DNA of 64,000 bases, from the NCBI GenBank assembly GCA_021793395.1, contig JAJYSU010000007.1, positions 1 to 64,000 of the forward strand, in the 5' to 3' direction. Below are positions 1 through 64,000 of this stretch, piece by piece (positions within the stretch are counted from its first letter, which is position 1; every line of letters begins with the position of its first letter). Under the pieces are notes generated by a model, which was not told where the DNA came from, searched no databases, and saw nothing but the letters and a program-made list of their open reading frames with translations. The translations under genes were made by a program, and so were the position numbers. This stretch comes from Actinomycetes bacterium (GTDB lineage Bacteria > Actinomycetota > Acidimicrobiia > Acidimicrobiales > RAAP-2).

Positions 1-70
1 CTGCCCGGATTTGAACCGGGGACCTCTGCGTCCCGAACGCAGCGCGCTAACCAAACTGCGCTACAGCCCG
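1..70 (-). tRNA. tRNA-Pro (CGG anticodon), 3' end cut by window edge
   Basis: Read on the minus strand the sequence folds as a tRNA: acceptor 5' strand CGGGCTG, a D-arm, an anticodon stem CTGCG/CGCAG closing the loop TTCGGGA (anticodon CGG, reading CCG proline codons), and a T-arm CCCGG-TTCAAAT-CCGGG. The acceptor 3' strand stops after CAG, so about four stem bases and the discriminator lie outside the window. Whether CCA is encoded cannot be seen. Confidence 0.95.
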
Positions 71-117
71 CAGCGAAGAATCTCGCAGCCCGTCAATCCT
101 AGTCGCGACTGACGGGG

Positions 118-960
118 TCAACCCGCGCCCGAGGACTCGTGGACCGCGGCGTCGCTCGAGGACGGGTGATGCTCCACCACGATCTCACTGATACGGCGAC
201 GCTCGACGGACTGGACGCGAAACGTCCAGTCTCCGAAGGTGTAGGTAGAGCCGGGGGCCGGAATCTCTCCGGCTAGATCCAGGATGAATCCCGCCAGAGT
301 GACGTACTCCCCCTCGGGGATGTGAAGACCCAACTCTTCTTCCACCCGATCGACGTGCGTCTGGCCGTCAACGAGCCACCGATCATCGCGGATCCGCTCA
401 ATGGCTTCGTCGTCGTTCTCATCGAACTCGTCGGCCAGGTCGCCTACCAACTGTTCGAGGATGTCGCGGATGGAGATGACGCCGGCCACGCCCCCGTGTT
501 CGTCGATCACGACGGCGAAGGTCCGGCGCCGAGCGCGCATCTCGCTGAGACTCTCTAGGAGGTCCAGCGTCTCGGGGAGTAGCAGCGGTCGGCGAATCTT
601 GCGCGCGATCTCGCCGGTGGCAGGCAGTGACACGCCGATCGCCCGCTTGACCGTGGTGCTACGAAAGAGGTCGTTGACGTAGAGCACGCCCTCCACGTCG
701 TCGAGGTCTCCTTGCACGACCGGGAAACACGAGTGGCCGGTGTCGCGCACCGCGTCGGCGATCGCCTCGGGCGTCACCGGCGCGACCAGGACGGCGACGT
801 CGACGCGCGGGGTCATGACGTCGCGCAACTCGAGTTTGCTCAGCTGGTCGACGCGGGCGTGAATCGCCTCGGCTTCGGGCGACATGGGAGCAGCGGGGCT
901 GCGCTTTTTCAGGATCCCGCGGAACCGCGAGCGGTCCGGGGGAGGCTGCGAGTCGGTCAT
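118..960 (-). CDS. CBS-pair / CorC_HlyC-domain protein without membrane domain
   Basis: The product is 280 aa. A basic N-terminus leads into a CBS pair (roughly residues 45-170, starting at the typical DVMTPR motif) and a C-terminal CorC_HlyC domain (about 195-270, with the characteristic YVTLAGFIL). The family's usual N-terminal DUF21 membrane domain is missing, as in E. coli CorC/YbeX, so it is probably a soluble protein linked to ion transport or adenine-nucleotide sensing. The start ATG overlaps the stop of the upstream receiver-domain gene by four bases (ATGA), so the two are probably translated together. Domain identity is firm; the physiological role is inferred and unclear. Confidence 0.85.
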   Translation of the reverse strand: MTDSQPPPDRSRFRGILKKRSPAAPMSPEAEAIHARVDQLSKLELRDVMTPRVDVAVLVAPVTPEAIADAVRDTGHSCFPVVQGDLDDVEGVLYVNDLFRSTTVKRAIGVSLPATGEIARKIRRPLLLPETLDLLESLSEMRARRRTFAVVIDEHGGVAGVISIRDILEQLVGDLADEFDENDDEAIERIRDDRWLVDGQTHVDRVEEELGLHIPEGEYVTLAGFILDLAGEIPAPGSTYTFGDWTFRVQSVERRRISEIVVEHHPSSSDAAVHESSGAG

Positions 961-1385
961 CGAGTCCCGGTGCCGGCCCGCACGGTGCGGGGGCGCAGCG
1001 ACTCGTCGTCGTAGTCCTCACCGCGAAGCAGCGCGCGGACGGCCGCGCGCGTGCGAAGCGGGTCCAGAGGCTTGACGAGGAAGCCCTCAGCTCCGCTGCG
1101 TCGGGCGAGGAAGACGTCGGGACGCCGGTCGAGCAGCATCAGCACGGGGACCGGCTCCAGGGCACCGTAGGACTCCTCGTGGCGAAGGTCCAGGCAGATG
1201 GCCATGCCCCCCATGGCGCCCACCTGGAAGTCGGTGATGACCAGGTCAATGTCACCCTCGCCCACCCGGGCGCGTACCTCGCGGCCACTAGCCACTTCGT
1301 CGACCGTGAGGTCGGGCCCTTCGATCATTAGTCGGATATCACGCCGAAGCGACGCGAGGTCGCTCACCACAAGAACGGTAGCCAC
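957..1385 (-). CDS. Single-domain response regulator (receiver only)
   Basis: This 142-aa protein is one CheY-like receiver domain and a short tail, with no output domain. Expected phosphorylation residues are visible: an acidic residue after beta-1 (Asp9), the phosphoacceptor Asp52 in VITDF, and Lys105 in FLVKPL. It probably takes phosphate from a kinase encoded elsewhere and signals by protein contact. It starts with GTG, and a TACGCT element lies six bases upstream, which fits a leaderless transcript. It overlaps the downstream CBS gene by four bases, so that protein is a plausible partner, but this is inference from gene order. Confidence 0.85.
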   Translation of the reverse strand: MATVLVVSDLASLRRDIRLMIEGPDLTVDEVASGREVRARVGEGDIDLVITDFQVGAMGGMAICLDLRHEESYGALEPVPVLMLLDRRPDVFLARRSGAEGFLVKPLDPLRTRAAVRALLRGEDYDDESLRPRTVRAGTGTR

Positions 1386-1391
1386 GAGGCC

Positions 1392-1397
1392 AGCGTA
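1392..1397 (-). promoter_or_regulatory. Candidate -10 (TACGCT), leaderless start of receiver gene
   Basis: TACGCT on the minus strand is separated from the GTG start by six bases. This puts the predicted transcription start at or next to the start codon. No convincing -35 is visible. Confidence 0.45.
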
Positions 1398-1500
1398 GCG
1401 TAGCGTCGCGCCGTCACCAAAGGGTGGCGAACTGGGTACAAGAACTCTTGCCGGGCGTCGCGCGAGTGGGTAACCTGCGCATCAAAGCAGGAGGGGGAGC

Positions 1501-1752
1501 GTGATGGCGATTTTTCCGTTGTCGTGGACCGAATCCGCCGCGTGCCGTGGTCGCGAGGGGGTGCTGTTCTTTCCGCCCGAGACGGGCGAGCGAAAGGAGG
1601 AACGGCTCGAGCGCGAGCAGAGTGCCAAGCGACTATGCCAGGCGTGCGTCGTGCGCCACGAATGTCTGACCTGCGCACTGGAGCGCCACGAGTCCCACGG
1701 CATCTGGGGCGGCATGAACGAAGCGGAGCGCCGGGGGCTACTGAGTTACTGA
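1501..1752 (+). CDS. WhiB-family iron-sulfur transcriptional regulator
   Basis: The product is 83 aa, typical for WhiB-like proteins, an actinobacterial family that binds a redox- and NO-sensitive [4Fe-4S] cluster and acts with the principal sigma factor. Cluster ligands fit Cys15, Cys46, Cys49 and Cys55, the WhiB C-x(n)-C-x2-C-x5-C pattern, with an extra Cys58. The GIWGGM turn follows. GTG and ATG are adjacent start options; an AGGAGG Shine-Dalgarno sequence precedes both, and TAACCT further upstream may be the -10. The gene's last 15 bases overlap the convergent VKOR gene. Which WhiB paralogue this is cannot be decided from this sequence alone. Confidence 0.92.
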   Translation: MMAIFPLSWTESAACRGREGVLFFPPETGERKEERLEREQSAKRLCQACVVRHECLTCALERHESHGIWGGMNEAERRGLLSY

Positions 1753-2211
1753 GCGGGTCCATCCCAGTTGAGTGGGGCTGACGCGGCTGACGACCACCAG
1801 GAGGGCCAGCGTGACGACGTGCACGCCCGTGCACCACAGACAGATGTGGTCGATGATGAGCAGTTCCGCCGCGACGAGCCACAACACGAAGGCCATGGAC
1901 ACTCCGACTAGCGCGACGCGCGCGACGTGGACCGCGCGCACGGAAGAGCGCCAGGCCCACGGTGAGTTGATAACGACCATGACGAGGTAGTCGGCTAGTC
2001 CCAGCACCGCCACGGGCATGCCGAGGAACGACGACTGGGCCGAGGTTGTCACGGCGGCGCAATTTACCGTCCCCGACTCCGCGCAGGCGAGGAACTGCGT
2101 GCCGGCGTAGTGCGTGAAGGTGAGGTATCCCGAGATGCCCAGCCCGATGAAACTGAGCAGCCACGTGGCCACGACGGCCCAGCGCGGAACGCTCAGCGCC
2201 GGGGCGCTCAC
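1738..2211 (-). CDS. Vitamin K epoxide reductase (VKOR) family membrane protein
   Basis: The product is 157 aa with four or five hydrophobic segments. It carries the VKOR cysteine set: a loop pair (Cys43 and Cys51) and the CLWC quinone-site pair (Cys124/Cys127). Bacterial VKORs re-oxidise a DsbA-like thiol oxidoreductase and pass electrons to quinone, driving disulfide formation outside the membrane. The GTG start overlaps the stop of the upstream DUF929 gene by four bases, so the two are co-translated. That neighbour has a CPYC thioredoxin-like motif and is the likely partner. The 3' end overlaps whiB convergently. Confidence 0.92.
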   Translation of the reverse strand: MSAPALSVPRWAVVATWLLSFIGLGISGYLTFTHYAGTQFLACAESGTVNCAAVTTSAQSSFLGMPVAVLGLADYLVMVVINSPWAWRSSVRAVHVARVALVGVSMAFVLWLVAAELLIIDHICLWCTGVHVVTLALLVVVSRVSPTQLGWTRSVTQ

Positions 2212-3161
2212 TTGATGCCCATGGCCTTTTTCGCCGCCATGACGCCGGGGCTCTGGCAGACGGTGCCCGGGTGGTCCTTGGTCAACTGGCAGATAGCGGC
2301 GCTCAGGTAGTTAGCCGTGGCGACGATGGCGTCGGTGACCGGGCTCTGGGCGTTGGACAGCCCCGAGGCGATCTGACTGCGCGTGAGTCCGGTCAGGGAC
2401 GCCGGCGAGTAGCTGGCGCCCGAAACCAGGTAGCGGTTGCCTAGGGAGATGAAGGGGATCGACCCGTCGGCCGAGGACGGCATCCCCGGAATGTACGTCG
2501 ACGTGTCGTACTTCTTAAAGAGGGCGTTCTCGGCGGCCGTGGGCTTCTGCAGCGGGGTGTAGAAGTTTAGGGCCGACGAGTAGACGTTGGTGTAGGCCTC
2601 GATGCTACGGAACGCGAGGTAGGGCGACGTGTAGCGCGCCTTGAGGAAGGTGAACGTGGGGGTGCCGGGGTAGATGTCCTTCGCGCCGCTCGTGGTGTCA
2701 CCGAGTCCGTGCCAGGTGCCGAAGCGGCTGAGGGCCACGATCGTGGGCCAGCGTTCGGCCGCGCAGTAGGGGCAGTACTCGGCGCCGAGGTAGAAAACCT
2801 CAGGTACGCGAGTGCCGGTGCTCGTCGTGGCGGTGAGGGGCGGCTGACCCTTCAGCGGGATGGGTGCGGCTACCGGGGCCACGCTGGACGTGATGCCCAC
2901 GGCGTTGAACACCGACGTCGGCACCGTGGTGATCTGCCTGAGGGTCGTGGCGTCGGTGGGCTGAAAGACGTCCGAACCGCCCGAGGACGATCCGCCCGAC
3001 ACTTTGATCACGACCAGCGCGACGACGACGACCACGACGACCGCCAGGGCGATCCACGTGAAGAGGCCGGCCGGGCGACCGGTGGCACGGGCGGACGAGG
3101 GGCGCGCGGCACCGCGCGACGGGTTGGCGCCCGCCTTCTTTGAGGTGGAGGATTTGGCCAC
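2208..3161 (-). CDS. DUF929-type membrane-anchored thioredoxin-like protein, VKOR partner
   Basis: The product is 317 aa. A basic N-terminus is followed by one transmembrane segment (about residues 33-53), a Ser/Gly linker and a large extracytoplasmic domain with CPYC (Cys130/Cys133) after FYLGAEY, the DUF929 signature. The C-terminus has two more cysteines, possibly a second disulfide. A GTG start with AAGGAG five bases upstream was chosen. With the overlapping VKOR gene it probably forms an oxidative folding pair, DUF929 as the donor and VKOR as its re-oxidant. The family assignment is firm; the reaction is inferred from the motif and coupling. Confidence 0.82.
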   Translation of the reverse strand: MAKSSTSKKAGANPSRGAARPSSARATGRPAGLFTWIALAVVVVVVVALVVIKVSGGSSSGGSDVFQPTDATTLRQITTVPTSVFNAVGITSSVAPVAAPIPLKGQPPLTATTSTGTRVPEVFYLGAEYCPYCAAERWPTIVALSRFGTWHGLGDTTSGAKDIYPGTPTFTFLKARYTSPYLAFRSIEAYTNVYSSALNFYTPLQKPTAAENALFKKYDTSTYIPGMPSSADGSIPFISLGNRYLVSGASYSPASLTGLTRSQIASGLSNAQSPVTDAIVATANYLSAAICQLTKDHPGTVCQSPGVMAAKKAMGIK

Positions 3162-3645
3162 GGTTCTCCTTGGGTCGCTACAAACTTACTGCCTGGATCC
3201 ACCGCTGCAGACCCATGGGCTCGTCTATTCCCGGGCCGCCTCGCCCGATGAGCCGAATGATCTCCTTCGAGAACTCGGGAGTTCGGGAGTTTGGTAGCTC
3301 GCTGCTCGCCGTCGGGGCCGGGATCTCCTCGGCCGGTGCGGCGAGGACGTGACGCGTGGCTGAGTGAGGTCGAGCCACTATCGGTGTCGTGTTCGCTTGG
3401 GGATCCGTCGGCGACAGTGGAGGCTACGTTCGGATCCGGGCCGTTGCACTCATCGGCGAGACGCCGCTGACCGACGGTGCGGATCGTGTCGACAAGGTCA
3501 GGGACCGACGCCGTCGCGCCGACCACGACCGACTACCGGCTCGTTGAGTCGTGGCACGTCGAGGAGCGAGGCTGCGACGAGCGAGTCGGCTTGGTCCCGG
3601 GTGCCCTCGCGAGTTGAGGCAACCATCCGTAGATTAGGTTGGATC
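3162..3645 (+). other. Intergenic region, no supported gene
   Basis: About 480 bases lie between the divergent DUF929 and NUDIX genes. Reading frames here are rich in Arg/Ser/Pro and look non-coding, including the in-frame extension of the NUDIX ORF. A palindrome GAACT-CGGG-AGTTC lies near 3271-3284 and could be an operator or hairpin. No tRNA, riboswitch or convincing -35/-10 pair was recognised apart from the element just before the NUDIX start. Confidence 0.5.
3635..3640 (+). promoter_or_regulatory. Candidate -10 (TAGGTT), leaderless start of NUDIX gene
   Basis: TAGGTT ends five bases before the ATG at 3646, with no good Shine-Dalgarno between. This supports the short start over the long upstream extension. 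Confidence 0.4.
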
Positions 3646-4449
3646 ATGGTCGACAACCTGATTCCTCGACCGGCTAGCACGGTGGTGACGCTGCGCGACG
3701 CGTCCGGAGGCGTCGAGGTGCTGATGGTGCGGCGCAACCTGCGAAGTGAGTTCGTCGGGGGAGCCTACGTGTTCCCCGGTGGCGGCGTCGACGCGGGAGA
3801 CGCCGACCCGACGTGGGCGACGCGCGTACGGGGGCTCGACGACGCGATCGCGTCGTCACGGCTCGAGGTGACGTCAGGCGGATTGGCCTACTTCGTGGCG
3901 GGCTTGCGTGAACTGTTCGAGGAGGCGGGGCTGCTGATCGCCTGCGATCAGTTCGGCACCGCGCTCACCCTTGACGACCGAGACCGGCAGTTACGGTTGG
4001 CGGCTCGGCGCCGTGACCTTAACGCGAGATCGACGACGTTGGCGGACATCCTGGTCGACGAGGAGTTGTGGCTGGATCTCACGCGCGTGGGTTACCTCGC
4101 CCACTGGGTGACCCCGGTGGGTATGGTGCGCCGATACGACACGCGGTTCCTGGTGGCCGCGACGCCGCCGAGTCAGGTCGCCGCGCACGACGAGGGCGAG
4201 ACCGTGGACAGTCGTTGGCTGCGACCACGCGAGGCCCTCGACGCGAGTCGCCGGGGCGAGATGACCATGGTCCTGCCAACCCTGCGGACGCTGGCGTCGA
4301 TCGCTGATTTCGCGACCGTGGACGAGGCGCTGGCGTACGTGCGCGAGCAGCGCCACGTGACGCGCGTCGAACCTCGTCTCGTCGTGCGTGACGGGGTGGC
4401 GACACCGGTCACTCCCGGGGAACCCGGCTACGACGAGGCGGGCGGCTAG
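3646..4449 (+). CDS. NUDIX hydrolase, NUDT19/CoA-pyrophosphatase-like
   Basis: The product is 267 aa from the ATG chosen here; the ORF track's extra 94 N-terminal residues look untranslated. It opens with PRPASTVVTLRD, then VFPGGGVD, and carries the Nudix core RELFEEAGLL separated from the GGG by an insertion, as in larger NUDT19-like enzymes. It should hydrolyse a nucleoside-diphosphate-X compound, plausibly an acyl-CoA, but the substrate is not shown by the sequence. It stands alone, and its last four bases overlap the convergent mrp gene. Confidence 0.8.
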   Translation: MVDNLIPRPASTVVTLRDASGGVEVLMVRRNLRSEFVGGAYVFPGGGVDAGDADPTWATRVRGLDDAIASSRLEVTSGGLAYFVAGLRELFEEAGLLIACDQFGTALTLDDRDRQLRLAARRRDLNARSTTLADILVDEELWLDLTRVGYLAHWVTPVGMVRRYDTRFLVAATPPSQVAAHDEGETVDSRWLRPREALDASRRGEMTMVLPTLRTLASIADFATVDEALAYVREQRHVTRVEPRLVVRDGVATPVTPGEPGYDEAGG

Positions 4450-5576
4450 GCGGGCTCGACGGCTCGCGCCAGTGCGTCCAGGAGCCGTGCGGTGCAGCCG
4501 GCGGCGCCCGGCGGCGGCGCCAGGTCGTCGATCACTCGCCGCGCGAGGGTTGCGAAGACCCCGTCGTCCTCGTCGAAGGCGACGGGTCGTCCCTGGTCAC
4601 CCCCCTCACTGATGTCGGGGCGCAGGGGGATACTCGCGACCAGCGGCACACCGATCTCGTCGGCGAGCAGGCGGCCTCCGCCCTCACCGAACAACGCGTG
4701 ACGTTCACCGCAGTGACACGTCAGTGCGCTCATGTTCTCGATCACGCCGAGAACGCGAATGGAGGACTTGCGCGCGAAGTCGGCGCTGCGTGCCGCGACG
4801 CGCTGCGCGGCGTGGTGCGGCGTCGTCACCAGGAGCAGACCCATTCGCGGCAGGATCCGCGCCAGGGTCATGGCGATGTCACCCGTTCCGGGGGGCGTGT
4901 CGATGATGAGGTAGTCGATGCCCGACCAGTCCGCGTCCTCGATGAACTGGGCGACCGCCTTTTGGACCATCAATCCTCGCCAGAGGAGCGCCCGCTCCTC
5001 GTCGGCCAGTAGCCCCATGGAGAGAAGTCGGACCTCGCCGGCGCCAGCCGGCGCCACCAGGGGTTGCATCTTGGCGTCGCGCACCGCGATGTCCCCGCTG
5101 ATGCCGAGGAGTCGGCTGAGCGAGAACCCCCAGACGTCGGCGTCGAGGACCCCGACGGTGCGCCCGGTGCGCGCGAGCGCTACCGCGAGGTTCGCCGCGA
5201 CCGACGACTTTCCGACGCCCCCCTTACCGGATCCAATCATGATGACGGGTGCGCCCGAGGGGATCGTGGTCGACGGCGCCCGGTCCTGGGCCAGGGATCG
5301 CGCGCGGCGCAGGAGCGTCGCGCGCTGGTCCGGGGACATGACGGCGTAGCGTACGTCGACGCGGCGGACCCCGTCGATACCCCGGGCGGCCTCGCGGACG
5401 TCGCGTTCGATCTGGTGGCGCAGCGGGCAGCCGGCGGTGGTCAGCGCCACCGCGATCGTCGCGACGCCGTCGCGTAACGTGACGTCGCCGACCATACCGA
5501 GTTCGGTGATGGGGGCGCCTAACTCGGGGTCTCGCACTAGAGCGAGGCGTTCTCGCAGTTCCTCGACGTCACTCAC
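4446..5576 (-). CDS. mrp: Mrp/ApbC (NBP35-type) iron-sulfur cluster carrier ATPase
   Basis: The product is 376 aa. Residues 1-85 form an MIP18/DUF59 domain, followed by the ParA-like ATPase with the deviant Walker A GSGKGGVGKSS at about 115-125 and DTPPGTGD downstream. Mrp proteins bind and transfer [4Fe-4S] clusters. The usual CxxC cluster site appears as closely spaced Cys in LTCHCGE (CxC), which is slightly unusual. It starts with GTG, six bases after a TAGCGT element. It is divergent from erpA, another Fe-S assembly gene, so this is a small cluster-assembly locus. Confidence 0.9.
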   Translation of the reverse strand: MSDVEELRERLALVRDPELGAPITELGMVGDVTLRDGVATIAVALTTAGCPLRHQIERDVREAARGIDGVRRVDVRYAVMSPDQRATLLRRARSLAQDRAPSTTIPSGAPVIMIGSGKGGVGKSSVAANLAVALARTGRTVGVLDADVWGFSLSRLLGISGDIAVRDAKMQPLVAPAGAGEVRLLSMGLLADEERALLWRGLMVQKAVAQFIEDADWSGIDYLIIDTPPGTGDIAMTLARILPRMGLLLVTTPHHAAQRVAARSADFARKSSIRVLGVIENMSALTCHCGERHALFGEGGGRLLADEIGVPLVASIPLRPDISEGGDQGRPVAFDEDDGVFATLARRVIDDLAPPPGAAGCTARLLDALARAVEPA

Positions 5577-5582
5577 GTAGTG

Positions 5583-5588
5583 ACGCTA
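5583..5588 (-). promoter_or_regulatory. Candidate -10 (TAGCGT), leaderless start of mrp
   Basis: TAGCGT on the minus strand lies six bases before the mrp GTG, with no Shine-Dalgarno between. Confidence 0.45.
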
Positions 5589-5635
5589 CCGGGGTGACGG
5601 CGACCCCGAGCGGCGCGGTGATCTCATCGGGGGGG

Positions 5636-5664
5636 TGTACAGCGCGCAAGGCGGCCGCTACACT
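5636..5664 (+). promoter_or_regulatory. Promoter for erpA-ridA (TGTACA-17-TACACT)
   Basis: TGTACA matches the -35 consensus at four of six positions and is 17 bases from TACACT. Transcription would start near 5671, giving a short leader that carries the AGGAGG ribosome site before erpA. Confidence 0.5.
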
Positions 5665-5687
5665 CGGGACAACGAGAAGGAGGACAG

Positions 5688-6062
5688 ATGTCGAACGTGA
5701 CGACCACCAGCCCTCGCACTGACGAGCGCGTCGCCGATCCCATCACCCTGACGAGCGTGGCGGCCGAGAAGGTTGCGGAGTTGATTGCCGCCGAGGATGC
5801 CGCCGAGGCACTGTCACTGCGCGTCGCGGTGAAGTCGGGCGGATGCTCCGGGTTCAATTACGACATGTATTTCGACTCCGAGGTCGCCTCGGACGACATC
5901 GTGCGCACCTTTGGCGAGGTCTCCGTCGTGGTGGACGCCGAGAGCGCCGAATTGCTGACGGGGTCCACTCTCGACTTCACCGACTCGCTGCAGGGGGCGG
6001 GATTTCACATCACCAACCCCAACGCCACGCGCACCTGCGGGTGCGGCAACTCCTTTAGTTAG
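5688..6062 (+). CDS. erpA: ErpA/IscA (HesB) A-type iron-sulfur carrier
   Basis: The product is 124 aa. It has the A-type carrier cysteines: one in SGGCSGFNY and the C-terminal pair in TCGCGNSFS. These bind an Fe-S cluster and deliver it to apo-proteins. A strong AGGAGG lies just upstream of the ATG. It faces the divergent Mrp carrier gene and is followed immediately, with no gap, by ridA. The name erpA is chosen over iscA because there is no isc operon here; the subfamily is not proven. Confidence 0.92.
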   Translation: MSNVTTTSPRTDERVADPITLTSVAAEKVAELIAAEDAAEALSLRVAVKSGGCSGFNYDMYFDSEVASDDIVRTFGEVSVVVDAESAELLTGSTLDFTDSLQGAGFHITNPNATRTCGCGNSFS

Positions 6063-6425
6063 GTGGCGACGGTCGGTCCCTACTCGCCCTGGCGGCGAGC
6101 GGGTAACTTCGTGATCCTCTCGGGCCAGTTGGGCCTGGTTGATCGAGGTCAGGGGCCCGAATTGGTCGACGGCACTGCCGGCGACCAATTGCGCCAGGCT
6201 CTGGTCAACGCGCGCGAGGTGCTGGCGGAGGCCGACGCGACGTTCGACCAGGTGGTGAAGGGGACTCTCTTTCTCACCGATATGAGCGACTTCGCGTCCT
6301 GCAACGACGTGTGGACGGAGGCGTTCGCCGTGCCGCGGCCCACCCGCTCCGCGGTCGCGGTCGCGCAACTTCCCCTCGGTGCTCGAGCCGAGGTCGAACT
6401 CTGGGCTTACGCTCCGATCGACTAA
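6063..6425 (+). CDS. ridA: RidA/YjgF-family imine/enamine deaminase
   Basis: The product is 120 aa, the usual RidA length. It has the conserved VILSGQLG strand, and RPTRSAVAVAQLP containing the arginine that holds the substrate carboxylate. RidA hydrolyses reactive 2-aminoacrylate-type intermediates released by PLP enzymes. The GTG start begins directly after the erpA stop codon, so translation is probably coupled. It converges with the GlnR-like gene, overlapping it by four bases. Confidence 0.88.
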   Translation: MATVGPYSPWRRAGNFVILSGQLGLVDRGQGPELVDGTAGDQLRQALVNAREVLAEADATFDQVVKGTLFLTDMSDFASCNDVWTEAFAVPRPTRSAVAVAQLPLGARAEVELWAYAPID

Positions 6426-7129
6426 TCGTCGTCGGCGAGGGCGTAATCAGTGGACGCGCCGAACTTGTAGCCGACCGATCGGACGGTCTGAATGAGGTGG
6501 GCGTTCTCTTCACCGAGTTTGGCTCGTAGACGTCGAACGTGAACGTCGACAGTGCGCGCCCCCCCGTAGTACTCGTAGCCCCAGACGCGGCTGAGGAGCG
6601 TTTCGCGGGTGAAGACCCGATGGGGGTTGGTCGCGAGGAAGCGTAGGAGTTCGTACTCCATGTAGGTCAGGTCCATGACCCGCCCCGCGATGGTCGCCTG
6701 GTAGGTCTCGAGATTCATCGAGAGGCCGCCGTGCTCGACCCGCGCTGCCACGCTCTCGTTGCCGGCGCGGCGTAGCCGGTGGCGCAGCCGCGTGGCGAGT
6801 TCGCTGACGTCGAAGGGGCCGACGACGAAGTCGTCGAATAAGTCCTCGCGAAAGGTGAGGTCGTCGAGTTGGTAGTGGTCGAGAAGCAGGATGATTGGCA
6901 CCACCGGGTGGTCGCGATGGCGCAGTTGGCGACAGAGATTCATTGCTTCGGTGAAGGGAAATCCGGCGGCGTTGATGACCGCGCCCGCGTAACCGTCGGG
7001 GGGTTCGAGGGAGGCGACTTCGTTGAGACGGCCGCTGGTCGCCACGACCGGGGTGACCCCCGTGACCTCGAGGGCCTTGCGCACGGGACCCTCGCAGGAG
7101 GGGACGCACAGGACCGGGTCGCTGGTCAC
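6422..7129 (-). CDS. glnR: GlnR-like OmpR-family regulator with degenerate receiver
   Basis: The product is 235 aa from a GTG that overlaps the glnA stop (GTGA). The C-terminal winged helix (about 140-225) is intact and strongly GlnR-like, with VFTRETLLSRVWGYEYYGG and TVDVHVRRLRAKLG. The receiver is degenerate: beta-1 ends VPS instead of two acids, the phosphoacceptor region reads AVINAAGFP with no Asp, and the conserved Lys is Gly in VVGPFD. Actinobacterial GlnR is an orphan regulator of nitrogen genes that works without classical phosphorylation. Coupling to two glutamine synthetase genes supports this role. The ORF track's longer N-terminus runs into glnA and was rejected. Confidence 0.75.
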   Translation of the reverse strand: MTSDPVLCVPSCEGPVRKALEVTGVTPVVATSGRLNEVASLEPPDGYAGAVINAAGFPFTEAMNLCRQLRHRDHPVVPIILLLDHYQLDDLTFREDLFDDFVVGPFDVSELATRLRHRLRRAGNESVAARVEHGGLSMNLETYQATIAGRVMDLTYMEYELLRFLATNPHRVFTRETLLSRVWGYEYYGGARTVDVHVRRLRAKLGEENAHLIQTVRSVGYKFGASTDYALADDD

Positions 7130-8424
7130 AGCAGGGGAAGATACCGTTCGAGCTCGAAGGGGGTGACCTGTCCACGGTACGCGGCCCACTCCTCGCGCTT
7201 GTTGCGCAGGAACCACTCGACCTGGTGTTCGCCGAGCGTCTCGAGCATGAGCGACGACGTGGCCATTAAATCGACGGCTTCGGCCAGCGATTGGGGCAGC
7301 GGTGCCGTCGGCGATCCCTCCGGAGGCAACTCGTAGCCGCCGTCCACGCCGCGAAGGCCGGCGGCCAGGATGACCGCGAAGGCGAGGTAGGGGTTGGCGG
7401 CGGGGTCGGGGGCGCGGTACTCGAGACGGGTGGAGTCGCCGCGTCCCGGCTTGATCGACGGCACGCGTACGAGGGCAGCCGTGTCGTAGTGGGCCCACTC
7501 GGCCCCGACGGGGGCCTCGGCGCCGGGAACGAGACGTTTGTAGGAGTTGACCCACTGGTTGGTCACCGCGGTGATCTCCGGCGCGTGGCGCACGAGCCCC
7601 GCGATGAACTGCTGGGCGACGTTGCTCAAGCCGTAGAGCCCGTCGCCGATGAAGGCATTTCGGTCGTCTCGCCAGAGGGACAGGTGCGTGTGCATGCCTG
7701 ATCCCTGCACGCCGACCAGGGGCTTGGGCATGAAACTGGCCGTCACGCCGCTCTGGCGCGCGAGCTCCTTGACGACGTGGCGTACGGTGACGACGGTGTC
7801 GGCCATGGTGAGCGCGTCGGTGTAGCGCAGGTCGATCTCGTGCTGTCCGGGCGCGTCCTCGTGCTGGGCGTGTTCGACGCCGATACCCATCTCCTCGAGC
7901 GTCAGCACCGTGCGCCGACGTAGCTGGCTCGAGACGTCGTCGCTCAGCAGGTCAAAGTAGCTGCCCTGATCCAGGGGACGCGGGACGGATCCCCTGACCG
8001 AGTCATCGAAGTAGAAGTACTCGATCTCGGGCGCGACGTAGAACGTGTAGCCCCGCTCTCGCGCGGCGTCGAGGACGCGCCGCAACTGCTGACGAGGGCA
8101 CCCCTCGAACGTGGAGCCGTCGACGTTGGTGATGTCGCACAAGACGCGAGCAACTCCGGATCCCTCGGGGTACCAGGGAAGCAGCTGGAACGTCGTCAGG
8201 TCCGGGCGCGCCAGAACGTCAGCCTCCTTGACCCGGGAGAAGCCGTCGATGGCGCTGCCGTCAAAGGTCATTCCCTGGTCCAGGGCGTCTTCGAGTTCGG
8301 CCGGTGTGACGTGGAAAGCCTTGGGCCGACCCAGCACGTCGGTGAACCAGAACTGGACGAAGCGCACGCCGCGCTCCTCGACCGTGCGCAGCACGTACTG
8401 GGCCTGACTCTGCATGGGAGACAT
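7126..8424 (-). CDS. glnA: Type I glutamine synthetase
   Basis: The product is 432 aa. It has the GSI features MTFDGSAIDGF, APEIEYFYFD (metal-binding Glu) and GSGMHTHLSLW (ATP/glutamate site). It makes glutamine from glutamate, ammonia and ATP. The adenylylation loop NLYDLP of the beta subgroup is not present, and the length fits the shorter alpha-type enzymes, so covalent control is unlikely. It lies 30 bases downstream of glnII and overlaps the glnR-like gene by four bases, giving a glnII-glnA-glnR order. It could also be a GlnA paralogue acting on another amine. Confidence 0.88.
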   Translation of the reverse strand: MSPMQSQAQYVLRTVEERGVRFVQFWFTDVLGRPKAFHVTPAELEDALDQGMTFDGSAIDGFSRVKEADVLARPDLTTFQLLPWYPEGSGVARVLCDITNVDGSTFEGCPRQQLRRVLDAARERGYTFYVAPEIEYFYFDDSVRGSVPRPLDQGSYFDLLSDDVSSQLRRRTVLTLEEMGIGVEHAQHEDAPGQHEIDLRYTDALTMADTVVTVRHVVKELARQSGVTASFMPKPLVGVQGSGMHTHLSLWRDDRNAFIGDGLYGLSNVAQQFIAGLVRHAPEITAVTNQWVNSYKRLVPGAEAPVGAEWAHYDTAALVRVPSIKPGRGDSTRLEYRAPDPAANPYLAFAVILAAGLRGVDGGYELPPEGSPTAPLPQSLAEAVDLMATSSLMLETLGEHQVEWFLRNKREEWAAYRGQVTPFELERYLPLL

Positions 8425-8454
8425 TCTCGCACCTCGCGTGGAGGGCTCGTACTC

Positions 8455-9567
8455 CTAGCGTGCGGCGGCTCGGGAGCGTGAGGTCTTGGTCGCGGGTGCC
8501 TTCTTCGCCACCGACCGCGAGGTGCTGGCGGCCGCAGCCCTGGCGCGCGGCCGCGTGCGCGAGGCGGCGGCGGCGCCGCAGATCGTCTCGACCATGAGTC
8601 GAGCCACGACGTAGGGGTCGACGTTGGCGTTGGGGCGCCGGTCCTCGAGGTACCCACGCCGGTCGCGGGCCACGGCGCCAGGGATGCGCACCGACGCGCC
8701 GCGGTCCGAGACCCCGTAGGAGTACGTCGACCAGTGAGCGGTTTCGTGAGCTCCGGTGAGCCGTTCCTCGACGCCGGCGCCGTAGTTCGAGATGTGCTCG
8801 GACACCCGCGTACCGAGGGCCTCACAGCCCGCGATGATGGCGTCCCACCCACCCGCCGCTCGCATCTGCTTGGTGGAGAAGTTCGTGTGGGCTCCGGCGC
8901 CATTCCAGTCGCCCTTGATCGGTTTGGCGTCGAGACTCACGTCGACGCCGTACTCCTCGGCGATGCGCTGGAGAAGCCAGCGCGCGACCCACAGGTGGTC
9001 GCCCACCTCGACCGTGCCGAGTACGCCGATCTGGAACTCCCACTGGCCCATCATGACCTCGGCGTTGGTGCCTTCGATGGCCAGTCCCGCGCGCAGGCAC
9101 GCCAGCGTGTGGGCCTCGACAATGTCGCGTCCGGGCATCTTGGCGCCGCCGACGCCGCAGTAGTAGGGGCCCTGGGGGGCGGGGTAGCCCTCCTCGGGCC
9201 ACCCGTAGGGCCGACCGTTCTGGAAGAAGGTGTACTCCTGCTCGATACCAAACATCGGCGCGAACGAGGCGTAGGCGGCGGCCGCGTCCGCGGCGGCCGC
9301 CCGGGCGTTCGTGGCGTGGGGCGTCATGTCCGGGTTCAGCACCTCGCACATCACCAGCACGTTCGCACCACCTCGCAGGGGGTCGGGGCACGTGAAAACC
9401 GGGCGCAGCACGCAGTCCGAGAAGTGGCCCGTGGCCTGGTTGGTGCTCGACCCGTCGAAGCCCCACAGTTCGGGCTTCTTGGCATCGGCGATGATGCGAG
9501 TCTTGGAGCGCAGGGTGTGGGTCGGCTCGGTTCCGTCGATCCAGATGTACTCGGCCTGGTATGACAC
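8455..9567 (-). CDS. glnII: Type II (eukaryote-like) glutamine synthetase with basic tail
   Basis: The product is 370 aa. GSII motifs are clear: WGFDGSSTNQA, FGIEQEYTFF, GDWNGAGAHTNFST and the catalytic-loop region RRPNANVDPY. GSII is found in actinobacteria and rhizobia and works when nitrogen is scarce. The last 35 residues are an Ala/Arg/Lys/Ser/Thr tail (AKKAPATKTSRSRAAAR) resembling histone H1 and the TopA tail in this window, not a normal GS ending. The start is a GTG with GAGGAG upstream. The promoter must lie in the 120 bases shared with nadE. Confidence 0.92.
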   Translation of the reverse strand: MSYQAEYIWIDGTEPTHTLRSKTRIIADAKKPELWGFDGSSTNQATGHFSDCVLRPVFTCPDPLRGGANVLVMCEVLNPDMTPHATNARAAAADAAAAYASFAPMFGIEQEYTFFQNGRPYGWPEEGYPAPQGPYYCGVGGAKMPGRDIVEAHTLACLRAGLAIEGTNAEVMMGQWEFQIGVLGTVEVGDHLWVARWLLQRIAEEYGVDVSLDAKPIKGDWNGAGAHTNFSTKQMRAAGGWDAIIAGCEALGTRVSEHISNYGAGVEERLTGAHETAHWSTYSYGVSDRGASVRIPGAVARDRRGYLEDRRPNANVDPYVVARLMVETICGAAAASRTRPRARAAAASTSRSVAKKAPATKTSRSRAAAR

Positions 9568-9636
9568 GGTTCTCCTCGGTGACTGAAGGTTGCTCTCCAG
9601 TCTGACGGAGCGATGTCGCGAACGCCACGCGTTGTG

Positions 9637-9653
9637 TTAACCACGTGTGAAAC
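9637..9653 (-). promoter_or_regulatory. Possible GlnR-like box upstream of glnII
   Basis: TTAAC-N7-GAAAC occurs in the glnII/nadE divergent region. It resembles the GlnR half-site pair GTnAC-N6-GAAAC but has one extra spacer base and T for the first G. It is listed because a GlnR-like protein is encoded downstream; the match is weak. Confidence 0.25.
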
Positions 9654-9676
9654 CTCCGGCGGGTGAGGGCTCCCGG

Positions 9677-9682
9677 TAGGCT
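9677..9682 (+). promoter_or_regulatory. Candidate -10 (TAGGCT), leaderless start of nadE
   Basis: TAGGCT is followed by seven bases and then the GTG at 9690, which is the start that best fits the protein family. No Shine-Dalgarno is seen. Confidence 0.5.
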
Positions 9683-9689
9683 CCACTGC

Positions 9690-11465
9690 GTGCCCGTCGT
9701 ACGACTAGCCCTGGCTCAGATGAACGCCGTCGTGGGCGGGTTCGCGGACAACGTGGCCACGATCACGCGCTTTCGTGCGCAGGCGGCGGGCGTGGGGGCG
9801 GACCTGGTGGTGACGCCGGAGTTGTCACTCACTGGCTACCCCCCCGAGGACCTGTTGTTGAAGGAGGGCTTCGTCGAGACCGCCGAGGAGGTCCTCCTCG
9901 ACCTGGTGGCGACGGGGAATCTCCCCCCGGTAGTCGTGGGGACGGTGCTGAGTGAGTCGTCCTGGGCGGTACGTCTCGCGCCGTCGGGTGACGGTCGCGA
10001 CGTCGTGGTGCCGACGGGCGTCGGCACGGTGGGCCATCTCGCCAACGCTCTGGTCGTGTTGGACGAGGCGGTGGTGGCCACCGCGGTCAAACGCCTCCTG
10101 CCGAACTACGACGTGTTCGACGAGCGACGTTACTTTCACCCGGGGGTTGGCCCGCATACCGTGATCAACGTCGCGGGCGCGGCGATCGGCCTGCTGATCT
10201 GTGAGGACGTGTGGACCGCGGGGGGTCCGGCGGCGGAGCTGGCGGCCCAGGGGGCGACGCTGCTGGTCGTGTCCAACGCCTCGCCCTACGCGCGAGGGCG
10301 GCCGGCCCTGCGTGAGGCCATGCTGGCCGAGCGAGCGCGCGAGACGGGGTGTGCGATCGCGTACGTGAACCTGGTGGGCGGCCAGGACGAGTTGATCTTC
10401 GACGGGCAGAGCCTGGTGGTCGACGCGACCGGGAAGGTGGTGGCACGTGCCGGAGCCTTCGGTGAGGAGCTGATGACCGTCGACGTGGAGGTGCCGCCGT
10501 CCTCGCGCGGAGTACCGGTCCCCGTGCGCTACGCCCGTGACGAGGCCGACGCGCGCGCGGCGCTGATCAACCACGTGACGATGCCGCTCGACGAGATCGA
10601 GGAGGTGTACCGCGCACTGGTCATGGGAACTCGCGACTACCTGCGCAAAAACGGGTTCCGTTCCGTGGTCCTCGGTCTGTCGGGGGGCGTGGACTCGTCT
10701 CTGGTGGCCACGATTGCCGTGGACGCGGTGGGCGCGCGAGCGGTGCGCGGGGTCGCGCTGCCGAGTCGGTACTCCTCGGACCACTCGGTGAGCGACGCTC
10801 GCGAGCTCGCCGCTCGTCTGGACATTGACTTCACGGTCACTTCGATCGAGTCCGCCCACCAGGCTCTCGAGGGCGTGCTCGGTGAGGTCCTCGGGAGTCC
10901 ACCGGCGGGGCTGACCGACGAGAATCTCCAGTCGCGCATTCGCGGCGTTATCCTGATGGCCATCTCCAACGCCACCGGCGCCCTGGTGCTGACCACGGGT
11001 AACAAGTCCGAGATGGCGACCGGCTTCTCGACTCTCTACGGGGATTCGGCGGGTGGGTTCGCCGTTATCAAGGACGTGCCCAAGACTATGGTCTACCGGC
11101 TGTGCCGGTACCGCAACGAGCTCGCTCGCTCGCTCGGGGACCCGGAGCCGATCCCGGTCGCCGTGCTGGACAAGCCTCCCTCGGCGGAGTTGCGCCCGGA
11201 CCAGCGTGACGACCAGTCGCTGCCCCCCTACGAGCAGCTCGATCCCCTGCTCGAGCTCTACGTGGAGGGTGACGCCACCGCCGAGCAGCTCATTGGCGCC
11301 GGTCACGACCGTGCGCTCGTCCTGCGCGTGACGGCGCTGGTTGATCGCAGCGAGTACAAGCGACGCCAATCGCCGCCGGGAGTGCGCATTTCGTCCAAGG
11401 CCTTCGGGCGCGATCGACGTATGCCGATCACCAACGCCTTTCGACCCGAGTCCGCCGGTGGATGA
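9690..11465 (+). CDS. nadE: Glutamine-dependent NAD+ synthase
   Basis: The product is 591 aa from the chosen GTG (VPVVRLALAQMN). The N-terminal nitrilase-type glutaminase (about 1-265) has its Glu in TPELSLTGYPPED, Lys in KRLLPNYDVFDE and Cys in LLICEDVW. The C-terminal synthetase (about 285-575) has the PP-loop SGGVDSSL. The enzyme amidates nicotinic acid adenine dinucleotide to NAD+, taking ammonia from glutamine, so its place next to the glutamine synthetases may not be chance. The 3' end overlaps the next small gene by eight bases. Confidence 0.95.
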   Translation: MPVVRLALAQMNAVVGGFADNVATITRFRAQAAGVGADLVVTPELSLTGYPPEDLLLKEGFVETAEEVLLDLVATGNLPPVVVGTVLSESSWAVRLAPSGDGRDVVVPTGVGTVGHLANALVVLDEAVVATAVKRLLPNYDVFDERRYFHPGVGPHTVINVAGAAIGLLICEDVWTAGGPAAELAAQGATLLVVSNASPYARGRPALREAMLAERARETGCAIAYVNLVGGQDELIFDGQSLVVDATGKVVARAGAFGEELMTVDVEVPPSSRGVPVPVRYARDEADARAALINHVTMPLDEIEEVYRALVMGTRDYLRKNGFRSVVLGLSGGVDSSLVATIAVDAVGARAVRGVALPSRYSSDHSVSDARELAARLDIDFTVTSIESAHQALEGVLGEVLGSPPAGLTDENLQSRIRGVILMAISNATGALVLTTGNKSEMATGFSTLYGDSAGGFAVIKDVPKTMVYRLCRYRNELARSLGDPEPIPVAVLDKPPSAELRPDQRDDQSLPPYEQLDPLLELYVEGDATAEQLIGAGHDRALVLRVTALVDRSEYKRRQSPPGVRISSKAFGRDRRMPITNAFRPESAGG

Positions 11466-11979
11466 GGACGTCGCGTCCCATCTCGCCAGTCTGGTCGACG
11501 CGATCTACCGGGGACTCGGACGTCACTGCGCGGCGGTGCTCGATGACGCGTACCTCGTGCGGCTGTACGAAATGGCCCGGGCGTTCGGCGACCTGTCGAT
11601 CGCCTGGCGCGAGGCTCTGGCCCACCCGTCGGGTGAACCCTTCGGGCCGCTGGCGCGCGTGCTCGACCGCGCGTTCGCCGAGGACGAGTCGGGGGCCCTG
11701 GCCCTCTACGCGATGGCGGCGATTGTCGGCCCGCGCCTCCTGGTCTCACTGCGCGACGCCCGCGGGGTGGCGCACGACGATCCGGCCACGGTCGCCCTGC
11801 TCGACGAGACGGCGCAGGTCACGGTGCGCCAGTTGCGTGAACTGTCGTCACTGCCCACTCACGACGAGGGTGACGACCCTCAGTGGCGCTCGCGGGCTCG
11901 GGCGTTGGTGGACGAGCTCGACGCCGGGGGCTGGTCGGACAGCTTCGGCGTCTCCGGGCGGTTGCCTCCCCCCGTATAA
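11458..11979 (+). CDS. Hypothetical, probably helical protein
   Basis: I do not recognise this 173-aa protein. From the GTG at 11458 (VDEDVASHLASLVDAI) it is rich in Ala, Leu, Asp and Arg, looks mostly alpha-helical, and has no signal peptide, membrane segment or Cys pattern. The ORF track's longer N-terminus lies inside nadE and is probably not translated. The start overlaps the nadE stop by eight bases, suggesting coupling, and the sigma factor gene follows within 45 bases. Codon use looks like its neighbours, so it is probably a real gene of unknown function. Confidence 0.6.
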   Translation: MDEDVASHLASLVDAIYRGLGRHCAAVLDDAYLVRLYEMARAFGDLSIAWREALAHPSGEPFGPLARVLDRAFAEDESGALALYAMAAIVGPRLLVSLRDARGVAHDDPATVALLDETAQVTVRQLRELSSLPTHDEGDDPQWRSRARALVDELDAGGWSDSFGVSGRLPPPV

Positions 11980-11980
11980 C
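11975..11980 (+). promoter_or_regulatory. Candidate -10 (TATAAC) for the sigma factor gene
   Basis: TATAAC is the most AT-rich hexamer between the hypothetical gene and the sigma factor and lies about 43 bases before its ATG. A matching -35 is not clear. Confidence 0.35.
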
Positions 11981-12022
11981 TACTGATGTGAGAAGCCCCG
12001 GATATCGGGCGGAGGGAGCATC

Positions 12023-12972
<950 letters not shown>

Positions 12973-12976
<4 letters not shown>

Positions 12977-13740
12977 CGAGACCGCAGGCGAAGTCGGCCG
13001 AGGATCGCGGCGACGGTGATGACCACGGCGCTGATGAAGTAGGGGGTGTGTGAGCGCGCACGGTCGTGGGCCAGCACGGGGTGGGTGAAGCTGAGTATCG
13101 GCCACGACTGCTCGTGGGCGATGCGCGCCAGTTGGCGATCGGGATTGACGGCGTAGGGGTGGCCGACGGCGAAGAGCATGGGCGCGTCGGTGGCGGAATC
13201 GGAGTAGGCGTAGGACTGCTCCAGGTCGATGTCGCGGCGCTGTGCCAGCTCACGGATGGCGACGGCCTTGTTGTCCCCCTGGGCGAGGAACTCCATTTCG
13301 CCGGTGAACTTCCCGTTGGCGTCGACGCGCGCCCGTGAGGCGATGGCGCCGGTGATGCCGAGCAGTTCCGCGAAGGGCTCGACGATCTCGCGCGGCGACA
13401 TGCTGACGAGCCAGATCTCGTCCCCGCGCGCCTGGTGGAAGTCGATGAGGTCGAGCGCCTCCTCGTAGATGAGAGGTTCGAACACGTGGGTCAGGGTGTC
13501 GGCGACCAGGGCGCGTACCTCGTCGCGATCCCAGCCGCGTGTGATCTTGAGGGTCGTCTCTCGAATCTTGGTCAGTCGCTCCTCGTTGGCGCCGAAACGC
13601 ATGAAGTACAACTGGACCAGAGCGGCGCGAATCAGGGTTCGCCGGTGCAAGAAGCCGCGCGCGTGGAACTCCGGCCCCAGGGCCACCATGGAGGACTTGG
13701 CGATGACGGTCTTGTCCAGATCGAAGAAAGCGGCCCGCAC
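12973..13740 (-). CDS. HAD-IB family phosphatase with C-terminal membrane segment
   Basis: The product is 255 aa. Motif I is FFDLDKTVI, motif II is the Ser in LVSMSP, and motif III-IV is the acid pair in SYAYSDSATDAPML. This is the SerB-related HAD subfamily IB, whose actinobacterial members act on phosphoserine or phospholipid-like substrates. Residues 230-250 form one hydrophobic helix that would tether it to the membrane, which favours a lipid-linked substrate. It starts with GTG six bases after TAGCAT. The substrate is not known from the sequence. Confidence 0.85.
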
Positions 13741-13746
13741 GGGGCA

Positions 13747-13752
13747 ATGCTA
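13747..13752 (-). promoter_or_regulatory. Candidate -10 (TAGCAT), leaderless start of HAD gene
   Basis: TAGCAT on the minus strand is six bases from the GTG start codon, with no ribosome site between. Confidence 0.45.
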
Positions 13753-13779
13753 GGCCCGAGGTCCAGGTTGGGCTGGCCG

Positions 13780-14448
13780 TCAGCCAATGAAGGCGTCGGC
13801 ACAGTCCTTTCCCGCGATGTCGCGAGCCAGAAGGATGACGTGGTCGTACTCGAGGAAGTGCATCGTGGGTGTGGGGGTGAGCGGCTGATCACTGCGTACG
13901 ACGGCGACGACACGTACGCCGTCGGCCAGCGTCAGGTCGTCGAGCGTGAGGTTCTGGGCGACGGGCGGCGAATCGGCGGCGAGGGTGACCTCGACGAGGC
14001 GCATTCGCCCCTGGGCGAGGTCGAGCAGCTTCACGACGGAGCCGACTTCGACGGCCTCGTCGACGAGCGAGGTGATGAGTGCGGGGGTTGACACGGCGAT
14101 GTCGACGCCCCAACGCTCGTTGAAGAGCCACTCGTTACGCGAGTTGTTGATCCGCGCGATCACCCGCGGGACGCCGAACTCCTGCTTGGCCAGCCAGCTC
14201 ACCACCAAGTTGTCCTCGTCGTCACCGGTGGCCGCGATGACGACGTCGGCGCTGCGCAGATCCGCGACCGTCAGACAGGCGTACTCGCACGCGTCGGCCG
14301 CCATGACGTTCACGCCGGGCAGGAGAGACTTGAGACGCTCCGCGGTAGCGGTGACCTGTTCGAGCAGGATCACGTCGTGGTGCCGATCGATCAGGTCGAG
14401 GGCGATGGCGGTGCCGACCGAGCCTCCTCCCGCGACGACGACCTTCAC
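13780..14448 (-). CDS. trkA: TrkA-type potassium channel/transport regulator (second of pair)
   Basis: The product is 222 aa: an N-terminal RCK_N Rossmann domain (VVVAGGGSVGTAIA; acidic residue in LLEQ) and a C-terminal RCK_C domain from about residue 140. Such proteins bind NAD(H) or other nucleotides and gate potassium transporters. The ATG overlaps the stop of the upstream trkA gene by four bases. The tandem pair matches the CeoB/CeoC arrangement of actinobacteria and sits divergent from a KimA/APC-type permease, the probable transport partner. Confidence 0.92.
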   Translation of the reverse strand: MKVVVAGGGSVGTAIALDLIDRHHDVILLEQVTATAERLKSLLPGVNVMAADACEYACLTVADLRSADVVIAATGDDEDNLVVSWLAKQEFGVPRVIARINNSRNEWLFNERWGVDIAVSTPALITSLVDEAVEVGSVVKLLDLAQGRMRLVEVTLAADSPPVAQNLTLDDLTLADGVRVVAVVRSDQPLTPTPTMHFLEYDHVILLARDIAGKDCADAFIG

Positions 14449-15098
14449 GAGGGCTCGCCGGAGAGGAATTGGCGCAACTCGCCCACGCCCTGAGTGGTCA
14501 CGAGGAACTCGAGCATGTCGTCCTCCTGGGCGAAGAGACCCTCAAGGTCGACGCGTCCCTGGCCGCCGCGAATGAGCCCCACCACGCGCACGTGATGAGC
14601 AAGGTTGAACGAGGAGAGTGGGTGCCCCGCGAGGGCGTCGGGCACGATGCGCTCGACGAGGTGTAACGAGCCGGTTCCGTCGGTCCACTCGATGGACTCG
14701 TCCGAGGGGAGGAGCCAGCGCTTTACCTGCTGCGTCGTCCACAGTGAGGTCGCCACGGTGGGGATGCCGAGCTTCATGTAGATGTCCGCACGTTGGGGAT
14801 CGTAGATGCGCGCCACCACGTTGGTGATGTCGTAGGTGTCGCGGGCAATGCGCGCGCACAGGATGTTGGTATTGTCGCCGCTGGTGACCGCCGCCAGCGC
14901 GTCAGCGTGGCTGGCGTCCGCCTTCATCAGGATATCCCGGTCGAACCCCGAGCCCAGGAGGGTCGAGCCGTGGTAGCGGGTGAGCCGTCGGAAGGCGTCG
15001 CGATTCTTGTCGACCACGACCACCGAGTGACCTTCTTCGGATAGTTGCATCGCCAACTCCGAGCCTACCCGGCCGCAACCGATGACGATGATGTGCAC
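14445..15098 (-). CDS. trkA: TrkA-type potassium channel/transport regulator (first of pair)
   Basis: The product is 217 aa from the GTG chosen (VHIIVIGCGRVG); the ORF track's 12 extra residues are unlikely. It has the glycine-rich nucleotide loop GCGRVGSELA with the acid at the end of beta-2 (VVVVDKN), then an RCK_C domain. It is paralogous to the overlapping downstream gene, and the two probably form a heteromeric gating ring. The promoter lies in the 85 bases shared with the divergent permease, so regulator and transporter may be expressed together. Confidence 0.92.
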   Translation of the reverse strand: MHIIVIGCGRVGSELAMQLSEEGHSVVVVDKNRDAFRRLTRYHGSTLLGSGFDRDILMKADASHADALAAVTSGDNTNILCARIARDTYDITNVVARIYDPQRADIYMKLGIPTVATSLWTTQQVKRWLLPSDESIEWTDGTGSLHLVERIVPDALAGHPLSSFNLAHHVRVVGLIRGGQGRVDLEGLFAQEDDMLEFLVTTQGVGELRQFLSGEPS

Positions 15099-15170
15099 TC
15101 GGGTATCTGAGCACACGACGCCGTGGCGACGCAACTAGGCGAGCATCACGACGACGCCCAGGAGATGACT

Positions 15171-15176
15171 TAGTGT
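15171..15176 (+). promoter_or_regulatory. Candidate -10 (TAGTGT), leaderless start of APC permease
   Basis: TAGTGT is followed by seven bases and GTG at 15184. This favours that start over the GTG at 15175, which overlaps the hexamer itself. Confidence 0.4.
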
Positions 15177-15183
15177 GAACGGG

Positions 15184-17553
15184 GTGTCCGAGGCCGACAA
15201 GCAGATCGTCGACAGCACGCGCGTGCTGACGTCGCACGCGAACGTGTCGACCGTCTACCCCGAGCGGCTGGGGTACCGCCTCAAGCGACTGATCCTCGGA
15301 CGCCCCTACGTGACCGAGCAGTTGAGCGGGGAGCGACTGAATCGAGTGGTGGCGTTGGGTGTGCTCTCGCCCGACTGTATTTCCTCGTCGGCGTACGGCA
15401 CCGAGGAGATCCTCACCCAGTTGACCCCCTTCATCGGCTTGGCGGCGTTCGCTCTGGTCGTGCCGATCATGTTCGTCATCCTCGGCGTCCTCTTCTTTGT
15501 CACGACCTCCTACATGGACGTGATCAAGTACTACACCTCGGCCGGTGGCTCGTACGTGGTGGCGCGCGACAACTTCGGACCCCGGGTCGCGCAAATCGCG
15601 GCGGTGGCACTACTGATCGACTACACGGTGACCGTCGCGGTTCAGTGCTCCGCCGGGACCGCGGCGCTGACCAGTGCCATTCCGTTACTGACGCCCTACA
15701 CCGTGCCGATCACCGTGGGCGTGGTACTGATCCTGATCTTCGGGAATCTACGTGGACTACGCGAGGCGGGTAGTTACTTCGCGCTGCCGACCTACTTCTT
15801 CATTGTGATGATGGGGATCACGATCATCGTCGGCTTCGCGAAGAAGATTGCCGGATCGCTGCACTACATCCCCCAGCCTCCCGTGCACCTCCTCGTGGAC
15901 GGAAGACTGGGCCAGCGTGGATCGGGCCTGCTGATGGGGCTGGCCTTTTTGACCCTACTGCGCGCCTACGCCAACGGGGGGTCGTCGCTGACGGGCCTGG
16001 AGGCCATCTCCAACGGCGTGGCGAGCTTTCGCCGCCCCGAGTCCACCAACGCCCGGGCCACCCTGATCACGATGTCGAGCGTGCTCGCCTTTTTGCTCCT
16101 CGGCGTCACGCTGTTGGCCGCGTGGACGCACGCGCTGCCCTACGCGGCCGGGACACCGACGGTGGTCAGCCAAGAGGTGCACGCGGTCTTTGGATCCCGC
16201 GGCGCGGGCGAGGTCATCTTCTACCTCGTGCAACTGGCGACCTTGCTCATCCTCTACACCGGCGGCAACACCTCTTTCAACGGATTCCCCTTCCTGGCGA
16301 ACTACGTGGCGACGGACAACTACCTGCCGCGCCAACTCACCAAGCGCGGCCACCGGCTGGCGTTCTCCAACGGGATCATCGTCCTCGGCGTGGTGTCACT
16401 GACCCTGATCATTGTCTTTCGAGCGAAGGTGGACGCGCTGGTGGCGCTCTACGCCATCGGGGTCTTCACCGGTTTCACCTTGGCCGGTGCGGGAATGGTG
16501 GCTCGTCACCTTCGCGAGCGCGTGGGTCGCTGGCGCGTCGGCGTCGTCGTGAACGTCTTGTCGGCCACGGTCACGGCGGTCGTCGTGTTGATCTTCGTGC
16601 TGGCCAAGTTCACCGAGGGGGCCTGGATCATCGTCGTGGTCGGACCGATTATGTACGCGGGGCTCCTGCGATTCAACCGTCAGTACGAGCGCGAGGAGAA
16701 GGCGTTCGCCGCGGTCAGCGCGAGGGCTCTGCCCACCCTACGCATGAACCGGGTGGTCGTGTTCGTCGACAACTACGACGTCGTCACCGAGCGCTCGCTG
16801 CGCTACTGCATGACCCTCAACGCCTACTCGATCCGCGCGGTGCACTTCGACATCGACCCTCTCGTCACCCGACGCTTGGAGGAGGCGTGGGGGGCGCCCA
16901 ACACCGCCTCGGCCGGTATCAGCCTCGAGATGGTGGACTGTGAGGACCGCCGGGTCGACCGCGCCGCACTCGAACTCGTGGCTGACATCGTGCGCGACCC
17001 CGACGTCTTCTGCATGGTGATCCTGCCGCGCCGCGGCTTCTCCTCGCGCCTGCAGCGTCTGCTGCACGACCGAACGGCCGACCTCATCGCCGGAGCCGTG
17101 ATGCACGTGCCGCGCACGGCGGCGACCATCATCCCGTACCGGATGGGCCAGAGTCGCCTGATTGAGGGGGAGCACGTCGAGGAGCCCATGAGCGACGAGG
17201 TGGTACGCGGCGGTGTGCGCGAGGACGCCCACCTCGAGGCCGACGTCAAACTTGCGGAGCGCTCGGCGGGTGCCGTGCCGATTGGTGGGCTGCTCCCGCG
17301 CGACGTCGCGGAGATCGCGGGTCGGGTCCGCGCGATGGCCGTCAGTAACGAGTCCGGATCGCGCGAGCTACGGTGCGTGATCGCCGACAATACGGGGTCG
17401 GTCACTCTCGTGTTCCAGGGGCGCTCGGTCGTGCCGGGCATCGAGCGGGGAACTCGCCTGCTGGTGCGAGGAACCGTGACTTCGCTGCGTCGCGAGGCCG
17501 TGATCCTCAACCCCCAGTACGAAATCGTCGCCGCCCCCCAGGGTGACGGGTGA
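15184..17553 (+). CDS. APC-family (KimA-like) permease fused to C-terminal OB-fold domain
   Basis: The product is 789 aa. The N-terminal ~480 residues are an APC transporter with about 12 membrane segments, starting after SPDCISSSAYGTEEIL, typical of the KimA/YdaO potassium importer group. A soluble middle region follows. The last ~85 residues (from about LPRDVAEIAGRV to NPQYEIV) match the OB-fold protein that actinobacteria usually encode as a separate gene beside ceoB/ceoC. Here it is part of the permease, an apparent fusion. Divergent trkA pairing supports potassium transport. The substrate is inferred. Confidence 0.82.
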   Translation: MSEADKQIVDSTRVLTSHANVSTVYPERLGYRLKRLILGRPYVTEQLSGERLNRVVALGVLSPDCISSSAYGTEEILTQLTPFIGLAAFALVVPIMFVILGVLFFVTTSYMDVIKYYTSAGGSYVVARDNFGPRVAQIAAVALLIDYTVTVAVQCSAGTAALTSAIPLLTPYTVPITVGVVLILIFGNLRGLREAGSYFALPTYFFIVMMGITIIVGFAKKIAGSLHYIPQPPVHLLVDGRLGQRGSGLLMGLAFLTLLRAYANGGSSLTGLEAISNGVASFRRPESTNARATLITMSSVLAFLLLGVTLLAAWTHALPYAAGTPTVVSQEVHAVFGSRGAGEVIFYLVQLATLLILYTGGNTSFNGFPFLANYVATDNYLPRQLTKRGHRLAFSNGIIVLGVVSLTLIIVFRAKVDALVALYAIGVFTGFTLAGAGMVARHLRERVGRWRVGVVVNVLSATVTAVVVLIFVLAKFTEGAWIIVVVGPIMYAGLLRFNRQYEREEKAFAAVSARALPTLRMNRVVVFVDNYDVVTERSLRYCMTLNAYSIRAVHFDIDPLVTRRLEEAWGAPNTASAGISLEMVDCEDRRVDRAALELVADIVRDPDVFCMVILPRRGFSSRLQRLLHDRTADLIAGAVMHVPRTAATIIPYRMGQSRLIEGEHVEEPMSDEVVRGGVREDAHLEADVKLAERSAGAVPIGGLLPRDVAEIAGRVRAMAVSNESGSRELRCVIADNTGSVTLVFQGRSVVPGIERGTRLLVRGTVTSLRREAVILNPQYEIVAAPQGDG

Positions 17554-17702
17554 TTTTTGACGGGCCGTGTACGGGTTTTCGCCCACCCGGAGCTCGTCGA
17601 GGTCCGACCGCGCACGCGGGCCGGGCGAGTCTGTCTATCTTGTAGGGCGGTAGTTTCGTGGCCGCACGGCGCCACTTCAGAACGCGTTGAGAGGCGGTGA
17701 GC

Positions 17703-20483
17703 ATGGCCCGAGCCCTAGTAATCGTGGAGTCGGTGGCGAAGGCCACCCGTATCCAGTCCATGTTGGGACCCGACTACATCGTGCGGGCCTCGGTCGGCCA
17801 TGTGCGTGATCTTCCCCAGAGTGCGGCGGAGATCCCCGCCGCGGTCAAGGGCGAGAAGTGGGCGCGATTGGGGATCAACGTCGACGATCACTTCAAGCCG
17901 GTCTACGTCGTGTCGAGTGATCGCCGAAAGGTGGTGAGCGAGCTGAAGGCGGCGCTCAAGCAGGTGGACGAGCTCTACCTCGCGACGGACGAGGACCGCG
18001 AGGGAGAGGCCATCGCCTGGCACCTCGAGGAGCTGTTGAACCCCCGGATCCCTGTCAAGCGGATGGTCTTCCACGAGATCACCCCGGCGGCCATCGAGCG
18101 CGCGGTGCACGAGACTCGCGACCTCGATACCCGCCTCGTCGACGCCCAGGAGGGTCGTCGCTTCCTCGATCGCCTCGTGGGCTACGAGGTGTCGCCGGTG
18201 CTGTGGCGCGCCGTGGATAAGGCGCGTTCGGCGGGTCGTGTGCAGTCGGTAGCCATTCGTCTCGTGTGCGAGCGCGAGCGCGAGCGGATGGCGTTTCGTT
18301 CGGCCACGTGGTTCGACGTGACCGCGACCCTCGGTGCCGCCAGCGATTTCGAGGCGACGGTCGACACCCTGGACGGTGCGCCGTTGGCGAGCGGTCGCCA
18401 TTTTGACGCCGCGGGTGAACTCGATCCGTCGCTGACGGTCCGGGTGCTGAGCGAGTCGGTGGCCCGCGGTCTGGCCGACGCCCTCGCGACGGCACCAGTG
18501 AGCGTGGCCACGGTGACCTCGACGCCGCGTACCCAACGTCCCCAGGCCCCGTTTATGACGTCGTCGTTGCAGATCGAGGCGAGTCGCAAGCTGCGTTTCG
18601 ACCCGGAGCGCACCATGCGCGCCGCGCAGCGCCTCTACGAGCAGGGGTGGATCACCTACATGCGGACCGACTCGACCACCCTCTCCGACGAAGCATTACG
18701 GGCCGCGCGCTCGATGGCCGCGGCCATGTTTGGCGACGACTACGTGAGCGCGACACCGCGCCGCTACGACCGCAAAGTGAAGAACGCGCAGGAGGCCCAC
18801 GAGGCGATCCGCCCGGCCGGAGAGTCTTTTCGCACGCTCGACGACGCGCAGTCCAACCTGCGCGGTGACGAGCTCGCCGTCTACGACCTTATCTGGAAGC
18901 GCACGATCGCCTCGCAGATGGTCGACGCGCGCCTGACCCAGGATCGCGTACACCTCGACGCCGCGGTGCGAGGGGTCGAGGGGTACGCGGGCGACGTGGC
19001 GGTGGGCTTGGTCGCGACGGGGTTGCGCATCGAGTTTCCAGGATTTCGTCGGGCGTACGTGGAGGGAACCGACGACCCGGAAGCGGAACTCGCCGATCAG
19101 GAGCGGATCCTGCCCGCCCTGGTTCGCGGACAGGTCGTGACCGTGCGCGCGACCGAGGCGAAGGGTCACGAGACCCAGCCCCCCGACCGCTACTCCGAGG
19201 CGGCGCTCATCAAGAAGTTGGAGGACTTGGGTATCGGCCGTCCCTCGACCTACGCCTCGGTGATGAAGACGATCGATCGGCGCGGTTACGTCTGGAAGAA
19301 GGGCAAGTCACTGGTCCCGGCATTTCGCGCGTTCGCGGTGGTGAATCTGCTGCAGCGCTACTTCGCCGACCTGGTGGACTACGAGTTCACCGCCGACATG
19401 GAAGAGCAGCTCGACGAGATCGCGCGCGGTCGTCAGGAACTCGAGCCGTGGCTGCGCAAGTTCTACTTCGGCGATCCCGAGGGTGAGACCGAGTTCGCTC
19501 GCCTCGGGCTCGCGCACCTCGCCCACGAGACCTACGACTTCGACTTCGCCGCGATCAACTCGCTGGTCCTGGGCGTCGCGCCCGATGGCGAGCCGGTGAG
19601 CGTTCGCTCGGGCCGCTACGGTCCCTACCTCGTTCACGGAGAGGATCGGGTCTCGATCCCCGAAGCGACCGAGCCGGATTCGCTCACCGTCGAGCGCGCT
19701 CTGACCCTGCTCGCCGCCCCGAGTGGCGACCGCGAGTTGGGGGTGGACGAGGCGTCCGGTCAGCCGATCCTGCTCAAGGCTGGTCGCTACGGGCCCTACG
19801 TGCAGGTGGGCGAGATGACCGATCCTAAGGACAAGCCCAAGACCGCGTCACTGTTTTCGACGATGTCCCCCGACACGGTTACCCTGGACGACGCCCGGCG
19901 CCTCCTGTCGCTGCCACGCGACGTAGGAACTCACCCTGACGACGGCGTCATGATTCAGGCGCACAACGGCCGCTTCGGCCCCTACCTCACCTGGGGCAAG
20001 GAGACCCGATCACTCGAGAGCGAGGAGACGATCTTCACGGTCACCCTCGACGACGCGGTCGCGCTGTTCGCGCAGCCCAAGGCCCGCGGGCGTCGAGCGG
20101 CGGGCCCGCTGCGCGAGTTAGGTAATGACGCGGTCACCGGGCGACCCGTGGTGGTCAAGTCCGGTCGCTTCGGACCCTACGTGACCGACGGTGAGACGAA
20201 CGCCACGCTTCGCATCGGTGATACGCCCGAGATGGTGACCCTGGATCGAGCGAGCGAGCTGCTCGCCGAGCGCCGCGACGCCGAGCCGTCGTCGCGTCCT
20301 CGTCGCACTGCCGCGAAGAAGGCCCCCGCGAAGAAGACCGCCGCGAGGAAGGCTCCCGCGAAGAAGACCGCCGCGAAGAAGACCGCCGCGACCAAGGCGG
20401 CGCCGGCGGTGGCGCGCGCGGCTCGCGCGCGCGGCTCGCGCGACAACGCCGCGCTGGTCTCGCGGGTTGACGCGGACGGGTGA
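17703..20483 (+). CDS. topA: DNA topoisomerase I with basic C-terminal tail
   Basis: The product is 926 aa from ATG 17703, which has GAGAGGCGG at a proper distance. The Toprim domain begins ALVIVESVAKA and has the acid cluster TDEDREGEAIAWH. The catalytic tyrosine is in ITYMRTDST. Three or four C-terminal repeats marked by GRYGPY or GRFGPY follow instead of Cys zinc fingers. The last ~55 residues are Lys/Ala/Arg-rich (KKAPAKKTAARKAPAKKT), a DNA-binding tail known from actinobacterial TopA. It relaxes negative supercoils. The stop overlaps tmk by four bases. Confidence 0.97.
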   Translation: MARALVIVESVAKATRIQSMLGPDYIVRASVGHVRDLPQSAAEIPAAVKGEKWARLGINVDDHFKPVYVVSSDRRKVVSELKAALKQVDELYLATDEDREGEAIAWHLEELLNPRIPVKRMVFHEITPAAIERAVHETRDLDTRLVDAQEGRRFLDRLVGYEVSPVLWRAVDKARSAGRVQSVAIRLVCERERERMAFRSATWFDVTATLGAASDFEATVDTLDGAPLASGRHFDAAGELDPSLTVRVLSESVARGLADALATAPVSVATVTSTPRTQRPQAPFMTSSLQIEASRKLRFDPERTMRAAQRLYEQGWITYMRTDSTTLSDEALRAARSMAAAMFGDDYVSATPRRYDRKVKNAQEAHEAIRPAGESFRTLDDAQSNLRGDELAVYDLIWKRTIASQMVDARLTQDRVHLDAAVRGVEGYAGDVAVGLVATGLRIEFPGFRRAYVEGTDDPEAELADQERILPALVRGQVVTVRATEAKGHETQPPDRYSEAALIKKLEDLGIGRPSTYASVMKTIDRRGYVWKKGKSLVPAFRAFAVVNLLQRYFADLVDYEFTADMEEQLDEIARGRQELEPWLRKFYFGDPEGETEFARLGLAHLAHETYDFDFAAINSLVLGVAPDGEPVSVRSGRYGPYLVHGEDRVSIPEATEPDSLTVERALTLLAAPSGDRELGVDEASGQPILLKAGRYGPYVQVGEMTDPKDKPKTASLFSTMSPDTVTLDDARRLLSLPRDVGTHPDDGVMIQAHNGRFGPYLTWGKETRSLESEETIFTVTLDDAVALFAQPKARGRRAAGPLRELGNDAVTGRPVVVKSGRFGPYVTDGETNATLRIGDTPEMVTLDRASELLAERRDAEPSSRPRRTAAKKAPAKKTAARKAPAKKTAAKKTAATKAAPAVARAARARGSRDNAALVSRVDADG

Positions 20484-21100
20484 TCGTGCGCCGAGGTTCC
20501 TTCGTCGTTTTCGAGGGGATCGATGCCTGTGGCAAGTCGACGCAGGCGCGCCGAGCCGCCCGTGAGCGTGGCGCTCTCTTCACCTTCGAACCGGGCGATA
20601 CCGCGCTGGGGGCGGATCTGCGCCGCTGGCTGCTGGACGCCGGACCCCCGATGGCGCCGACCACCGAGGCACTGCTGATGCTGGCTGACCGCTCTCACCA
20701 CGTCCACACGGTGATCGAGCCCGCGCTGACGCGGGGCGTCGCGGTAGTGAGTGACCGGTTCGCGGACTCGACTCTCGCGTACCAGGGCTACGGGCGCGGC
20801 GTCGACCTGGACGACCTGCGGGCCGCCACGGACCTCGCCGTCGGCGCGTGCCGGCCGGATCTCACGGTGTGGCTCGACGTGTCGCTGGACGTCGCGCAGG
20901 ACCGCCGCGCGCGCGACGCGCGCGATCGCTTCGAGTCGGCCGACGTCGAGTTTCACGAGCGTGTGCGCGCGGGGTACGCGACGCTCGCCGCCCGTGACCC
21001 CGATCACTGGGCCGTGATCGACGCGTCGGGCACTGAGGACGACGTGGCCGCGATCGTCGCTCGTCATCTCGACTCGCTGTGGTGGGGGAGTGATGGCTGA
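20480..21100 (+). CDS. tmk: Thymidylate kinase
   Basis: The product is 206 aa with the P-loop FEGIDACGKSTQA, the DR motif SDRFADSTLAYQG and an Arg-rich LID (RRARDARDRF). It phosphorylates dTMP to dTDP for DNA synthesis. GTG overlaps the topA stop (GTGA), and its own 3' end overlaps holB by eight bases, giving a tight topA-tmk-holB replication operon. Confidence 0.95.
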   Translation: MIVRRGSFVVFEGIDACGKSTQARRAARERGALFTFEPGDTALGADLRRWLLDAGPPMAPTTEALLMLADRSHHVHTVIEPALTRGVAVVSDRFADSTLAYQGYGRGVDLDDLRAATDLAVGACRPDLTVWLDVSLDVAQDRRARDARDRFESADVEFHERVRAGYATLAARDPDHWAVIDASGTEDDVAAIVARHLDSLWWGSDG

Positions 21101-22166
21101 CGTCTTCTCGGAGCTGGTAGGTCAGGAGCGAGCGGCGGCGGCGTTGCGACACTACGCGCGTGATCCCGTCCACGCGTATCTGATCACGGGCCCGTCGGGG
21201 GCGGACCTTCACGGGGTTCTCGTGGCCTTCGCCGCCGCTCTGCAGTGCACCGAGCACGGGTGCGCGACGTGCGAACGCTGTCGCGCGGTCGTGTCGGGGC
21301 ATGATCCCGACGTCTACCTGGCGTCGCGCGCCGGGTTGGCGTGGCGCGTGGACGAGTTGCGAGAGGCGGGTCGGGTGAGTCGGCGTCGCCCGCTGTCGAA
21401 GGGGTACCAGATAGTGATCGTGGAGGACGTTGACACGGCGGTGAGCGGCGCGTCACCGGCCGCGGCCGCGCTCCTCAAGTCGCTAGAGGAGCCTCCGCCG
21501 CTTACCGTGTTCCTGCTCAGTGCGCACGAGATGGCGCCCGCGCTGGACACCGTGGCGTCGCGCTGCGTACGCGTGGCGCTTCGCGCTCCGTCCGACGCGG
21601 AACTCATCACGGCGCTCGTCGGCGAGGGAGCCACGTTGCAGGCCGCGACACTCGCGGTGGGCGCGGCCCACGGGGACTTACGCCGGGCTCGCCTCCTGGT
21701 CCACGACGCGGGCCTTGCGGCACGCCTGGATCGCTGGCGTACCGTGCCCGATCGTCTCGGAGGAACGTCGGCGTCGGCGTCGGCCCTGGCCGACGAACTC
21801 CTGCGCGCGCTGGACGCGGCGAGCGAGCCGCTGGTGGCCCACCAACGCTACGAGATGGCTCGCGAAGCGTCCGAGACGGGTTCGCGCGCCACGTCGCGCA
21901 AGGAGCTCGACGCGCGCGTACGACGTGAACTGCGCCGTTTTCGGGTTGACGAGTTGCGCCTCGGGTGCGCGACGCTGTCGCGGGTCTACCGAGACCGTCT
22001 GACCGAGGCACTGTCGGGGGTTGACGTCGATGCTCGCGATCGGCGTCGCGCGCGGGCGGCCCTGGGGGCCCTGGACGTCGTGGCGGAGGCGGGCCGACGT
22101 CTTGAGGCCAATCTTGACGAAACGCTGCTCGTTCATGACCTTCTGCTCTCCTTGGTCGACGTGTAG
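21093..22166 (+). CDS. holB: DNA polymerase III delta' subunit
   Basis: The product is 357 aa from ATG 21093 (MADVFSELVGQERA), with GGTGGGGGAG just before it; an in-frame GTG lies one codon upstream. It has the AAA+ clamp-loader fold: a degenerate P-loop (GPSGADLHGV), a four-Cys zinc module (CTEHGCATCERC) and the sensor-type LLKSLEEPPP. Delta' is the non-catalytic stator of the clamp loader, so the poor P-loop is normal. It closes the topA-tmk-holB unit; a tRNA gene follows. Confidence 0.92.
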   Translation: MADVFSELVGQERAAAALRHYARDPVHAYLITGPSGADLHGVLVAFAAALQCTEHGCATCERCRAVVSGHDPDVYLASRAGLAWRVDELREAGRVSRRRPLSKGYQIVIVEDVDTAVSGASPAAAALLKSLEEPPPLTVFLLSAHEMAPALDTVASRCVRVALRAPSDAELITALVGEGATLQAATLAVGAAHGDLRRARLLVHDAGLAARLDRWRTVPDRLGGTSASASALADELLRALDAASEPLVAHQRYEMAREASETGSRATSRKELDARVRRELRRFRVDELRLGCATLSRVYRDRLTEALSGVDVDARDRRRARAALGALDVVAEAGRRLEANLDETLLVHDLLLSLVDV

Positions 22167-22204
22167 CGGCGGCCCTCGTGCAGTCGGGTAATCTTGCTGC
22201 TTGC

Positions 22205-22277
22205 GCCTGGGTAGCTCAGTCGGTAGAGCAGCGCATTCGTAATGCGCAGGTCAAGGGTTCGAATCCCTTCCCAGGCT
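22205..22277 (+). tRNA. tRNA-Thr (CGT anticodon)
   Basis: The cloverleaf is complete: acceptor GCCTGGG/CCCAGGC, D-arm GCTC...GAGC, anticodon stem GCGCA/TGCGC with loop TTCGTAA (anticodon CGT), and T-arm AAGGG-TTCGAAT-CCCTT. The discriminator is T and CCA is not fully encoded. Its 3' 27 bases are overlapped on the other strand by the murD2 reading frame. Confidence 0.95.
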
Positions 22278-23573
22278 CCGGTGTACCTCACGGGCGAAGT
22301 CCCGCGAGCGTTCCTCCCAGTCGTGATACCGATCGAAGCTGGGCGCGGCGGGTGAGAGCAGCACGACGCCGCCGTCATTCAGCGCGTTGAGCGCGTGCTC
22401 GACGGCCTCACCCATCGTGGTCACGTCGTACTGGCTGACGCTCGGCGCTCGCTCGCGAGTCACCTCGGCCAGTCGACGTCCGGCTTCGCCCATCGTGACG
22501 AGAACCGTCGCGGGGCGTCGCGCCGCGAGGGCGTCACTCAGCGCCGCGTAGTCCACACCGCGGTCGAAACCCCCGGCGATCAGCGCGACGGGCTCGTCGG
22601 CGAAGACCGCGAGTGCGGCCAGGGTCGGCAGCGGCGCGGTGGCGAGCCCGTCGTCGACGAAGCGCACCGTCCGCCCGTGGCGCGAGTGTGTGGCGATCAG
22701 GGTGAGCCGTCCGGGAAGGGGAGTGAACGAGGCCGCTCGGCGCGACACGGCCGCGATCACGTCGGCGCGTGGTCGTTCGGTGAGGGCCGTGACGCAGGCA
22801 AGAGCGAGCGCCACGTTGCTCTCGTTGTGGGCACCTAGCAGGCTGAGGGCCCCGACGAGGCCCCCGTCGTCGGGGGCGACGTAGGTGACGTCACCTCCGA
22901 GCTGATCGGCCGCGTCACGCAACACGGGCTGATCGGCCACGAGAGTCCGGTGCCACCCCTCGGCCCGCGTGAGCGACAACTTGTCGTCGTGGTACTGCTC
23001 GAGCGAACCGTGCCAGTTGAGGTGATCGGCGCCGAGCGAGGTCACGACCACCAGGGACGGGGCGACGTCAATGTCGACGCACTGGTAGCTCGAGACCTCG
23101 ACGACGAGCCAGCCGTGGGCGACGTCAACCTGGGGGTCGTAGGGCGGGAGGCCACTGTTGCCCACGCGCTGGGCCTGCTCGCCCACGCACTGGAGAAAGA
23201 AGGCGACGAGCGCGGTCGTCGTGGACTTGCCTTTGGTCCCCGTCACGGCGATGACGCGTGCCCGATCGACGGCGTGGAGCCACAGGTTGAGCGCCGAGGA
23301 GACCACGACGCCGTGGTCCTCCAGGTCGAGCACGTCGGGGCGGCGCCGGGGGATGCCGGGGCTCTTCAGCACCGCGTCGCACGTGAGCAGTGCCTCGTGG
23401 CCGCCGTCGGTGGTCACCAGCACGTCGTCACCTCGCCCCGGAGCGTCGTCCACTAGGACGAGGGATCCCGCAAGACCGAGCAGACGCCGGTGGGCGGCAC
23501 GACCTTCAATGCCGTAGCCGAAGATCCCGATGCGCCGCCCCGCGAGGTCAGCGAAGCCAGTGGGCCGGAGCAC
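22251..23573 (-). CDS. murD2: UDP-MurNAc-L-Ala--L-Glu ligase MurD2
   Basis: The product is 440 aa if it starts at GTG 23573 (VLRPTGFADLAGRRIG). It has a Mur ligase layout: a Rossmann-like N-domain (GIFGYGIEGRA), the ATP loop VTGTKGKSTTT, NWHGSLEQYHDDKL in the central domain, and a C-domain with LIAGGFDRG. It overlaps murL by 26 bases. In Xanthomonas, MurD2 adds L-Glu to UDP-MurNAc-L-Ala and MurL then epimerises it; the pairing here supports MurD2 over ordinary MurD. No stop occurs before the tRNA-Thr gene, so the last residues are read from tRNA antisense. An ATC start further upstream is also possible. Confidence 0.8.
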   Translation of the reverse strand: MLRPTGFADLAGRRIGIFGYGIEGRAAHRRLLGLAGSLVLVDDAPGRGDDVLVTTDGGHEALLTCDAVLKSPGIPRRRPDVLDLEDHGVVVSSALNLWLHAVDRARVIAVTGTKGKSTTTALVAFFLQCVGEQAQRVGNSGLPPYDPQVDVAHGWLVVEVSSYQCVDIDVAPSLVVVTSLGADHLNWHGSLEQYHDDKLSLTRAEGWHRTLVADQPVLRDAADQLGGDVTYVAPDDGGLVGALSLLGAHNESNVALALACVTALTERPRADVIAAVSRRAASFTPLPGRLTLIATHSRHGRTVRFVDDGLATAPLPTLAALAVFADEPVALIAGGFDRGVDYAALSDALAARRPATVLVTMGEAGRRLAEVTRERAPSVSQYDVTTMGEAVEHALNALNDGGVVLLSPAAPSFDRYHDWEERSRDFAREVHRSLGRDSNP

Positions 23574-24840
23574 GCGTGGGTCCTCGGGGTTGTAGGAGAT
23601 CGTCGAGGGGCGGCGACGGCGCCCGGACCGCCAGTGCCGACAGGGCCGGGACGTCGCGCCACGCGTCGAGGCGCACGACGGCCGCGAGCGCCGTCGCACT
23701 TTCGTCGGGATCACCGACGCACTCGAAGGGCTTGTGGTGTTCGCCCAGTCCGACGAGGTCGGTGAGCGACGAGAGACGGTCGGGATTGCTGAGGGGTTCG
23801 ACGCCGAGCATGTCGTGCAGGGCCGCGCGCTCGACGAAGGGGGCCAGCACCAGGTCGATGAAGAGGCACTTGTCGCACTCGCCGCACCACGAGGCGGCTC
23901 GCGTGGTGGGGTCCTGGGTGAACGCTCGGTTGCAACTACGAAAGACGTGGTGGTACGCGACGAGGCGGCTGAAGACGTCGGCGACCCAGAGCTCACTGCG
24001 GTGCCGCAGCAGGCTGGCGACGCTCAGCGACGCCCCGACGGCCTCGTCGAGCGCGGCGCCGATCAACTCCTCGGCCGCGAGCGACTTGCTCCACTGGTGG
24101 TTGATCTCGCGCGTGCCGACGCGCAGATTGGGTATCGACGCGGAATACTCGTTACTCATCACGACCCCGCCGCGGCCGGTGGACACTGCGGCCAGGGCGG
24201 CCAGCAGAGTGATCATTGCCGTGACCGGAACGTGGCCGCGCAGCTGCGCGTCGTCACCGCGCAGAACCTGTGGGTCGATCGCGCGGGTGGCACGAACTAC
24301 CGGGCGTCCGGTGACCGCCGCGGTCTCGTCGAGCACGCGGAAGCGTCCACTCGCCGGGCTGACGATGAAGAGGGCCTGGTTCAGCTGTGCGGGCAACGTC
24401 TCGACACTCACCACGGAGTCGATGCCGCCGCCGAAGGGGACCAGAACGCGCGTGGGGTCCAGTTTGGCGACCGCGGGAGTGCTCGGGCGTCCGCCCACGA
24501 TGACGACGTCGTCGAGCGTGAGCGCGTTGCGGTAGGCGAACTCGCCGAGACCGTCAACGATCGCCGCGCGCACGAGAGCGACGCCGTGAGGCCCTACCGG
24601 AGTCTCGCCGAGATCGATCAACGGGGGAGCGCCGACTTTGTAGTACGAGAGCCCGGCGAGCAGGTACCACAATTCGGCCACGGCCAGTGCGGACGCTTCG
24701 CGTAGCGATCCCGTGCCCTCGAACACGACGGTCTCACGGAATGATCGCCCGTCGAGGTCGTAGTGACCGGTAAGGGTATCGTCGGTGACGTCGAGCCCGA
24801 CGTAGGAGAAGCGACGGGCGCGCCGGGTCATCGTTCCCAT
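23548..24840 (-). CDS. murL: UDP-MurNAc-L-Ala-L-Glu epimerase MurL
   Basis: The product is 430 aa from ATG 24840, placed eight bases after TAACAT. It has a PP-loop-like motif (VPFGGGIDSVVS), a conserved INHQWSKS segment, and a C-terminal metal-type CGECDKC. I match it to MurL, which inverts the terminal L-Glu of UDP-MurNAc-L-Ala-L-Glu to D-Glu, replacing the MurI racemase route. The direct overlap with a MurD-type ligase is the strongest support. If the assignment is wrong, it would be a PP-loop ATPase of unknown role. It lies downstream of pgeF, another peptidoglycan-related gene. Confidence 0.8.
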   Translation of the reverse strand: MGTMTRRARRFSYVGLDVTDDTLTGHYDLDGRSFRETVVFEGTGSLREASALAVAELWYLLAGLSYYKVGAPPLIDLGETPVGPHGVALVRAAIVDGLGEFAYRNALTLDDVVIVGGRPSTPAVAKLDPTRVLVPFGGGIDSVVSVETLPAQLNQALFIVSPASGRFRVLDETAAVTGRPVVRATRAIDPQVLRGDDAQLRGHVPVTAMITLLAALAAVSTGRGGVVMSNEYSASIPNLRVGTREINHQWSKSLAAEELIGAALDEAVGASLSVASLLRHRSELWVADVFSRLVAYHHVFRSCNRAFTQDPTTRAASWCGECDKCLFIDLVLAPFVERAALHDMLGVEPLSNPDRLSSLTDLVGLGEHHKPFECVGDPDESATALAAVVRLDAWRDVPALSALAVRAPSPPLDDLLQPRGPTRAPAHWLR

Positions 24841-24848
24841 CGGCACTT

Positions 24849-24854
24849 ATGTTA
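24849..24854 (-). promoter_or_regulatory. Candidate -10 (TAACAT) for murL, built on the pgeF stop codon
   Basis: TAACAT on the minus strand begins with the TAA stop of pgeF and is eight bases before the murL ATG, which has no ribosome site. Confidence 0.45.
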
Positions 24855-25580
24855 CGTGCTGGGGTGGAGGCGGGCGACGAGCGCGAAGCGGCCGCAGGGC
24901 CGGGCGGCGCGGTCACTGAAGAAAGTGGCGCGGTCATCGGTTCGCTCGTCGCTGGTGGTGAGTCGTTCGTCGGCCACGCCGGCGCCGCGCACGCGCCACT
25001 CGACGACGCGCGTCAGGTCGAGCAGTGAGCGATCACCGTGGTCGGCTCGCAGAGCCCCGGGAACGTCGCGGAAGTGGGTGGCAACGTCGGGGCCGACTTG
25101 GTAGCGATCACCCGATATGGCGGGTCCGACGACGACGTGCACGTCCTCGACGCGCTCGAAGCGGGCGAGGGCGGCCTCGAGCACGCCGGCCACGAGTCCG
25201 CGCCAGCCCGCGTGGACGACGGCGATGCGCTCGCGGAGCGGGTCCATCAGCAGTACGGGGACACAGTCGGCGACCAGGATCGCGAGGGCGAGGTGGCGCG
25301 AGGACGTGACCAGGGCATCGGCGGGCGCGATCGCACCGTCGCCGGGTCCCGTGAGCTCGACGACCTCGCGACCGTGGACCTGAGGGACGATGATGAGATC
25401 GTGCTCGCCGACACCGGCCGCGTCGGCGACGCGTCGGCGGTTCTCGCGCACCCGAGCGGGGTCGTCACCCACGTGATCTCCCAGATTGAGCGAGTCGTAG
25501 GGCGCGTCGCTCACGCCGCCCGAGCGTGTCGTCACGAAAGCGTCCACGCCGAGGGCCCGAGCGCTGTCGATCACGAGCAC
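24852..25580 (-). CDS. pgeF: Peptidoglycan editing factor PgeF (YfiH/YlmD, laccase-like)
   Basis: The product is 242 aa from GTG 25580; the ORF track's longer start lies in the zur gene. Family residues are visible: TTRSGGVSDAPYDSLNLG, VPQVHG, the Cys in VADCVPVLL and the His in VVHAGWRG. PgeF homologues bind copper or zinc and in E. coli limit wrong amino acids in the peptidoglycan stem, often beside cell-wall genes. Here it directly precedes murL-murD2, so a role in checking the peptide made by MurC/MurD2 is reasonable. It lies 26 bases after zur. Confidence 0.88.
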   Translation of the reverse strand: MLVIDSARALGVDAFVTTRSGGVSDAPYDSLNLGDHVGDDPARVRENRRRVADAAGVGEHDLIIVPQVHGREVVELTGPGDGAIAPADALVTSSRHLALAILVADCVPVLLMDPLRERIAVVHAGWRGLVAGVLEAALARFERVEDVHVVVGPAISGDRYQVGPDVATHFRDVPGALRADHGDRSLLDLTRVVEWRVRGAGVADERLTTSDERTDDRATFFSDRAARPCGRFALVARLHPST

Positions 25581-25606
25581 CTCTAACGGCCCGCGTCGCG
25601 ACCGGC

Positions 25607-26008
25607 TCAGTGCGCCGCGTCGTGGCACGTCGCGCACACTCCCGTCAGTTCGAGGACGTGGTGCACGTCGTAGAAGTGGTGCTCGGCGGCGATCGCGCGC
25701 GCCCACCCTTCGAGGGGTGGTATCTCGATCTCGAGCGTGGCGCCGCACACCCGGCAGGCCAGATGGTGGTGGTGGGACGCGGCGGCGCAGCGCCGGTAGA
25801 GGCTTTCGCCGCGCTCGTTCATCACCGCGTCGACGTCGCCGCTGGCCACCAACTTCTTCAATTGGGCGTACACCGTCGCCAGGGCCACCTGATCGCCGCG
25901 AGCGCGGATGTGTCCGTAGAGATCCTGCGCGCTGATGAATCCCGCGGCGTCATCGAGTGCGGATACGATCGTGCGCCGCTGTGAGGTGTTGCGTGAGTTC
26001 GTGGTCAT
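25607..26008 (-). CDS. zur: Fur-family zinc uptake regulator (Zur/FurB)
   Basis: The product is 133 aa. A winged helix (about 10-80) is followed by the metal-binding dimer domain with SHHHHLACRVCGATLE and the C-terminal Cys pair CATCHD, which together form the structural zinc site. It is divergent from a znuACBB-type transporter, with a palindrome inside that promoter, so zinc-dependent repression of uptake is the likely role. A Fur or Mur identity is possible from sequence alone, but the context favours Zur. The ATG has no clear ribosome site. Confidence 0.88.
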   Translation of the reverse strand: MTTNSRNTSQRRTIVSALDDAAGFISAQDLYGHIRARGDQVALATVYAQLKKLVASGDVDAVMNERGESLYRRCAAASHHHHLACRVCGATLEIEIPPLEGWARAIAAEHHFYDVHHVLELTGVCATCHDAAH

Positions 26009-26023
26009 CGGCGGAGGGAGGAT

Positions 26024-26052
26024 TTGTTATCTAGAATGATTCCGAGTATACT
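26024..26052 (+). promoter_or_regulatory. znuA promoter with overlapping Zur-type operator
   Basis: TTGTTA at 26024-26029 and TATACT at 26047-26052 are separated by exactly 17 bases. Centred between them at 26038 is the palindrome GAAT-G-ATTC, with partly symmetric arms reaching 26025-26051. A dimeric Fur-type repressor here would block RNA polymerase for znuA and could also control zur on the other strand. Factor identity is inferred from the neighbours. Confidence 0.6.
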
Positions 26053-26083
26053 ACGTGGAACGGTTCTAGGCAAGGGGACGGTA

Positions 26084-27028
26084 GTGAGAGTGACAACTCA
26101 GCGAACTCGACGGTGGCATCGCGTCGCGGTTGCTGTGACGATGGCGGTGGTGGCCGTGGGACTCAGCGGGTGCAACTCGGGAACGACCGGCGCGGCCGGG
26201 GTGATCCAGGCCGTGGGGGCGGAGAACCAGTACGCCAACGTCGTCGCTCAGATCGGCGGGCGCTACGTGCACGTCACGGCCATCATGAGTAACCCGAGCG
26301 TGGATCCGCACACTTTCGAAGTGTCCACTTCGGTCGCCCAGGCCGTGTCCCAGGCGCGTCTCGTGGTGCAGAACGGACTGGGCTACGACCAGTTCATGAC
26401 GCAGTTGGAGTCGGCGTCGCCCTCTTCCTCACGCCGCGTGATCGACGTCCAGCACCTCCTGGGACTGAGCGACACCACGGCCAATCCGCACCTGTGGTAC
26501 AAGCCGTCGACCATGCCGACCGTGGCCGCGGCGGTCGAGCGCGACCTGGCGACAATGGAGCCGTCGCACGCGAGCTACTTCGCCGGACGCCTGGCGAGTT
26601 TCCGCTCGTCCCTGGCGCCCGAGACCGCCGCCATTCACGCCTTCCGCGCGCGCTTCGCCGGCCGGGTGGTGGCGACCACCGAACCCGTGGCCGACTACCT
26701 GCTCTCGGCGCTCGGCCTCGTGGACGCGACCCCGTGGCGCTTTCAGGCGGACGTCATGAACGGGATCGATCCGTCGCCCGAGGACGTCGCCACACTGCAG
26801 ACGATGATCAGTGACCACCACGTGGCGGCGCTGTGCTACAACGCGCAGGTCACGAGTTCGGTGACCCAGGCAGTGCGCTCGCAGGCTCAAACCTCTCACG
26901 TGCCGATCGTGGCGGTCTACGAGACCATGCCCGAACCGGGCTACAACTATCAGAGTTGGATGATCGCCGAGATCCGCGCGCTGACGCGGGCCCTCAGCGA
27001 GCACGTCTCGACGACGGTGCTGCGATGA
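26084..27028 (+). CDS. znuA: Zinc/manganese ABC transporter substrate-binding lipoprotein
   Basis: The product is 314 aa from GTG 26084, with AAGGGGA five bases before. A basic N-terminus and hydrophobic stretch end in the lipobox LSGC, so the mature protein is lipid-anchored outside the cell. Cluster A-I metal ligands fit the His in DPHTFE and NPHLWYKP, and the final Glu/Asp-region segment is present. The long His-rich loop of many ZnuA proteins is absent. The stop overlaps the ATPase gene by four bases. Its place next to zur points to zinc, but manganese is not excluded. Confidence 0.9.
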   Translation: MRVTTQRTRRWHRVAVAVTMAVVAVGLSGCNSGTTGAAGVIQAVGAENQYANVVAQIGGRYVHVTAIMSNPSVDPHTFEVSTSVAQAVSQARLVVQNGLGYDQFMTQLESASPSSSRRVIDVQHLLGLSDTTANPHLWYKPSTMPTVAAAVERDLATMEPSHASYFAGRLASFRSSLAPETAAIHAFRARFAGRVVATTEPVADYLLSALGLVDATPWRFQADVMNGIDPSPEDVATLQTMISDHHVAALCYNAQVTSSVTQAVRSQAQTSHVPIVAVYETMPEPGYNYQSWMIAEIRALTRALSEHVSTTVLR

Positions 27029-27867
27029 GCGCCCGCGACCTCTCCCACGACTCTTCTCAGGGGCTGCTCGAGGTTCGCCACGTCAACGTCAGTGTGGAGG
27101 GACGCGACATCCTGCGTGACGTGAACTTCTCGATCAAGCACGGGGAGTTCACGGGGTTGATCGGTTCGAACGGCGCGGGTAAGACAACACTCTTTCGGGT
27201 CATTCTCGGGATCCAGGAGCACGCGTCGGGCGAGGTCCTCCTACACGGCGAGCCCCTGACTCGGGCGAATCGCTCGATCGGCTACGTGCCCCAGAAGGTC
27301 CTCTTTGACCCCGACCTGCCGATTCGGGCTCGCGACCTGGTCGCGCTCGGCTCCGACGGGCACCGCTACGGTCTGCGGCGTCGTCCGCGAGCCCTGCACG
27401 AGGCGGTCGACGAGATGCTCGACGCGGTGGACGCCGGGGCGTTCGCGGACCGTCGAGTGGGCGGACTGTCGGGCGGGGAGCAACAGCGTGTCCTGATCGC
27501 CCACTCGCTCATCAGTCGGCCGGAGTTGCTGCTGCTCGACGAGCCGCTCGCCAACCTGGACCCCGGCAGTGTTCAGGAGATCATCGCGCTGCTGCACCGT
27601 GTCTCGCAGCGCCAGCGGGTCGCCATCCTGCTCTCCGCGCACGAGATGAACCCCCTGCTACCGGTGATGGACCGCATCGTGTACGTGGCCAACGGTCACG
27701 TCGCGAGCGGGACGACGGACGAGGTCGTGCGCCCCAGCGTGCTCAGCGAGCTCTACGGGCACCACGTTGACGTGCTGCGCGTGCACGGTCGCGTGCTGGT
27801 GGTGGCGACGGCCCTACCGGTGGGACCGGCCCCCAACGATCAGCACCCCGAATTCGTGGTCGAGTAG
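27025..27867 (+). CDS. znuC: Metal ABC transporter ATP-binding protein
   Basis: The product is 280 aa from ATG 27025 (overlap ATGA). Walker A is IGSNGAGKTTL, the signature is GGLSGGEQQRV, Walker B is LLLLDEPLANLDP and the switch His is in LSAHEMN. It drives import of the metal delivered by the lipoprotein through the two permeases that follow. The last ~50 residues after the ATPase core form a family-typical short extension. The ORF track's longer start lies in znuA and was rejected. Confidence 0.93.
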   Translation: MSARDLSHDSSQGLLEVRHVNVSVEGRDILRDVNFSIKHGEFTGLIGSNGAGKTTLFRVILGIQEHASGEVLLHGEPLTRANRSIGYVPQKVLFDPDLPIRARDLVALGSDGHRYGLRRRPRALHEAVDEMLDAVDAGAFADRRVGGLSGGEQQRVLIAHSLISRPELLLLDEPLANLDPGSVQEIIALLHRVSQRQRVAILLSAHEMNPLLPVMDRIVYVANGHVASGTTDEVVRPSVLSELYGHHVDVLRVHGRVLVVATALPVGPAPNDQHPEFVVE

Positions 27868-27872
27868 CCCTG

Positions 27873-28763
27873 ATGACCTGGCTCTTCGAACCCGGATGGT
27901 GGGCTAACGGCACCGTGCGTACGGCGTTGGTGGTGGGCGGCATCGTCGCCGTCACCTCGGCGGTGGTCGGGATCTTCACGGTGATGCGAGGTCAGTCCTT
28001 CGCCGGACACGCGCTCACCGACGTGGCGACCGCCGGCGGGGCGGGGGCGTTTCTGGCCGGCGTGGGGCCCCTCCTGGGTTTCGTGGGTGGCGGGGTTCTG
28101 GGCGCGGGTGCCATGGACGCCATCGGGGTGCAGCGCGTCAAGGGCCGCGACATCGCGACCGGCGTCGTCCTCGGCGCCGCGATGGGTCTCGCGGCGCTCT
28201 TCCTCTTCCTGTCCGCGCGTACCAGTTCGGCGACCGGAGCGACGCAACTAGTCCTCTTTGGCTCCATCTTTACGGTGAGCCCGTCCACCCTGCCGGAAGT
28301 CTCGTGGCTGAGCGGCGCCGTGCTCGTGACGATGGCGCTCGTGGCGCGCCCACTGCTGCTCAGCTCGCTGAGCGTCGAACTGGCGGCCGCCCGGGGCATA
28401 CGTCTGCGGGCGGTGGGTCTCATCTTCATGGTGGCGTTAGCGGTCGCGGTGGGCATGTCGGCGATCGTGATCGGCGCGATCTTGTCCACCGCACTGCTGA
28501 TCGGACCGCCCGCGAGCGCCCTGCGCGTGGCGCGGCGCGTGGGTAGCGCGGTGGCTCTGGCGGCGGGGCTGGGCGTGCTCGCGACCTGGGTCGGCGTGCT
28601 GCTGGCCTACGACAGTTACTACTGGTCCGCGTCGCACCGCAGTCTTCCCGTCAGCTTCTTCGTGGTCGTCGTGATCGTCGCGGAGTACGCCCTGGCCAGT
28701 GTGCTGCGACGGCGCACCCGACGCGTGCCGACCGCGGTCGTCGAGCCGGAGGGGTGGACCTAG
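27873..28763 (+). CDS. znuB: Metal ABC transporter permease, first of two
   Basis: The product is 296 aa with about eight membrane segments and the ABC-3 family pattern (RGQSFAGHALTDVATAGGAGA near the N-terminus; IGAILSTALLIGPPASA near the C-terminus). It forms part of the import channel with the following, related permease. It lies five bases after znuC and overlaps the next gene by ten bases. Two different permease genes in one locus suggest a heterodimeric channel. Confidence 0.9.
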   Translation: MTWLFEPGWWANGTVRTALVVGGIVAVTSAVVGIFTVMRGQSFAGHALTDVATAGGAGAFLAGVGPLLGFVGGGVLGAGAMDAIGVQRVKGRDIATGVVLGAAMGLAALFLFLSARTSSATGATQLVLFGSIFTVSPSTLPEVSWLSGAVLVTMALVARPLLLSSLSVELAAARGIRLRAVGLIFMVALAVAVGMSAIVIGAILSTALLIGPPASALRVARRVGSAVALAAGLGVLATWVGVLLAYDSYYWSASHRSLPVSFFVVVVIVAEYALASVLRRRTRRVPTAVVEPEGWT

Positions 28764-29563
28764 TGTTCTCGAGTTTCATGACCAATGCCTGGCTTAGCGG
28801 CACGATCGTGGCGCTGTTGGCCGGAGTCGTCGGGTTCTTCGTGGTGCTGCGCGGTGCGTCGTTCGCGGCGCACGCCATACCTAACGGCGCTTTCGCCGGT
28901 GCCGCGGGGGCGTACCTGATCGGTGTCAGCCCGTTACTGGGACTGGTCTCGTTCGCCCTGCTCTCGGCCCTCGGAATCGGGATGACCAGCCGGCGGACGC
29001 GTAACGACGTCGCGACGGCCCTGTCGCTGGTCGCGATGCTGGCCCTGGGCGCCGCGTTTCTGTCGGTGAGCCTGATCTACGAGCCGACAATCAACGCGCT
29101 GCTCTTCGGCGAGATCCTCGGCGTGTCGAGCAGCCAACTGGCTCCGGTACTGATCCTCGGGGTGGTGAGCGTCGGCGTACTGGCGTGGTTCTATCGTCCC
29201 CTGATGTTCACGTCGGTGGCCCCCGAGTTGGCTCGGGCGCGTGGCGTCAACGCCACGCTGGTTGACGTGGCGTTCCTGGTGGTGGTGGCGCTCGCCACGG
29301 CGCTGACGGTGCCCGTCGTGGGGGCGCTGCTTACCTTTTCGCTCATGATCGGCCCACCGGCCGCCGCCAGGATCCTGGTGGCGCGCCCGGGCTGGGCGGT
29401 GGCCGGCTCGGTGGGACTCTCGTTGGTGACCGTCTGGGTGTCGATCGGCGCGTCGTACGCCTTCAACCTGCCGATCGGGTTCTTCGTGGGAGCCCTGGGG
29501 GCGACGCTGTACCTGGGCGCGCGCGTCGTCGCGCGACGCCGGGTCGTCCGCTCGGCTACGTAA
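28754..29563 (+). CDS. znuB: Metal ABC transporter permease, second of two
   Basis: The product is 269 aa and a diverged paralogue of the gene before it, with the same ABC-3 landmarks (RGASFAAHAIPNGAFAGAAG; GALLTFSLMIGPPAAA). About eight transmembrane helices are visible. It starts with GTG overlapping the previous gene. Its TAA stop is also the first three bases of the likely tilS -10 element. It is probably the second half of a heterodimeric zinc channel. Confidence 0.9.
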   Translation: MDLVFSSFMTNAWLSGTIVALLAGVVGFFVVLRGASFAAHAIPNGAFAGAAGAYLIGVSPLLGLVSFALLSALGIGMTSRRTRNDVATALSLVAMLALGAAFLSVSLIYEPTINALLFGEILGVSSSQLAPVLILGVVSVGVLAWFYRPLMFTSVAPELARARGVNATLVDVAFLVVVALATALTVPVVGALLTFSLMIGPPAAARILVARPGWAVAGSVGLSLVTVWVSIGASYAFNLPIGFFVGALGATLYLGARVVARRRVVRSAT

Positions 29564-29566
29564 CCT
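29561..29566 (+). promoter_or_regulatory. Candidate -10 (TAACCT) for tilS, built on the permease stop codon
   Basis: TAACCT begins with the upstream TAA stop, and seven bases separate it from the tilS GTG. This suggests a new leaderless transcript starts the tilS-hpt-folate run. Confidence 0.4.
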
Positions 29567-29573
29567 ACAGGGC

Positions 29574-30452
29574 GTGAACCCGCTGCGCCTCGTCGACTCC
29601 TGTCACTTTCCCGCGGCGGGCCCGGTCGACCTCGCGGTGTCGGGTGGTCCGGACTCCCTCGGGTTGCTGTTGCTGGCCCGTGAGGCGGGGCTCGAGGTTC
29701 GCGTTCATCACGTCGATCACCACGCTCGACCGACGAGCAGCGACGACGCGCATTTCGTGGGTGAGGTGTGTGCGTCGCTCGCGGTGTCCTGCGACGTGCA
29801 CGACGTGCACGTCGCGCCCGGTCCCAACTTTGAGGCGCGGGCTCGGGCGGCGCGTCGCGCGGTGCTGCCAGGGTCGGCGTTGACCGGTCACACGATGGAT
29901 GACGTGGCCGAGACGATAGTGCTTAATCTTCTGCGCGGGGCTGGTGTGGACGGTCTTTCTCCGATGATCGGCGACCCGACCAAGCCGTTGGTGGATCTTC
30001 GTCGCCGAGACCTGCACGCGTACGTCGAGGCGTCGGGGTTGCGGGCGCGCCACGACGAGACGAACGACAGTGCGCGCTACCTGCGCAACCGCGTGCGTCA
30101 CGAGGTGCTCCCGCTGTTGGATGAGATCAGCGGTCGTGACGTGGTGCCGGTCCTCGCGCGTCAGGCCGGTGTGGTGCGCGACGAACGGCGCTGGCTCGAC
30201 GAACTGGTCGGGGGTGACGAACGACCCGTGGACGAGGTCGACTGTCGCGAGCTACGCGAGTGGCCCTTGGCGCGTCTGCGGCGGTGGCTGCGCGCGCGTT
30301 TGGCGTCACCCGATCGGGGCGACGGAGTCCACCCTCCGTCCTTTGACGAGGTGGAGCGGGTCATCGAGGTCGTGCGTGGCGAGCGCGTCGCCACCGAACT
30401 CGCCGGGGGCCGACGCGTCTCTCGGCGTGCACAGCGACTGCGGGTGCAGTAG
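29574..30452 (+). CDS. tilS: tRNA(Ile)-lysidine synthase
   Basis: The product is 292 aa. The N-terminal PP-loop SGGPDSLGLL, HHVDHHAR and TGHTMDDVAET are diagnostic. It converts C34 of tRNA-Ile(CAU) to lysidine so that AUA is read correctly. The length fits the short actinobacterial form lacking the far C-terminal domain of E. coli TilS. It heads the usual tilS-hpt-(ftsH)-fol neighbourhood, but ftsH is missing here. Confidence 0.92.
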   Translation: MNPLRLVDSCHFPAAGPVDLAVSGGPDSLGLLLLAREAGLEVRVHHVDHHARPTSSDDAHFVGEVCASLAVSCDVHDVHVAPGPNFEARARAARRAVLPGSALTGHTMDDVAETIVLNLLRGAGVDGLSPMIGDPTKPLVDLRRRDLHAYVEASGLRARHDETNDSARYLRNRVRHEVLPLLDEISGRDVVPVLARQAGVVRDERRWLDELVGGDERPVDEVDCRELREWPLARLRRWLRARLASPDRGDGVHPPSFDEVERVIEVVRGERVATELAGGRRVSRRAQRLRVQ

Positions 30453-30458
30453 CGCTAC

Positions 30459-30464
30459 TACGCT
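30459..30464 (+). promoter_or_regulatory. Candidate -10 (TACGCT), leaderless start of hpt
   Basis: TACGCT is eight bases before the hpt ATG in the 20-base gap after tilS, with no ribosome site. Confidence 0.35.
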
Positions 30465-30472
30465 GACCAGAC

Positions 30473-31072
30473 ATGGACAGTGATCATTCTCCCGGCCCGA
30501 CGCGGCCCGACGCGACGAGCACCGACGTGGCGCGCCATTGGGCAGCCCACGATCTGGGGGAGTTGGTGGTCTCCGCGCAGGACGTGCGCGAGAAGGTGCG
30601 CGAACTCGGTGCACGAATCACCCAGGACTACGCCACCCACCCACCCCTTCTCGTCTGCGTGCTGAAGGGAGCCGTCAATTTCGTATCGGACCTGATGCGC
30701 GCCATCGCGCTGCCGGTCGAAGTGGACTTTATGGCGGTGTCCTCGTACGGTGCGGCGACCAAGACGAGTGGCGTCGTGCGCATCGTCAAGGACCTCGACG
30801 TCGACCTGGTGGACCGCGACGTCCTGATAGTCGAGGACGTCGTCGACTCGGGGCTTACCTTGCACTACCTGCGCCAGTACTTAGGCGCACGCAATCCGCG
30901 CAGTCTCGAAGTCTGCGCGCTGCTGCTCAAGGCCGGGGAACAGCGCGTGGAGCAGGACCTCCGGTACGTCGGGTTCACGATCCCGTCGGATTTCGTCGTG
31001 GGCTACGGCCTGGACGTCAACGAGCGCTACCGCAACCTCGACGCCATCTATACCTTCGTCGGGGAGGCGTAG
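30473..31072 (+). CDS. hpt: Hypoxanthine phosphoribosyltransferase
   Basis: The product is 199 aa with the PRPP-binding loop VLIVEDVVDSGLTL and the flexible-loop segment AVSSYGAATKTSG. It salvages hypoxanthine/guanine to IMP/GMP. The N-terminal ~25 residues are a family-atypical polar extension. The following folE begins directly after its stop. In most actinobacteria ftsH stands between hpt and folE; it is absent here. Confidence 0.93.
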   Translation: MDSDHSPGPTRPDATSTDVARHWAAHDLGELVVSAQDVREKVRELGARITQDYATHPPLLVCVLKGAVNFVSDLMRAIALPVEVDFMAVSSYGAATKTSGVVRIVKDLDVDLVDRDVLIVEDVVDSGLTLHYLRQYLGARNPRSLEVCALLLKAGEQRVEQDLRYVGFTIPSDFVVGYGLDVNERYRNLDAIYTFVGEA

Positions 31073-31654
31073 GTGGTCGACCGAGAGCGGGTACAAGCAC
31101 TGGTGCGTGAGTTGCTCGACGCCATCGGGGAGGATCCGACGCGCGAGGGGCTCGTGGACACGCCTCGTCGGGTGGCGGAGATGTACGTCGAACTCTTTGA
31201 GGGACTCGAGACGGACCCCGGGGCGCACTTGCGCGTCACCTTCGAGTCCGATCACGACGAGATGGTGATGGTGCGCGACATCCCCTTCACCACGCTGTGT
31301 GAGCATCACCTGGTGCCCTTCACCGGCGTGGCCCACGTGGCCTATCTGCCCGGTCCGCAGGGTCGCGTGACCGGGCTGTCGAAGATGGCGCGGCTCGTGG
31401 AGGGTTACGCTCGACGACTTCAGGTCCAGGAGCGCATGACGACGGAGATCGTCGAGGCCATGGAGCGTGAGTTGCACCCGAAGGGCACGATCGTGGTGCT
31501 CGAAGCCGAGCACTTTTGCATGTCGATGCGTGGCGTGAAGAAGGAGGGCACCACCACCGTGACCTCGGCCGTGCGCGGTGTGTTCCGCGATGATCCGCTC
31601 TATCGCGCCGAGGCGCTGCAGTACATTCATCAGAGACGGTCGACGTGGCGCTGA
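31073..31654 (+). CDS. folE: GTP cyclohydrolase I
   Basis: The product is 193 aa. Zinc ligands and catalytic residues are in [10 protein letters not shown] and [11 protein letters not shown], with [18 protein letters not shown] between. It catalyses the first committed step of tetrahydrofolate synthesis, making dihydroneopterin triphosphate from GTP. The GTG start follows the hpt stop with no gap, and the end overlaps folP by ten bases. Confidence 0.96.
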
Positions 31655-32445
31655 GCCCCGGCGTGATGGGCGTCATCAACGTGACGCCCGACTCGTTCTT
31701 CCCCGATTCGCGAGTCACGACCACGGAGGCGGCGGTCGCGCGGGGTCGGGCGTACTTTGCGATGGGTTGCGACCTGGTGGACGTGGGGGGCGAGTCCACT
31801 CGTCCGGGCGCGTCGCCGGTGCGCGCGGCGGATGAAGTGGCGCGCGTGCGCGCGGTGATCGAGGAGCTCGCGAGCAGTGGGCCGGTGTCGGTCGACACCC
31901 AGAAGGAGAGCGTGGCGCGCGAGGCGGTGGCCGCGGGCGCCACGGTGATCAACGACGTATCGGGCACGCTGGTCGAGTTGGCTGGCGAACTCGGCGTGGG
32001 CTACGTGGCGATGCACCGGCGCGGTACGCGCATCGACCCCGACGAGGAGCCCGTCTACGACGACGTCGTGGGCGAGGTGCGAGCGTACCTGCGCGCGGCC
32101 GCCGAACGAGCTCGCGCCGCGGCGGTGCATCCGCTGTGGCTAGACCCCGGTATCGGTTTCAATAAGAGCGTGGCGCACAACCTGGCTCTGCTCGAGGAGT
32201 GCGCGGCGCTGGCCGAACTGGCTCGCGAGTACGGCGCGGGCTTGTTGATCGGCACCAGTCGCAAGCGCTTTCTGTCACGCCTTGGCGCAGAGGTCCTCGA
32301 CGTGGACCAGCGCTTCGAGGGATCGCTCGCTACCGCGGCGTGGGCTCTGGTCAACGGGGCGTCGATGGTACGCGTGCACGACGTGCGCGCGGCGGTGCAA
32401 CTGCGTGACTTGCTGGTGCGGCCACTCGACGAGGTTGGCTCGTGA
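31645..32445 (+). CDS. folP: Dihydropteroate synthase
   Basis: The product is 266 aa with the pterin-site motifs [10 protein letters not shown] and [16 protein letters not shown], and the C-terminal GTSRKRFLS. It condenses dihydropterin pyrophosphate with p-aminobenzoate and is the sulfonamide target. It overlaps folE upstream and, by GTGA, a phosphatase-like gene downstream. Confidence 0.96.
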
Positions 32446-32942
32446 AGGGTCGGTGGGCGTCGGGTATCGAGCCGCGCGGCTTTACGTGGGTCTACCGGGG
32501 GATTCTGGCGGTGTCGGAGCGCCCGGGCGGCTCCACCACCGTGCACCGTCGCGTGCGTCGCGACGAAGAACTCCTGTGGTTGGCGCACCAGGGCTTCACG
32601 CGGGTGATCTCGATCCTGCCCGATATGCAGAACGTCCCGGCCTACCTCGAACACGGACTCGACGTGCGTCACTACCCGTTGCGCGGCGGCCCCCAGCAGC
32701 GTGACGTACTCGCGTCGTGTTACCACGACCTGGCAGACTCCATGGACCGTCACGCCATCGTTCTCCTGCACGGTGACGACGTGTCGGATCGCCTGCTCGG
32801 AGTCGTGGCCGGGTACCTGGTGTGGTCCGGCCGCGTGGAGACCGCGCCGGCGTCGTTGGCCCTCGTGGAGCGCCTGTTTCGACGCTCGGTGGGTCCCGAG
32901 GGACGTACGGTCTTGCTCGATCTTCCCGGGGCGCCGTCGTGA
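32442..32942 (+). CDS. Tyrosine-phosphatase-like protein lacking the catalytic Cys
   Basis: The product is 166 aa. The central part resembles dual-specificity phosphatases: GFTRVISILPDMQN, then YPLRGG, then a loop HGDDVSDR at the place of HCxxGxxR. His and Arg are kept, but Cys is Gly and the loop Gly is Val, so Cys-based catalysis cannot occur. It overlaps both folP and folB by four bases, so it is translated as part of the folate operon. It may bind a phosphorylated metabolite such as a pterin phosphate, or be a structural or regulatory subunit. The fold assignment is by motif reading only. Confidence 0.55.
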   Translation: MKGRWASGIEPRGFTWVYRGILAVSERPGGSTTVHRRVRRDEELLWLAHQGFTRVISILPDMQNVPAYLEHGLDVRHYPLRGGPQQRDVLASCYHDLADSMDRHAIVLLHGDDVSDRLLGVVAGYLVWSGRVETAPASLALVERLFRRSVGPEGRTVLLDLPGAPS

Positions 32943-33301
32943 GCGTGATCGAGATTCGCGGGCTGCGCTGCTTGTGCGTGGTCGGCGCCTTGGCGCACGA
33001 GCGCGACGCGCGTCAGCCGCTCGAGTTTGACGTCGACCTCGAGCGCTCTTTTGACGTGGCGGCGCGCGACGACGATCTGACGGCGACGACAAACTACGCA
33101 GACGCCACCTCCCTCGTCGTGAGCGTCGCGGTCGAGGGACGCTTCGTGCTGCTCGAGACCCTGGCCCAGCGGGTTGGCACGGCGCTGCTCGACTTCGACC
33201 CCGCTCTCGACGCGGTCGTGGTCGCCGTGCGCAAGTTGCGCCCGCCGATTGAGGAGGACGTGGCCACCGTGGGCGTGCGCTGCCGGGTATCGCGTCCGTG
33301 A
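32939..33301 (+). CDS. folB: Dihydroneopterin aldolase
   Basis: The product is 120 aa from GTG 32939 (VSVIEIRGLRCLCVVGA), with the catalytic-region Tyr and Glu in TTNYADATSLV and the later Lys in VRKLRPPI. It splits dihydroneopterin to 6-hydroxymethyl-dihydropterin. GTGA overlaps occur at both ends. The ORF track's longer start lies in the previous gene. Confidence 0.93.
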   Translation: MSVIEIRGLRCLCVVGALAHERDARQPLEFDVDLERSFDVAARDDDLTATTNYADATSLVVSVAVEGRFVLLETLAQRVGTALLDFDPALDAVVVAVRKLRPPIEEDVATVGVRCRVSRP

Positions 33302-33768
33302 GACGCCGGGCGTTCCTGTCGCTCGGCTCGAACCTAGGCGAGCGCGGAGCGTTCCTGGCCACCGGCGTGACGATCGTGGCCGACGGGGACCCGTCACGTA
33401 CGTCGTTCGTCTACCAGACCGAGCCGGTCGGCGGCGTCGCCCAGGACGACTTTTGGAACATGGTGATGGAAGTGGAGACGACGGCGTCACCGCGCGACCT
33501 CCTGGATCGCGCGCGCGCCGCGGAGCGGGCCTGCGGGCGCACGCGCGAGGTGCGCTGGGGACCGCGCACGCTTGACGTGGACGTCTTGCTGGTCGGTGAT
33601 CTCGTGAGCGACGACCCGGAGATCCTGGTGCCGCATCCTCGGCTCTGGGAGCGGGCGTTCGTGCTGGTGCCCCTGCGCGAGTTGGCGCCCGACCTCGTCA
33701 GTGACGCGCAGGTGCGGGCCGCTGTCGGACGCGTCACGCCGCTGGGTACACTCGAGTCACTGCAGTAG
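33298..33768 (+). CDS. folK: 6-hydroxymethyl-dihydropterin pyrophosphokinase
   Basis: The product is 156 aa with LSLGSNLGER, YQTEPVGG, DFWNMVMEVE and the metal-site RTLDVDVLL. It pyrophosphorylates the pterin that FolP then uses. It ends the overlapping folE-folP-x-folB-folK series; a 39-base gap with a ribosome site leads into the pantothenate genes. Confidence 0.95.
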   Translation: MRRRAFLSLGSNLGERGAFLATGVTIVADGDPSRTSFVYQTEPVGGVAQDDFWNMVMEVETTASPRDLLDRARAAERACGRTREVRWGPRTLDVDVLLVGDLVSDDPEILVPHPRLWERAFVLVPLRELAPDLVSDAQVRAAVGRVTPLGTLESLQ

Positions 33769-33807
33769 TACCGAACGGCACCCTCGTGGGCCGGAACGGA
33801 GCCTCTC

Positions 33808-34524
33808 ATGAACATCACGATCGTCGGCGCCGGACGCGCGGGCAGCGCTTTTTCGCGGGCGTTGGTGAGCGTCGGGCACCGGGTCACCCTCGTTCACCAC
33901 GACGACACCTTCTCACTGGTCGACGCGCACGTCGTGTTGTTGTGCGTGCCCGACGGCGAGGTTGCCGCGACGGCGGCGAGGCTGGCGCCGTCGGACTCGC
34001 GCGTCGTCGCCCACGTTGCGGGATCGCTAACGCTGGCCGCGTTGTCCGCTCACCCCCGCGTGGCGTCGCTGCATCCCCTGGTGGCGCTACCGACCCCCGA
34101 GCGGGGTGCGTCGCGGTTGCGTGGCGCCACCTACTGCGTCGCGGGAGACCCCCTCGCCGCGGATGTGGTGGTGTCGCTCGGCGGACGGATCCTCACCGTG
34201 GACGAGCACCAGCGTGCCCTGTACCACGCCACTGCCGTGGTGGCGTCCAACCATCTGGTGGCCCTGATGGCCCAGGTGCGCGACCTGGCCGAGGCGGCCG
34301 GGCTGACGCTGGAGGACTTTCTCCCGCTCGCGCGCGCGGCCCTGGACGACGTGGCCGAGTTCGGACCTACCGTGGCGTTGACCGGTCCCGCGTCGCGCGG
34401 GGACGTCACGACGATCGAGAGACATCTGGCGGTGATGCCGGAGGCGCAGCGCGAGACCTACGTGGCGATGGCGAAAGCCGCAGCCACCGAGGCTGAGCGC
34501 CAGCGACTGCGTGCCGTGGTGTGA
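33808..34524 (+). CDS. Rossmann-like / DUF2520 protein, possible ketopantoate reductase
   Basis: The product is 238 aa. A dinucleotide-binding N-domain (ITIVGAGRAGSAF) is followed by a helical DUF2520 domain (about 120-230) like that of 6-phosphogluconate-dehydrogenase-type C-domains. It overlaps panC by four bases, and a separate PanE is not in this window. Because such genes recur beside panC, a NADPH-dependent ketopantoate reductase role is a fair hypothesis, but the reaction is not shown by the sequence. An ATG with ACGGAG upstream was used. Confidence 0.8.
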   Translation: MNITIVGAGRAGSAFSRALVSVGHRVTLVHHDDTFSLVDAHVVLLCVPDGEVAATAARLAPSDSRVVAHVAGSLTLAALSAHPRVASLHPLVALPTPERGASRLRGATYCVAGDPLAADVVVSLGGRILTVDEHQRALYHATAVVASNHLVALMAQVRDLAEAAGLTLEDFLPLARAALDDVAEFGPTVALTGPASRGDVTTIERHLAVMPEAQRETYVAMAKAAATEAERQRLRAVV

Positions 34525-35378
34525 AGTCACTCACGTCGATCGAGGAGTGGCGCGACTACTGCGAGAGGGTGCGTCGTGCCGGCGGCCGCGTCGGTCTGGT
34601 ACCGACAATGGGGGCACTGCACGACGGCCACGCGTCGCTTTTTGACTGTGCACGGCGTGACGGTACCGTCGTCGTGGCGACGATCTTCGTGAATCCTCGT
34701 CAGTTCAGCGACGACGCCGATCTGCAGACTTACCCGCGTACGCTGGACGACGACCGGGCGATGGCCCGGCGCCACGGTGTCGACTGTCTGGTCGAACCGC
34801 GTCTCGACGAGATGTGGCCGGACTACCCTCTCCCTACCGCGACCACGGTCAGCGTGCGCGGGGTGGCGGACGGCCTCGAGAGCGTCGGACGACCGGGACA
34901 TTTTGATGGCGTCGCCAGTGTCGTGGCCAAACTTCTGACGATCACCGGACCCTGTGTGGCGTACTTCGGGGAAAAGGATTTCCAGCAGGTCGCGGTGGTG
35001 CGCGCTATGGTGCGCGACCTCGGCTTCGCCGCGACGGTGGTGGCGTGCCCCACCATTCGCGAGTCCGACGGCGTGGCGTTGTCCAGTCGCAACCGTCGCC
35101 TGAGTCCGTCGGGACGTGCGCGCGCCACCGCCCTGTCACGCGCCTTGGCGCAGGTCGCGCAGGTTCCGGCGTCGGCGAGTGTGGTGCGCGCCACGCTTCG
35201 CGACACCCTGGAGGACGCCGGCGTGATGGTCGCCTACGCCGACGTCGTCGATCCCGTGCGTCTCACCGCCTCGGGTGACGACGAGTCGGGCGAGCGTCGT
35301 GCGCTCGTGGCGGCCATAATCGACGGAGTGCGACTGATCGACAACGGGCCGGTCACGCTCGTGGCGCGGGAGGCCTGA
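34521..35378 (+). CDS. panC: Pantothenate synthetase
   Basis: The product is 285 aa with the HIGH-type MGALHDGHASL, the pantoate-binding FVNPRQF, GEKDFQQ and a KMSKS-like SDGVALSSRN. It joins pantoate and beta-alanine using ATP. GTG overlaps the previous stop (GTGA), and the coaX ATG shares one base with its stop. Making pantothenate next to the kinase that uses it is consistent with one CoA-precursor unit. Confidence 0.96.
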   Translation: MKSLTSIEEWRDYCERVRRAGGRVGLVPTMGALHDGHASLFDCARRDGTVVVATIFVNPRQFSDDADLQTYPRTLDDDRAMARRHGVDCLVEPRLDEMWPDYPLPTATTVSVRGVADGLESVGRPGHFDGVASVVAKLLTITGPCVAYFGEKDFQQVAVVRAMVRDLGFAATVVACPTIRESDGVALSSRNRRLSPSGRARATALSRALAQVAQVPASASVVRATLRDTLEDAGVMVAYADVVDPVRLTASGDDESGERRALVAAIIDGVRLIDNGPVTLVAREA

Positions 35379-36211
35379 TGCTGTTGGCGATCGACGTGGG
35401 CAACACCGAGACGGTGATTGGGTTGTTCGGATCGGTGAGGCCCGAGCAACCCGAGGCGATGGGTTTCGCGAGGGCGGTGGACGAGCGGGGGCTGGCCTAC
35501 CACTGGCGCCTGTCGACGGTGCCCGACCGCACTCCCGACGAGCACGCCATGGTTCTCACCCAGTTGTTGGATCTCGAGGGTCTCGATCTTCGTGCGACCG
35601 TGCGCGCGATGGCGATCTCCTCGTCGGTGCCGTCGGTGACGACCCAGCTGCGGCGAATGGCGCATCGCTGGTTCGCCGATCTCGACGTGACCGTGTTGGG
35701 GCCGGGCACCAAGTCGGGCATGGCCATCCTCTACGACAATCCTCGTGAGGTCGGGGCGGACCGGATTGCTAATTCGGTGGGCGCGTACGACCTCTACCCC
35801 GGTGCCTCGATCGTGGTGGACATGGGTACCGCGACCACCTTTGACGTCATCAGTGAGCGTGGTGAGTATCTGGGGGGCGCCATTGCTCCGGGGGTGGCGA
35901 TTTCTCTCGAGGCTCTCTTCACGCACGCCTCGGCGCTGCGCTCGGTTGAGCTGGTACGTCCTCGCTCGGTGGTCGGGCGCTCCACGGTCGAGTCGATCCA
36001 GTCGGGCGTTCTGTACGGGTTCGCCGCGCAGGTGGACGGCGTCGTCGAGCGCATTCACGAGGAGATGGGGCCCTCGGTGGTCATCGCGACGGGGGGCCTC
36101 GCGGGGCTGATCGCGCCGCACACGCGTCACGTCGAGCACGTGGAGCCGTGGCTCACCCTGCACGGATTGCGTATCGTGCATGGACGCAACTATTCGGGAG
36201 ACGATCTGTGA
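35378..36211 (+). CDS. coaX: Type III pantothenate kinase
   Basis: The product is 277 aa with the ASKHA phosphate motifs DVGNTETVIG and DMGTATTFDV, and YLGGAIAPG. Type III kinases phosphorylate pantothenate, are not inhibited by CoA and need a monovalent cation. There is a one-base overlap with panC and a four-base overlap with lysS. A short insertion (VRPEQPEAMGFARAV) lies between beta-strands near the N-terminus. Confidence 0.94.
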   Translation: MLLAIDVGNTETVIGLFGSVRPEQPEAMGFARAVDERGLAYHWRLSTVPDRTPDEHAMVLTQLLDLEGLDLRATVRAMAISSSVPSVTTQLRRMAHRWFADLDVTVLGPGTKSGMAILYDNPREVGADRIANSVGAYDLYPGASIVVDMGTATTFDVISERGEYLGGAIAPGVAISLEALFTHASALRSVELVRPRSVVGRSTVESIQSGVLYGFAAQVDGVVERIHEEMGPSVVIATGGLAGLIAPHTRHVEHVEPWLTLHGLRIVHGRNYSGDDL

Positions 36212-37668
36212 GCACCCCCTACTCCTTCGCCCACGGCAACTACGCGCGTGACGTTCGCACGACTTTCGATCACCTCGTGGCCGGCGAGGAGTCGGGGGCG
36301 AGCGTGAGCGTGGCGGGTCGGGTGATGCTGCTGCGCACGCAGGGTCGGGTGGCCTTTGCGACGATGCGCGACTCAACCGGCGAGGTGCAGCTGTTCGCGC
36401 AGAGCGCGGGGACCACCGACTTCGAGGGTTTTGCGCACCTGCACCTCGGCGACTGGGTCGGCGTGACCGGTGAGGTGGTGCGTACGCGGCGCGGCGAGTT
36501 GTCCGTCAAGGTCGGGACCTGGACTCGCCTGGCCGAAGCCCGGCGCAACTTCGGGGACAAGTGGGCGGGCATCGCCGATTACGACGTGCGCTACCGCCAC
36601 CGCGAAGTTGACCTTTGGGCCAATGAACGTTCGCGTACGTCCCTAGCGCTGCGTAGTGCACTGTTGCGCGCGCTGCGCGAGCGGTGTTGGGCGGGGGGTT
36701 TCATGGAGGTGGAGACCCCAATGCTGAACCCCATCGCCACCGGGGCCGCCGCTCGGCCCTTTGTGACGCACCATAACGCGCTCGACAGCGAGTTCTACTT
36801 GCGCATCGCCCCCGAACTCTGGCTGAAGCGTCTCGTGGTGGGCGGATTCGAGCGCGTCTTCGAGTTGGGGCGGGTCTTTCGCAACGAGGGGGTGAGTCCT
36901 CGCCATAACCCGGAGTTCACGTCGCTCGAGCTCTACAGCGCCTACTGGGACTACGAGGACATGATGGCCTTTACCGAGGAGCTCGTGGCGGGGGTGGTCC
37001 AGGACGTGCTCGGCACGACGAACCTGACCTACCAGGGTCGGGCATTGTCGATGGCGCCGCCGTGGCCCCGGCGCCCCATGGCCGAACTAGCGAGCGAGGC
37101 GGTAGGGGAGGAGGTCTCGGTGCACACTCCCCGAGAGCGCCTCGCGGCGCTGCTTAGTGAGCGCGACGTGGCGGTGGCGCCCGCGTGGGGGCCGGGGCGG
37201 TGTCTCGCGGAGTTGTTTGAGTGCGCGGCGGAGTCCGAGCTCTGGGATCCACTCTTCGTGACCGACCATCCCGTGGAGGTGTCTCCCCTGGCCCGGCGCC
37301 ATCGCGGTGACCCGCAACTGACGGAGCGCTTCGAGTCCTACGTGGCCGGGTGGGAGCTCTCTAACGGGTTCAGCGAGTTGAACGATCCGGACGAACAGCG
37401 TGTGCGTTTCGAGCAGCAGGCCGCGCTCGGTGCCGCCGGCGACGACGAGGCGATGAGCGTCGACGAGAACTACCTGGCCGCCCTGGAGTGGGGTCTGCCA
37501 CCGACCGCCGGTTTGGGGGTGGGGGTCGACCGGCTGGCGATGATCGTCGCCGACGAGTCCAACATTCGCGAAGTGATCGCCTTTCCCACGCTGAAGCCCC
37601 TGCGCGAAGAGATGCGTACCGATAGGGCCGGTGACGCCGCGGAGGTGTCGCGCCTAGGACGCGGGTAG
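36208..37668 (+). CDS. lysS: Lysyl-tRNA synthetase, class II
   Basis: The product is 486 aa from GTG 36208 overlapping coaX. An OB-fold anticodon-binding N-domain (about 25-135) precedes the class II core, with motif 2 in RVFRNEGVSPRHNPEFTSLE and motif 3 near GVGVDRLAMIV. It charges tRNA-Lys. The N-terminus is shorter than in many LysS. Its last 15 bases overlap the convergent polyprenyl synthase gene. Confidence 0.95.
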   Translation: MSTPYSFAHGNYARDVRTTFDHLVAGEESGASVSVAGRVMLLRTQGRVAFATMRDSTGEVQLFAQSAGTTDFEGFAHLHLGDWVGVTGEVVRTRRGELSVKVGTWTRLAEARRNFGDKWAGIADYDVRYRHREVDLWANERSRTSLALRSALLRALRERCWAGGFMEVETPMLNPIATGAAARPFVTHHNALDSEFYLRIAPELWLKRLVVGGFERVFELGRVFRNEGVSPRHNPEFTSLELYSAYWDYEDMMAFTEELVAGVVQDVLGTTNLTYQGRALSMAPPWPRRPMAELASEAVGEEVSVHTPRERLAALLSERDVAVAPAWGPGRCLAELFECAAESELWDPLFVTDHPVEVSPLARRHRGDPQLTERFESYVAGWELSNGFSELNDPDEQRVRFEQQAALGAAGDDEAMSVDENYLAALEWGLPPTAGLGVGVDRLAMIVADESNIREVIAFPTLKPLREEMRTDRAGDAAEVSRLGRG

Positions 37669-38631
37669 GTCGTCGAGCAGTGACGTGATCAGCGAGCGGA
37701 AACCCTCTCGCAGGCCCGCCTGGGGTACGGCGTCGAGGGCCCCGAACGCTAGATCGAGGAATTGCCGCGCGGCCCTGACGGTGAGGGCGACCGCGTTCGT
37801 GGAGACGACGAGCTTGCGCGCTCGCTCGCGGTCCTCGTCACCCAGGATCTGACCGAGCAGGGCGCGCAACTCGTCGCCGACGGCCGGATCGCGCAGGGCG
37901 AAGAGGGTGGGAAGGTTGTAGATACCCTCGGCGAGGTCTTGGCCCGCGGGCTTGCCCAGTTGATTCTCGACCGCGACGACATCCAAGATGTCGTCGCGTA
38001 GCTGGTAGACCATACCGAAGCATCGACCGAACTCGCTCAGAGCCTCAGTTTGGGTGTCGTCGAGGCGGGCGGTTATCGCGCCGATGCGACAACTCGAGGC
38101 CATCAGTGACGCGGTCTTTCCCTCAATGGCTTCGTAGTAGTCGTCCTCGCTACGCGTCACGGAGAACGCGGTACGCACCTCGCTGGCCTGTCCACGAGTC
38201 AGCCAGGCCAGGGTGTGGGCGAGTAGACGGGCGGACTCGACACCCAGGTCCGCGGCGATACCGGCCGAGCGCGCCATGAGGTAGTCACCGGCGACGATGG
38301 CCACGAGATTGCCGTAGCGGGCGTTGACGCTGTCCACGTTGCGGCGAACCAGCGCCTCGTCCATGACGTCATCGTGGTAGAGCGACGCCAGGTGCATGAG
38401 TTCTACCGCCACGCCGCCCATCAGGTCATCGGTCGTGGCGGGCCGCGCTCCACTCGTCGCCGCCGCAATCGCCAGTGCCGGTCGCAGGCGCTTGCCGCCG
38501 GCGTAGATGAGGTGGGTGGTTACCGCGTCGAGGTAGGAGTCGCCGATGACGACCGAGTCGGCGAGCAGGGTCTCGAGGCGGGCCAGGTCAGCCTCGACCG
38601 TGGGCAGGCGCAGAAACTCGAGCGGATTCAC
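37654..38631 (-). CDS. Trans-isoprenyl diphosphate synthase (medium/long chain)
   Basis: The product is 325 aa. The first aspartate-rich motif is DDVMD in ASLYHDDVMDEA, the second DDILD, with GKRLRPAL and GNLVAIVAGDYL between or before. Small residues (Ala/Ser) precede the first motif, which usually allows a long product, so a menaquinone side-chain (GrcC/HepT-like) role is likely. It starts with GTG six bases after TAAGGT. The exact chain length cannot be read from the sequence. Confidence 0.9.
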   Translation of the reverse strand: MNPLEFLRLPTVEADLARLETLLADSVVIGDSYLDAVTTHLIYAGGKRLRPALAIAAATSGARPATTDDLMGGVAVELMHLASLYHDDVMDEALVRRNVDSVNARYGNLVAIVAGDYLMARSAGIAADLGVESARLLAHTLAWLTRGQASEVRTAFSVTRSEDDYYEAIEGKTASLMASSCRIGAITARLDDTQTEALSEFGRCFGMVYQLRDDILDVVAVENQLGKPAGQDLAEGIYNLPTLFALRDPAVGDELRALLGQILGDEDRERARKLVVSTNAVALTVRAARQFLDLAFGALDAVPQAGLREGFRSLITSLLDDLPAS

Positions 38632-38637
38632 GCACCC

Positions 38638-38643
38638 ACCTTA
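38638..38643 (-). promoter_or_regulatory. Candidate -10 (TAAGGT), leaderless start of polyprenyl synthase
   Basis: TAAGGT on the minus strand is followed by six bases and the GTG start. Confidence 0.45.
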
Positions 38644-39033
38644 GAGGGTGTCGGTGATTTGCCCTGGCCCGGCTCTGATGACCCGCCGACTCGCGTCGGC
38701 CTCGTCACCCGTACCCGCGGGCCCTCGAGTGGCGCGAGCGAGAGGGGCCCGTCGTTCCGCGAGCCCCGTGCGGCGTGGTACGCCCCACCGCAGGGGTGAC
38801 GAGAGACGTGGCGTCATTCGTAAGGCGATGCGGATGACCCGAGAGGCAACGAGTGCGGGCCTCCTTTCTCGACGGGCGAGGCGGCCGTGGCGTGGTGGAG
38901 CGGGCGGGCTCGCCGCCGCGAGCGCCCGATCTGTGCGGTGACCAGAAGCACGTTGACGGGGTGTAGGGGGGTGGGGACGGACGCGGCCACGGTGCCGGTA
39001 CACTGCAATTAGTCAGCCGAAAAGGGATGAGAG
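38644..39033 (+). other. Divergent intergenic region upstream of clpC
   Basis: About 390 bases have no believable gene; frames are Arg/Pro-rich and unlike proteins. A strong GC hairpin (GCTCG/CGAGC extended by GGGC/GCCC) lies near 38909-38935. TACACT at 38999-39004 is a good -10 candidate for clpC, and AAAGGGATGAGAG serves as its ribosome site. A stress operator might be expected here, but I cannot identify one. Confidence 0.5.
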
Positions 39034-41538
39034 TTGTTCGAACGATTTACAGACCGTGCCCGACGAGTCCTGGTACTCGCTCAGGAGGAGGCCCGTGACC
39101 TTAATCACGCGTTTATTGGCACTGAGCACATCCTGCTCGGGCTGATCCGCGAGGGAGAAGGAGTGGCGGCGAAGGCTCTCGACGCTCTGGGCATTACCTA
39201 CGACGTGGTACGCGAGAAGGTGGAGGAAGCCATCGGCACCAACACCAACCCCTCGCCGGGCTCGCCCCCCTTCACCCCGCGGGCGAAGAAGGTCCTGGAG
39301 TTGTCGCTGCGCGAGGCTCTCCAGTTGGGCCACTCCTACATCGGCACCGAGCACATGCTGCTCGGACTGGTGCGCGAGGGCGACGGCGTCGCGGCTCAGG
39401 TGCTGAACGACCTAGGTGCGGATATGGCACGGGTGCGCGCTCAGGTGATCCAGATGATGTCGGGCCAGGGAACCAAGGAGACCGGTTCGGCCGTCTCGTC
39501 AGGTGGTCCGAAGGGTGACGCGGATGCGTCGAGCGGGTCGGCGGTGCTCGATCAGTTCGGGCGCAACCTCACCCAGTACGCCCGCGAGGGCAAGTTGGAC
39601 CCGCTGGTGGGCCGCGAGAAGGAAGTCGAGCGCGTGATGCAGGTTCTGTCACGTCGCACCAAGAACAACCCGGTGCTCATTGGTGAGCCCGGTGTGGGTA
39701 AGACCGCCATCGTGGAGGGCTTGGCCCAGCGGATCGTGGCCAGTCAGGTGCCCGTCACCCTGGCCGACAAGCAGTTGTACACGTTGGATCTCGGAGCTCT
39801 GGTCGCGGGTAGCCGCTACCGCGGAGACTTTGAGGAGCGTCTGAAGAAGGTCTTGAAGGAGATTCGCACGCGCGGCGACATCATCTTGTTCATCGACGAG
39901 ATTCACACGCTGGTGGGGGCCGGAGCTGCCGAGGGCGCCATCGACGCCGCGTCGATCCTCAAGCCCATGCTGGCGCGTGGCGAGTTGCAGACGGTGGGCG
40001 CGACGACGATCGACGAGTACCGTAAGCACATCGAGAAGGACGCGGCGTTGGAGCGTCGCTTCCAGCCCGTGAAGGTGGAGCAGCCCTCGGTGGCGATGAC
40101 CATTGAGATCCTGAAGGGTTTGCGCGAGGTCTACGAAGAGTTCCACGCCGTCAAGATCACGGACCAGGCGCTGGTCGCCGCGGCCAACCTGGCCGATCGC
40201 TACATCGCGGACCGCTTTCTACCCGATAAGGCCATCGACCTCATCGACGAGGCGGGGAGCCGCCTGCGGATTCGACGCATGGACGCCCCGCCGGCCGCGG
40301 TGAAGATCGACGAGGACCTCGCCCGGGTACGCGCCGACAAAGAAGGCGCGATGGACAGCGGCGCGCTCGAGCAGGCCAAGGCCCTCGAAGAGCGCGAGCG
40401 CGAGCTGGTGGCCAAGAAGGAGGCCCTGGACGTGACGGTGGCCGCGTCGGGCGGCAACACGTTCGACCTGGTCGACGAGGAGACGATCGCGGAGGTTCTG
40501 GCCAATTGGACCGGCATCCCGGTCTACCGGCTGACCGAGGAGGAGACCTCGAAGTTGTTGCGCATGGAGGACGAACTCCACAAGCGCATCATTGGTCAGG
40601 ACGAGGCCATCATCGCGCTCAGTCGGGCGATTCGGCGCACGCGCGCGGGCCTGAAGGACCCCAAGCGTCCCGGCGGCTCGTTCATCTTCCTGGGCCCCAC
40701 TGGAGTGGGCAAGACGGAGTTGGCCAAGACGTTGGCGGAGTTCCTCTTCGATGACGAGGACGCCCTGATTCAGCTGGACATGAGCGAGTACATGGAGAAG
40801 CACTCGGTGAGCCGTCTCGTGGGTTCGCCCCCCGGCTACGTCGGCTACGACGAAGGTGGGCAACTGACCGAGGCGGTGCGCCGCAAGCCCTTCTCCGTGG
40901 TTCTCTTCGACGAAGTCGAAAAGGCTCACCCTGACGTGTTCAACACGCTGCTGCAGATCCTTGAGGACGGACGGCTCACTGACGCGCAGGGTCGCGCGGT
41001 GGACTTCAAGAACACCATCTTGATCATGACCTCGAACCTCGGAACGGCCGACCTGCGACGCGCCGCGATCGGCTTCGGCAAGGGGTCGGACGTCCTCACC
41101 CACGAGAGGATGAAGGAGAAGGTCAACCAGGCGCTGAAGGCGCACTTCCGCCCGGAGTTCCTGAACCGAATCGATGACACGATCGTGTTCCACGAGTTGA
41201 CTCGCGCCGAGGTCATCCTGATCGCTGATCTCTTCGTCGCCCGGCTGCGCGAGCAGTTGGCGGTGCAGGGGCTCGGTCTCGAGTTGTCGGCGAGCGCGCA
41301 GAACTTCCTCGCGGAGAAGGGATACGACCCCGAGCTCGGGGCTCGACCCCTGCGCCGAGCCATCCAGCAGTACGTCGAGGACGTACTCAGCGAGAAGATC
41401 CTCTTCAAGGAGTTTCGAGTCGGCCAGACCATCGTGGTGGACACCGCGGAGGGCGACGACGGCACGTATCTCACCTTTGAGGGGGTCGAGGGACTCCCGC
41501 CGTCGGTGGACTTCGAGGACCTCACGCCGAACCGGTGA
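39034..41538 (+). CDS. clpC: ATP-dependent Clp protease ATPase subunit ClpC
   Basis: The product is 834 aa starting at a rare TTG ([16 protein letters not shown]), which is the family's standard N-terminus. Two Clp_N repeats (1-145), AAA module 1 ([15 protein letters not shown]), a middle coiled coil (about 410-470) and AAA module 2 ([16 protein letters not shown]) are present. It unfolds proteins for the ClpP peptidase and works in stress control. The stop overlaps the far-upstream GTG of radA, although the favoured radA start is 30 bases later. Confidence 0.97.
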
Positions 41539-41551
41539 CACAGCCGCCACC

Positions 41552-41557
41552 TAGGGT
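41552..41557 (+). promoter_or_regulatory. Candidate -10 (TAGGGT), leaderless start of radA
   Basis: TAGGGT is followed by seven bases and GTG 41565, exactly the start expected from the RadA N-terminus. Confidence 0.45.
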
Positions 41558-41564
41558 GGCCGGC

Positions 41565-42884
41565 GTGAAGAGCAAGGACATTCACGTCTGTCGATCGTGC
41601 GGGACGACCGCGCTGCGGTGGGCGGGTCGGTGCCCGGGCTGCGGAGAGTGGAACTCGCTCGAAGTGCTACGCGCAGCGCCCACTGGTTCCGTGCTCGAGG
41701 AGATGGGCGACGTCGACGTGTCGGCCGATCCCCCTACGCCGAGTGGCGTGGGCGAGTTCGATCGCGTGCTGGGTGGTGGCCTGGTACCGGGGTCGACGAC
41801 ACTGCTCTTCGGTGAGCCGGGAGTGGGTAAATCGACGCTGGCTCTGAGCGTGTTGTGCGCGGTGGCCGCGGCCGGACACCGCGCGCTGCTGATCGCGAGT
41901 GAGGAGTCGGCCGCTCAGGTCGCTCGGCGAGCGCGTCGCCTGGGGCCCATCCCTTCGGGATTGGGACTCGTCGTGACGACGGACGTCGACGACGCCGTGG
42001 CGGCCCTTGGGCATCACCCGCGCGTGGCGGTCGTGGACTCGGTCTCGGCGTTGAATGACGGGGGGCTCACGGCGGCGACCGGGTCTGTTCCTCAGGTCCG
42101 CCAGGCCGCGGAGCGGTTGTGTCGGGTGGCCAAGTCCACCAACACGGCGCTGATTCTGGTGGGACACGTGACCAAGGACGGTGAGCTCGCGGGCCCTCGG
42201 GCGCTCGAGCATCTCGTGGACACCGTGGTTCGCGTCGAAGGTGACCGACACGGCTCTCTGCGTCTTCTGCGAGCCCTCAAGCATCGTTTCGGGCCCACGG
42301 ACGAGGTCGGCTTGCTCGAAATGGTGGGGGGAGGGTTACGCGCGCCTCTGGACGACACTCTCGGACGTCGTGCCGCCCTCGAGGTGCCCGGTGTGGTGGG
42401 GACGGTGACCCTGGACGGGTCGCGTTCGTTCGTCGTCGAGGTGCAAGCGCTCGTCGCCGCGCCGACCGGCACGGCGCGCCGCGTGGCCCATATGGTCTCC
42501 TCTCAACGCTTATCGTTGCTGCTGGCCGTCCTCGACGCGAGGTGTTCGGTGGAGACCGGGGGACTCGACGTGTTCGCGAGCACGGCGGGGGGACTCGCGG
42601 CCACTGAGCCCGCGGTCGACGCCGCCCTCGCTCTGGCCGTGGCCTCGGTCACTATGGGTTTCGCGGTGTCGCGTTCGATTGTCGCGGTCGGAGAGGTGGG
42701 ATTGGCGGGCGAGCTGCGCGCGGTGAGGGGCCTCACGCGGCGAGTGCGCGAAGCGCGTCGGGTCGGAGCCACTCTGGTGATCGCGCCGGCTGACGGCGAC
42801 CTCGACGACGTGGCCGGTATCGATGTTGTACGCTGCGGATCATTGATCGAGGCCATCGAGGCGGCACGCTCCGCATCGAAATGA
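41565..42884 (+). CDS. radA: DNA repair protein RadA/Sms
   Basis: The product is 439 aa from GTG 41565, chosen because the zinc finger (Cys9, Cys12, Cys23, Cys26) then sits where it does in other RadA proteins. The RecA-like ATPase has FGEPGVGKSTLA. The RadA-specific KNRFG motif appears as KHRFG, and a Lon-like C-terminal domain follows (from about 290). It processes recombination intermediates. disA, a frequent neighbour of radA, is not present here. Confidence 0.94.
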   Translation: MKSKDIHVCRSCGTTALRWAGRCPGCGEWNSLEVLRAAPTGSVLEEMGDVDVSADPPTPSGVGEFDRVLGGGLVPGSTTLLFGEPGVGKSTLALSVLCAVAAAGHRALLIASEESAAQVARRARRLGPIPSGLGLVVTTDVDDAVAALGHHPRVAVVDSVSALNDGGLTAATGSVPQVRQAAERLCRVAKSTNTALILVGHVTKDGELAGPRALEHLVDTVVRVEGDRHGSLRLLRALKHRFGPTDEVGLLEMVGGGLRAPLDDTLGRRAALEVPGVVGTVTLDGSRSFVVEVQALVAAPTGTARRVAHMVSSQRLSLLLAVLDARCSVETGGLDVFASTAGGLAATEPAVDAALALAVASVTMGFAVSRSIVAVGEVGLAGELRAVRGLTRRVREARRVGATLVIAPADGDLDDVAGIDVVRCGSLIEAIEAARSASK

Positions 42885-42895
42885 ACCAAATCTGG

Positions 42896-42901
42896 TAGAC
42901 T
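42896..42901 (+). promoter_or_regulatory. Candidate -10 (TAGACT) for carD
   Basis: TAGACT lies in an AT-rich patch (TAGACTATATGG) just after radA. It gives a leader of about 40 bases with GAGGAG before the carD ATG. Confidence 0.45.
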
Positions 42902-42946
42902 ATATGGTCCACCGGAATGCTGCCGGAGCAGAGGAGATTCAACTGC

Positions 42947-43435
42947 ATGACTGCTCGCAAGTACAAAAAAGGCGATCGTCTTGTGTATCCCCATCACGGG
43001 GCGTGCACCGTCGAAAAGATTGAGAAGATGACGGCTTTTGACGTGAAGCAGGACTATCTGAAACTGAAGGTGGCCTACACCGACCTCGTGCTCATGGTGC
43101 CCGTGGCCAACGCCGAGTCGGTGGGGCTGCGCGACGTCATCAACGACGAGGAAGTCGAGGAGGTGTTCGCGGTGCTGCGCAAGAAGGAGGCTCGGATGCC
43201 GACGAACTGGTCGCGGCGCTTCAAGAACCACTCGGAGAAGTTGCGGTCAGGCGACATCTACCAGGTCGCCGAAGTCGTGCGGAATCTTTCGATTCGCGAC
43301 AAGGACAAGGGGTTGTCCGCCGGTGAGAAGCGCATGCTCACGCGAGCGCGCCAGATCCTCGTGTCGGAGTTGACCTTTGCGCTCAACGTCGATACGGAAG
43401 CGGCGGAGCAGAAGCTCGCCTCGGTCCTGCCCTAG
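42947..43435 (+). CDS. carD: CarD-family transcription regulator
   Basis: The product is 162 aa from the ATG with GAGGAG ten bases upstream; the ORF track's start adds ten unlikely residues. The RNA polymerase interaction domain begins KKGDRLVYPHHGACTVEKI, and the helical C-domain contains the Trp in MPTNWSRRFKNH that supports promoter opening. CarD stabilises open complexes, especially at rRNA promoters. It precedes ispD, as in other actinobacteria. Confidence 0.95.
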   Translation: MTARKYKKGDRLVYPHHGACTVEKIEKMTAFDVKQDYLKLKVAYTDLVLMVPVANAESVGLRDVINDEEVEEVFAVLRKKEARMPTNWSRRFKNHSEKLRSGDIYQVAEVVRNLSIRDKDKGLSAGEKRMLTRARQILVSELTFALNVDTEAAEQKLASVLP

Positions 43436-43437
43436 CC

Positions 43438-44079
43438 GTGCGCGTGGCCGCCGTCGTCGTTGCCGGCGGCCGGGGAGAGCGCTTCGGTGGCCCGAAGCAG
43501 TTCGCCGTGCTGGATGAGACGACCGTCTCAGTTCACAGTGTTCGCGCCGCCCGCTCGGTGGCCGACGTCGTAGTCCTGGTGGTTCCCGAACGTTACGGCG
43601 GTGACGGCGAGGGCGCGGACGTCGTGGTCACGGGTGGCGCGACCCGAGCAGAGTCCGTGCGCGCGGGTCTCGCGGCCCTGACTCCGGTGGATATTGTCGT
43701 GGTGCACGACGCCGCTCGTCCGTGGGCGAGCGCGGACCTCTTCGCGGCGGTCGTTGCGGCGGTCGCGGCCGGCGCCGATGCCGCGGTGCCGGGGCTGGCC
43801 ATTACGGACACCGTGAAGCGTGTGAGCGTCGAGAGGTTGACGACGGTTGTGGAAGCGACGGTACCCCGTGACGAGCTGGTGACGGTTCAGACGCCCCAGG
43901 CTTTTCGTTTCGACGTGCTCGTGAACGCTCACGCCGATGCGGAGGACGCCACTGACGACGCGGCGTTGGTGGAGCGACTCGGGGGGCGAGTGGTCGTGGT
44001 ACCGGGTGAGGAGTCCAACGTCAAGATCACTCGACCGGACGACCTGAGTGCGCCAGCTCGATCGGGGGGTGACCAGTGA
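43438..44079 (+). CDS. ispD: 2-C-methyl-D-erythritol 4-phosphate cytidylyltransferase
   Basis: The product is 213 aa with the CTP-binding VVAGGRGERFGGPKQF and the later VVHDAARPW. It forms CDP-methylerythritol in the MEP isoprenoid pathway. GTG lies two bases after the carD stop, and GTGA joins it to ispF. The pathway product feeds the polyprenyl synthase encoded nearby. Confidence 0.95.
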   Translation: MRVAAVVVAGGRGERFGGPKQFAVLDETTVSVHSVRAARSVADVVVLVVPERYGGDGEGADVVVTGGATRAESVRAGLAALTPVDIVVVHDAARPWASADLFAAVVAAVAAGADAAVPGLAITDTVKRVSVERLTTVVEATVPRDELVTVQTPQAFRFDVLVNAHADAEDATDDAALVERLGGRVVVVPGEESNVKITRPDDLSAPARSGGDQ

Positions 44080-44549
44080 GAGTGGGTCAAGGTATCGATG
44101 TTCACCGCTTCAGTAATGACGCCGAGCGAGAACTATGGCTCGGCCTCGTTCGCATTCCGGGGGCTCCGGGTCTCGAAGGTCACTCCGACGCTGACGTGGC
44201 GACGCACGCTCTCTGTGACGCGCTCTTAGGTGCCGCGGCGTTGGGTGATCTGGGACGCCACTTTCCCGATGATGACCCAGCCACGACGAACGTGACATCC
44301 GCGACGTTGCTGTCGTCGACTATGGAACTCGTGCGCGACGCGGGGTGGAAAGCAGTGTCAGGCGATGTCACCATCATCGCCCAGCAGCCGCGACTCGTCC
44401 CCTTCATGGAAGCAATGAGCACGGAGTTGTCGGCGCTCGTGGGGGCTTTGGTGTCGGTCAAAGCCACGACGACGGAGGGACTGGGCTCGCTGGGTCGAGT
44501 GGAGGGAATAGGCGCCATGGCGGTTGTGCTGGTAGAGGAGATGACGTGA
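44076..44549 (+). CDS. ispF: 2-C-methyl-D-erythritol 2,4-cyclodiphosphate synthase
   Basis: The product is 157 aa with the metal ligands Asp/His in GIDVHRF and His in EGHSDADV, and KATTTEGLG near the end. It closes the cyclodiphosphate ring in the MEP pathway. It is translationally coupled to ispD and to the rRNA methylase gene by GTGA overlaps. cysS, which often follows ispF in actinobacteria, is absent. Confidence 0.95.
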   Translation: MRVGQGIDVHRFSNDAERELWLGLVRIPGAPGLEGHSDADVATHALCDALLGAAALGDLGRHFPDDDPATTNVTSATLLSSTMELVRDAGWKAVSGDVTIIAQQPRLVPFMEAMSTELSALVGALVSVKATTTEGLGSLGRVEGIGAMAVVLVEEMT

Positions 44550-45394
44550 GCGGTCCCCGTCCTGGACATTCCAATCGACGGGCTCGTCCCGCATCAGTGA
44601 ATCGGCGATCCGTGCCGGCGCGCGACGAGGTGCATCGCGCGCGACCCGTTCGCGCCGATGGACTCGGCGGAGAGCAGGTGGAGGGGCGCCACGCCATTCT
44701 GGAGCTGTTGCGTGGCGAGAGACGTCCGGTGCAGCGCGTCCTTATCGCGGATGCGCAGGATCCGTCGCCGATCCTTGACGAGATCGAGCGGGAAGCTCGA
44801 CGGCACCACGTTCCCGTACAGGTTGTGTCGATGGCGCGCGTCGACCGAGAGGCTCGCACTGAGGGCCATCAGGGGGTGCTGGCGTTCGCGCGGCCGGTGC
44901 CCACGGTAATGCTCGATGAGCTGCTCAACGTGCCCAATCCCTTTCTCCTCGTGGGCGACGGGGTGACCGATCCGCGAAACCTCGGTGCGATGCTACGTAG
45001 TGCCGAGGGTGCGGGCGTCACGGGTGTCGTACTGCCGCGCCACCGGGCGTCTCGTCTCTCGCCCACCGTCACAAAGACCGCCGCTGGAGCCATCGAGTAC
45101 CTAACTTTCTGCGACGTCGGCGGCATACCGGCCGCGATTGATGTGATGAATCGAGCGGGCCTGATAACTGTTGGGCTAGCCGGAGAGTCGCCGACATCGC
45201 TCTACGATCTTGATCTCGGATCAGCTCCCGTGGCGCTTGTCGTGGGAGGTGAGGAGAGGGGACTTAGCGTGCTCGCCCGCAAGCGATGTGCTGCGGTCGT
45301 CGCGATTCCTCAAGCTGGTCGTATCAGCTCGTTGAACGCCGGTGTGGCAGTCTCCATCGCTGCGTTTGAGGTAGCGCGCCAACGGCGATTATGA
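44546..45394 (+). CDS. rlmB: SpoU-family RNA 2'-O-methyltransferase (RlmB/TrmH type)
   Basis: The product is 282 aa from GTG 44546 (overlap GTGA). About 50 basic, probably disordered residues precede a substrate-binding domain (VEGRHAILELLRG). The SPOUT knot follows, with motif 1 DPRNLGAMLRSAE, motif 2 LVVGGEERGLS and motif 3 IPQAGRISSLNAGVA. It probably methylates a guanosine in 23S rRNA. The last ~400 bases already have slightly lower GC, before the AT-rich gap that follows. Confidence 0.9.
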   Translation: MSGPRPGHSNRRARPASVNRRSVPARDEVHRARPVRADGLGGEQVEGRHAILELLRGERRPVQRVLIADAQDPSPILDEIEREARRHHVPVQVVSMARVDREARTEGHQGVLAFARPVPTVMLDELLNVPNPFLLVGDGVTDPRNLGAMLRSAEGAGVTGVVLPRHRASRLSPTVTKTAAGAIEYLTFCDVGGIPAAIDVMNRAGLITVGLAGESPTSLYDLDLGSAPVALVVGGEERGLSVLARKRCAAVVAIPQAGRISSLNAGVAVSIAAFEVARQRRL

Positions 45395-45985
45395 CGCGCG
45401 CTTAGTCGTCGTTGCTCACCCCTGCTTCGCCGCTGGCAACTATGCCCAGTAGATCCGGACGACTTTGCGTTAGATCCTATAACTCAATTTTCATGCAGGC
45501 TCGCCGAGCCTCTCCTCGGGGTCGCTTCTTCCACAAGTTAATAGTGCTGAGTGAGCTGAACACAAGTCTCAAAAACGTACTGATCCCCTGATAACAAAAT
45601 TTGTTTGGTATCAATACTTCATAAAGTCCCTTTGTGGTTGTGATAGTCATCACGGGACACGAAAGGCGAGTGATGACAACATTTGAGAGGTAGTTCTTTC
45701 AGTTACCTATTTTGGGGGTATCCATTTAACCGGAGCAATCCTGGTCAAAGGACCGGACAGATTCAGCGTGTATGCGCATTACTCCGCTCAGATGGATATC
45801 ACCAATACTTATTAGTGAACCTTTAAATAGGCGGAGAACTTTGCCTTTCCATGCTGAAGAGTAAGTATCTACAAAACTAATCTATTCGCTAGGTGCTGGC
45901 AAGGCTTTTCATCGCACAACTGCCTACCCAATTTTACCCTGAGTGTTCTAAATCTGCATACGAGTAGTATCAAATAGGGGGATGA
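45395..45985 (+). other. AT-rich intergenic segment, probably foreign or long regulatory
   Basis: There is no gene above 60 codons in about 590 bases. By hand count G+C falls to about 40% (45781-45840) and 32% (45961-46020), against about two thirds elsewhere. I see small hairpins (AGGTA/TACCT near 45700; GGTC-AAAG-GACC near 45745), a six-codon ORF after GAAAGGCGAG, and TAGTAT at 45965 as a possible -10 for the next gene. No known riboswitch could be matched. Confidence 0.6.
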
Positions 45986-47389
45986 GTGAAACAATATAGA
46001 AGTATTAAGAGTATAAGTAATGGTAGTAGCCACCATGCTATTGCTAAGTTATTGGGGCAACTGACGATACTTTGCAGCGTTTCTATCGTCGGTGTCAGCT
46101 TGTTTGCCGCGACTGCAAGTGCTGCAGTTCAGGTCGTCACATTCGCTGAGAACAACAGCCCGAGTGACACCGTGACAACCTTCCAGTCGGAGGGGGCGCC
46201 GACAGACTTAACATTGTTTGCACACCTTCAGACACCGTTTGTGAATCCCGGGTTTACATTTATGGATTGGAGTACGGCTCAGAATGGTAGCGGTACCGTG
46301 TACGCAGATGGAGCATTGTACTCATTTTCTTCTGACATTGTTTTGTATGCACAGTGGCTGGAGAATTCCGTCACATTCTACGAAAATGATTCTGGTAGTG
46401 ATCTTACGAAGGTAGTTCAGTTTGGGAGTACTGCCTCCCCGCTAGATCTTGTTGCAAGTTTGAGTCCGACATTTTCGAATCCAGGTTACAACTTTGCAGG
46501 TTGGACAACTGGTGAAAATGGTACTGGCTCTTCGTACGGAAATGGTGCAACTTATGACTTTCTGAACGGTTCCACGTCCCTCTACGCGCAGTGGACTCCC
46601 GCGACCGTGGGGGTGACGTTCGCGGGTAACGGGGGGACCGTGAGTTCGACTCAGGCGAGTTACACCACGGGTTCGACGCCGGTGTCACTGCCGACGCCGA
46701 CCTATCCCGGCTACGACTTCACCGGCTGGTTTAGCGCGCCAGCGGGCGGCAGCTTCGTGGGACCGGCGGGTACTGCCTTCACTCCCACCTCGCCGGTCAC
46801 CCTCTACGCGCAGTGGAAGAAGCTTCCACCCGTTGCCGTGCGATTTAGCGTCAATGGTGGTCGGGGGACTGTGGCAGCGTTGTCGAGTTACTCCGGAGCG
46901 ACTATCGCGGTTCCCGCCCGGGCGCGGGTGACGCGGTCGGGCTACCGTTTCACTGGGTGGAACACGTCTCCCTCGGGCAGGGGCACGGCGTATCGCGCGG
47001 ACGAGCAGGTGACCCTCGCTTCGTCAATGGTCCTTTACGCCCAGTGGCAAGCCAACTCGACGGTTACCATGCTCGGTTCGGTCGAGCCGTTTCCGGCTCG
47101 CGCCGCAGCCGTACCAGGTCGACTCATTGGTCAAGTTGACAAACTCGCCGCCATCATCGTGGGGAAGGGCTATTCGCACGTCATCGTGTACGGGTTCACG
47201 ACTGAGATGGGCACGACAGCTCGCCAACGCACGACGAGTGCCGCGCGTGCCCAAAGTGTCGCCCGTCTCCTGCGCGTGGCGCTGGCTCGACGACGTGATC
47301 GGGCGGTGAACGTGCGCGCAGTGGGCGAGGGGTCGGTTCGCGGTCTGTCCGCGGCTAACTCCCGTCGCGTCGAGATTGTGGGGCAGTGA
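45986..47389 (+). CDS. Secreted InlB-type repeat protein with OmpA-like C-terminus, compositionally chimeric
   Basis: The product is 467 aa from GTG, with AGGGGG four bases upstream. A signal peptide ends near ATASA-AVQV (47). Four Listeria-Bacteroides (InlB B) repeats follow (about 48-124, 128-203, 208-277, 284-354), each ending LYAQW and carrying GWxTxxxG-like turns. Residues 365-467 are an OmpA-like peptidoglycan-binding domain ending SRRVEIVGQ. It is probably a cell-surface protein held to the wall. The signal peptide and repeats 1-2 are AT-rich (about 43-47% GC in samples); from about 46570 on the gene is about 67% GC. The function is unknown. Confidence 0.85.
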   Translation: MKQYRSIKSISNGSSHHAIAKLLGQLTILCSVSIVGVSLFAATASAAVQVVTFAENNSPSDTVTTFQSEGAPTDLTLFAHLQTPFVNPGFTFMDWSTAQNGSGTVYADGALYSFSSDIVLYAQWLENSVTFYENDSGSDLTKVVQFGSTASPLDLVASLSPTFSNPGYNFAGWTTGENGTGSSYGNGATYDFLNGSTSLYAQWTPATVGVTFAGNGGTVSSTQASYTTGSTPVSLPTPTYPGYDFTGWFSAPAGGSFVGPAGTAFTPTSPVTLYAQWKKLPPVAVRFSVNGGRGTVAALSSYSGATIAVPARARVTRSGYRFTGWNTSPSGRGTAYRADEQVTLASSMVLYAQWQANSTVTMLGSVEPFPARAAAVPGRLIGQVDKLAAIIVGKGYSHVIVYGFTTEMGTTARQRTTSAARAQSVARLLRVALARRRDRAVNVRAVGEGSVRGLSAANSRRVEIVGQ

Positions 47390-47403
47390 CGTGGCGCGTT
47401 GGC

Positions 47404-47435
47404 GTGACGGGAGTCTCGTGAAGGGACCCCGTCAC
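47404..47435. terminator. Candidate bidirectional hairpin
   Basis: GTGACGGG and CCCGTCAC form an eight-pair stem around a 16-base loop, between the repeat-protein stop and the 3' end of the convergent tRNA-Thr. There is no U-tract, so termination is inferred from position. Confidence 0.4.
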
Positions 47436-47453
47436 GTCGACGCGCGAGAGGCG

Positions 47454-47525
47454 AGCCGGTGGAGGGATTCGAACCCACGACCTGACGATTACAAATCGCC
47501 TGCGCTACCACTGCGCCACACCGGC
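47454..47525 (-). tRNA. tRNA-Thr (TGT anticodon)
   Basis: On the minus strand: acceptor GCCGGTG/CACCGGC, D-arm GCGC...GCGC, anticodon stem GGCGA/TCGTC with loop TTTGTAA (anticodon TGT), and T-arm GTGGG-TTCGAAT-CCCTC. The discriminator is T. Its 3' end faces the chimeric repeat gene and the AT-rich island. Confidence 0.95.
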
Positions 47526-47565
47526 GGACGTCCAACCGAGGCTAGATACGCTGTGTCCGTAGACC

Positions 47566-47571
47566 TAGGCT
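47566..47571 (+). promoter_or_regulatory. Candidate -10 (TAGGCT), leaderless start of LytR_C gene
   Basis: TAGGCT is followed by seven bases and the ATG; no ribosome site is present. Confidence 0.5.
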
Positions 47572-47578
47572 AGGCGCA

Positions 47579-48082
47579 ATGAGTGCCCCAACTTTGCCGC
47601 CGACTGAGTCGCCCCAGGGATCGCACTATCAGCCGTCGCTCGGCGTGGTCCTGGTCATCCTTGTGCTGTTCGTTGGTGGCGCCTTCGTGGTGCTGCGCTC
47701 CCCGGGCGCGGCGACGTCGTCGGCCGTCACGACGACCACAATTCCGGTGAAGAAGCACACGACGACCGCCACGTTGCCACCTCGTTCGCGCGTGCGAGTT
47801 CAGGTAGCGAACAGCACCTCCGTGACGGGTCTTGCGGGTACCTACTCGCAGAAGTTGACGACGCTCGGCTGGGATGTGCTTCCCGCTCTCAATGCGTCGA
47901 AGGTCGCGGCGACCATTATCTACTTCAAGCCGAACTTCCGATGGGCGGCACTGGAGATCGCCGCGCAGATCAAACTGTCGCAGAGCGCCGTGCAGCCACT
48001 AGGTCATCTGGTTCCGGTACCGAATGCGGCGGGTGACGATCTCATCGTGATCCTGGGCCCAGACGCTGCCATCAACGGCTGA
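47579..48082 (+). CDS. Membrane-anchored LytR C-terminal-domain protein
   Basis: The product is 167 aa. One transmembrane segment (about 21-40) is followed by a Thr-rich linker and a LytR_C domain (about 72-160) beginning VRVQVANSTSVTGLA. The domain occurs at the end of LytR-CpsA-Psr wall-polymer ligases and as stand-alone anchored proteins; the LCP catalytic domain is absent here. A role at the envelope is likely, but the activity is unknown. It converges with gpgS, leaving one base between stops. Confidence 0.82.
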   Translation: MSAPTLPPTESPQGSHYQPSLGVVLVILVLFVGGAFVVLRSPGAATSSAVTTTTIPVKKHTTTATLPPRSRVRVQVANSTSVTGLAGTYSQKLTTLGWDVLPALNASKVAATIIYFKPNFRWAALEIAAQIKLSQSAVQPLGHLVPVPNAAGDDLIVILGPDAAING

Positions 48083-48083
48083 G

Positions 48084-48863
48084 TCAGGTCTCGGCGTCGG
48101 GTAGTTCGACTCCGAAACGTACGAGGGCCGCGTGTAGCACGTCGACCGCGATGGGGCGTAACTCATCGAGGGGCCGGTTACGGTGCCGGCGAACGCCGAG
48201 GTCGACCTGGGCGAGGGCTCGAACCCCGAATTTACGGGCGACGTCGATGAGCAGTGCGATCTCGACACCGTACGCGGACTCGAAGTCGATCGCCTCGAAC
48301 GCGGACCGACGGCCGGCCGTCTCGCCGGCGAGGGGCTGACGCACCTCGCCGAGGCCCGGGTAGAGCAGGGACAGGATTGGTCGCGCCGCTAGTTCATTGA
48401 CGCGTCCACCTCCCGTGGGCATGTCGTGCAGCGGGCGCTCGTAGTAGCCCTTGACCATTTGGATCTCAGGACGTTCGAGAAGGGGCTGCACGAGGCGGGC
48501 GACGAAGTCGTCCGCCGTGTTCACGACGTCGGCGTCGAGGAAGACAACGAGTTCTCCCGTCGTCGCTTCGAGACCGGCTCGCATGGCCTCGCCCTTGCCA
48601 CCGGGGCCCCACAGCGTGATCACGCGTGCACCGTGGTGATGCGCCACCGTCACCGTGTCGTCGTTGGAATGGTCGTTCACGACCAGCAGATCGTCGACGG
48701 GCATCACTCCCAGGCGCACGGCGTCGAGCACCGCGCCGATCGTGGCGGCCTCGTTGCGTGCGGGCACGATGACGGCGATGGTGCTGGAGGAACGTTGGGC
48801 CGCGAGTTGCGCGACGTCGAAGTCGTCACGATCAAGCGTCCAGGGAGCGTCGACGTCGGTCAT
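48084..48863 (-). CDS. gpgS: Glucosyl-3-phosphoglycerate synthase (GT2-type)
   Basis: The product is 259 aa from ATG 48863 (MTDVDAPWTL), seven bases after TAGTGT; the ORF track's start is 13 codons longer. It has VPARNEAATIG, the nucleotide-sugar acids in VVNDHSNDDT, the metal DxD in FLDADV, and the GpgS-typical KGYYERP and GGGRVNELAARP. It transfers glucose to 3-phosphoglycerate, the first step to glucosylglycerate and, in mycobacteria, methylglucose lipopolysaccharides. Whether long polymers are made is not known here. Confidence 0.88.
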   Translation of the reverse strand: MTDVDAPWTLDRDDFDVAQLAAQRSSSTIAVIVPARNEAATIGAVLDAVRLGVMPVDDLLVVNDHSNDDTVTVAHHHGARVITLWGPGGKGEAMRAGLEATTGELVVFLDADVVNTADDFVARLVQPLLERPEIQMVKGYYERPLHDMPTGGGRVNELAARPILSLLYPGLGEVRQPLAGETAGRRSAFEAIDFESAYGVEIALLIDVARKFGVRALAQVDLGVRRHRNRPLDELRPIAVDVLHAALVRFGVELPDAET

Positions 48864-48870
48864 AGAACCG

Positions 48871-48876
48871 ACACTA
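48871..48876 (-). promoter_or_regulatory. Candidate -10 (TAGTGT), leaderless start of gpgS
   Basis: TAGTGT on the minus strand is seven bases before ATG 48863. Confidence 0.45.
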
Positions 48877-48895
48877 CGGTCACTTCGCGCTGCAC

Positions 48896-48925
48896 TTGAC
48901 ACTGGCGCCCACGGTCGGCCATGAT
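48896..48925 (+). promoter_or_regulatory. Promoter for the SAM riboswitch-thrC transcript (TTGACA-18-CATGAT)
   Basis: A perfect TTGACA -35 is 18 bases from CATGAT. Transcription would begin near 48932, just where the riboswitch P1 helix starts. Confidence 0.6.
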
Positions 48926-48931
48926 GGACGA

Positions 48932-49025
48932 GTCATCAAGAGCGACTGAGGGACGGGCCCTTTGAAGTCGCGACAACCAGTGCGAGCACGTCGTGTCGTA
49001 CCAGGTGCCAAAGCCCGATCGATGA
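48932..49025 (+). ncRNA. SAM-I (S-box) riboswitch upstream of thrC-moaD
   Basis: The S-box core is clear: P1 TCATC (48933) pairs with GATGA (49021); AAGAG; P2 GCGACT/AGTCGC; the conserved GAGGGACGGGCCCTTTGAA; ACAACC; and GGTGCCAA before the closing strand. SAM binding stabilises P1. The 3' P1 strand is immediately followed by AGAGGAG, the thrC ribosome site, and an upstream GATG (48922) could pair with CATC as an anti-P1. Control is therefore probably at translation. SAM-I is favoured over SAM-IV by this core, but a covariance search should decide. Confidence 0.85.
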
Positions 49026-49034
49026 AGAGGAGTT

Positions 49035-50282
49035 ATGACGTTCGCTACTGGTCTTATCTGTCGAGAGTGTGGGGCGACGTACCCCGCGCTCGCGCGCTAC
49101 GCGTGTGATTTTTGTTTCGGCCCACTCGAAGTCTCCTACGATCTCGACGCCGCCAAGGGTGCGGTGACGCGTGAGTCCATTGAGCGCGGGCCACTCTCTA
49201 TGTGGCGTTACGCGGATCTTCTGCCGGATCCTGGCGACGCACCCGCTGACCTCGGTGCCGGGTGGACGCCGCTGCGCCGGGCAACCAGGCTGGCTGAGGT
49301 CCTCGGCGTACGTGAGTTGTGGCTGAAGGACGACACGCGAAACCCCACGGGCTCGTTTAAGGATCGGGTGGTCTCCGTCGCGCTGTCGAGTGCGCGCCGC
49401 TTGGGCTTTACGACCGCCGCCTGCGCATCGACCGGGAATCTCGCGACGTCGGTCGCGGCACACGCCGCCGCCATCGGTTGGCCGAGTGTGACCATCATCC
49501 CGTCCGACCTCGAGAAGTCCAAGATCGCGATGGCCGCGATATTTGGAGGGACGGTGCTGGGCGTCGAGGGAAACTACGACGACGTGAATCGCCTCTGCGT
49601 GGAGTTAGTCGCCGAGCACGAGGACTGGGCGTTCGTCAACGTCAACTTGCGCCCCTACTACGCCGAGGGATCCAAGACTCTGGCTTTCGAGATCGCCGAG
49701 CAGCTGGGATGGCGTGCCCCCGACCAGGTCGTGGTGCCGGTGGCGTCGGGCAGCCAATTGACGAAAGTGGCGAAGGGCTTCGAAGAGTTCGTGACGCTGG
49801 GCCTGATCGACGGACCGGCGCCCGTCCTCTTCGGGGCCCAGGCTGAGGGGTGCTCCCCGGTCGCGACGGCGTTTCGCTCGGGTGCGGACGTGGTGACTCC
49901 CCAGCGTCCTCACACGATCGCGCGATCGCTGGCTATCGGCAACCCGGCCGATGGGCTGTACGTCCTCGATGAGCTTCGCGCTCACGGAGGCGACTGCGGG
50001 TCAGTGCCTGACTCTGACGTCCTCGAGTGCATTTCGCTGCTGGCTCGTACCGAGGGTATCTTCGCGGAGACTGCCGGGGGGGTGACGATCGCGTCGCTGC
50101 GTCAGATGCTGGACCGCGGGACGATCGACCCCGATCGGTCGATCGTGGCCATTATCTCGGGTCACGGACTTAAGACGCTGGACGCGATCGTGGAGACGGC
50201 CACGGTCAGTTCGACTATCAGCCCGTCGCTCGCGGACGCCGAGGAGGCACTGCGCTTCCACCAGCTGGTGGCGGCCTCGTGA
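49035..50282 (+). CDS. thrC: Threonine synthase-family PLP enzyme under SAM control
   Basis: The product is 415 aa. An N-terminal zinc ribbon (Cys9, Cys12, Cys24, Cys27) precedes a fold-type II PLP domain, with the Schiff-base Lys in TGSFKDRVV and the glycine loop around TGNLATSVAA. The family converts O-phosphohomoserine to threonine. Here the gene is behind a SAM riboswitch and overlaps a MoaD/ThiS-like carrier by GTGA. That context points to sulfur metabolism, so it may instead, or also, make homocysteine from O-phosphohomoserine and a protein thiocarboxylate. The family is certain; the reaction is open. Confidence 0.85.
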   Translation: MTFATGLICRECGATYPALARYACDFCFGPLEVSYDLDAAKGAVTRESIERGPLSMWRYADLLPDPGDAPADLGAGWTPLRRATRLAEVLGVRELWLKDDTRNPTGSFKDRVVSVALSSARRLGFTTAACASTGNLATSVAAHAAAIGWPSVTIIPSDLEKSKIAMAAIFGGTVLGVEGNYDDVNRLCVELVAEHEDWAFVNVNLRPYYAEGSKTLAFEIAEQLGWRAPDQVVVPVASGSQLTKVAKGFEEFVTLGLIDGPAPVLFGAQAEGCSPVATAFRSGADVVTPQRPHTIARSLAIGNPADGLYVLDELRAHGGDCGSVPDSDVLECISLLARTEGIFAETAGGVTIASLRQMLDRGTIDPDRSIVAIISGHGLKTLDAIVETATVSSTISPSLADAEEALRFHQLVAAS

Positions 50283-50554
50283 GCGTCATCGTTCGACTAC
50301 CCAGTCAACTTCGGTCCCTGGCCGGCGGAGTCGGTGAGGTGCCGGTCGAAGCGGGAACCGTCCGCGACGCCATTGTCGCCGTGGATGCTCAGTATCCGGG
50401 AATCGCCTTTCGAGTATTGGATGATCGCGGGGTACTGCGACGTTTCGTCAACGTGTTCGTCGCCGACGAGGACGTCCGATTTCTCGACGGGCTCGACACC
50501 GTCGTCGAGGCCGGACAGACGGTCTCTCTGGTGCCGGCGGTAGCCGGAGGCTGA
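50279..50554 (+). CDS. MoaD/ThiS-family sulfur carrier protein
   Basis: The product is 91 aa: a ubiquitin-like beta-grasp protein ending in the exposed Gly-Gly (PAVAGG) that is adenylated and turned into a thiocarboxylate in this family. It is translationally coupled to the thrC-like gene and shares its SAM-riboswitch transcript. No moa or thi genes are nearby, so a molybdopterin or thiamine role is not supported. A dedicated sulfur donor for the neighbouring PLP enzyme, as CysO is for CysM, fits better. Confidence 0.88.
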   Translation: MSVIVRLPSQLRSLAGGVGEVPVEAGTVRDAIVAVDAQYPGIAFRVLDDRGVLRRFVNVFVADEDVRFLDGLDTVVEAGQTVSLVPAVAGG

Positions 50555-50560
50555 TTCGCG

Positions 50561-52259
<1,699 letters not shown>

Positions 52260-52301
52260 TCCTTGGCCGAGATAGTTCGCGGCGTTGGCCGCAGTTGTGT
52301 G

Positions 52302-52335
52302 AACAGTCGCGGGGCCCTCGGGCCCCGCGACTGTT
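52302..52335 (+). terminator. Strong perfect hairpin after groEL
   Basis: AACAGTCGCGGGGCC and its exact complement form a 15-pair stem around a CTCG tetraloop, about 45 bases after the groEL stop. No T-run follows. Position and stability indicate a transcription terminator of the U-less actinobacterial type. Confidence 0.75.
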
Positions 52336-52369
52336 CGTAGGATCCAGCCTCGATCCGCACGACGGCCCG

Positions 52370-52375
52370 TAGCAT
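52370..52375 (+). promoter_or_regulatory. Candidate -10 (TAGCAT), leaderless start of hemQ
   Basis: TAGCAT is followed by six bases and ATG 52382. Confidence 0.45.
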
Positions 52376-52381
52376 GGGGTG

Positions 52382-53080
52382 ATGACGTCACCGCAACCCC
52401 TCCGTCCCTCGCGGGGCCTCAACGTGCTGCACCTCTTCTGTCACGTCACCGGACCGGTTGACGTCAGCGAGGTGAACGACGCGGTCGACGACGCGCGGTC
52501 ACGCGGTCTGCAGGTCGTCACGGCGGCGATCATGGGGGCTAAGGCTGACCTCTGCGTCATGACTCTGGGTGAGGATCTGTGGGATCTGCGTCGCTTTCAG
52601 ACCCGTCTGCAGGGTGCGGGTCTCGTGGTGGCGGAGAGTTACGTATCGGTGACCGAGGTCAGCGAGTACGCCGGGGGGATGCCCGAGAAGATGATCCACG
52701 ATCGACTGTTTCCGGTGTTGCCTCCCGAGGGTATGACGGCATTTTGCTTCTACCCGATGTCGAAGCGTCGTGGCGAGGAGAATAACTGGTACGCCCTGCC
52801 CTACGAGCGACGCGAGCGCCTGATGCGTGAGCATGGTCTGTCGGGGAAGAACTTTCGCGGGCGAGTGCTCCAGGTGGTAACGGGATCGACCGGTCTGGAT
52901 GACTGGGAGTGGGGCGTCACACTATTCGCCGTGCACGTCGACGACCTTAAGGAGTGCGTGTACACGATGCGCTACGACGAGGCGTCGACCCTCTATGGGG
53001 AGTTCGGCGCGTTCTATACGGGATTGGTCGGCACGGTCGATGACGTGCTGATGGCCACGTCGCCCGCGCGAGACCGGTAG
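52382..53080 (+). CDS. hemQ: Coproheme decarboxylase HemQ (chlorite dismutase family)
   Basis: The product is 232 aa from ATG 52382, six bases after TAGCAT. It has the HemQ pattern FCFYPMSKRRGEENNWYALP with the catalytic-region Tyr, then RERLMREHG with the likely proximal His, and GLDDWEWGVTLFA. Actinobacteria use HemQ to turn coproheme III into haem b, the last step of the coproporphyrin pathway. The other haem genes are not in this window. A NUDIX gene follows closely. Confidence 0.92.
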   Translation: MTSPQPLRPSRGLNVLHLFCHVTGPVDVSEVNDAVDDARSRGLQVVTAAIMGAKADLCVMTLGEDLWDLRRFQTRLQGAGLVVAESYVSVTEVSEYAGGMPEKMIHDRLFPVLPPEGMTAFCFYPMSKRRGEENNWYALPYERRERLMREHGLSGKNFRGRVLQVVTGSTGLDDWEWGVTLFAVHVDDLKECVYTMRYDEASTLYGEFGAFYTGLVGTVDDVLMATSPARDR

Positions 53081-53082
53081 CC

Positions 53083-53772
53083 GTGGACGGCGTCGTTCCC
53101 GAGAAAACGCTGCGCCGTTGGGCGGAGGCGTTGGCGGGTGTCGCGCGTACGGGGCTCGGCTTTACACAGAGCCAGTACGAGCGTGAACGATACGAAGAGG
53201 TGCTGAAGATCGCGGGTGACATCAAGGTAGCGGCTGACGTCGGGCTCGACGGCGTGCCCGACGCCGACGGCTACGTGGCCGAGTGGATGCGCGACGTCGG
53301 CTCGGGGGTGGCCGGCTACGCGACACCCAAAGTCGCGGTGGGGGCGGCAGTGACCAATGATCGCGGCGAACTGCTGTTAATCCGGCGGGCGGATTCGGGC
53401 TTCTGGCTCTACCCGACGGGGTGGTGTGACATCGGTTACTCGGCGCCCGAGGTGGTCGTCAAGGAAGTCGCCGAGGAGACCGGTATCGATGTCGAACCCG
53501 TGCGCCTGATCGGTGTTCTGGACGGTATGCGACTCGGAGCCTCGCGAATCCCCCTCTACTCGCTCCTCTTCTTCTGTCGGGCCACGGGTGGCGAACTCAA
53601 TATTCATCCGCTGGAGTGCACCGACGCGGGGTGGTTTACGCGCGACGCTCTTCCCTCTCCGACGATCGGCGCAGAGCGCTGGGTGGGTCCAATCTTCGCG
53701 GCGATCGATGGCGAGGAGCGTGACGTCTACTACGACGATCTTCGTCGTCCCGTGTGGCGGGGCGACGCGTGA
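53083..53772 (+). CDS. NUDIX hydrolase with N-terminal helical domain
   Basis: The product is 229 aa. Residues 1-75 form a helical Nudix_hydro_N-like domain, and the catalytic domain carries the box GYSAPEVVVKEVAEETGID, with the usual Arg replaced by Lys. Members with this N-domain often act on ADP-ribose or related diphosphates. GTG follows the hemQ stop by two bases, and GTGA links it to the acetyltransferase gene. The substrate is not determined. Confidence 0.85.
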   Translation: MDGVVPEKTLRRWAEALAGVARTGLGFTQSQYERERYEEVLKIAGDIKVAADVGLDGVPDADGYVAEWMRDVGSGVAGYATPKVAVGAAVTNDRGELLLIRRADSGFWLYPTGWCDIGYSAPEVVVKEVAEETGIDVEPVRLIGVLDGMRLGASRIPLYSLLFFCRATGGELNIHPLECTDAGWFTRDALPSPTIGAERWVGPIFAAIDGEERDVYYDDLRRPVWRGDA

Positions 53773-54206
53773 CCGTTGACGTGAACCTCGCGCGCGACGC
53801 GACACCGGAACTCGTCGATGCCCTTAATCGCCTGGTACCGCAACTCTCATCGAGTGCGACGGTGCTGACACGGGAGGACGTCGAGAGGTTGATCGAGTCG
53901 CCCGTCACGTATCTCTTTACTGCGACCTCGGACAGTGCGATCGTGGGGACGCTGACTCTGGTGATCTTTACCATCCCCAGTGGACGACGGGCGTGGATTG
54001 AGGATGTCATCGTCGACGAGGCGAGCCGGGGCTGTGGCGTGGGCGAAGCTCTGACCACGGCGGCTCTCGACGAAGCTCGCCGCCACGGCGTGAGAACGGT
54101 AGACCTGACGAGTCGTCCCTCGCGAGTGGCGGCTAACTCCCTTTATCAGAAACTTGGTTTCGTGGTGCGCGAGACAAATGTCTATCGCTCACTCGTGGAA
54201 GGTTGA
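53769..54206 (+). CDS. GNAT-family N-acetyltransferase
   Basis: The product is 145 aa from GTG 53769 (GTGA overlap); the track's start is five codons earlier. It has the GNAT core WIEDVIVDEASRGCGVGEAL, with the acetyl-CoA loop R-G-x-G-V-G-E-A slightly changed to RGCGVGEA, and LYQKLGFVVRE. It transfers an acetyl group to an amine that the sequence does not reveal. It is the last gene of the hemQ-NUDIX-GNAT series. Confidence 0.85.
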   Translation: MTVDVNLARDATPELVDALNRLVPQLSSSATVLTREDVERLIESPVTYLFTATSDSAIVGTLTLVIFTIPSGRRAWIEDVIVDEASRGCGVGEALTTAALDEARRHGVRTVDLTSRPSRVAANSLYQKLGFVVRETNVYRSLVEG

Positions 54207-54894
54207 CGCGCGGGGACGTGGCGTGCGCCGCCACCTCGTAGGACCGCGATGGGGGCAACGTGGGCCACGGACCACGCTGGCGAGTTGGCTCATCCGAGTT
54301 CATGTCGTACTGTCCACCATGGTTGATCGGGCGCGAACCCTTGCCGGTCGTGCTCGGGCTACCCACGACGGCGTCGGCCGCACGACTCTGACAACGAGCC
54401 GGCGTGCGTCATCGTTACAGTCGACGTTCGCGTCGTCTCTCTGGAGGTGAACGTTGCCGACCTGGCGAATGACTTTCACGGGCGCACGGCGCGGGCGAAG
54501 GGCCCGCCACCACACGGTGCCGTCTCGCCGCGGACGTAGATGAATGACCCGGTCCGACGGTGGTTCTTGTTGCCACGGGGGGCTCGCCTCGTCGTGTCGC
54601 GTTGTCGGGTAGTGGCGCGGCCGCTCACGTCACGCGTACCGGTTTCGAGTGCGGCTTCTCGACTCACCGTGCGCCGAGCACCATTCGTCAGAGCCCTAAC
54701 TTCGTCCACGTCCTGCGAGGAGGAGGGGCACCCTCGACGATAATGGTCGGGAGTCGGGAGTCGCGGTGATGAGCAGCGACGAGCGGCGACATGGACGAGA
54801 GCGTCCACGTGGAGCGTCCGTGTGGTGGCGTGATCCGAGCGGAGTTAGAACGAAGGATCATGGGTGTCGCCCACGGCAGTGGAGAGGGATTTTG
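54207..54894 (+). other. Long gene-poor region before the GH-like gene
   Basis: Nearly 690 bases carry only short, Arg/Ser/Thr-rich frames in all registers, none with protein-like composition. No tRNA, known riboswitch, repeat array or mobile element was seen; a short direct repeat (GGGAGTC twice, near 54750) is the only local pattern. It could be a decayed gene or a long leader for the next gene, but nothing shows which. Confidence 0.5.
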
Positions 54895-55947
54895 ATGCGC
54901 CACCGCGGCGTGCATTACGACACGGGAACTATCTTTCGTGGTCCGGGCTACTCGATCGCGACCCGTCGCGGCAGTCTCGATCTATCGGTCGTACGGCGCG
55001 AGCTACAGATCATCCGTGACGACCTGCACGCCAACGCCGTGCGCGTCGTGGGAAGCCACGTCGACCGATTGATCTCGGTGGCGCGACTCGCGCTGGACCT
55101 CGGACTTGAGGTATGGCTCTCACCGTCCTTCTTTGAGTACTCGGCGTCGGTGACCGCGGCCCGCACGGTGGAGGCGGCTCGAGCGGTCGCGCCCCTCGGC
55201 GCGGCGTATCCGGGTCGAGTGGTCATCATCGTGGGTGCCGAGCTCACGTTGTTCATGAAGGGTCTCGTCGCGGGTCGCAGCGTCGCCGATCGCTTGGAGA
55301 ACCTCAGGGGAGACCCGTCGCGGCTAGCCAACGGGAGGCTCGACGAGTACCTGGCGTCGCTGGTGCCCGCGGTTCGCGCGGTCTTTGATGGCCCGCTCAC
55401 GTACGCCTCGCTCCTCTTCGAGCGGGTGGACTGGACCCCCTTCGACTACGTCGGCGTGGATCACTACCGCGACGTACGCACCGCGGATCGCTACCTCGAC
55501 GTGCTCGAACCGTTGCTCGCCACGGGCCGACCGGTGATCGTCACCGAGTTCGGCATGCGAACGTTCGCGGGAGCCGAGAGTTCGGGTGCTCTGGGTTTTG
55601 GTATCACCGACAGCATTCGGCTGTGGTTGCACACTCGGCCGGTGGTCGGGCGCCTCGTCCGGTCGCGCGTGAGAGCGGGGTACCAGCGCGACGAGGACGT
55701 GCAGGCTCGCGAACTGGACGAGACGCTCGCCGCGCTCGAGCAGTCCGGCGTCGCCGGAGCGCTGCTGTCGACCTTCGTCACGCCCGAGGCGCGTACCGAT
55801 GATGATCCCCGCTACGACCTCGATATGGACTCCCTGTCCCTCGTAGCGTCTCTCCCCACGCGCCACCACGGGACGGCCTATCCCGATATGTCCTGGGAGC
55901 CCAAGAAGTCGTTCGCGGTCGTTGCCCGTCACTTCGGCGCGCCGTGA
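54895..55947 (+). CDS. TIM-barrel glycosyl-hydrolase-like protein of unknown function
   Basis: The product is 350 aa from ATG 54895 with GGAGAGGGA upstream; the ORF track's 43 extra residues look untranslated. It begins RGVHYDTGTIFRG and has strand-like segments NAVRVVG, LEVWLSPS, VVIIVGAELTLF, YVGVDHYRD and VIVTEFGMRTF, in the order of a TIM barrel with Glu after strands 4 and 7 as in GH clan A. The family is common in actinobacteria and is sometimes labelled abortive infection protein, without support I can see. No signal peptide, so it is probably cytoplasmic. Confidence 0.7.
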   Translation: MRHRGVHYDTGTIFRGPGYSIATRRGSLDLSVVRRELQIIRDDLHANAVRVVGSHVDRLISVARLALDLGLEVWLSPSFFEYSASVTAARTVEAARAVAPLGAAYPGRVVIIVGAELTLFMKGLVAGRSVADRLENLRGDPSRLANGRLDEYLASLVPAVRAVFDGPLTYASLLFERVDWTPFDYVGVDHYRDVRTADRYLDVLEPLLATGRPVIVTEFGMRTFAGAESSGALGFGITDSIRLWLHTRPVVGRLVRSRVRAGYQRDEDVQARELDETLAALEQSGVAGALLSTFVTPEARTDDDPRYDLDMDSLSLVASLPTRHHGTAYPDMSWEPKKSFAVVARHFGAP

Positions 55948-56265
55948 GGTGTCGCCCCTTGCCGCGTTCACGACGCGCGAGGTCGTGATGACGAGAGAAC
56001 CTCACGAAGGTTCGTCGGAGAAAGACGGCTCTCGATCAAGGGCACTGGTTGGTCGTGGTGGACTCGTTGTCCGAACCTCGGACGTTGATCCGTTCGGCGG
56101 GCGATTCCCCAGTGGGTGACGGTCTCGGGTGGCTGGTTGTCGCCGTCGTCTCAGGGGACGCGACGGACCCGGCGTCATCTCCGGGCCCGTCGCGGTGGGC
56201 GGTGCTGACCTCACGGGCGCACCCTTTTGGATGAGGTGATATCGCGGAGCGCCCCTGCGTCGTCG
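55948..56265 (+). other. Convergent intergenic region
   Basis: About 320 bases lie between convergent genes with no credible frame. A perfect inverted repeat GAACCT-N5-AGGTTC lies at 55997-56013 and could be part of a terminator or a protein site. Nothing else was recognised. Confidence 0.45.
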
Positions 56266-56910
56266 TTAGGGAGCGGTTACTGCCCACACGATGGGTTGGA
56301 AGGTCGAGAAGGTGAGTACGCCGTTGCTCGCCGAACTAGGCAGCAGGGTGGGATAAGCCCCCGTGCTGGTGGTCGCGTTCGGATTGTAGATGTAGACCTT
56401 TTTCCCGCCGGTGTCGATCGTGATGGTCACGAGTTTGTGGGAGGCACTCCCGAAGGTAATGCCGGGACCCCCGGCTGCCGCGGCGACGTAGGGGCCGTAG
56501 GCGAGAGTCTGAGGGCCCACGCGTTCGGTGCCGCTCGTGAGGGACTCGGCGTAGTTGCCCATGACGTTCGAGCACGTGGTGACCCCGCCGGTTGACGACA
56601 GGGGGCAGATCTGCAGCCCGAACGTCTTGAGAACGGGCCCGGTGGGCGACGCCACGTCCACGCCGTTGGGCCAGTTGGTGAGAATCGCGAGGCTGGGCCC
56701 CGAGACGGCGCCGGCGGCGAAGGAGGCGGTGATGCCGAAACCGCTCACGGCGCCGCCGGAGGCGCCGATCACGGCACTCGCGTAGGCCGTCGGACCCGTC
56801 GGCGGTGTGGCGACGGCGGGGGCCGTGGGCAGGGTGACGAGGGTGCCCGCGCCGAGTGCGCCGATCGCCAGTACGCGGTAAGGGTGGTGGGGGTAGCGGT
56901 GTCGTCTCAT
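56266..56910 (-). CDS. Secreted protein of unknown function in an ECF sigma locus
   Basis: The product is 214 aa. A signal peptide (basic start, hydrophobic 13-32, cleavage near PAVA-TPP) leads to a Gly/Ser/Thr/Ala-rich domain with two cysteines (ICPLSS and TTCSNV) that could form one disulfide. I do not recognise a family. GAAAGG eight bases before the ATG is its ribosome site. It is divergent from the ECF sigma gene, and both have the same TGAACC-N16-CGTK promoter pattern, so it is probably the sigma factor's main local target. Confidence 0.75.
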   Translation of the reverse strand: MRRHRYPHHPYRVLAIGALGAGTLVTLPTAPAVATPPTGPTAYASAVIGASGGAVSGFGITASFAAGAVSGPSLAILTNWPNGVDVASPTGPVLKTFGLQICPLSSTGGVTTCSNVMGNYAESLTSGTERVGPQTLAYGPYVAAAAGGPGITFGSASHKLVTITIDTGGKKVYIYNPNATTSTGAYPTLLPSSASNGVLTFSTFQPIVWAVTAP

Positions 56911-56949
56911 GAGAGAGCCTTTCTGTCGGTGGAACTACGTGCCCCCTTA

Positions 56950-56975
56950 CACGCAGCACCGGTCTGCGTGGTTCA
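56950..56975 (-). promoter_or_regulatory. Candidate ECF-type promoter for the secreted protein gene (TGAACC-16-CGTG)
   Basis: On the minus strand TGAACC (-35) is 16 bases from CGTG (-10). It would start transcription about 33 bases before the ATG at 56910. Confidence 0.5.
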
Positions 56976-56989
56976 CCGATCGGGGGTGA

Positions 56990-57015
56990 TGAACCACCGA
57001 GCCCGGCGCCGCGTT
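56990..57015 (+). promoter_or_regulatory. Candidate ECF-type promoter for the sigma gene (TGAACC-16-CGTT)
   Basis: TGAACC at 56990-56995 and CGTT at 57012-57015 are 16 bases apart, the same layout as the divergent promoter 15 bases away. This fits an autoregulated ECF sigma factor. Confidence 0.5.
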
Positions 57016-57057
57016 CTACTGGTGACGCGGGATGCGATGAATCACGAGGGAGGTGCG

Positions 57058-57618
57058 GTGACCACGAGGCGTACTCGCTCGGGCTCGCACAACTCCCCGC
57101 GGTCGGCTGACGCCGTCGTGGCGGACGACGAGGCGGTGGCGGCGCTCTACGACGAGTGGGCGGCGCCCCTGTTCGCCTACGCGTGTCGCCGCTGCGCGAG
57201 CCGCGAGCGCGCCGAGGAGATCGTGCAGGATACTCTGGTGCGCGCCTGGCGCCATCCCGAGTTGCTCGGCCAGTCGCGTGAGGCGCGCCGTGCCTGGCTC
57301 TACACCGTCGTGCGTAACGCGATCACCGACGCGTGGCGCCGCGACGGTGCACGTCCGACGATTGTCTCGTCGCACGTGGATCAGTTCGTCGACGATGGAG
57401 GCCTGGAGTGGGCGGTGGAGTCGTGGACGTTGCGCGACGCGGTCGCTCAGCTCAGTGACGATCACCGTCGTGTGCTGCACCACGCCTTCTACCTGGGTCA
57501 CTCGGTCGACCAGACAGCGGCTGCCCTGCGGGTGGCCCCGGGGACGGTGAAGTCGCGCACCTACTATGCGCTGCGGGCGCTACGGGTGATTCTCGAGGAG
57601 ATGGGGTACATACGATGA
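57058..57618 (+). CDS. ECF-subfamily RNA polymerase sigma factor
   Basis: The product is 186 aa from GTG 57058, chosen because GAGGGAGG sits four to five bases upstream. Region 2 (YDEWAAPLFAYACRR; ERAEEIVQDTLVRAW) and region 4 (LSDDHRRVLHHAFYLG; APGTVKSRTYYALRAL) are complete, with nothing between, as in ECF factors. It overlaps the zinc-finger anti-sigma gene by ATGA. It probably drives its own promoter and that of the divergent secreted protein. The signal is unknown. Confidence 0.9.
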   Translation: MTTRRTRSGSHNSPRSADAVVADDEAVAALYDEWAAPLFAYACRRCASRERAEEIVQDTLVRAWRHPELLGQSREARRAWLYTVVRNAITDAWRRDGARPTIVSSHVDQFVDDGGLEWAVESWTLRDAVAQLSDDHRRVLHHAFYLGHSVDQTAAALRVAPGTVKSRTYYALRALRVILEEMGYIR

Positions 57619-58283
57619 GCGATCACGATCACGATCACGACGCGGTGCGTCTCTCACTGGGTTCGTACCTCGCGGGAGCCCTCGATACAGCGTCACGCCG
57701 GGAGGTGGAGGCACACCTCGAGCAGTGTGCGATCTGTCAACACGAGGTGGCCGATCTCGCCGCGCTGCCCGGGCTGCTCGCGCGAGTCGGGAGCGTGGTG
57801 GACGAGGAACCATTCGAGTTGCCGGCAACGCTGCGTGACGACGTGCTGTCGCGCGTGCGCGACGAGCGGCGTTCGCAGCGTCGCCGAATGGGTGCGTGTC
57901 GTGGCGCCGCGTCGGCCCTGGCACTGGTGGCGGCGTCCTTGCTGGTCATCGTGGTGGTGCGGGCACCGTCCTCGCCCGCGGGTGTGGGTTACGCGATGCG
58001 CCCGTCCGATACCGCGGTGCGCCTGCGCGGCGTCGCAACGCTGATTCCTAAGGCGTGGGGTACGGAAGTGGTCTTCTCCTTGAAGGGTGTGCCGGTCGGG
58101 CTGAACTGCGAGGCGGTGGTGGTGGGCGCCGGAGGCGTGCCGCAGGTCATTGGCAACTGGGGGTCGACGTTGACCCATACCGTGCAGGTGACGGTGGCGA
58201 CACGCCTGGCGACGTCCCGACTGCGCGCGGTGCGCGTGGCGACGCTCGACGGGAGGACGTTGTTGACGGCTCGCGTGGTGTGA
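57615..58283 (+). CDS. Zinc-finger (ZAS) anti-sigma factor, membrane-anchored
   Basis: The product is 222 aa. The ZAS motif is His34-x3-Cys38-x2-Cys41 (AHLEQCAICQ), followed by a linker, one transmembrane helix (about 96-115) and an outer domain of about 105 residues. It should hold the ECF factor at the membrane until an envelope signal arrives. The N-terminus SDHDHDHD comes from three copies of GATCAC and could bind metal. The start overlaps the sigma gene stop, so the two proteins are made together. Confidence 0.88.
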   Translation: MSDHDHDHDAVRLSLGSYLAGALDTASRREVEAHLEQCAICQHEVADLAALPGLLARVGSVVDEEPFELPATLRDDVLSRVRDERRSQRRRMGACRGAASALALVAASLLVIVVVRAPSSPAGVGYAMRPSDTAVRLRGVATLIPKAWGTEVVFSLKGVPVGLNCEAVVVGAGGVPQVIGNWGSTLTHTVQVTVATRLATSRLRAVRVATLDGRTLLTARVV

Positions 58284-58337
58284 GTTCGGCTGGCGTGGGT
58301 CGCGCGCGTCGTCCAGACTGGGAACAGTGAGACGGCC

Positions 58338-59423
58338 GTGACGGGGACTGGGGCGGTGGCGTCGAGTCGTGACATCCTGACCGGAGGTCGCGTCCTCGTG
58401 GCGTTCGACAAGTTTCGCGGGACGGCGACGGCGCCCCAGTTGGGTGAGTGGGTTGCCACGGTCGTGCGAGAGTGCGGGGGCGACCCCGAGGTCGTGGCGA
58501 TGTCCGACGGGGGCGAGGGCTTTCGTGAGGCCTTCGCCGGCCGGGAGATCGGCGTCGAGGTGTCCGACCCCTTCGGGGGGCTCCACCGGGTTCCCGTCAC
58601 GCTGTACCGCGCCGGGTCCGCGACGGTGGCGGTGGCCACCACGGCCGACGTCGTGGGCCGCGGCGTCGTCGACCCGTCGCGCGAGGACGCTCTGCGCGCC
58701 AACTCGCGGGGCGTTGGCGAACTTCTGGTGGCGCTAGGCCGGTTGGGGGTGTCGTCGGTGCTGTTGGGTGCGGGCGGTTCGGCCACCTCGGACGGCGGAC
58801 TCGGGTGCTACGAGGTCCTGCGCGAGGCCGGCGGACTTCCGATCCCGGTGACCGTCGCTACCGACGTGGACGCGACGTTTCTGGCCGCGCGCGACTTCGC
58901 TCGTCAGAAGGGCGTGGACTCGCGGGATCTGGTCGCGATCGATCGACGTCTGGGCGACGCGCGCGAACGCTACGAGCGCGAGTGTGGCGTCGACGTGGGG
59001 CCGCTGGCCCGCGCGGGCGCCGCGGGCGGGATTGCCGGGGCTCTGGCGGCGCTGGGCGCCGACGTGACGAGTGGGTTCGATGAGGTGGCGTCGGTCACCG
59101 GCCTCGCGGCCCGCGCGGCCCGCGCGGTGTTGGTCGTCACGGGAGAGGGCCGCCTCGACGCGAGCAGTGTGGGGGGCAAGGTCGTGGGGGGTGTCGCGGA
59201 CGTGGTGACGCGCGCCGATCGGCTTCTCGTCGTGTGCGGCGCCGTGGAGCCGATCGCTCAGAGTCGCCTGGAGGCGCTCCACCCCGGTGTGCGCGTGATC
59301 GGCCTCGAGGACCGTGTGGGGGCGCGGACGTCGCGCCGCGACCTGCGTCAGGTACTGGGGGCGGCCGTCGCGGAGGAGCTTCGTGCGCGCTTCGTCGACG
59401 TCAGCTGCGCAGGACCACGTTGA
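58338..59423 (+). CDS. glxK: Glycerate kinase (GlxK/GarK type)
   Basis: The product is 361 aa with the family marks VAFDKFRGTATAPQ, MSDGGEGFREAF, GAGGSATSDGGLG and the C-terminal VVTGEGRLDASSVGGKV. It phosphorylates D-glycerate to 2-phosphoglycerate. It converges, with a 23-base overlap, with a D-2-hydroxyacid dehydrogenase gene that could supply glycerate from hydroxypyruvate. With the phosphoglycolate phosphatase and alpha-hydroxyacid oxidase genes nearby it fits a glycolate/glycerate salvage set. Confidence 0.93.
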   Translation: MTGTGAVASSRDILTGGRVLVAFDKFRGTATAPQLGEWVATVVRECGGDPEVVAMSDGGEGFREAFAGREIGVEVSDPFGGLHRVPVTLYRAGSATVAVATTADVVGRGVVDPSREDALRANSRGVGELLVALGRLGVSSVLLGAGGSATSDGGLGCYEVLREAGGLPIPVTVATDVDATFLAARDFARQKGVDSRDLVAIDRRLGDARERYERECGVDVGPLARAGAAGGIAGALAALGADVTSGFDEVASVTGLAARAARAVLVVTGEGRLDASSVGGKVVGGVADVVTRADRLLVVCGAVEPIAQSRLEALHPGVRVIGLEDRVGARTSRRDLRQVLGAAVAEELRARFVDVSCAGPR

Positions 59424-60324
59424 CGGGCTCCTCGCCGTCGAGCATGCGCGTGATCTGACGTTCGAGCAGGCGGGCCATGCGCGGCCGCATCGCCGACGTC
59501 ACGCCACCCACGTGGGGGGAGATCAGGACATTGTCCAGCGCGAAGAGTGGGTGGTCGGGGGGGAGGGGCTCGGGGTCGACCACGTCGAGAGCGAGGCGCA
59601 GGCGTCCGGAACGCGCCTCGTTCACGAGGGCGTCGGTATCGGCTACGCGCCCCCTCGCGACGTTGACGAGCAGGCTGGCGTCGCGCATGTGCGAGAGAAA
59701 GGTGCGGTCGACGAGGTGCGTGGTCTCGTCCGTGAGGGGAACCGCGACGACGACGATGTCCGCCTCGGGCAGGAGGGTGGGGAGTGACGATACCGCGTGG
59801 ATCGGCCCGCGTTCGTCGTCACGCGCGGTGTGCGCGACACGTACGATGGTCACCTCAAAGGGCTCGAGGCGGGCCTCGACGGCTCGAGCCACCCCCCCGT
59901 AGCCGACCAGCAGGACGGTGCGGTCGGCGAGGCTTTCGTGAAACGTTGGGGCCCAGAGGCCCTTGTCGGCCGCGCGCACGAAGTCCGCGATCCCGCGTTG
60001 AGCCGCCAGGATGAGCGCCACCGTGAACTCGGCGGTGGACGCTTCGTGCACCGAGGCGGCGTTGGCGAAGACGCGACCGGGTGGGAGGATCTCGGCGACG
60101 CCGTCGTAGCCAATCGACTGGCTCTGGATCAGACGGGTCGAGACGTCGCGCAATCTTTCCATCACCTGGGCCGCGCGCATGTAGGGAACCACCACGATGT
60201 CGATGGAGGGGGTCGGCGCGGGGCCCGATAGATCCCACGTGACGATCTCGACGCCGGGAGGCAACTCGCCCAACGACGCGCGTAACGTCTCGTCGGGAAC
60301 GCTGACGAGGAGTCGGGAGCTCAT
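59401..60324 (-). CDS. D-isomer specific 2-hydroxyacid dehydrogenase (hydroxypyruvate reductase-like)
   Basis: The product is 307 aa from ATG 60324, six bases after TACAGT; the ORF track's 280 extra residues are antisense to the methyltransferase gene. The NAD loop is VGYGGVARAVEARL, and the catalytic Arg, Glu and His are in NVARGRVADT, DVVDPEPLP and ISPHVGG. It reduces a 2-keto acid to the D-hydroxy acid; hydroxypyruvate or glyoxylate is suggested by the adjoining glycerate kinase. Phosphoglycerate dehydrogenase activity is less likely given its short length. Confidence 0.85.
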   Translation of the reverse strand: MSSRLLVSVPDETLRASLGELPPGVEIVTWDLSGPAPTPSIDIVVVPYMRAAQVMERLRDVSTRLIQSQSIGYDGVAEILPPGRVFANAASVHEASTAEFTVALILAAQRGIADFVRAADKGLWAPTFHESLADRTVLLVGYGGVARAVEARLEPFEVTIVRVAHTARDDERGPIHAVSSLPTLLPEADIVVVAVPLTDETTHLVDRTFLSHMRDASLLVNVARGRVADTDALVNEARSGRLRLALDVVDPEPLPPDHPLFALDNVLISPHVGGVTSAMRPRMARLLERQITRMLDGEEPVNVVLRS

Positions 60325-60330
60325 TAGTCG

Positions 60331-60336
60331 ACTGTA
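60331..60336 (-). promoter_or_regulatory. Candidate -10 (TACAGT), leaderless start of hydroxyacid dehydrogenase
   Basis: TACAGT on the minus strand is six bases before ATG 60324. Confidence 0.45.
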
Positions 60337-60366
60337 CCGCGGAGCGAGTGTTACTCGTCCCCTTGC

Positions 60367-60372
60367 TAGGTT
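60367..60372 (+). promoter_or_regulatory. Candidate -10 (TAGGTT), leaderless start of methyltransferase
   Basis: TAGGTT is six bases before GTG 60379, facing the divergent element for the dehydrogenase. Confidence 0.45.
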
Positions 60373-60378
60373 CGCGGT

Positions 60379-61239
60379 GTGACGAGTGACGACGAGCGTT
60401 ACACCCACGGACACCACGAGTCGGTGCTGCGCAGCCACCGCTGGCGTACGGCCGAGAATTCCGCCGCGTTTGCCCTCGGCGACCTTCACGCGGGTATGAC
60501 GCTGCTGGATCTGGGCTGTGGTCCCGGTACTATCACGGCGGATCTGGCGGATCGGGTCGCACCGGGACGGGTACTGGGTGTGGACCGGTCCCCCGAGGTG
60601 GTGGCTCAGGCGAGTCAGGCTTTCCCCGCGACACCCGGGCGGGATGTGACGTTCGTGGTCGGAGACGTCTACGACCTCAACCTCCCCGATGCGTCGTTCG
60701 ACATGGTTGTCGCGCACCAGGTGCTGCAGCATCTTCGTGACCCGGTGGCGGCTTTGATCGAGGCACGTCGCGTTACCGTGGCGGGTGGGCGACTGGCGGT
60801 GCGCGACGTGGACTACGGCGCGACCCTGTGGTGGCCGCCGGATCCGCGCTTGGATCAGTGGCTGGCTCTGTACCACGCTCTGACCCGGCGTAACGGGGCT
60901 CAGGCCGACGCCGGACGCCAACTCGCGTCGTGGGTGCGACGGGCCGGGTGGAGCGACCTCGTGGTGTCCTCGTCGACGTGGACGTTCGCCCGCGACGCCG
61001 ATCGCCAGTGGTGGGGCGACCTGTGGGCGGAACGGATCACCGAGAGCGACCTCGCTCGTCAGTTGCGTGACGAGGGACTGGCGACGATGGATGAACTGTC
61101 GTCGATTGCCGACGCCTTTCGCCAGTGGTCGTGGGCCCCCGACGGGGTTTTCGTGATGGTGCACGGCGAGGTGCGCGCCCGCCGGCCCGTCGACGACGCG
61201 TCGGCAGTGTTAGAACAGTCGCGTGTCGTTGCTTCGTGA
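60379..61239 (+). CDS. Class I SAM-dependent methyltransferase
   Basis: The product is 286 aa. Motif I LLDLGCGPGTITADLA, the acidic motif II in VLGVDRSPE, and FDMVVAHQVLQHLRDP are typical of UbiE/arsenite-type small-molecule methyltransferases. It starts N-terminally with YTHGHHESVLRSHRWR, common in this group. The substrate is unknown. The 3' end overlaps the YbaK gene by 17 bases. Confidence 0.85.
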   Translation: MTSDDERYTHGHHESVLRSHRWRTAENSAAFALGDLHAGMTLLDLGCGPGTITADLADRVAPGRVLGVDRSPEVVAQASQAFPATPGRDVTFVVGDVYDLNLPDASFDMVVAHQVLQHLRDPVAALIEARRVTVAGGRLAVRDVDYGATLWWPPDPRLDQWLALYHALTRRNGAQADAGRQLASWVRRAGWSDLVVSSSTWTFARDADRQWWGDLWAERITESDLARQLRDEGLATMDELSSIADAFRQWSWAPDGVFVMVHGEVRARRPVDDASAVLEQSRVVAS

Positions 61240-61741
61240 TCGAGCGCCCGTGGTACGGGTACGCGAGGCGCTGGCCGCGGCCGGGGTGGCCGTGACGATG
61301 GTGGAGACCGACCAGGGCGCGAGTACCGCGGCCGACGCCGCGCGTGCGCTCGGCGTCGAGGTGGGCCAGATCGCCTCGTCGCTGGTCTTCGCGGGTCCGG
61401 ACCAACGACCCGTCCTGGTGATCACCAGCGGGCGTCACCGCGTCGACGCCGATCGGGTGGCGGCGTCGCTCGGCGTGGCGTCGCTGTCGCGCGTCGACGC
61501 CGCGTACGTGAAGGCGGCGTCGGGCTTTTCGATCGGCGGCGTGAGCCCGGTGGGCTGGAGAGCGGACCGGACGGTCGAGGGGAGTGGCGTCGCGCCCCTC
61601 GCGGTCATCGATGAGACGCTCGCCGACTACTCCGTGCTCTGGGCGGTCGGCGGACACCCTCACGTGGTCTTCTCGATCTCCTACGACGAACTGCGTCGGG
61701 TGAGCGGGGCGGTGGCGCGACGCGTCGCCGTGGACCCGTGA
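61223..61741 (+). CDS. YbaK/ProX-family aminoacyl-tRNA deacylase
   Basis: The product is 172 aa with the fold's landmarks: GQIASSLVFAG with the probable gate residue, ALSRVDAAYVK-like helix, SGFSIGGVSPVG and AVGGHPHVVF. These proteins remove wrong amino acids from tRNA-Pro and related tRNAs. The usual catalytic Lys after IxKSL is not obvious here (ASSLVF), so activity may be altered. The start is a GTG inside the previous gene; GTGA joins it to the phosphatase gene. Confidence 0.82.
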   Translation: MSLLRDRAPVVRVREALAAAGVAVTMVETDQGASTAADAARALGVEVGQIASSLVFAGPDQRPVLVITSGRHRVDADRVAASLGVASLSRVDAAYVKAASGFSIGGVSPVGWRADRTVEGSGVAPLAVIDETLADYSVLWAVGGHPHVVFSISYDELRRVSGAVARRVAVDP

Positions 61742-62436
61742 GCCTGACCTCCTCACCCGGGTCGGCACGCACGGTGGTGTTCGACCTCGACGGGACCGTG
61801 GCGGACTCCCAGGCGGGGATCCTGCGCAGCTTCCAGCTCACCCTCGCTGACGAGGGAGTCGTGGTGGCTGACGAGGTGCTCCGCGATCTGATCGGGCCAC
61901 CGCTCGAGGAGTCTTTCGCCCGCCTCGGCATCGCGCCGTCGCGTCTCGTTGCCGTCGTCGCGCGGTACCGCGAGTACTACGACCGCGTGGGCGTGACGGC
62001 GGCGGTCCCCTACGACGGCGTGGTCGAGACGGTGCATCGTCTGAGCACCGCGGGTGTACGCCTCGCGATAGCCACCGCCAAGCGCGTCGACTTCGCTCGC
62101 CGGATGCTGGCGCGTTTCGCCCTCGCGAACTACTTCGACGTCATCGAGGGAGTGAGCGGCGATGATCGGATTCGTACCAAGAACGACGTCGTCGACGCCG
62201 TGCACGACGCGTTGGGCGAGCGGAGTGGTCTCACGTGGATGGTCGGTGATCGCCGTCAGGACATCGAGGCCGCTCGTCACGTGTCGTGGGTGCCGGTGGG
62301 CGTCTTGTGGGGGTACGGAACGCGTGACGAACTGCTCGACGCGGGAGCGGCGCTGCTGATCGACGAACCATCACAACTGCTGGACGTGGTGCGCGGTGAC
62401 CTGCGACGTGAGCCGACCCCCGAGGCATTGCCGTGA
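61738..62436 (+). CDS. gph: HAD phosphatase, phosphoglycolate phosphatase type
   Basis: The product is 232 aa. Motif I is VVFDLDGTVADSQ, motif II the Thr in LAIATAKRVD, motif III Lys in RTKNDVV and motif IV the acids in MVGDRRQDIEAA. This is the Gph/PGPase group, which removes phosphate from 2-phosphoglycolate; other small phospho-esters are possible. It overlaps the FMN alpha-hydroxyacid oxidase gene by GTGA, so its product glycolate could pass directly to that enzyme. Confidence 0.85.
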   Translation: MSLTSSPGSARTVVFDLDGTVADSQAGILRSFQLTLADEGVVVADEVLRDLIGPPLEESFARLGIAPSRLVAVVARYREYYDRVGVTAAVPYDGVVETVHRLSTAGVRLAIATAKRVDFARRMLARFALANYFDVIEGVSGDDRIRTKNDVVDAVHDALGERSGLTWMVGDRRQDIEAARHVSWVPVGVLWGYGTRDELLDAGAALLIDEPSQLLDVVRGDLRREPTPEALP

Positions 62437-63629
62437 CTCGCCCGTGGCTCGCGCGAGCCGATCGTCCGCTGCACCTGGCCCCGGCGTCGGTGGACGACTA
62501 CCGCGAGCTCGCGCGGCGACGTCTGCCGCGCCAGCTCTTCGACTACGTCGACGGAGGATCCTTCGCCGAGTCCACGATGAGGGCTAACATCGCCGACTTG
62601 TCGCGCGTGACGCTGCGTCAGCGCGTGTTGCGTGACGTGGCCCAGCGACGGGTGTCGACGACGGTGCTCGGGGAGGAGATGTCGCTGCCGTTGGTACTGG
62701 CTCCCGTAGGCTTCGCGGGAATGTTCGCCCGCCGAGGTGAGGTGCAGGCCGCGCGTGCCGCCGCGCGTGCCGGCGTGTCGTTTTGCGAGTCCACTCTCTC
62801 TATCTGCTCCCTCGAGGAGGTGACGGCCGCGAGTGACCGCGTGCCGTGGTTTCAGCTCTACGTGATGCGCGACCGCCACTACGCCGAGGACCTGATGGCG
62901 CGCGCGAGCGCCGCGGGATGCCGCACCCTCGTCCTGACCGTGGACCTCGCCGTGGTGGGACATCGCTACCGCGACGTACGCAACGGCCTCGCGGGCGGCG
63001 TCTCGCGCGCCGGAGCGCTGCGCCGGCGCGTCGACTTCGTGTCGCATCCGCGCTGGGTGCGTGACGTCGCGCGCGCGGGGAGACCCCTCACCTTCGGCAA
63101 TCTCGAACGGGCGGTTCCCCAGGGGCGCGTGCCCCAGGACTTCCAGCAGTGGGTGGACGGACAGTTCGATCCCGCGGTGACCTGGGAGGACCTCGCCTGG
63201 GTACGCGAGCACTGGGGTGGCTCGATTGTGGTGAAGGGCGTCCTTGACCCGGACGACGCCCGTACGGCGGTGGCGCACGGGGTCGAGGGGATCATCGTGT
63301 CGAATCACGGGGGGCGCCAACTCGACGGCGCGCCGTCATCGATTGCGGCGCTGGCGGGAGTGGTTGACGCGGTCGAGGACCGCGCCGAGGTCCTGATGGA
63401 CGGCGGCGTGCGCAGCGGGCTAGACGTGGTGCGCGCCCTGGCACTGGGCGCGCGCGCGTGTCTGATCGGACGGCCCTGGGTGTACGCCATGGCGGCTCGG
63501 GGCGAGGCGGGAGTGAGTCACCTTCTGGCTACTTTTCGTGCGGAGATGCGCGTCGCGATGGGACTGATCGGGGTCGATGACGTCGCCCAGATCACTCGCA
63601 CGGTACTGGTGGAGGAATCGCCACACTGA
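62433..63629 (+). CDS. FMN-dependent alpha-hydroxyacid oxidase/dehydrogenase
   Basis: The product is 398 aa with the FMN-dependent 2-hydroxyacid family marks: QLFDYVDGGSF (Tyr), VLTVDLAVVGHRYRDVRNG, and the catalytic His with substrate Arg in SNHGGRQLDG, then MDGGVRSGLDVVRALALGA for flavin phosphate. Substrates in this family are L-lactate, glycolate and mandelate-like acids. Coupling to a phosphoglycolate phosphatase favours glycolate oxidation to glyoxylate; lactate or a mycofactocin-type role cannot be excluded. Confidence 0.88.
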   Translation: MTRPWLARADRPLHLAPASVDDYRELARRRLPRQLFDYVDGGSFAESTMRANIADLSRVTLRQRVLRDVAQRRVSTTVLGEEMSLPLVLAPVGFAGMFARRGEVQAARAAARAGVSFCESTLSICSLEEVTAASDRVPWFQLYVMRDRHYAEDLMARASAAGCRTLVLTVDLAVVGHRYRDVRNGLAGGVSRAGALRRRVDFVSHPRWVRDVARAGRPLTFGNLERAVPQGRVPQDFQQWVDGQFDPAVTWEDLAWVREHWGGSIVVKGVLDPDDARTAVAHGVEGIIVSNHGGRQLDGAPSSIAALAGVVDAVEDRAEVLMDGGVRSGLDVVRALALGARACLIGRPWVYAMAARGEAGVSHLLATFRAEMRVAMGLIGVDDVAQITRTVLVEESPH

Positions 63630-63654
63630 CCCGTCACGCATCGGTAACGAGCGG

Positions 63655-63660
63655 TAGGGT
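63655..63660 (+). promoter_or_regulatory. Candidate -10 (TAGGGT), leaderless start of small Cys protein
   Basis: TAGGGT is five bases from ATG 63666 and eight from ATG 63669; either could be the leaderless start. Confidence 0.4.
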
Positions 63661-63665
63661 CGGGG

Positions 63666-63878
63666 ATGATGGGTGACGAGGCACGGACTAACGAGCGAGC
63701 GAGTGCGCGAGAGGCGGGCGCGTCAGTCGGAGAGTTCGACGAGTCTGGTGGGGATCCGGTGTGCTGGGCTCACCTCCTGTGCGAGGACTGCGGCGTCGTG
63801 CTCACGCCGGGAGTGGAGCACCGTGGTGGCTGTCGGGCGGTCGAGGGACGTCTTTCGTATCGGGTGGATGAGGGGTGA
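63666..63878 (+). CDS. Small Cys-rich (zinc-ribbon-like) protein
   Basis: The product is 70 aa (69 if the second ATG is used). The first 30 residues are polar and acidic. The rest has four cysteines plus histidines in CWAHLLCEDCGVV and EHRGGC, an arrangement that could hold one zinc ion. I do not recognise a named family, but similar short CWAHL...CEDCG proteins are common in actinobacteria. It stands alone after the hydroxyacid oxidase gene. Confidence 0.65.
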   Translation: MMGDEARTNERASAREAGASVGEFDESGGDPVCWAHLLCEDCGVVLTPGVEHRGGCRAVEGRLSYRVDEG

Positions 63879-63891
63879 TTGCGTCCGCGCG

Positions 63892-64000
63892 TTAGGTGGC
63901 GGGTGGCATCACGTCGGAGCTGAGGGTCGGCGCCGCCCCGGCGGGCCACTGCGCGAGCAGGCTGTAACGGTCGCCGCGGATGAGACTGCGCCGCCACTCG
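63892..64000 (-). CDS. 3' end of a minus-strand gene running off the window
   Basis: A frame entering from the right edge ends at TAA (63892-63894). Its last residues read EWRRSLIRGDRYSLLAQWPAG and then a short Ser/Pro-rich tail. The RGDRY segment recalls the end of GntR/UTRA regulators, but 35 residues are too few to name it. Confidence 0.5.
   Translation of the reverse strand, partial: EWRRSLIRGDRYSLLAQWPAGAAPTLSSDVMPPAT

Follow-up and report, generated by a model that had tools for sequence, protein, structure and literature searches.

A probable SAM-I riboswitch-controlled metM-metO operon for homocysteine synthesis from O-phosphohomoserine and carrier sulfur in an Acidimicrobiia actinobacterium

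The window analyzed here, that is, the whole 64-kb stretch of DNA from an Acidimicrobiia actinobacterium, carries a promoter, a SAM-I riboswitch aptamer, and two overlapping genes, metM and metO, in close succession. The features of this locus are as follows.

48896..48925, plus strand: sigma-70-type promoter, TTGACA-18-CATGAT (10/12 consensus matches and recurrence in close relatives)
48930..49028, plus strand: SAM-I riboswitch aptamer, P4-less form (RF00162, 55.1 bits)
48954..48957, plus strand: pseudoknot strand 1, CGGG, in the P2 loop (partner CCCG at 49014-49017)
49021..49032, plus strand: P1 3' strand GATGA (49021-49025) running into the ribosome-binding site (RBS) AAGAGGAG (~49025-49032), as read in the sequence
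49035..50282, plus strand: metM, ThrC-like fold-type-II PLP enzyme of 415 aa (TIGR00260, PALP, MetM clade)
50279..50554, plus strand: metO, ThiS/MoaD/CysO-like sulfur carrier of 91 aa (Pfam ThiS, 48.6 bits)

Elsewhere in the window, two tRNA genes (22205-22277 and 47454-47525) have anticodon loops that read CGU and UGU and would both encode threonine tRNAs. A 467-aa open reading frame at 45986-47389 combines repeats of a GYxFxGWxxxxxGxGxxY-like unit with a C-terminal part resembling OmpA, and looks from these motifs like a repetitive surface protein.

The product of metM matches the threonine synthase model TIGR00260 (thrC) with 261.6 bits against a cut-off of 167.1 and also passes Pfam PALP. 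Its predicted PLP lysine is K109, within SFKDR, and its N terminus holds a Cys4 knuckle of C9, C12, C24, and C27, four cysteines that are invariant among MetM-like proteins. The start of metO overlaps the stop of metM (GTGA), and a groEL-like gene lies downstream of metO. The carrier ends in ...VPAVAGG, with a free Gly-Gly, and its closest solved structure is CysO of Mycobacterium tuberculosis (3dwg/3dwm, E 9.9e-17). Both the promoter with its SAM-I core and the overlapping pair of a thrC-like and a MoaD/ThiS-like gene, the latter with a free Gly-Gly end, had been described in an earlier sequence-only reading and are all found at the coordinates given there. The MetO tail varies among relatives, being a free GG in the window, GGCC in genome G230, and GGCA in genome G166 (loci L005 and L007); a JAB-type peptidase is present in G230 and G166, whose MetO extends past GG.

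The two promoter boxes occupy 48896-48901 (TTGACA) and 48920-48925 (CATGAT) and are separated by 18 nt. This is the one sigma-70-like site within 2 kb (shuffled sequences give a mean of 0.3), and TTGACA with a -10-like box at equal distance occurs in close relatives (e.g., L005, L006, L034, L035, and L037-L043). The predicted transcription start (~48931-48933) coincides with the P1 5' strand. The aptamer match clears the RF00162 gathering score of 44.4 with E = 5.8e-10, computed over the full window and all Rfam families, and is the top match in its clan, RF00634 being outscored at 48930-49028. Within the 2.13-Mb genome, the metM leader is the only match to RF00162.

Covariation among relatives agrees with this assignment. 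Across 18 distinct sequences, the 26 named pairs of the aptamer are 96.8% formed and seven of them covary, with changes on both sides; these pairing values were reached by 0/500 shuffles, and structures slid out of register collapse. The pseudoknot between the P2 loop and J3-4 comprises four pairs that are 100% formed, one of them with a compensatory change: CGGG/CCCG becomes CGGC/GCCG in five relatives, and pairing is kept in 100% of cells. The aptamer is predicted to bind SAM. The minimum-energy fold of the leader did not reproduce the aptamer (z = -1.04), and the covariance model and covariation were preferred as tests.

The window leader resembles SAM-I (RF00162) in its core, in helices P1 to P3, in the P2-loop/J3-4 pseudoknot, and in the placement of the RBS in the P1 3' strand, but differs in P4. 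In 19/19 aligned leaders of the window's class this helix is reduced to a 3-nt linker from the pseudoknot to P1, with P1, P2, P3, and the pseudoknot all retained, and the window aptamer shows an alignment gap against RF00162 where P4 would be expected. A P4-like hairpin is seen at the corresponding place in leaders from Streptomyces, Pseudonocardia, and Frankia. The SAM-I/IV variants, unlike the P4-less leaders described here, are said to miss the P2 internal loop (PMC2864571).

Most aligned relatives have a purine-rich RBS and a start codon directly after the P1 3' strand, and we propose that positions 49021-49032 of the window act as a translational expression platform. When SAM is plentiful, P1 would form and bury the RBS, which would turn off translation of both metM and metO. 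The mechanism is of an already established kind, since SAM-I riboswitches can carry the RBS within the P1 3' side and direct translational control by SAM-I is frequent in Actinobacteria (Barrick and Breaker, PMC2258182). A terminator-like hairpin at 49090-49108 was considered as an expression platform and set aside, as it lies within the coding sequence, over Cys-Asp-Phe-Cys codons.

When MetM is placed beside canonical ThrC (PDB 2d1f, 6cgq, and 2zsj), the same PLP family, the SFKDR lysine, the STGN motifs, and the presumed O-phosphohomoserine substrate are shared, whereas the extra Cys4 knuckle, the carrier, SAM control, and 24 positions fixed differently, such as the GNAG loop of ThrC, which is ASGS in MetM, set the two apart. 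The window MetM is 57% identical to the MetM-like proteins of Streptomyces (L075 and L103) versus 34% to the ThrC of its own genome. A tree of 35 proteins places the 23 MetM-like rows, the window and Streptomyces included, all in one group (100/100), with the own-genome ThrC and other ThrC-like proteins outside it. Showing neither the hom-ThrC grouping nor the GNAG loop, the window MetM falls outside canonical ThrC. The canonical function is encoded on contig C32 of the same genome, where the ThrC gene adjoins that of homoserine dehydrogenase (hom-thrC), and the window MetM is therefore free for another role.

A precedent for such a role exists in Streptomyces. As described in PMC12172450, Hasebe et al. 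(2024, AEM 90:e01247-24) identified Streptomyces MetM as a homocysteine synthase that uses O-phosphohomoserine as its substrate and averts methionine auxotrophy; metO is the putative sulfur-carrier gene adjacent to metM, and a SAM riboswitch lies upstream of S. albulus metM. The Streptomyces loci L075 and L103 show the order SAM riboswitch-metM-metO, as in the window, and on the evidence of clade, gene order, and riboswitch the window pair is orthologous to Streptomyces MetM/MetO. The likeness to S. albulus lies in a ThrC-like enzyme with a neighboring carrier and a SAM riboswitch, together with the identity to Streptomyces L103 given above; the window differs in its overlapping genes (GTGA), its aptamer without P4, the presence of metY-metX in the genome, and the free Gly-Gly end of its MetO, which in L075 and L103 ends in GGC. 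It is thus well supported that the window metM-metO, with its trimmed riboswitch, is a fresh example of an already published system and not a new invention.

Placed beside this precedent, most of what the sequence-only reading had suggested holds. Its central proposal, homocysteine formation from O-phosphohomoserine and carrier sulfur, is supported by what is reported for the Streptomyces orthologue (PMC12172450) and by clade, gene order, and riboswitch. The gene order, which it thought might occur in other actinobacteria, is found in Streptomyces (L075/L103) among others and also in several other phyla, and the second thrC for which it advised a search is the hom-thrC on C32. Its statement that no demonstration of the reaction was known has been overtaken by the 2024 report on Streptomyces MetM/MetO (Hasebe et al., as described in PMC12172450). 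Among the circumstances that it named as speaking against its proposal, a conventional homocysteine pathway is indeed present, in the form of metY-metX, but the lack of a second thrC is not.

The pair recurs widely. Of 296 sampled genomes of the phylum, 108 encode a MetM-like protein, defined by at least 52% identity, with ThrC-type and other matches lying apart at ~33-43%. The carrier gene adjoins the MetM-like gene in 28/30 loci, the window included, and in 28 of the 34 loci of a second, named set that includes Streptomyces, Acidithrix, Cyanobacteriota, Chloroflexota, Nitrospirota, Aquificaceae, and Omnitrophota. A SAM riboswitch was found upstream of metM in 12/19 and in 11/20 further loci (23/39 in total). 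Because both the adjacency and the riboswitch recur, a chance association is excluded. The riboswitch is absent from the cyanobacterial and Nitrospira loci tested; as cyanobacteria lack it, it is not a strictly defining feature of the MetM/MetO system. At one MetM orthologue (L026), a T-box leader (RF00230, 102.9 bits, 1143-1441) replaces the SAM riboswitch, and its specifier, which aligns as AUG in the Rfam alignment, is probably that of methionine. Two unrelated regulators therefore both point to methionine.

Taken together, we consider it very probable that the metM-metO operon of this actinobacterium serves to make homocysteine from O-phosphohomoserine and carrier sulfur under SAM-I control; by orthology, the window MetM itself would be the homocysteine-forming enzyme. 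MetO would be loaded with a C-terminal thiocarboxylate, most likely by a rhodanese-MoeB fusion whose gene lies apart from metM-metO in the genome, and ThrB would make O-phosphohomoserine, which MetM would bind and from which its PLP chemistry would eliminate phosphate. Carrier sulfur could then replace water as the nucleophile at C-gamma to give homocysteine, the details of this addition being conjectural, and MetH would methylate homocysteine to methionine. In the Streptomyces system of Hasebe et al., the sulfur donor is reportedly thiocarboxylated MetO.

The genome of the window (G000, 92% complete) contains the remaining candidates. It encodes ThrB, the homoserine kinase that would supply O-phosphohomoserine, a cobalamin-type methionine synthase (metH), and, ~3 kb from metH, a 388-aa rhodanese-MoeB fusion as the E1/rhodanese candidate for loading the carrier. 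In 8/8 genomes having both, metH and the ThiF-family (rhodanese-MoeB) gene lie ~4-10 kb apart. The metH region of the window's genome (L158, C67:42500-51000) also has genes for a PduO-type cobalamin adenosyltransferase and a leucyl aminopeptidase-like protein nearby.

Carrier-dependent sulfur transfer to PLP enzymes is known from other systems, which offer useful comparisons. The CysO-CysM-Mec+ system of M. tuberculosis likewise couples a CysO-like carrier to a PLP enzyme, but the enzyme in the window is ThrC-like, and amide hydrolysis may be unneeded. A second pair in the same genome, on contig C26 (L004, 1-1644), has a ThiS-family carrier gene directly before, and overlapping, a CysM-like cysteine synthase gene; the C26 carrier ends in VAGGAFA and apparently needs trimming. 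Carrier-based cysteine and homocysteine synthesis would seem to run in parallel in this organism. No JAB-type peptidase was found in the window's genome or in G241, of the same genus, a result that the C26 contig edge weakens for the former; if the absence is real, it suggests that homocysteine leaves MetO without a Mec+-type hydrolase. In the HcyS route of Wolinella succinogenes, a carrier thiocarboxylate likewise donates sulfur for homocysteine, although that route uses a MetY-type (fold-type-I) enzyme and an acylated homoserine substrate, in place of the ThrC-like (fold-type-II) MetM and O-phosphohomoserine. HcyS-dependent homocysteine synthesis is cited as the thiocarboxylate pathway (PMC5764234).

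The conventional route in the window's genome consists of adjacent and overlapping metY and metX, both over their NCBIfam cut-offs and together a complete pair for direct sulfhydrylation, and the same arrangement is found in G241. MetM-MetO is therefore not the only candidate homocysteine route there. Across the phylum the picture is one of complementarity: MetX and MetY are both absent from 80/108 MetM genomes, and genomes with MetX (odds ratio 0.36, p = 1.4e-4) or MetY (odds ratio 0.31, p = 5.6e-6) are depleted in MetM, figures that are taken over the 296 genomes and ignore shared ancestry. Three genomes with metM-metO (G166, G274, and G220; 97-99% complete) have no PF01053 (Cys/Met-metabolism PLP) proteins, and DUF39, of archaeal-type homocysteine synthesis, is absent from all nine genomes searched, these three included. 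In these three genomes, MetM-MetO is the sole candidate for a homocysteine synthase that was found by sequence comparison. From a further genome of the window's genus (G210, 97% complete), metM, a SAM riboswitch, and MetX or MetY over cut-off are all absent. This genome carries a CBS-like gene next to one that resembles a cystathionine lyase/synthase (L116); it is possibly a methionine auxotroph or a user of another route.

The reading of MetM as a dedicated homocysteine synthase has to be weighed against a bifunctional or promiscuous enzyme, forming both threonine and homocysteine from O-phosphohomoserine, with the product set by loaded MetO. The Microcystis homologue, which is 51.6% identical to S. 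albulus MetM and whose gene is without a SAM riboswitch, has threonine-synthase and threonine-deaminase activity in vitro, and its induction did not raise methionine (PMC12172450). The threonine-synthase activity means that MetM orthology is no guarantee of a single function and makes dual activity of the window MetM conceivable, and the passing of the TIGR00260 thrC equivalog far over its cut-off is in keeping with this. Yet a separate canonical ThrC lies beside hom, the GNAG loop has become ASGS with 20 other fixed positions changed, and SAM control, as well as the probable methionine T-box, suits methionine and not threonine. We regard dual activity, which would refine the main reading, as a real possibility somewhat short of an even chance.

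Far more remote is a second threonine synthase that is SAM-controlled by happenstance, with homocysteine made by MetX-MetY only and the carrier serving another pathway. Although metY-metX is present in the genome and MetM is annotated by TIGR00260, such an enzyme would be hard to reconcile with a carrier gene that overlaps metM and is co-conserved across several phyla, with metM-bearing relatives that are without every other homocysteine route tested, and with the Streptomyces orthologue, reported as a homocysteine synthase (PMC12172450); we therefore consider it very improbable. Slighter still is the likelihood of another carrier-dependent PLP reaction, such as CysO-CysM-like cysteine synthesis, to which the position of CysO as the nearest solved relative of MetO might point, given that a separate CysO-like/CysM-like pair is found on C26, that MetM clusters with ThrC relatives and not with cysteine synthases, and that SAM control indicates methionine.

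The proposed homocysteine synthesis by MetM-MetO also bears on a gap described for the order to which the organism of the window belongs. Acidimicrobium ferrooxidans DSM 10331 was reported to be without any known homocysteine pathway, the thiocarboxylate one included, and a homocysteine gap in Aquifex was named alongside it (Price et al. 2018). The genome matching A. ferrooxidans DSM 10331 (G080) contains the order SAM riboswitch-metM-metO (L020, C1:1932591-1936781), and no match to MetX, MetY, or DUF39 was found in it. A weak PF01053 protein of this genome (L121) was considered as a homocysteine synthase and rejected, being below the NCBIfam cut-offs of the models it matches best, of which cystathionine gamma-lyase is the nearest. 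From the gene content, we infer that metM-metO closes the A. ferrooxidans homocysteine gap. A more far-reaching combination of claims is offered tentatively and is, taken as a whole, rather doubtful: that the Acidimicrobiia leaders form an undescribed P4-less subclass of SAM-I, a minimal aptamer of three helices that directly abuts the RBS, that metM-metO is the missing Acidimicrobium pathway, and that in the window species it would be the SAM-repressed branch, with metY-metX in another role.

In conclusion, the value of the finding lies in the correction of an annotation and in the link to Acidimicrobium. As TIGR00260 labels MetM genes as threonine synthase, genomes that depend on them can resemble methionine auxotrophs. 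The presence of a metM-metO pair in an Aquificaceae genome (L088) bears on the Aquifex gap, and the A. ferrooxidans gap of 2018 becomes a directly testable prediction.
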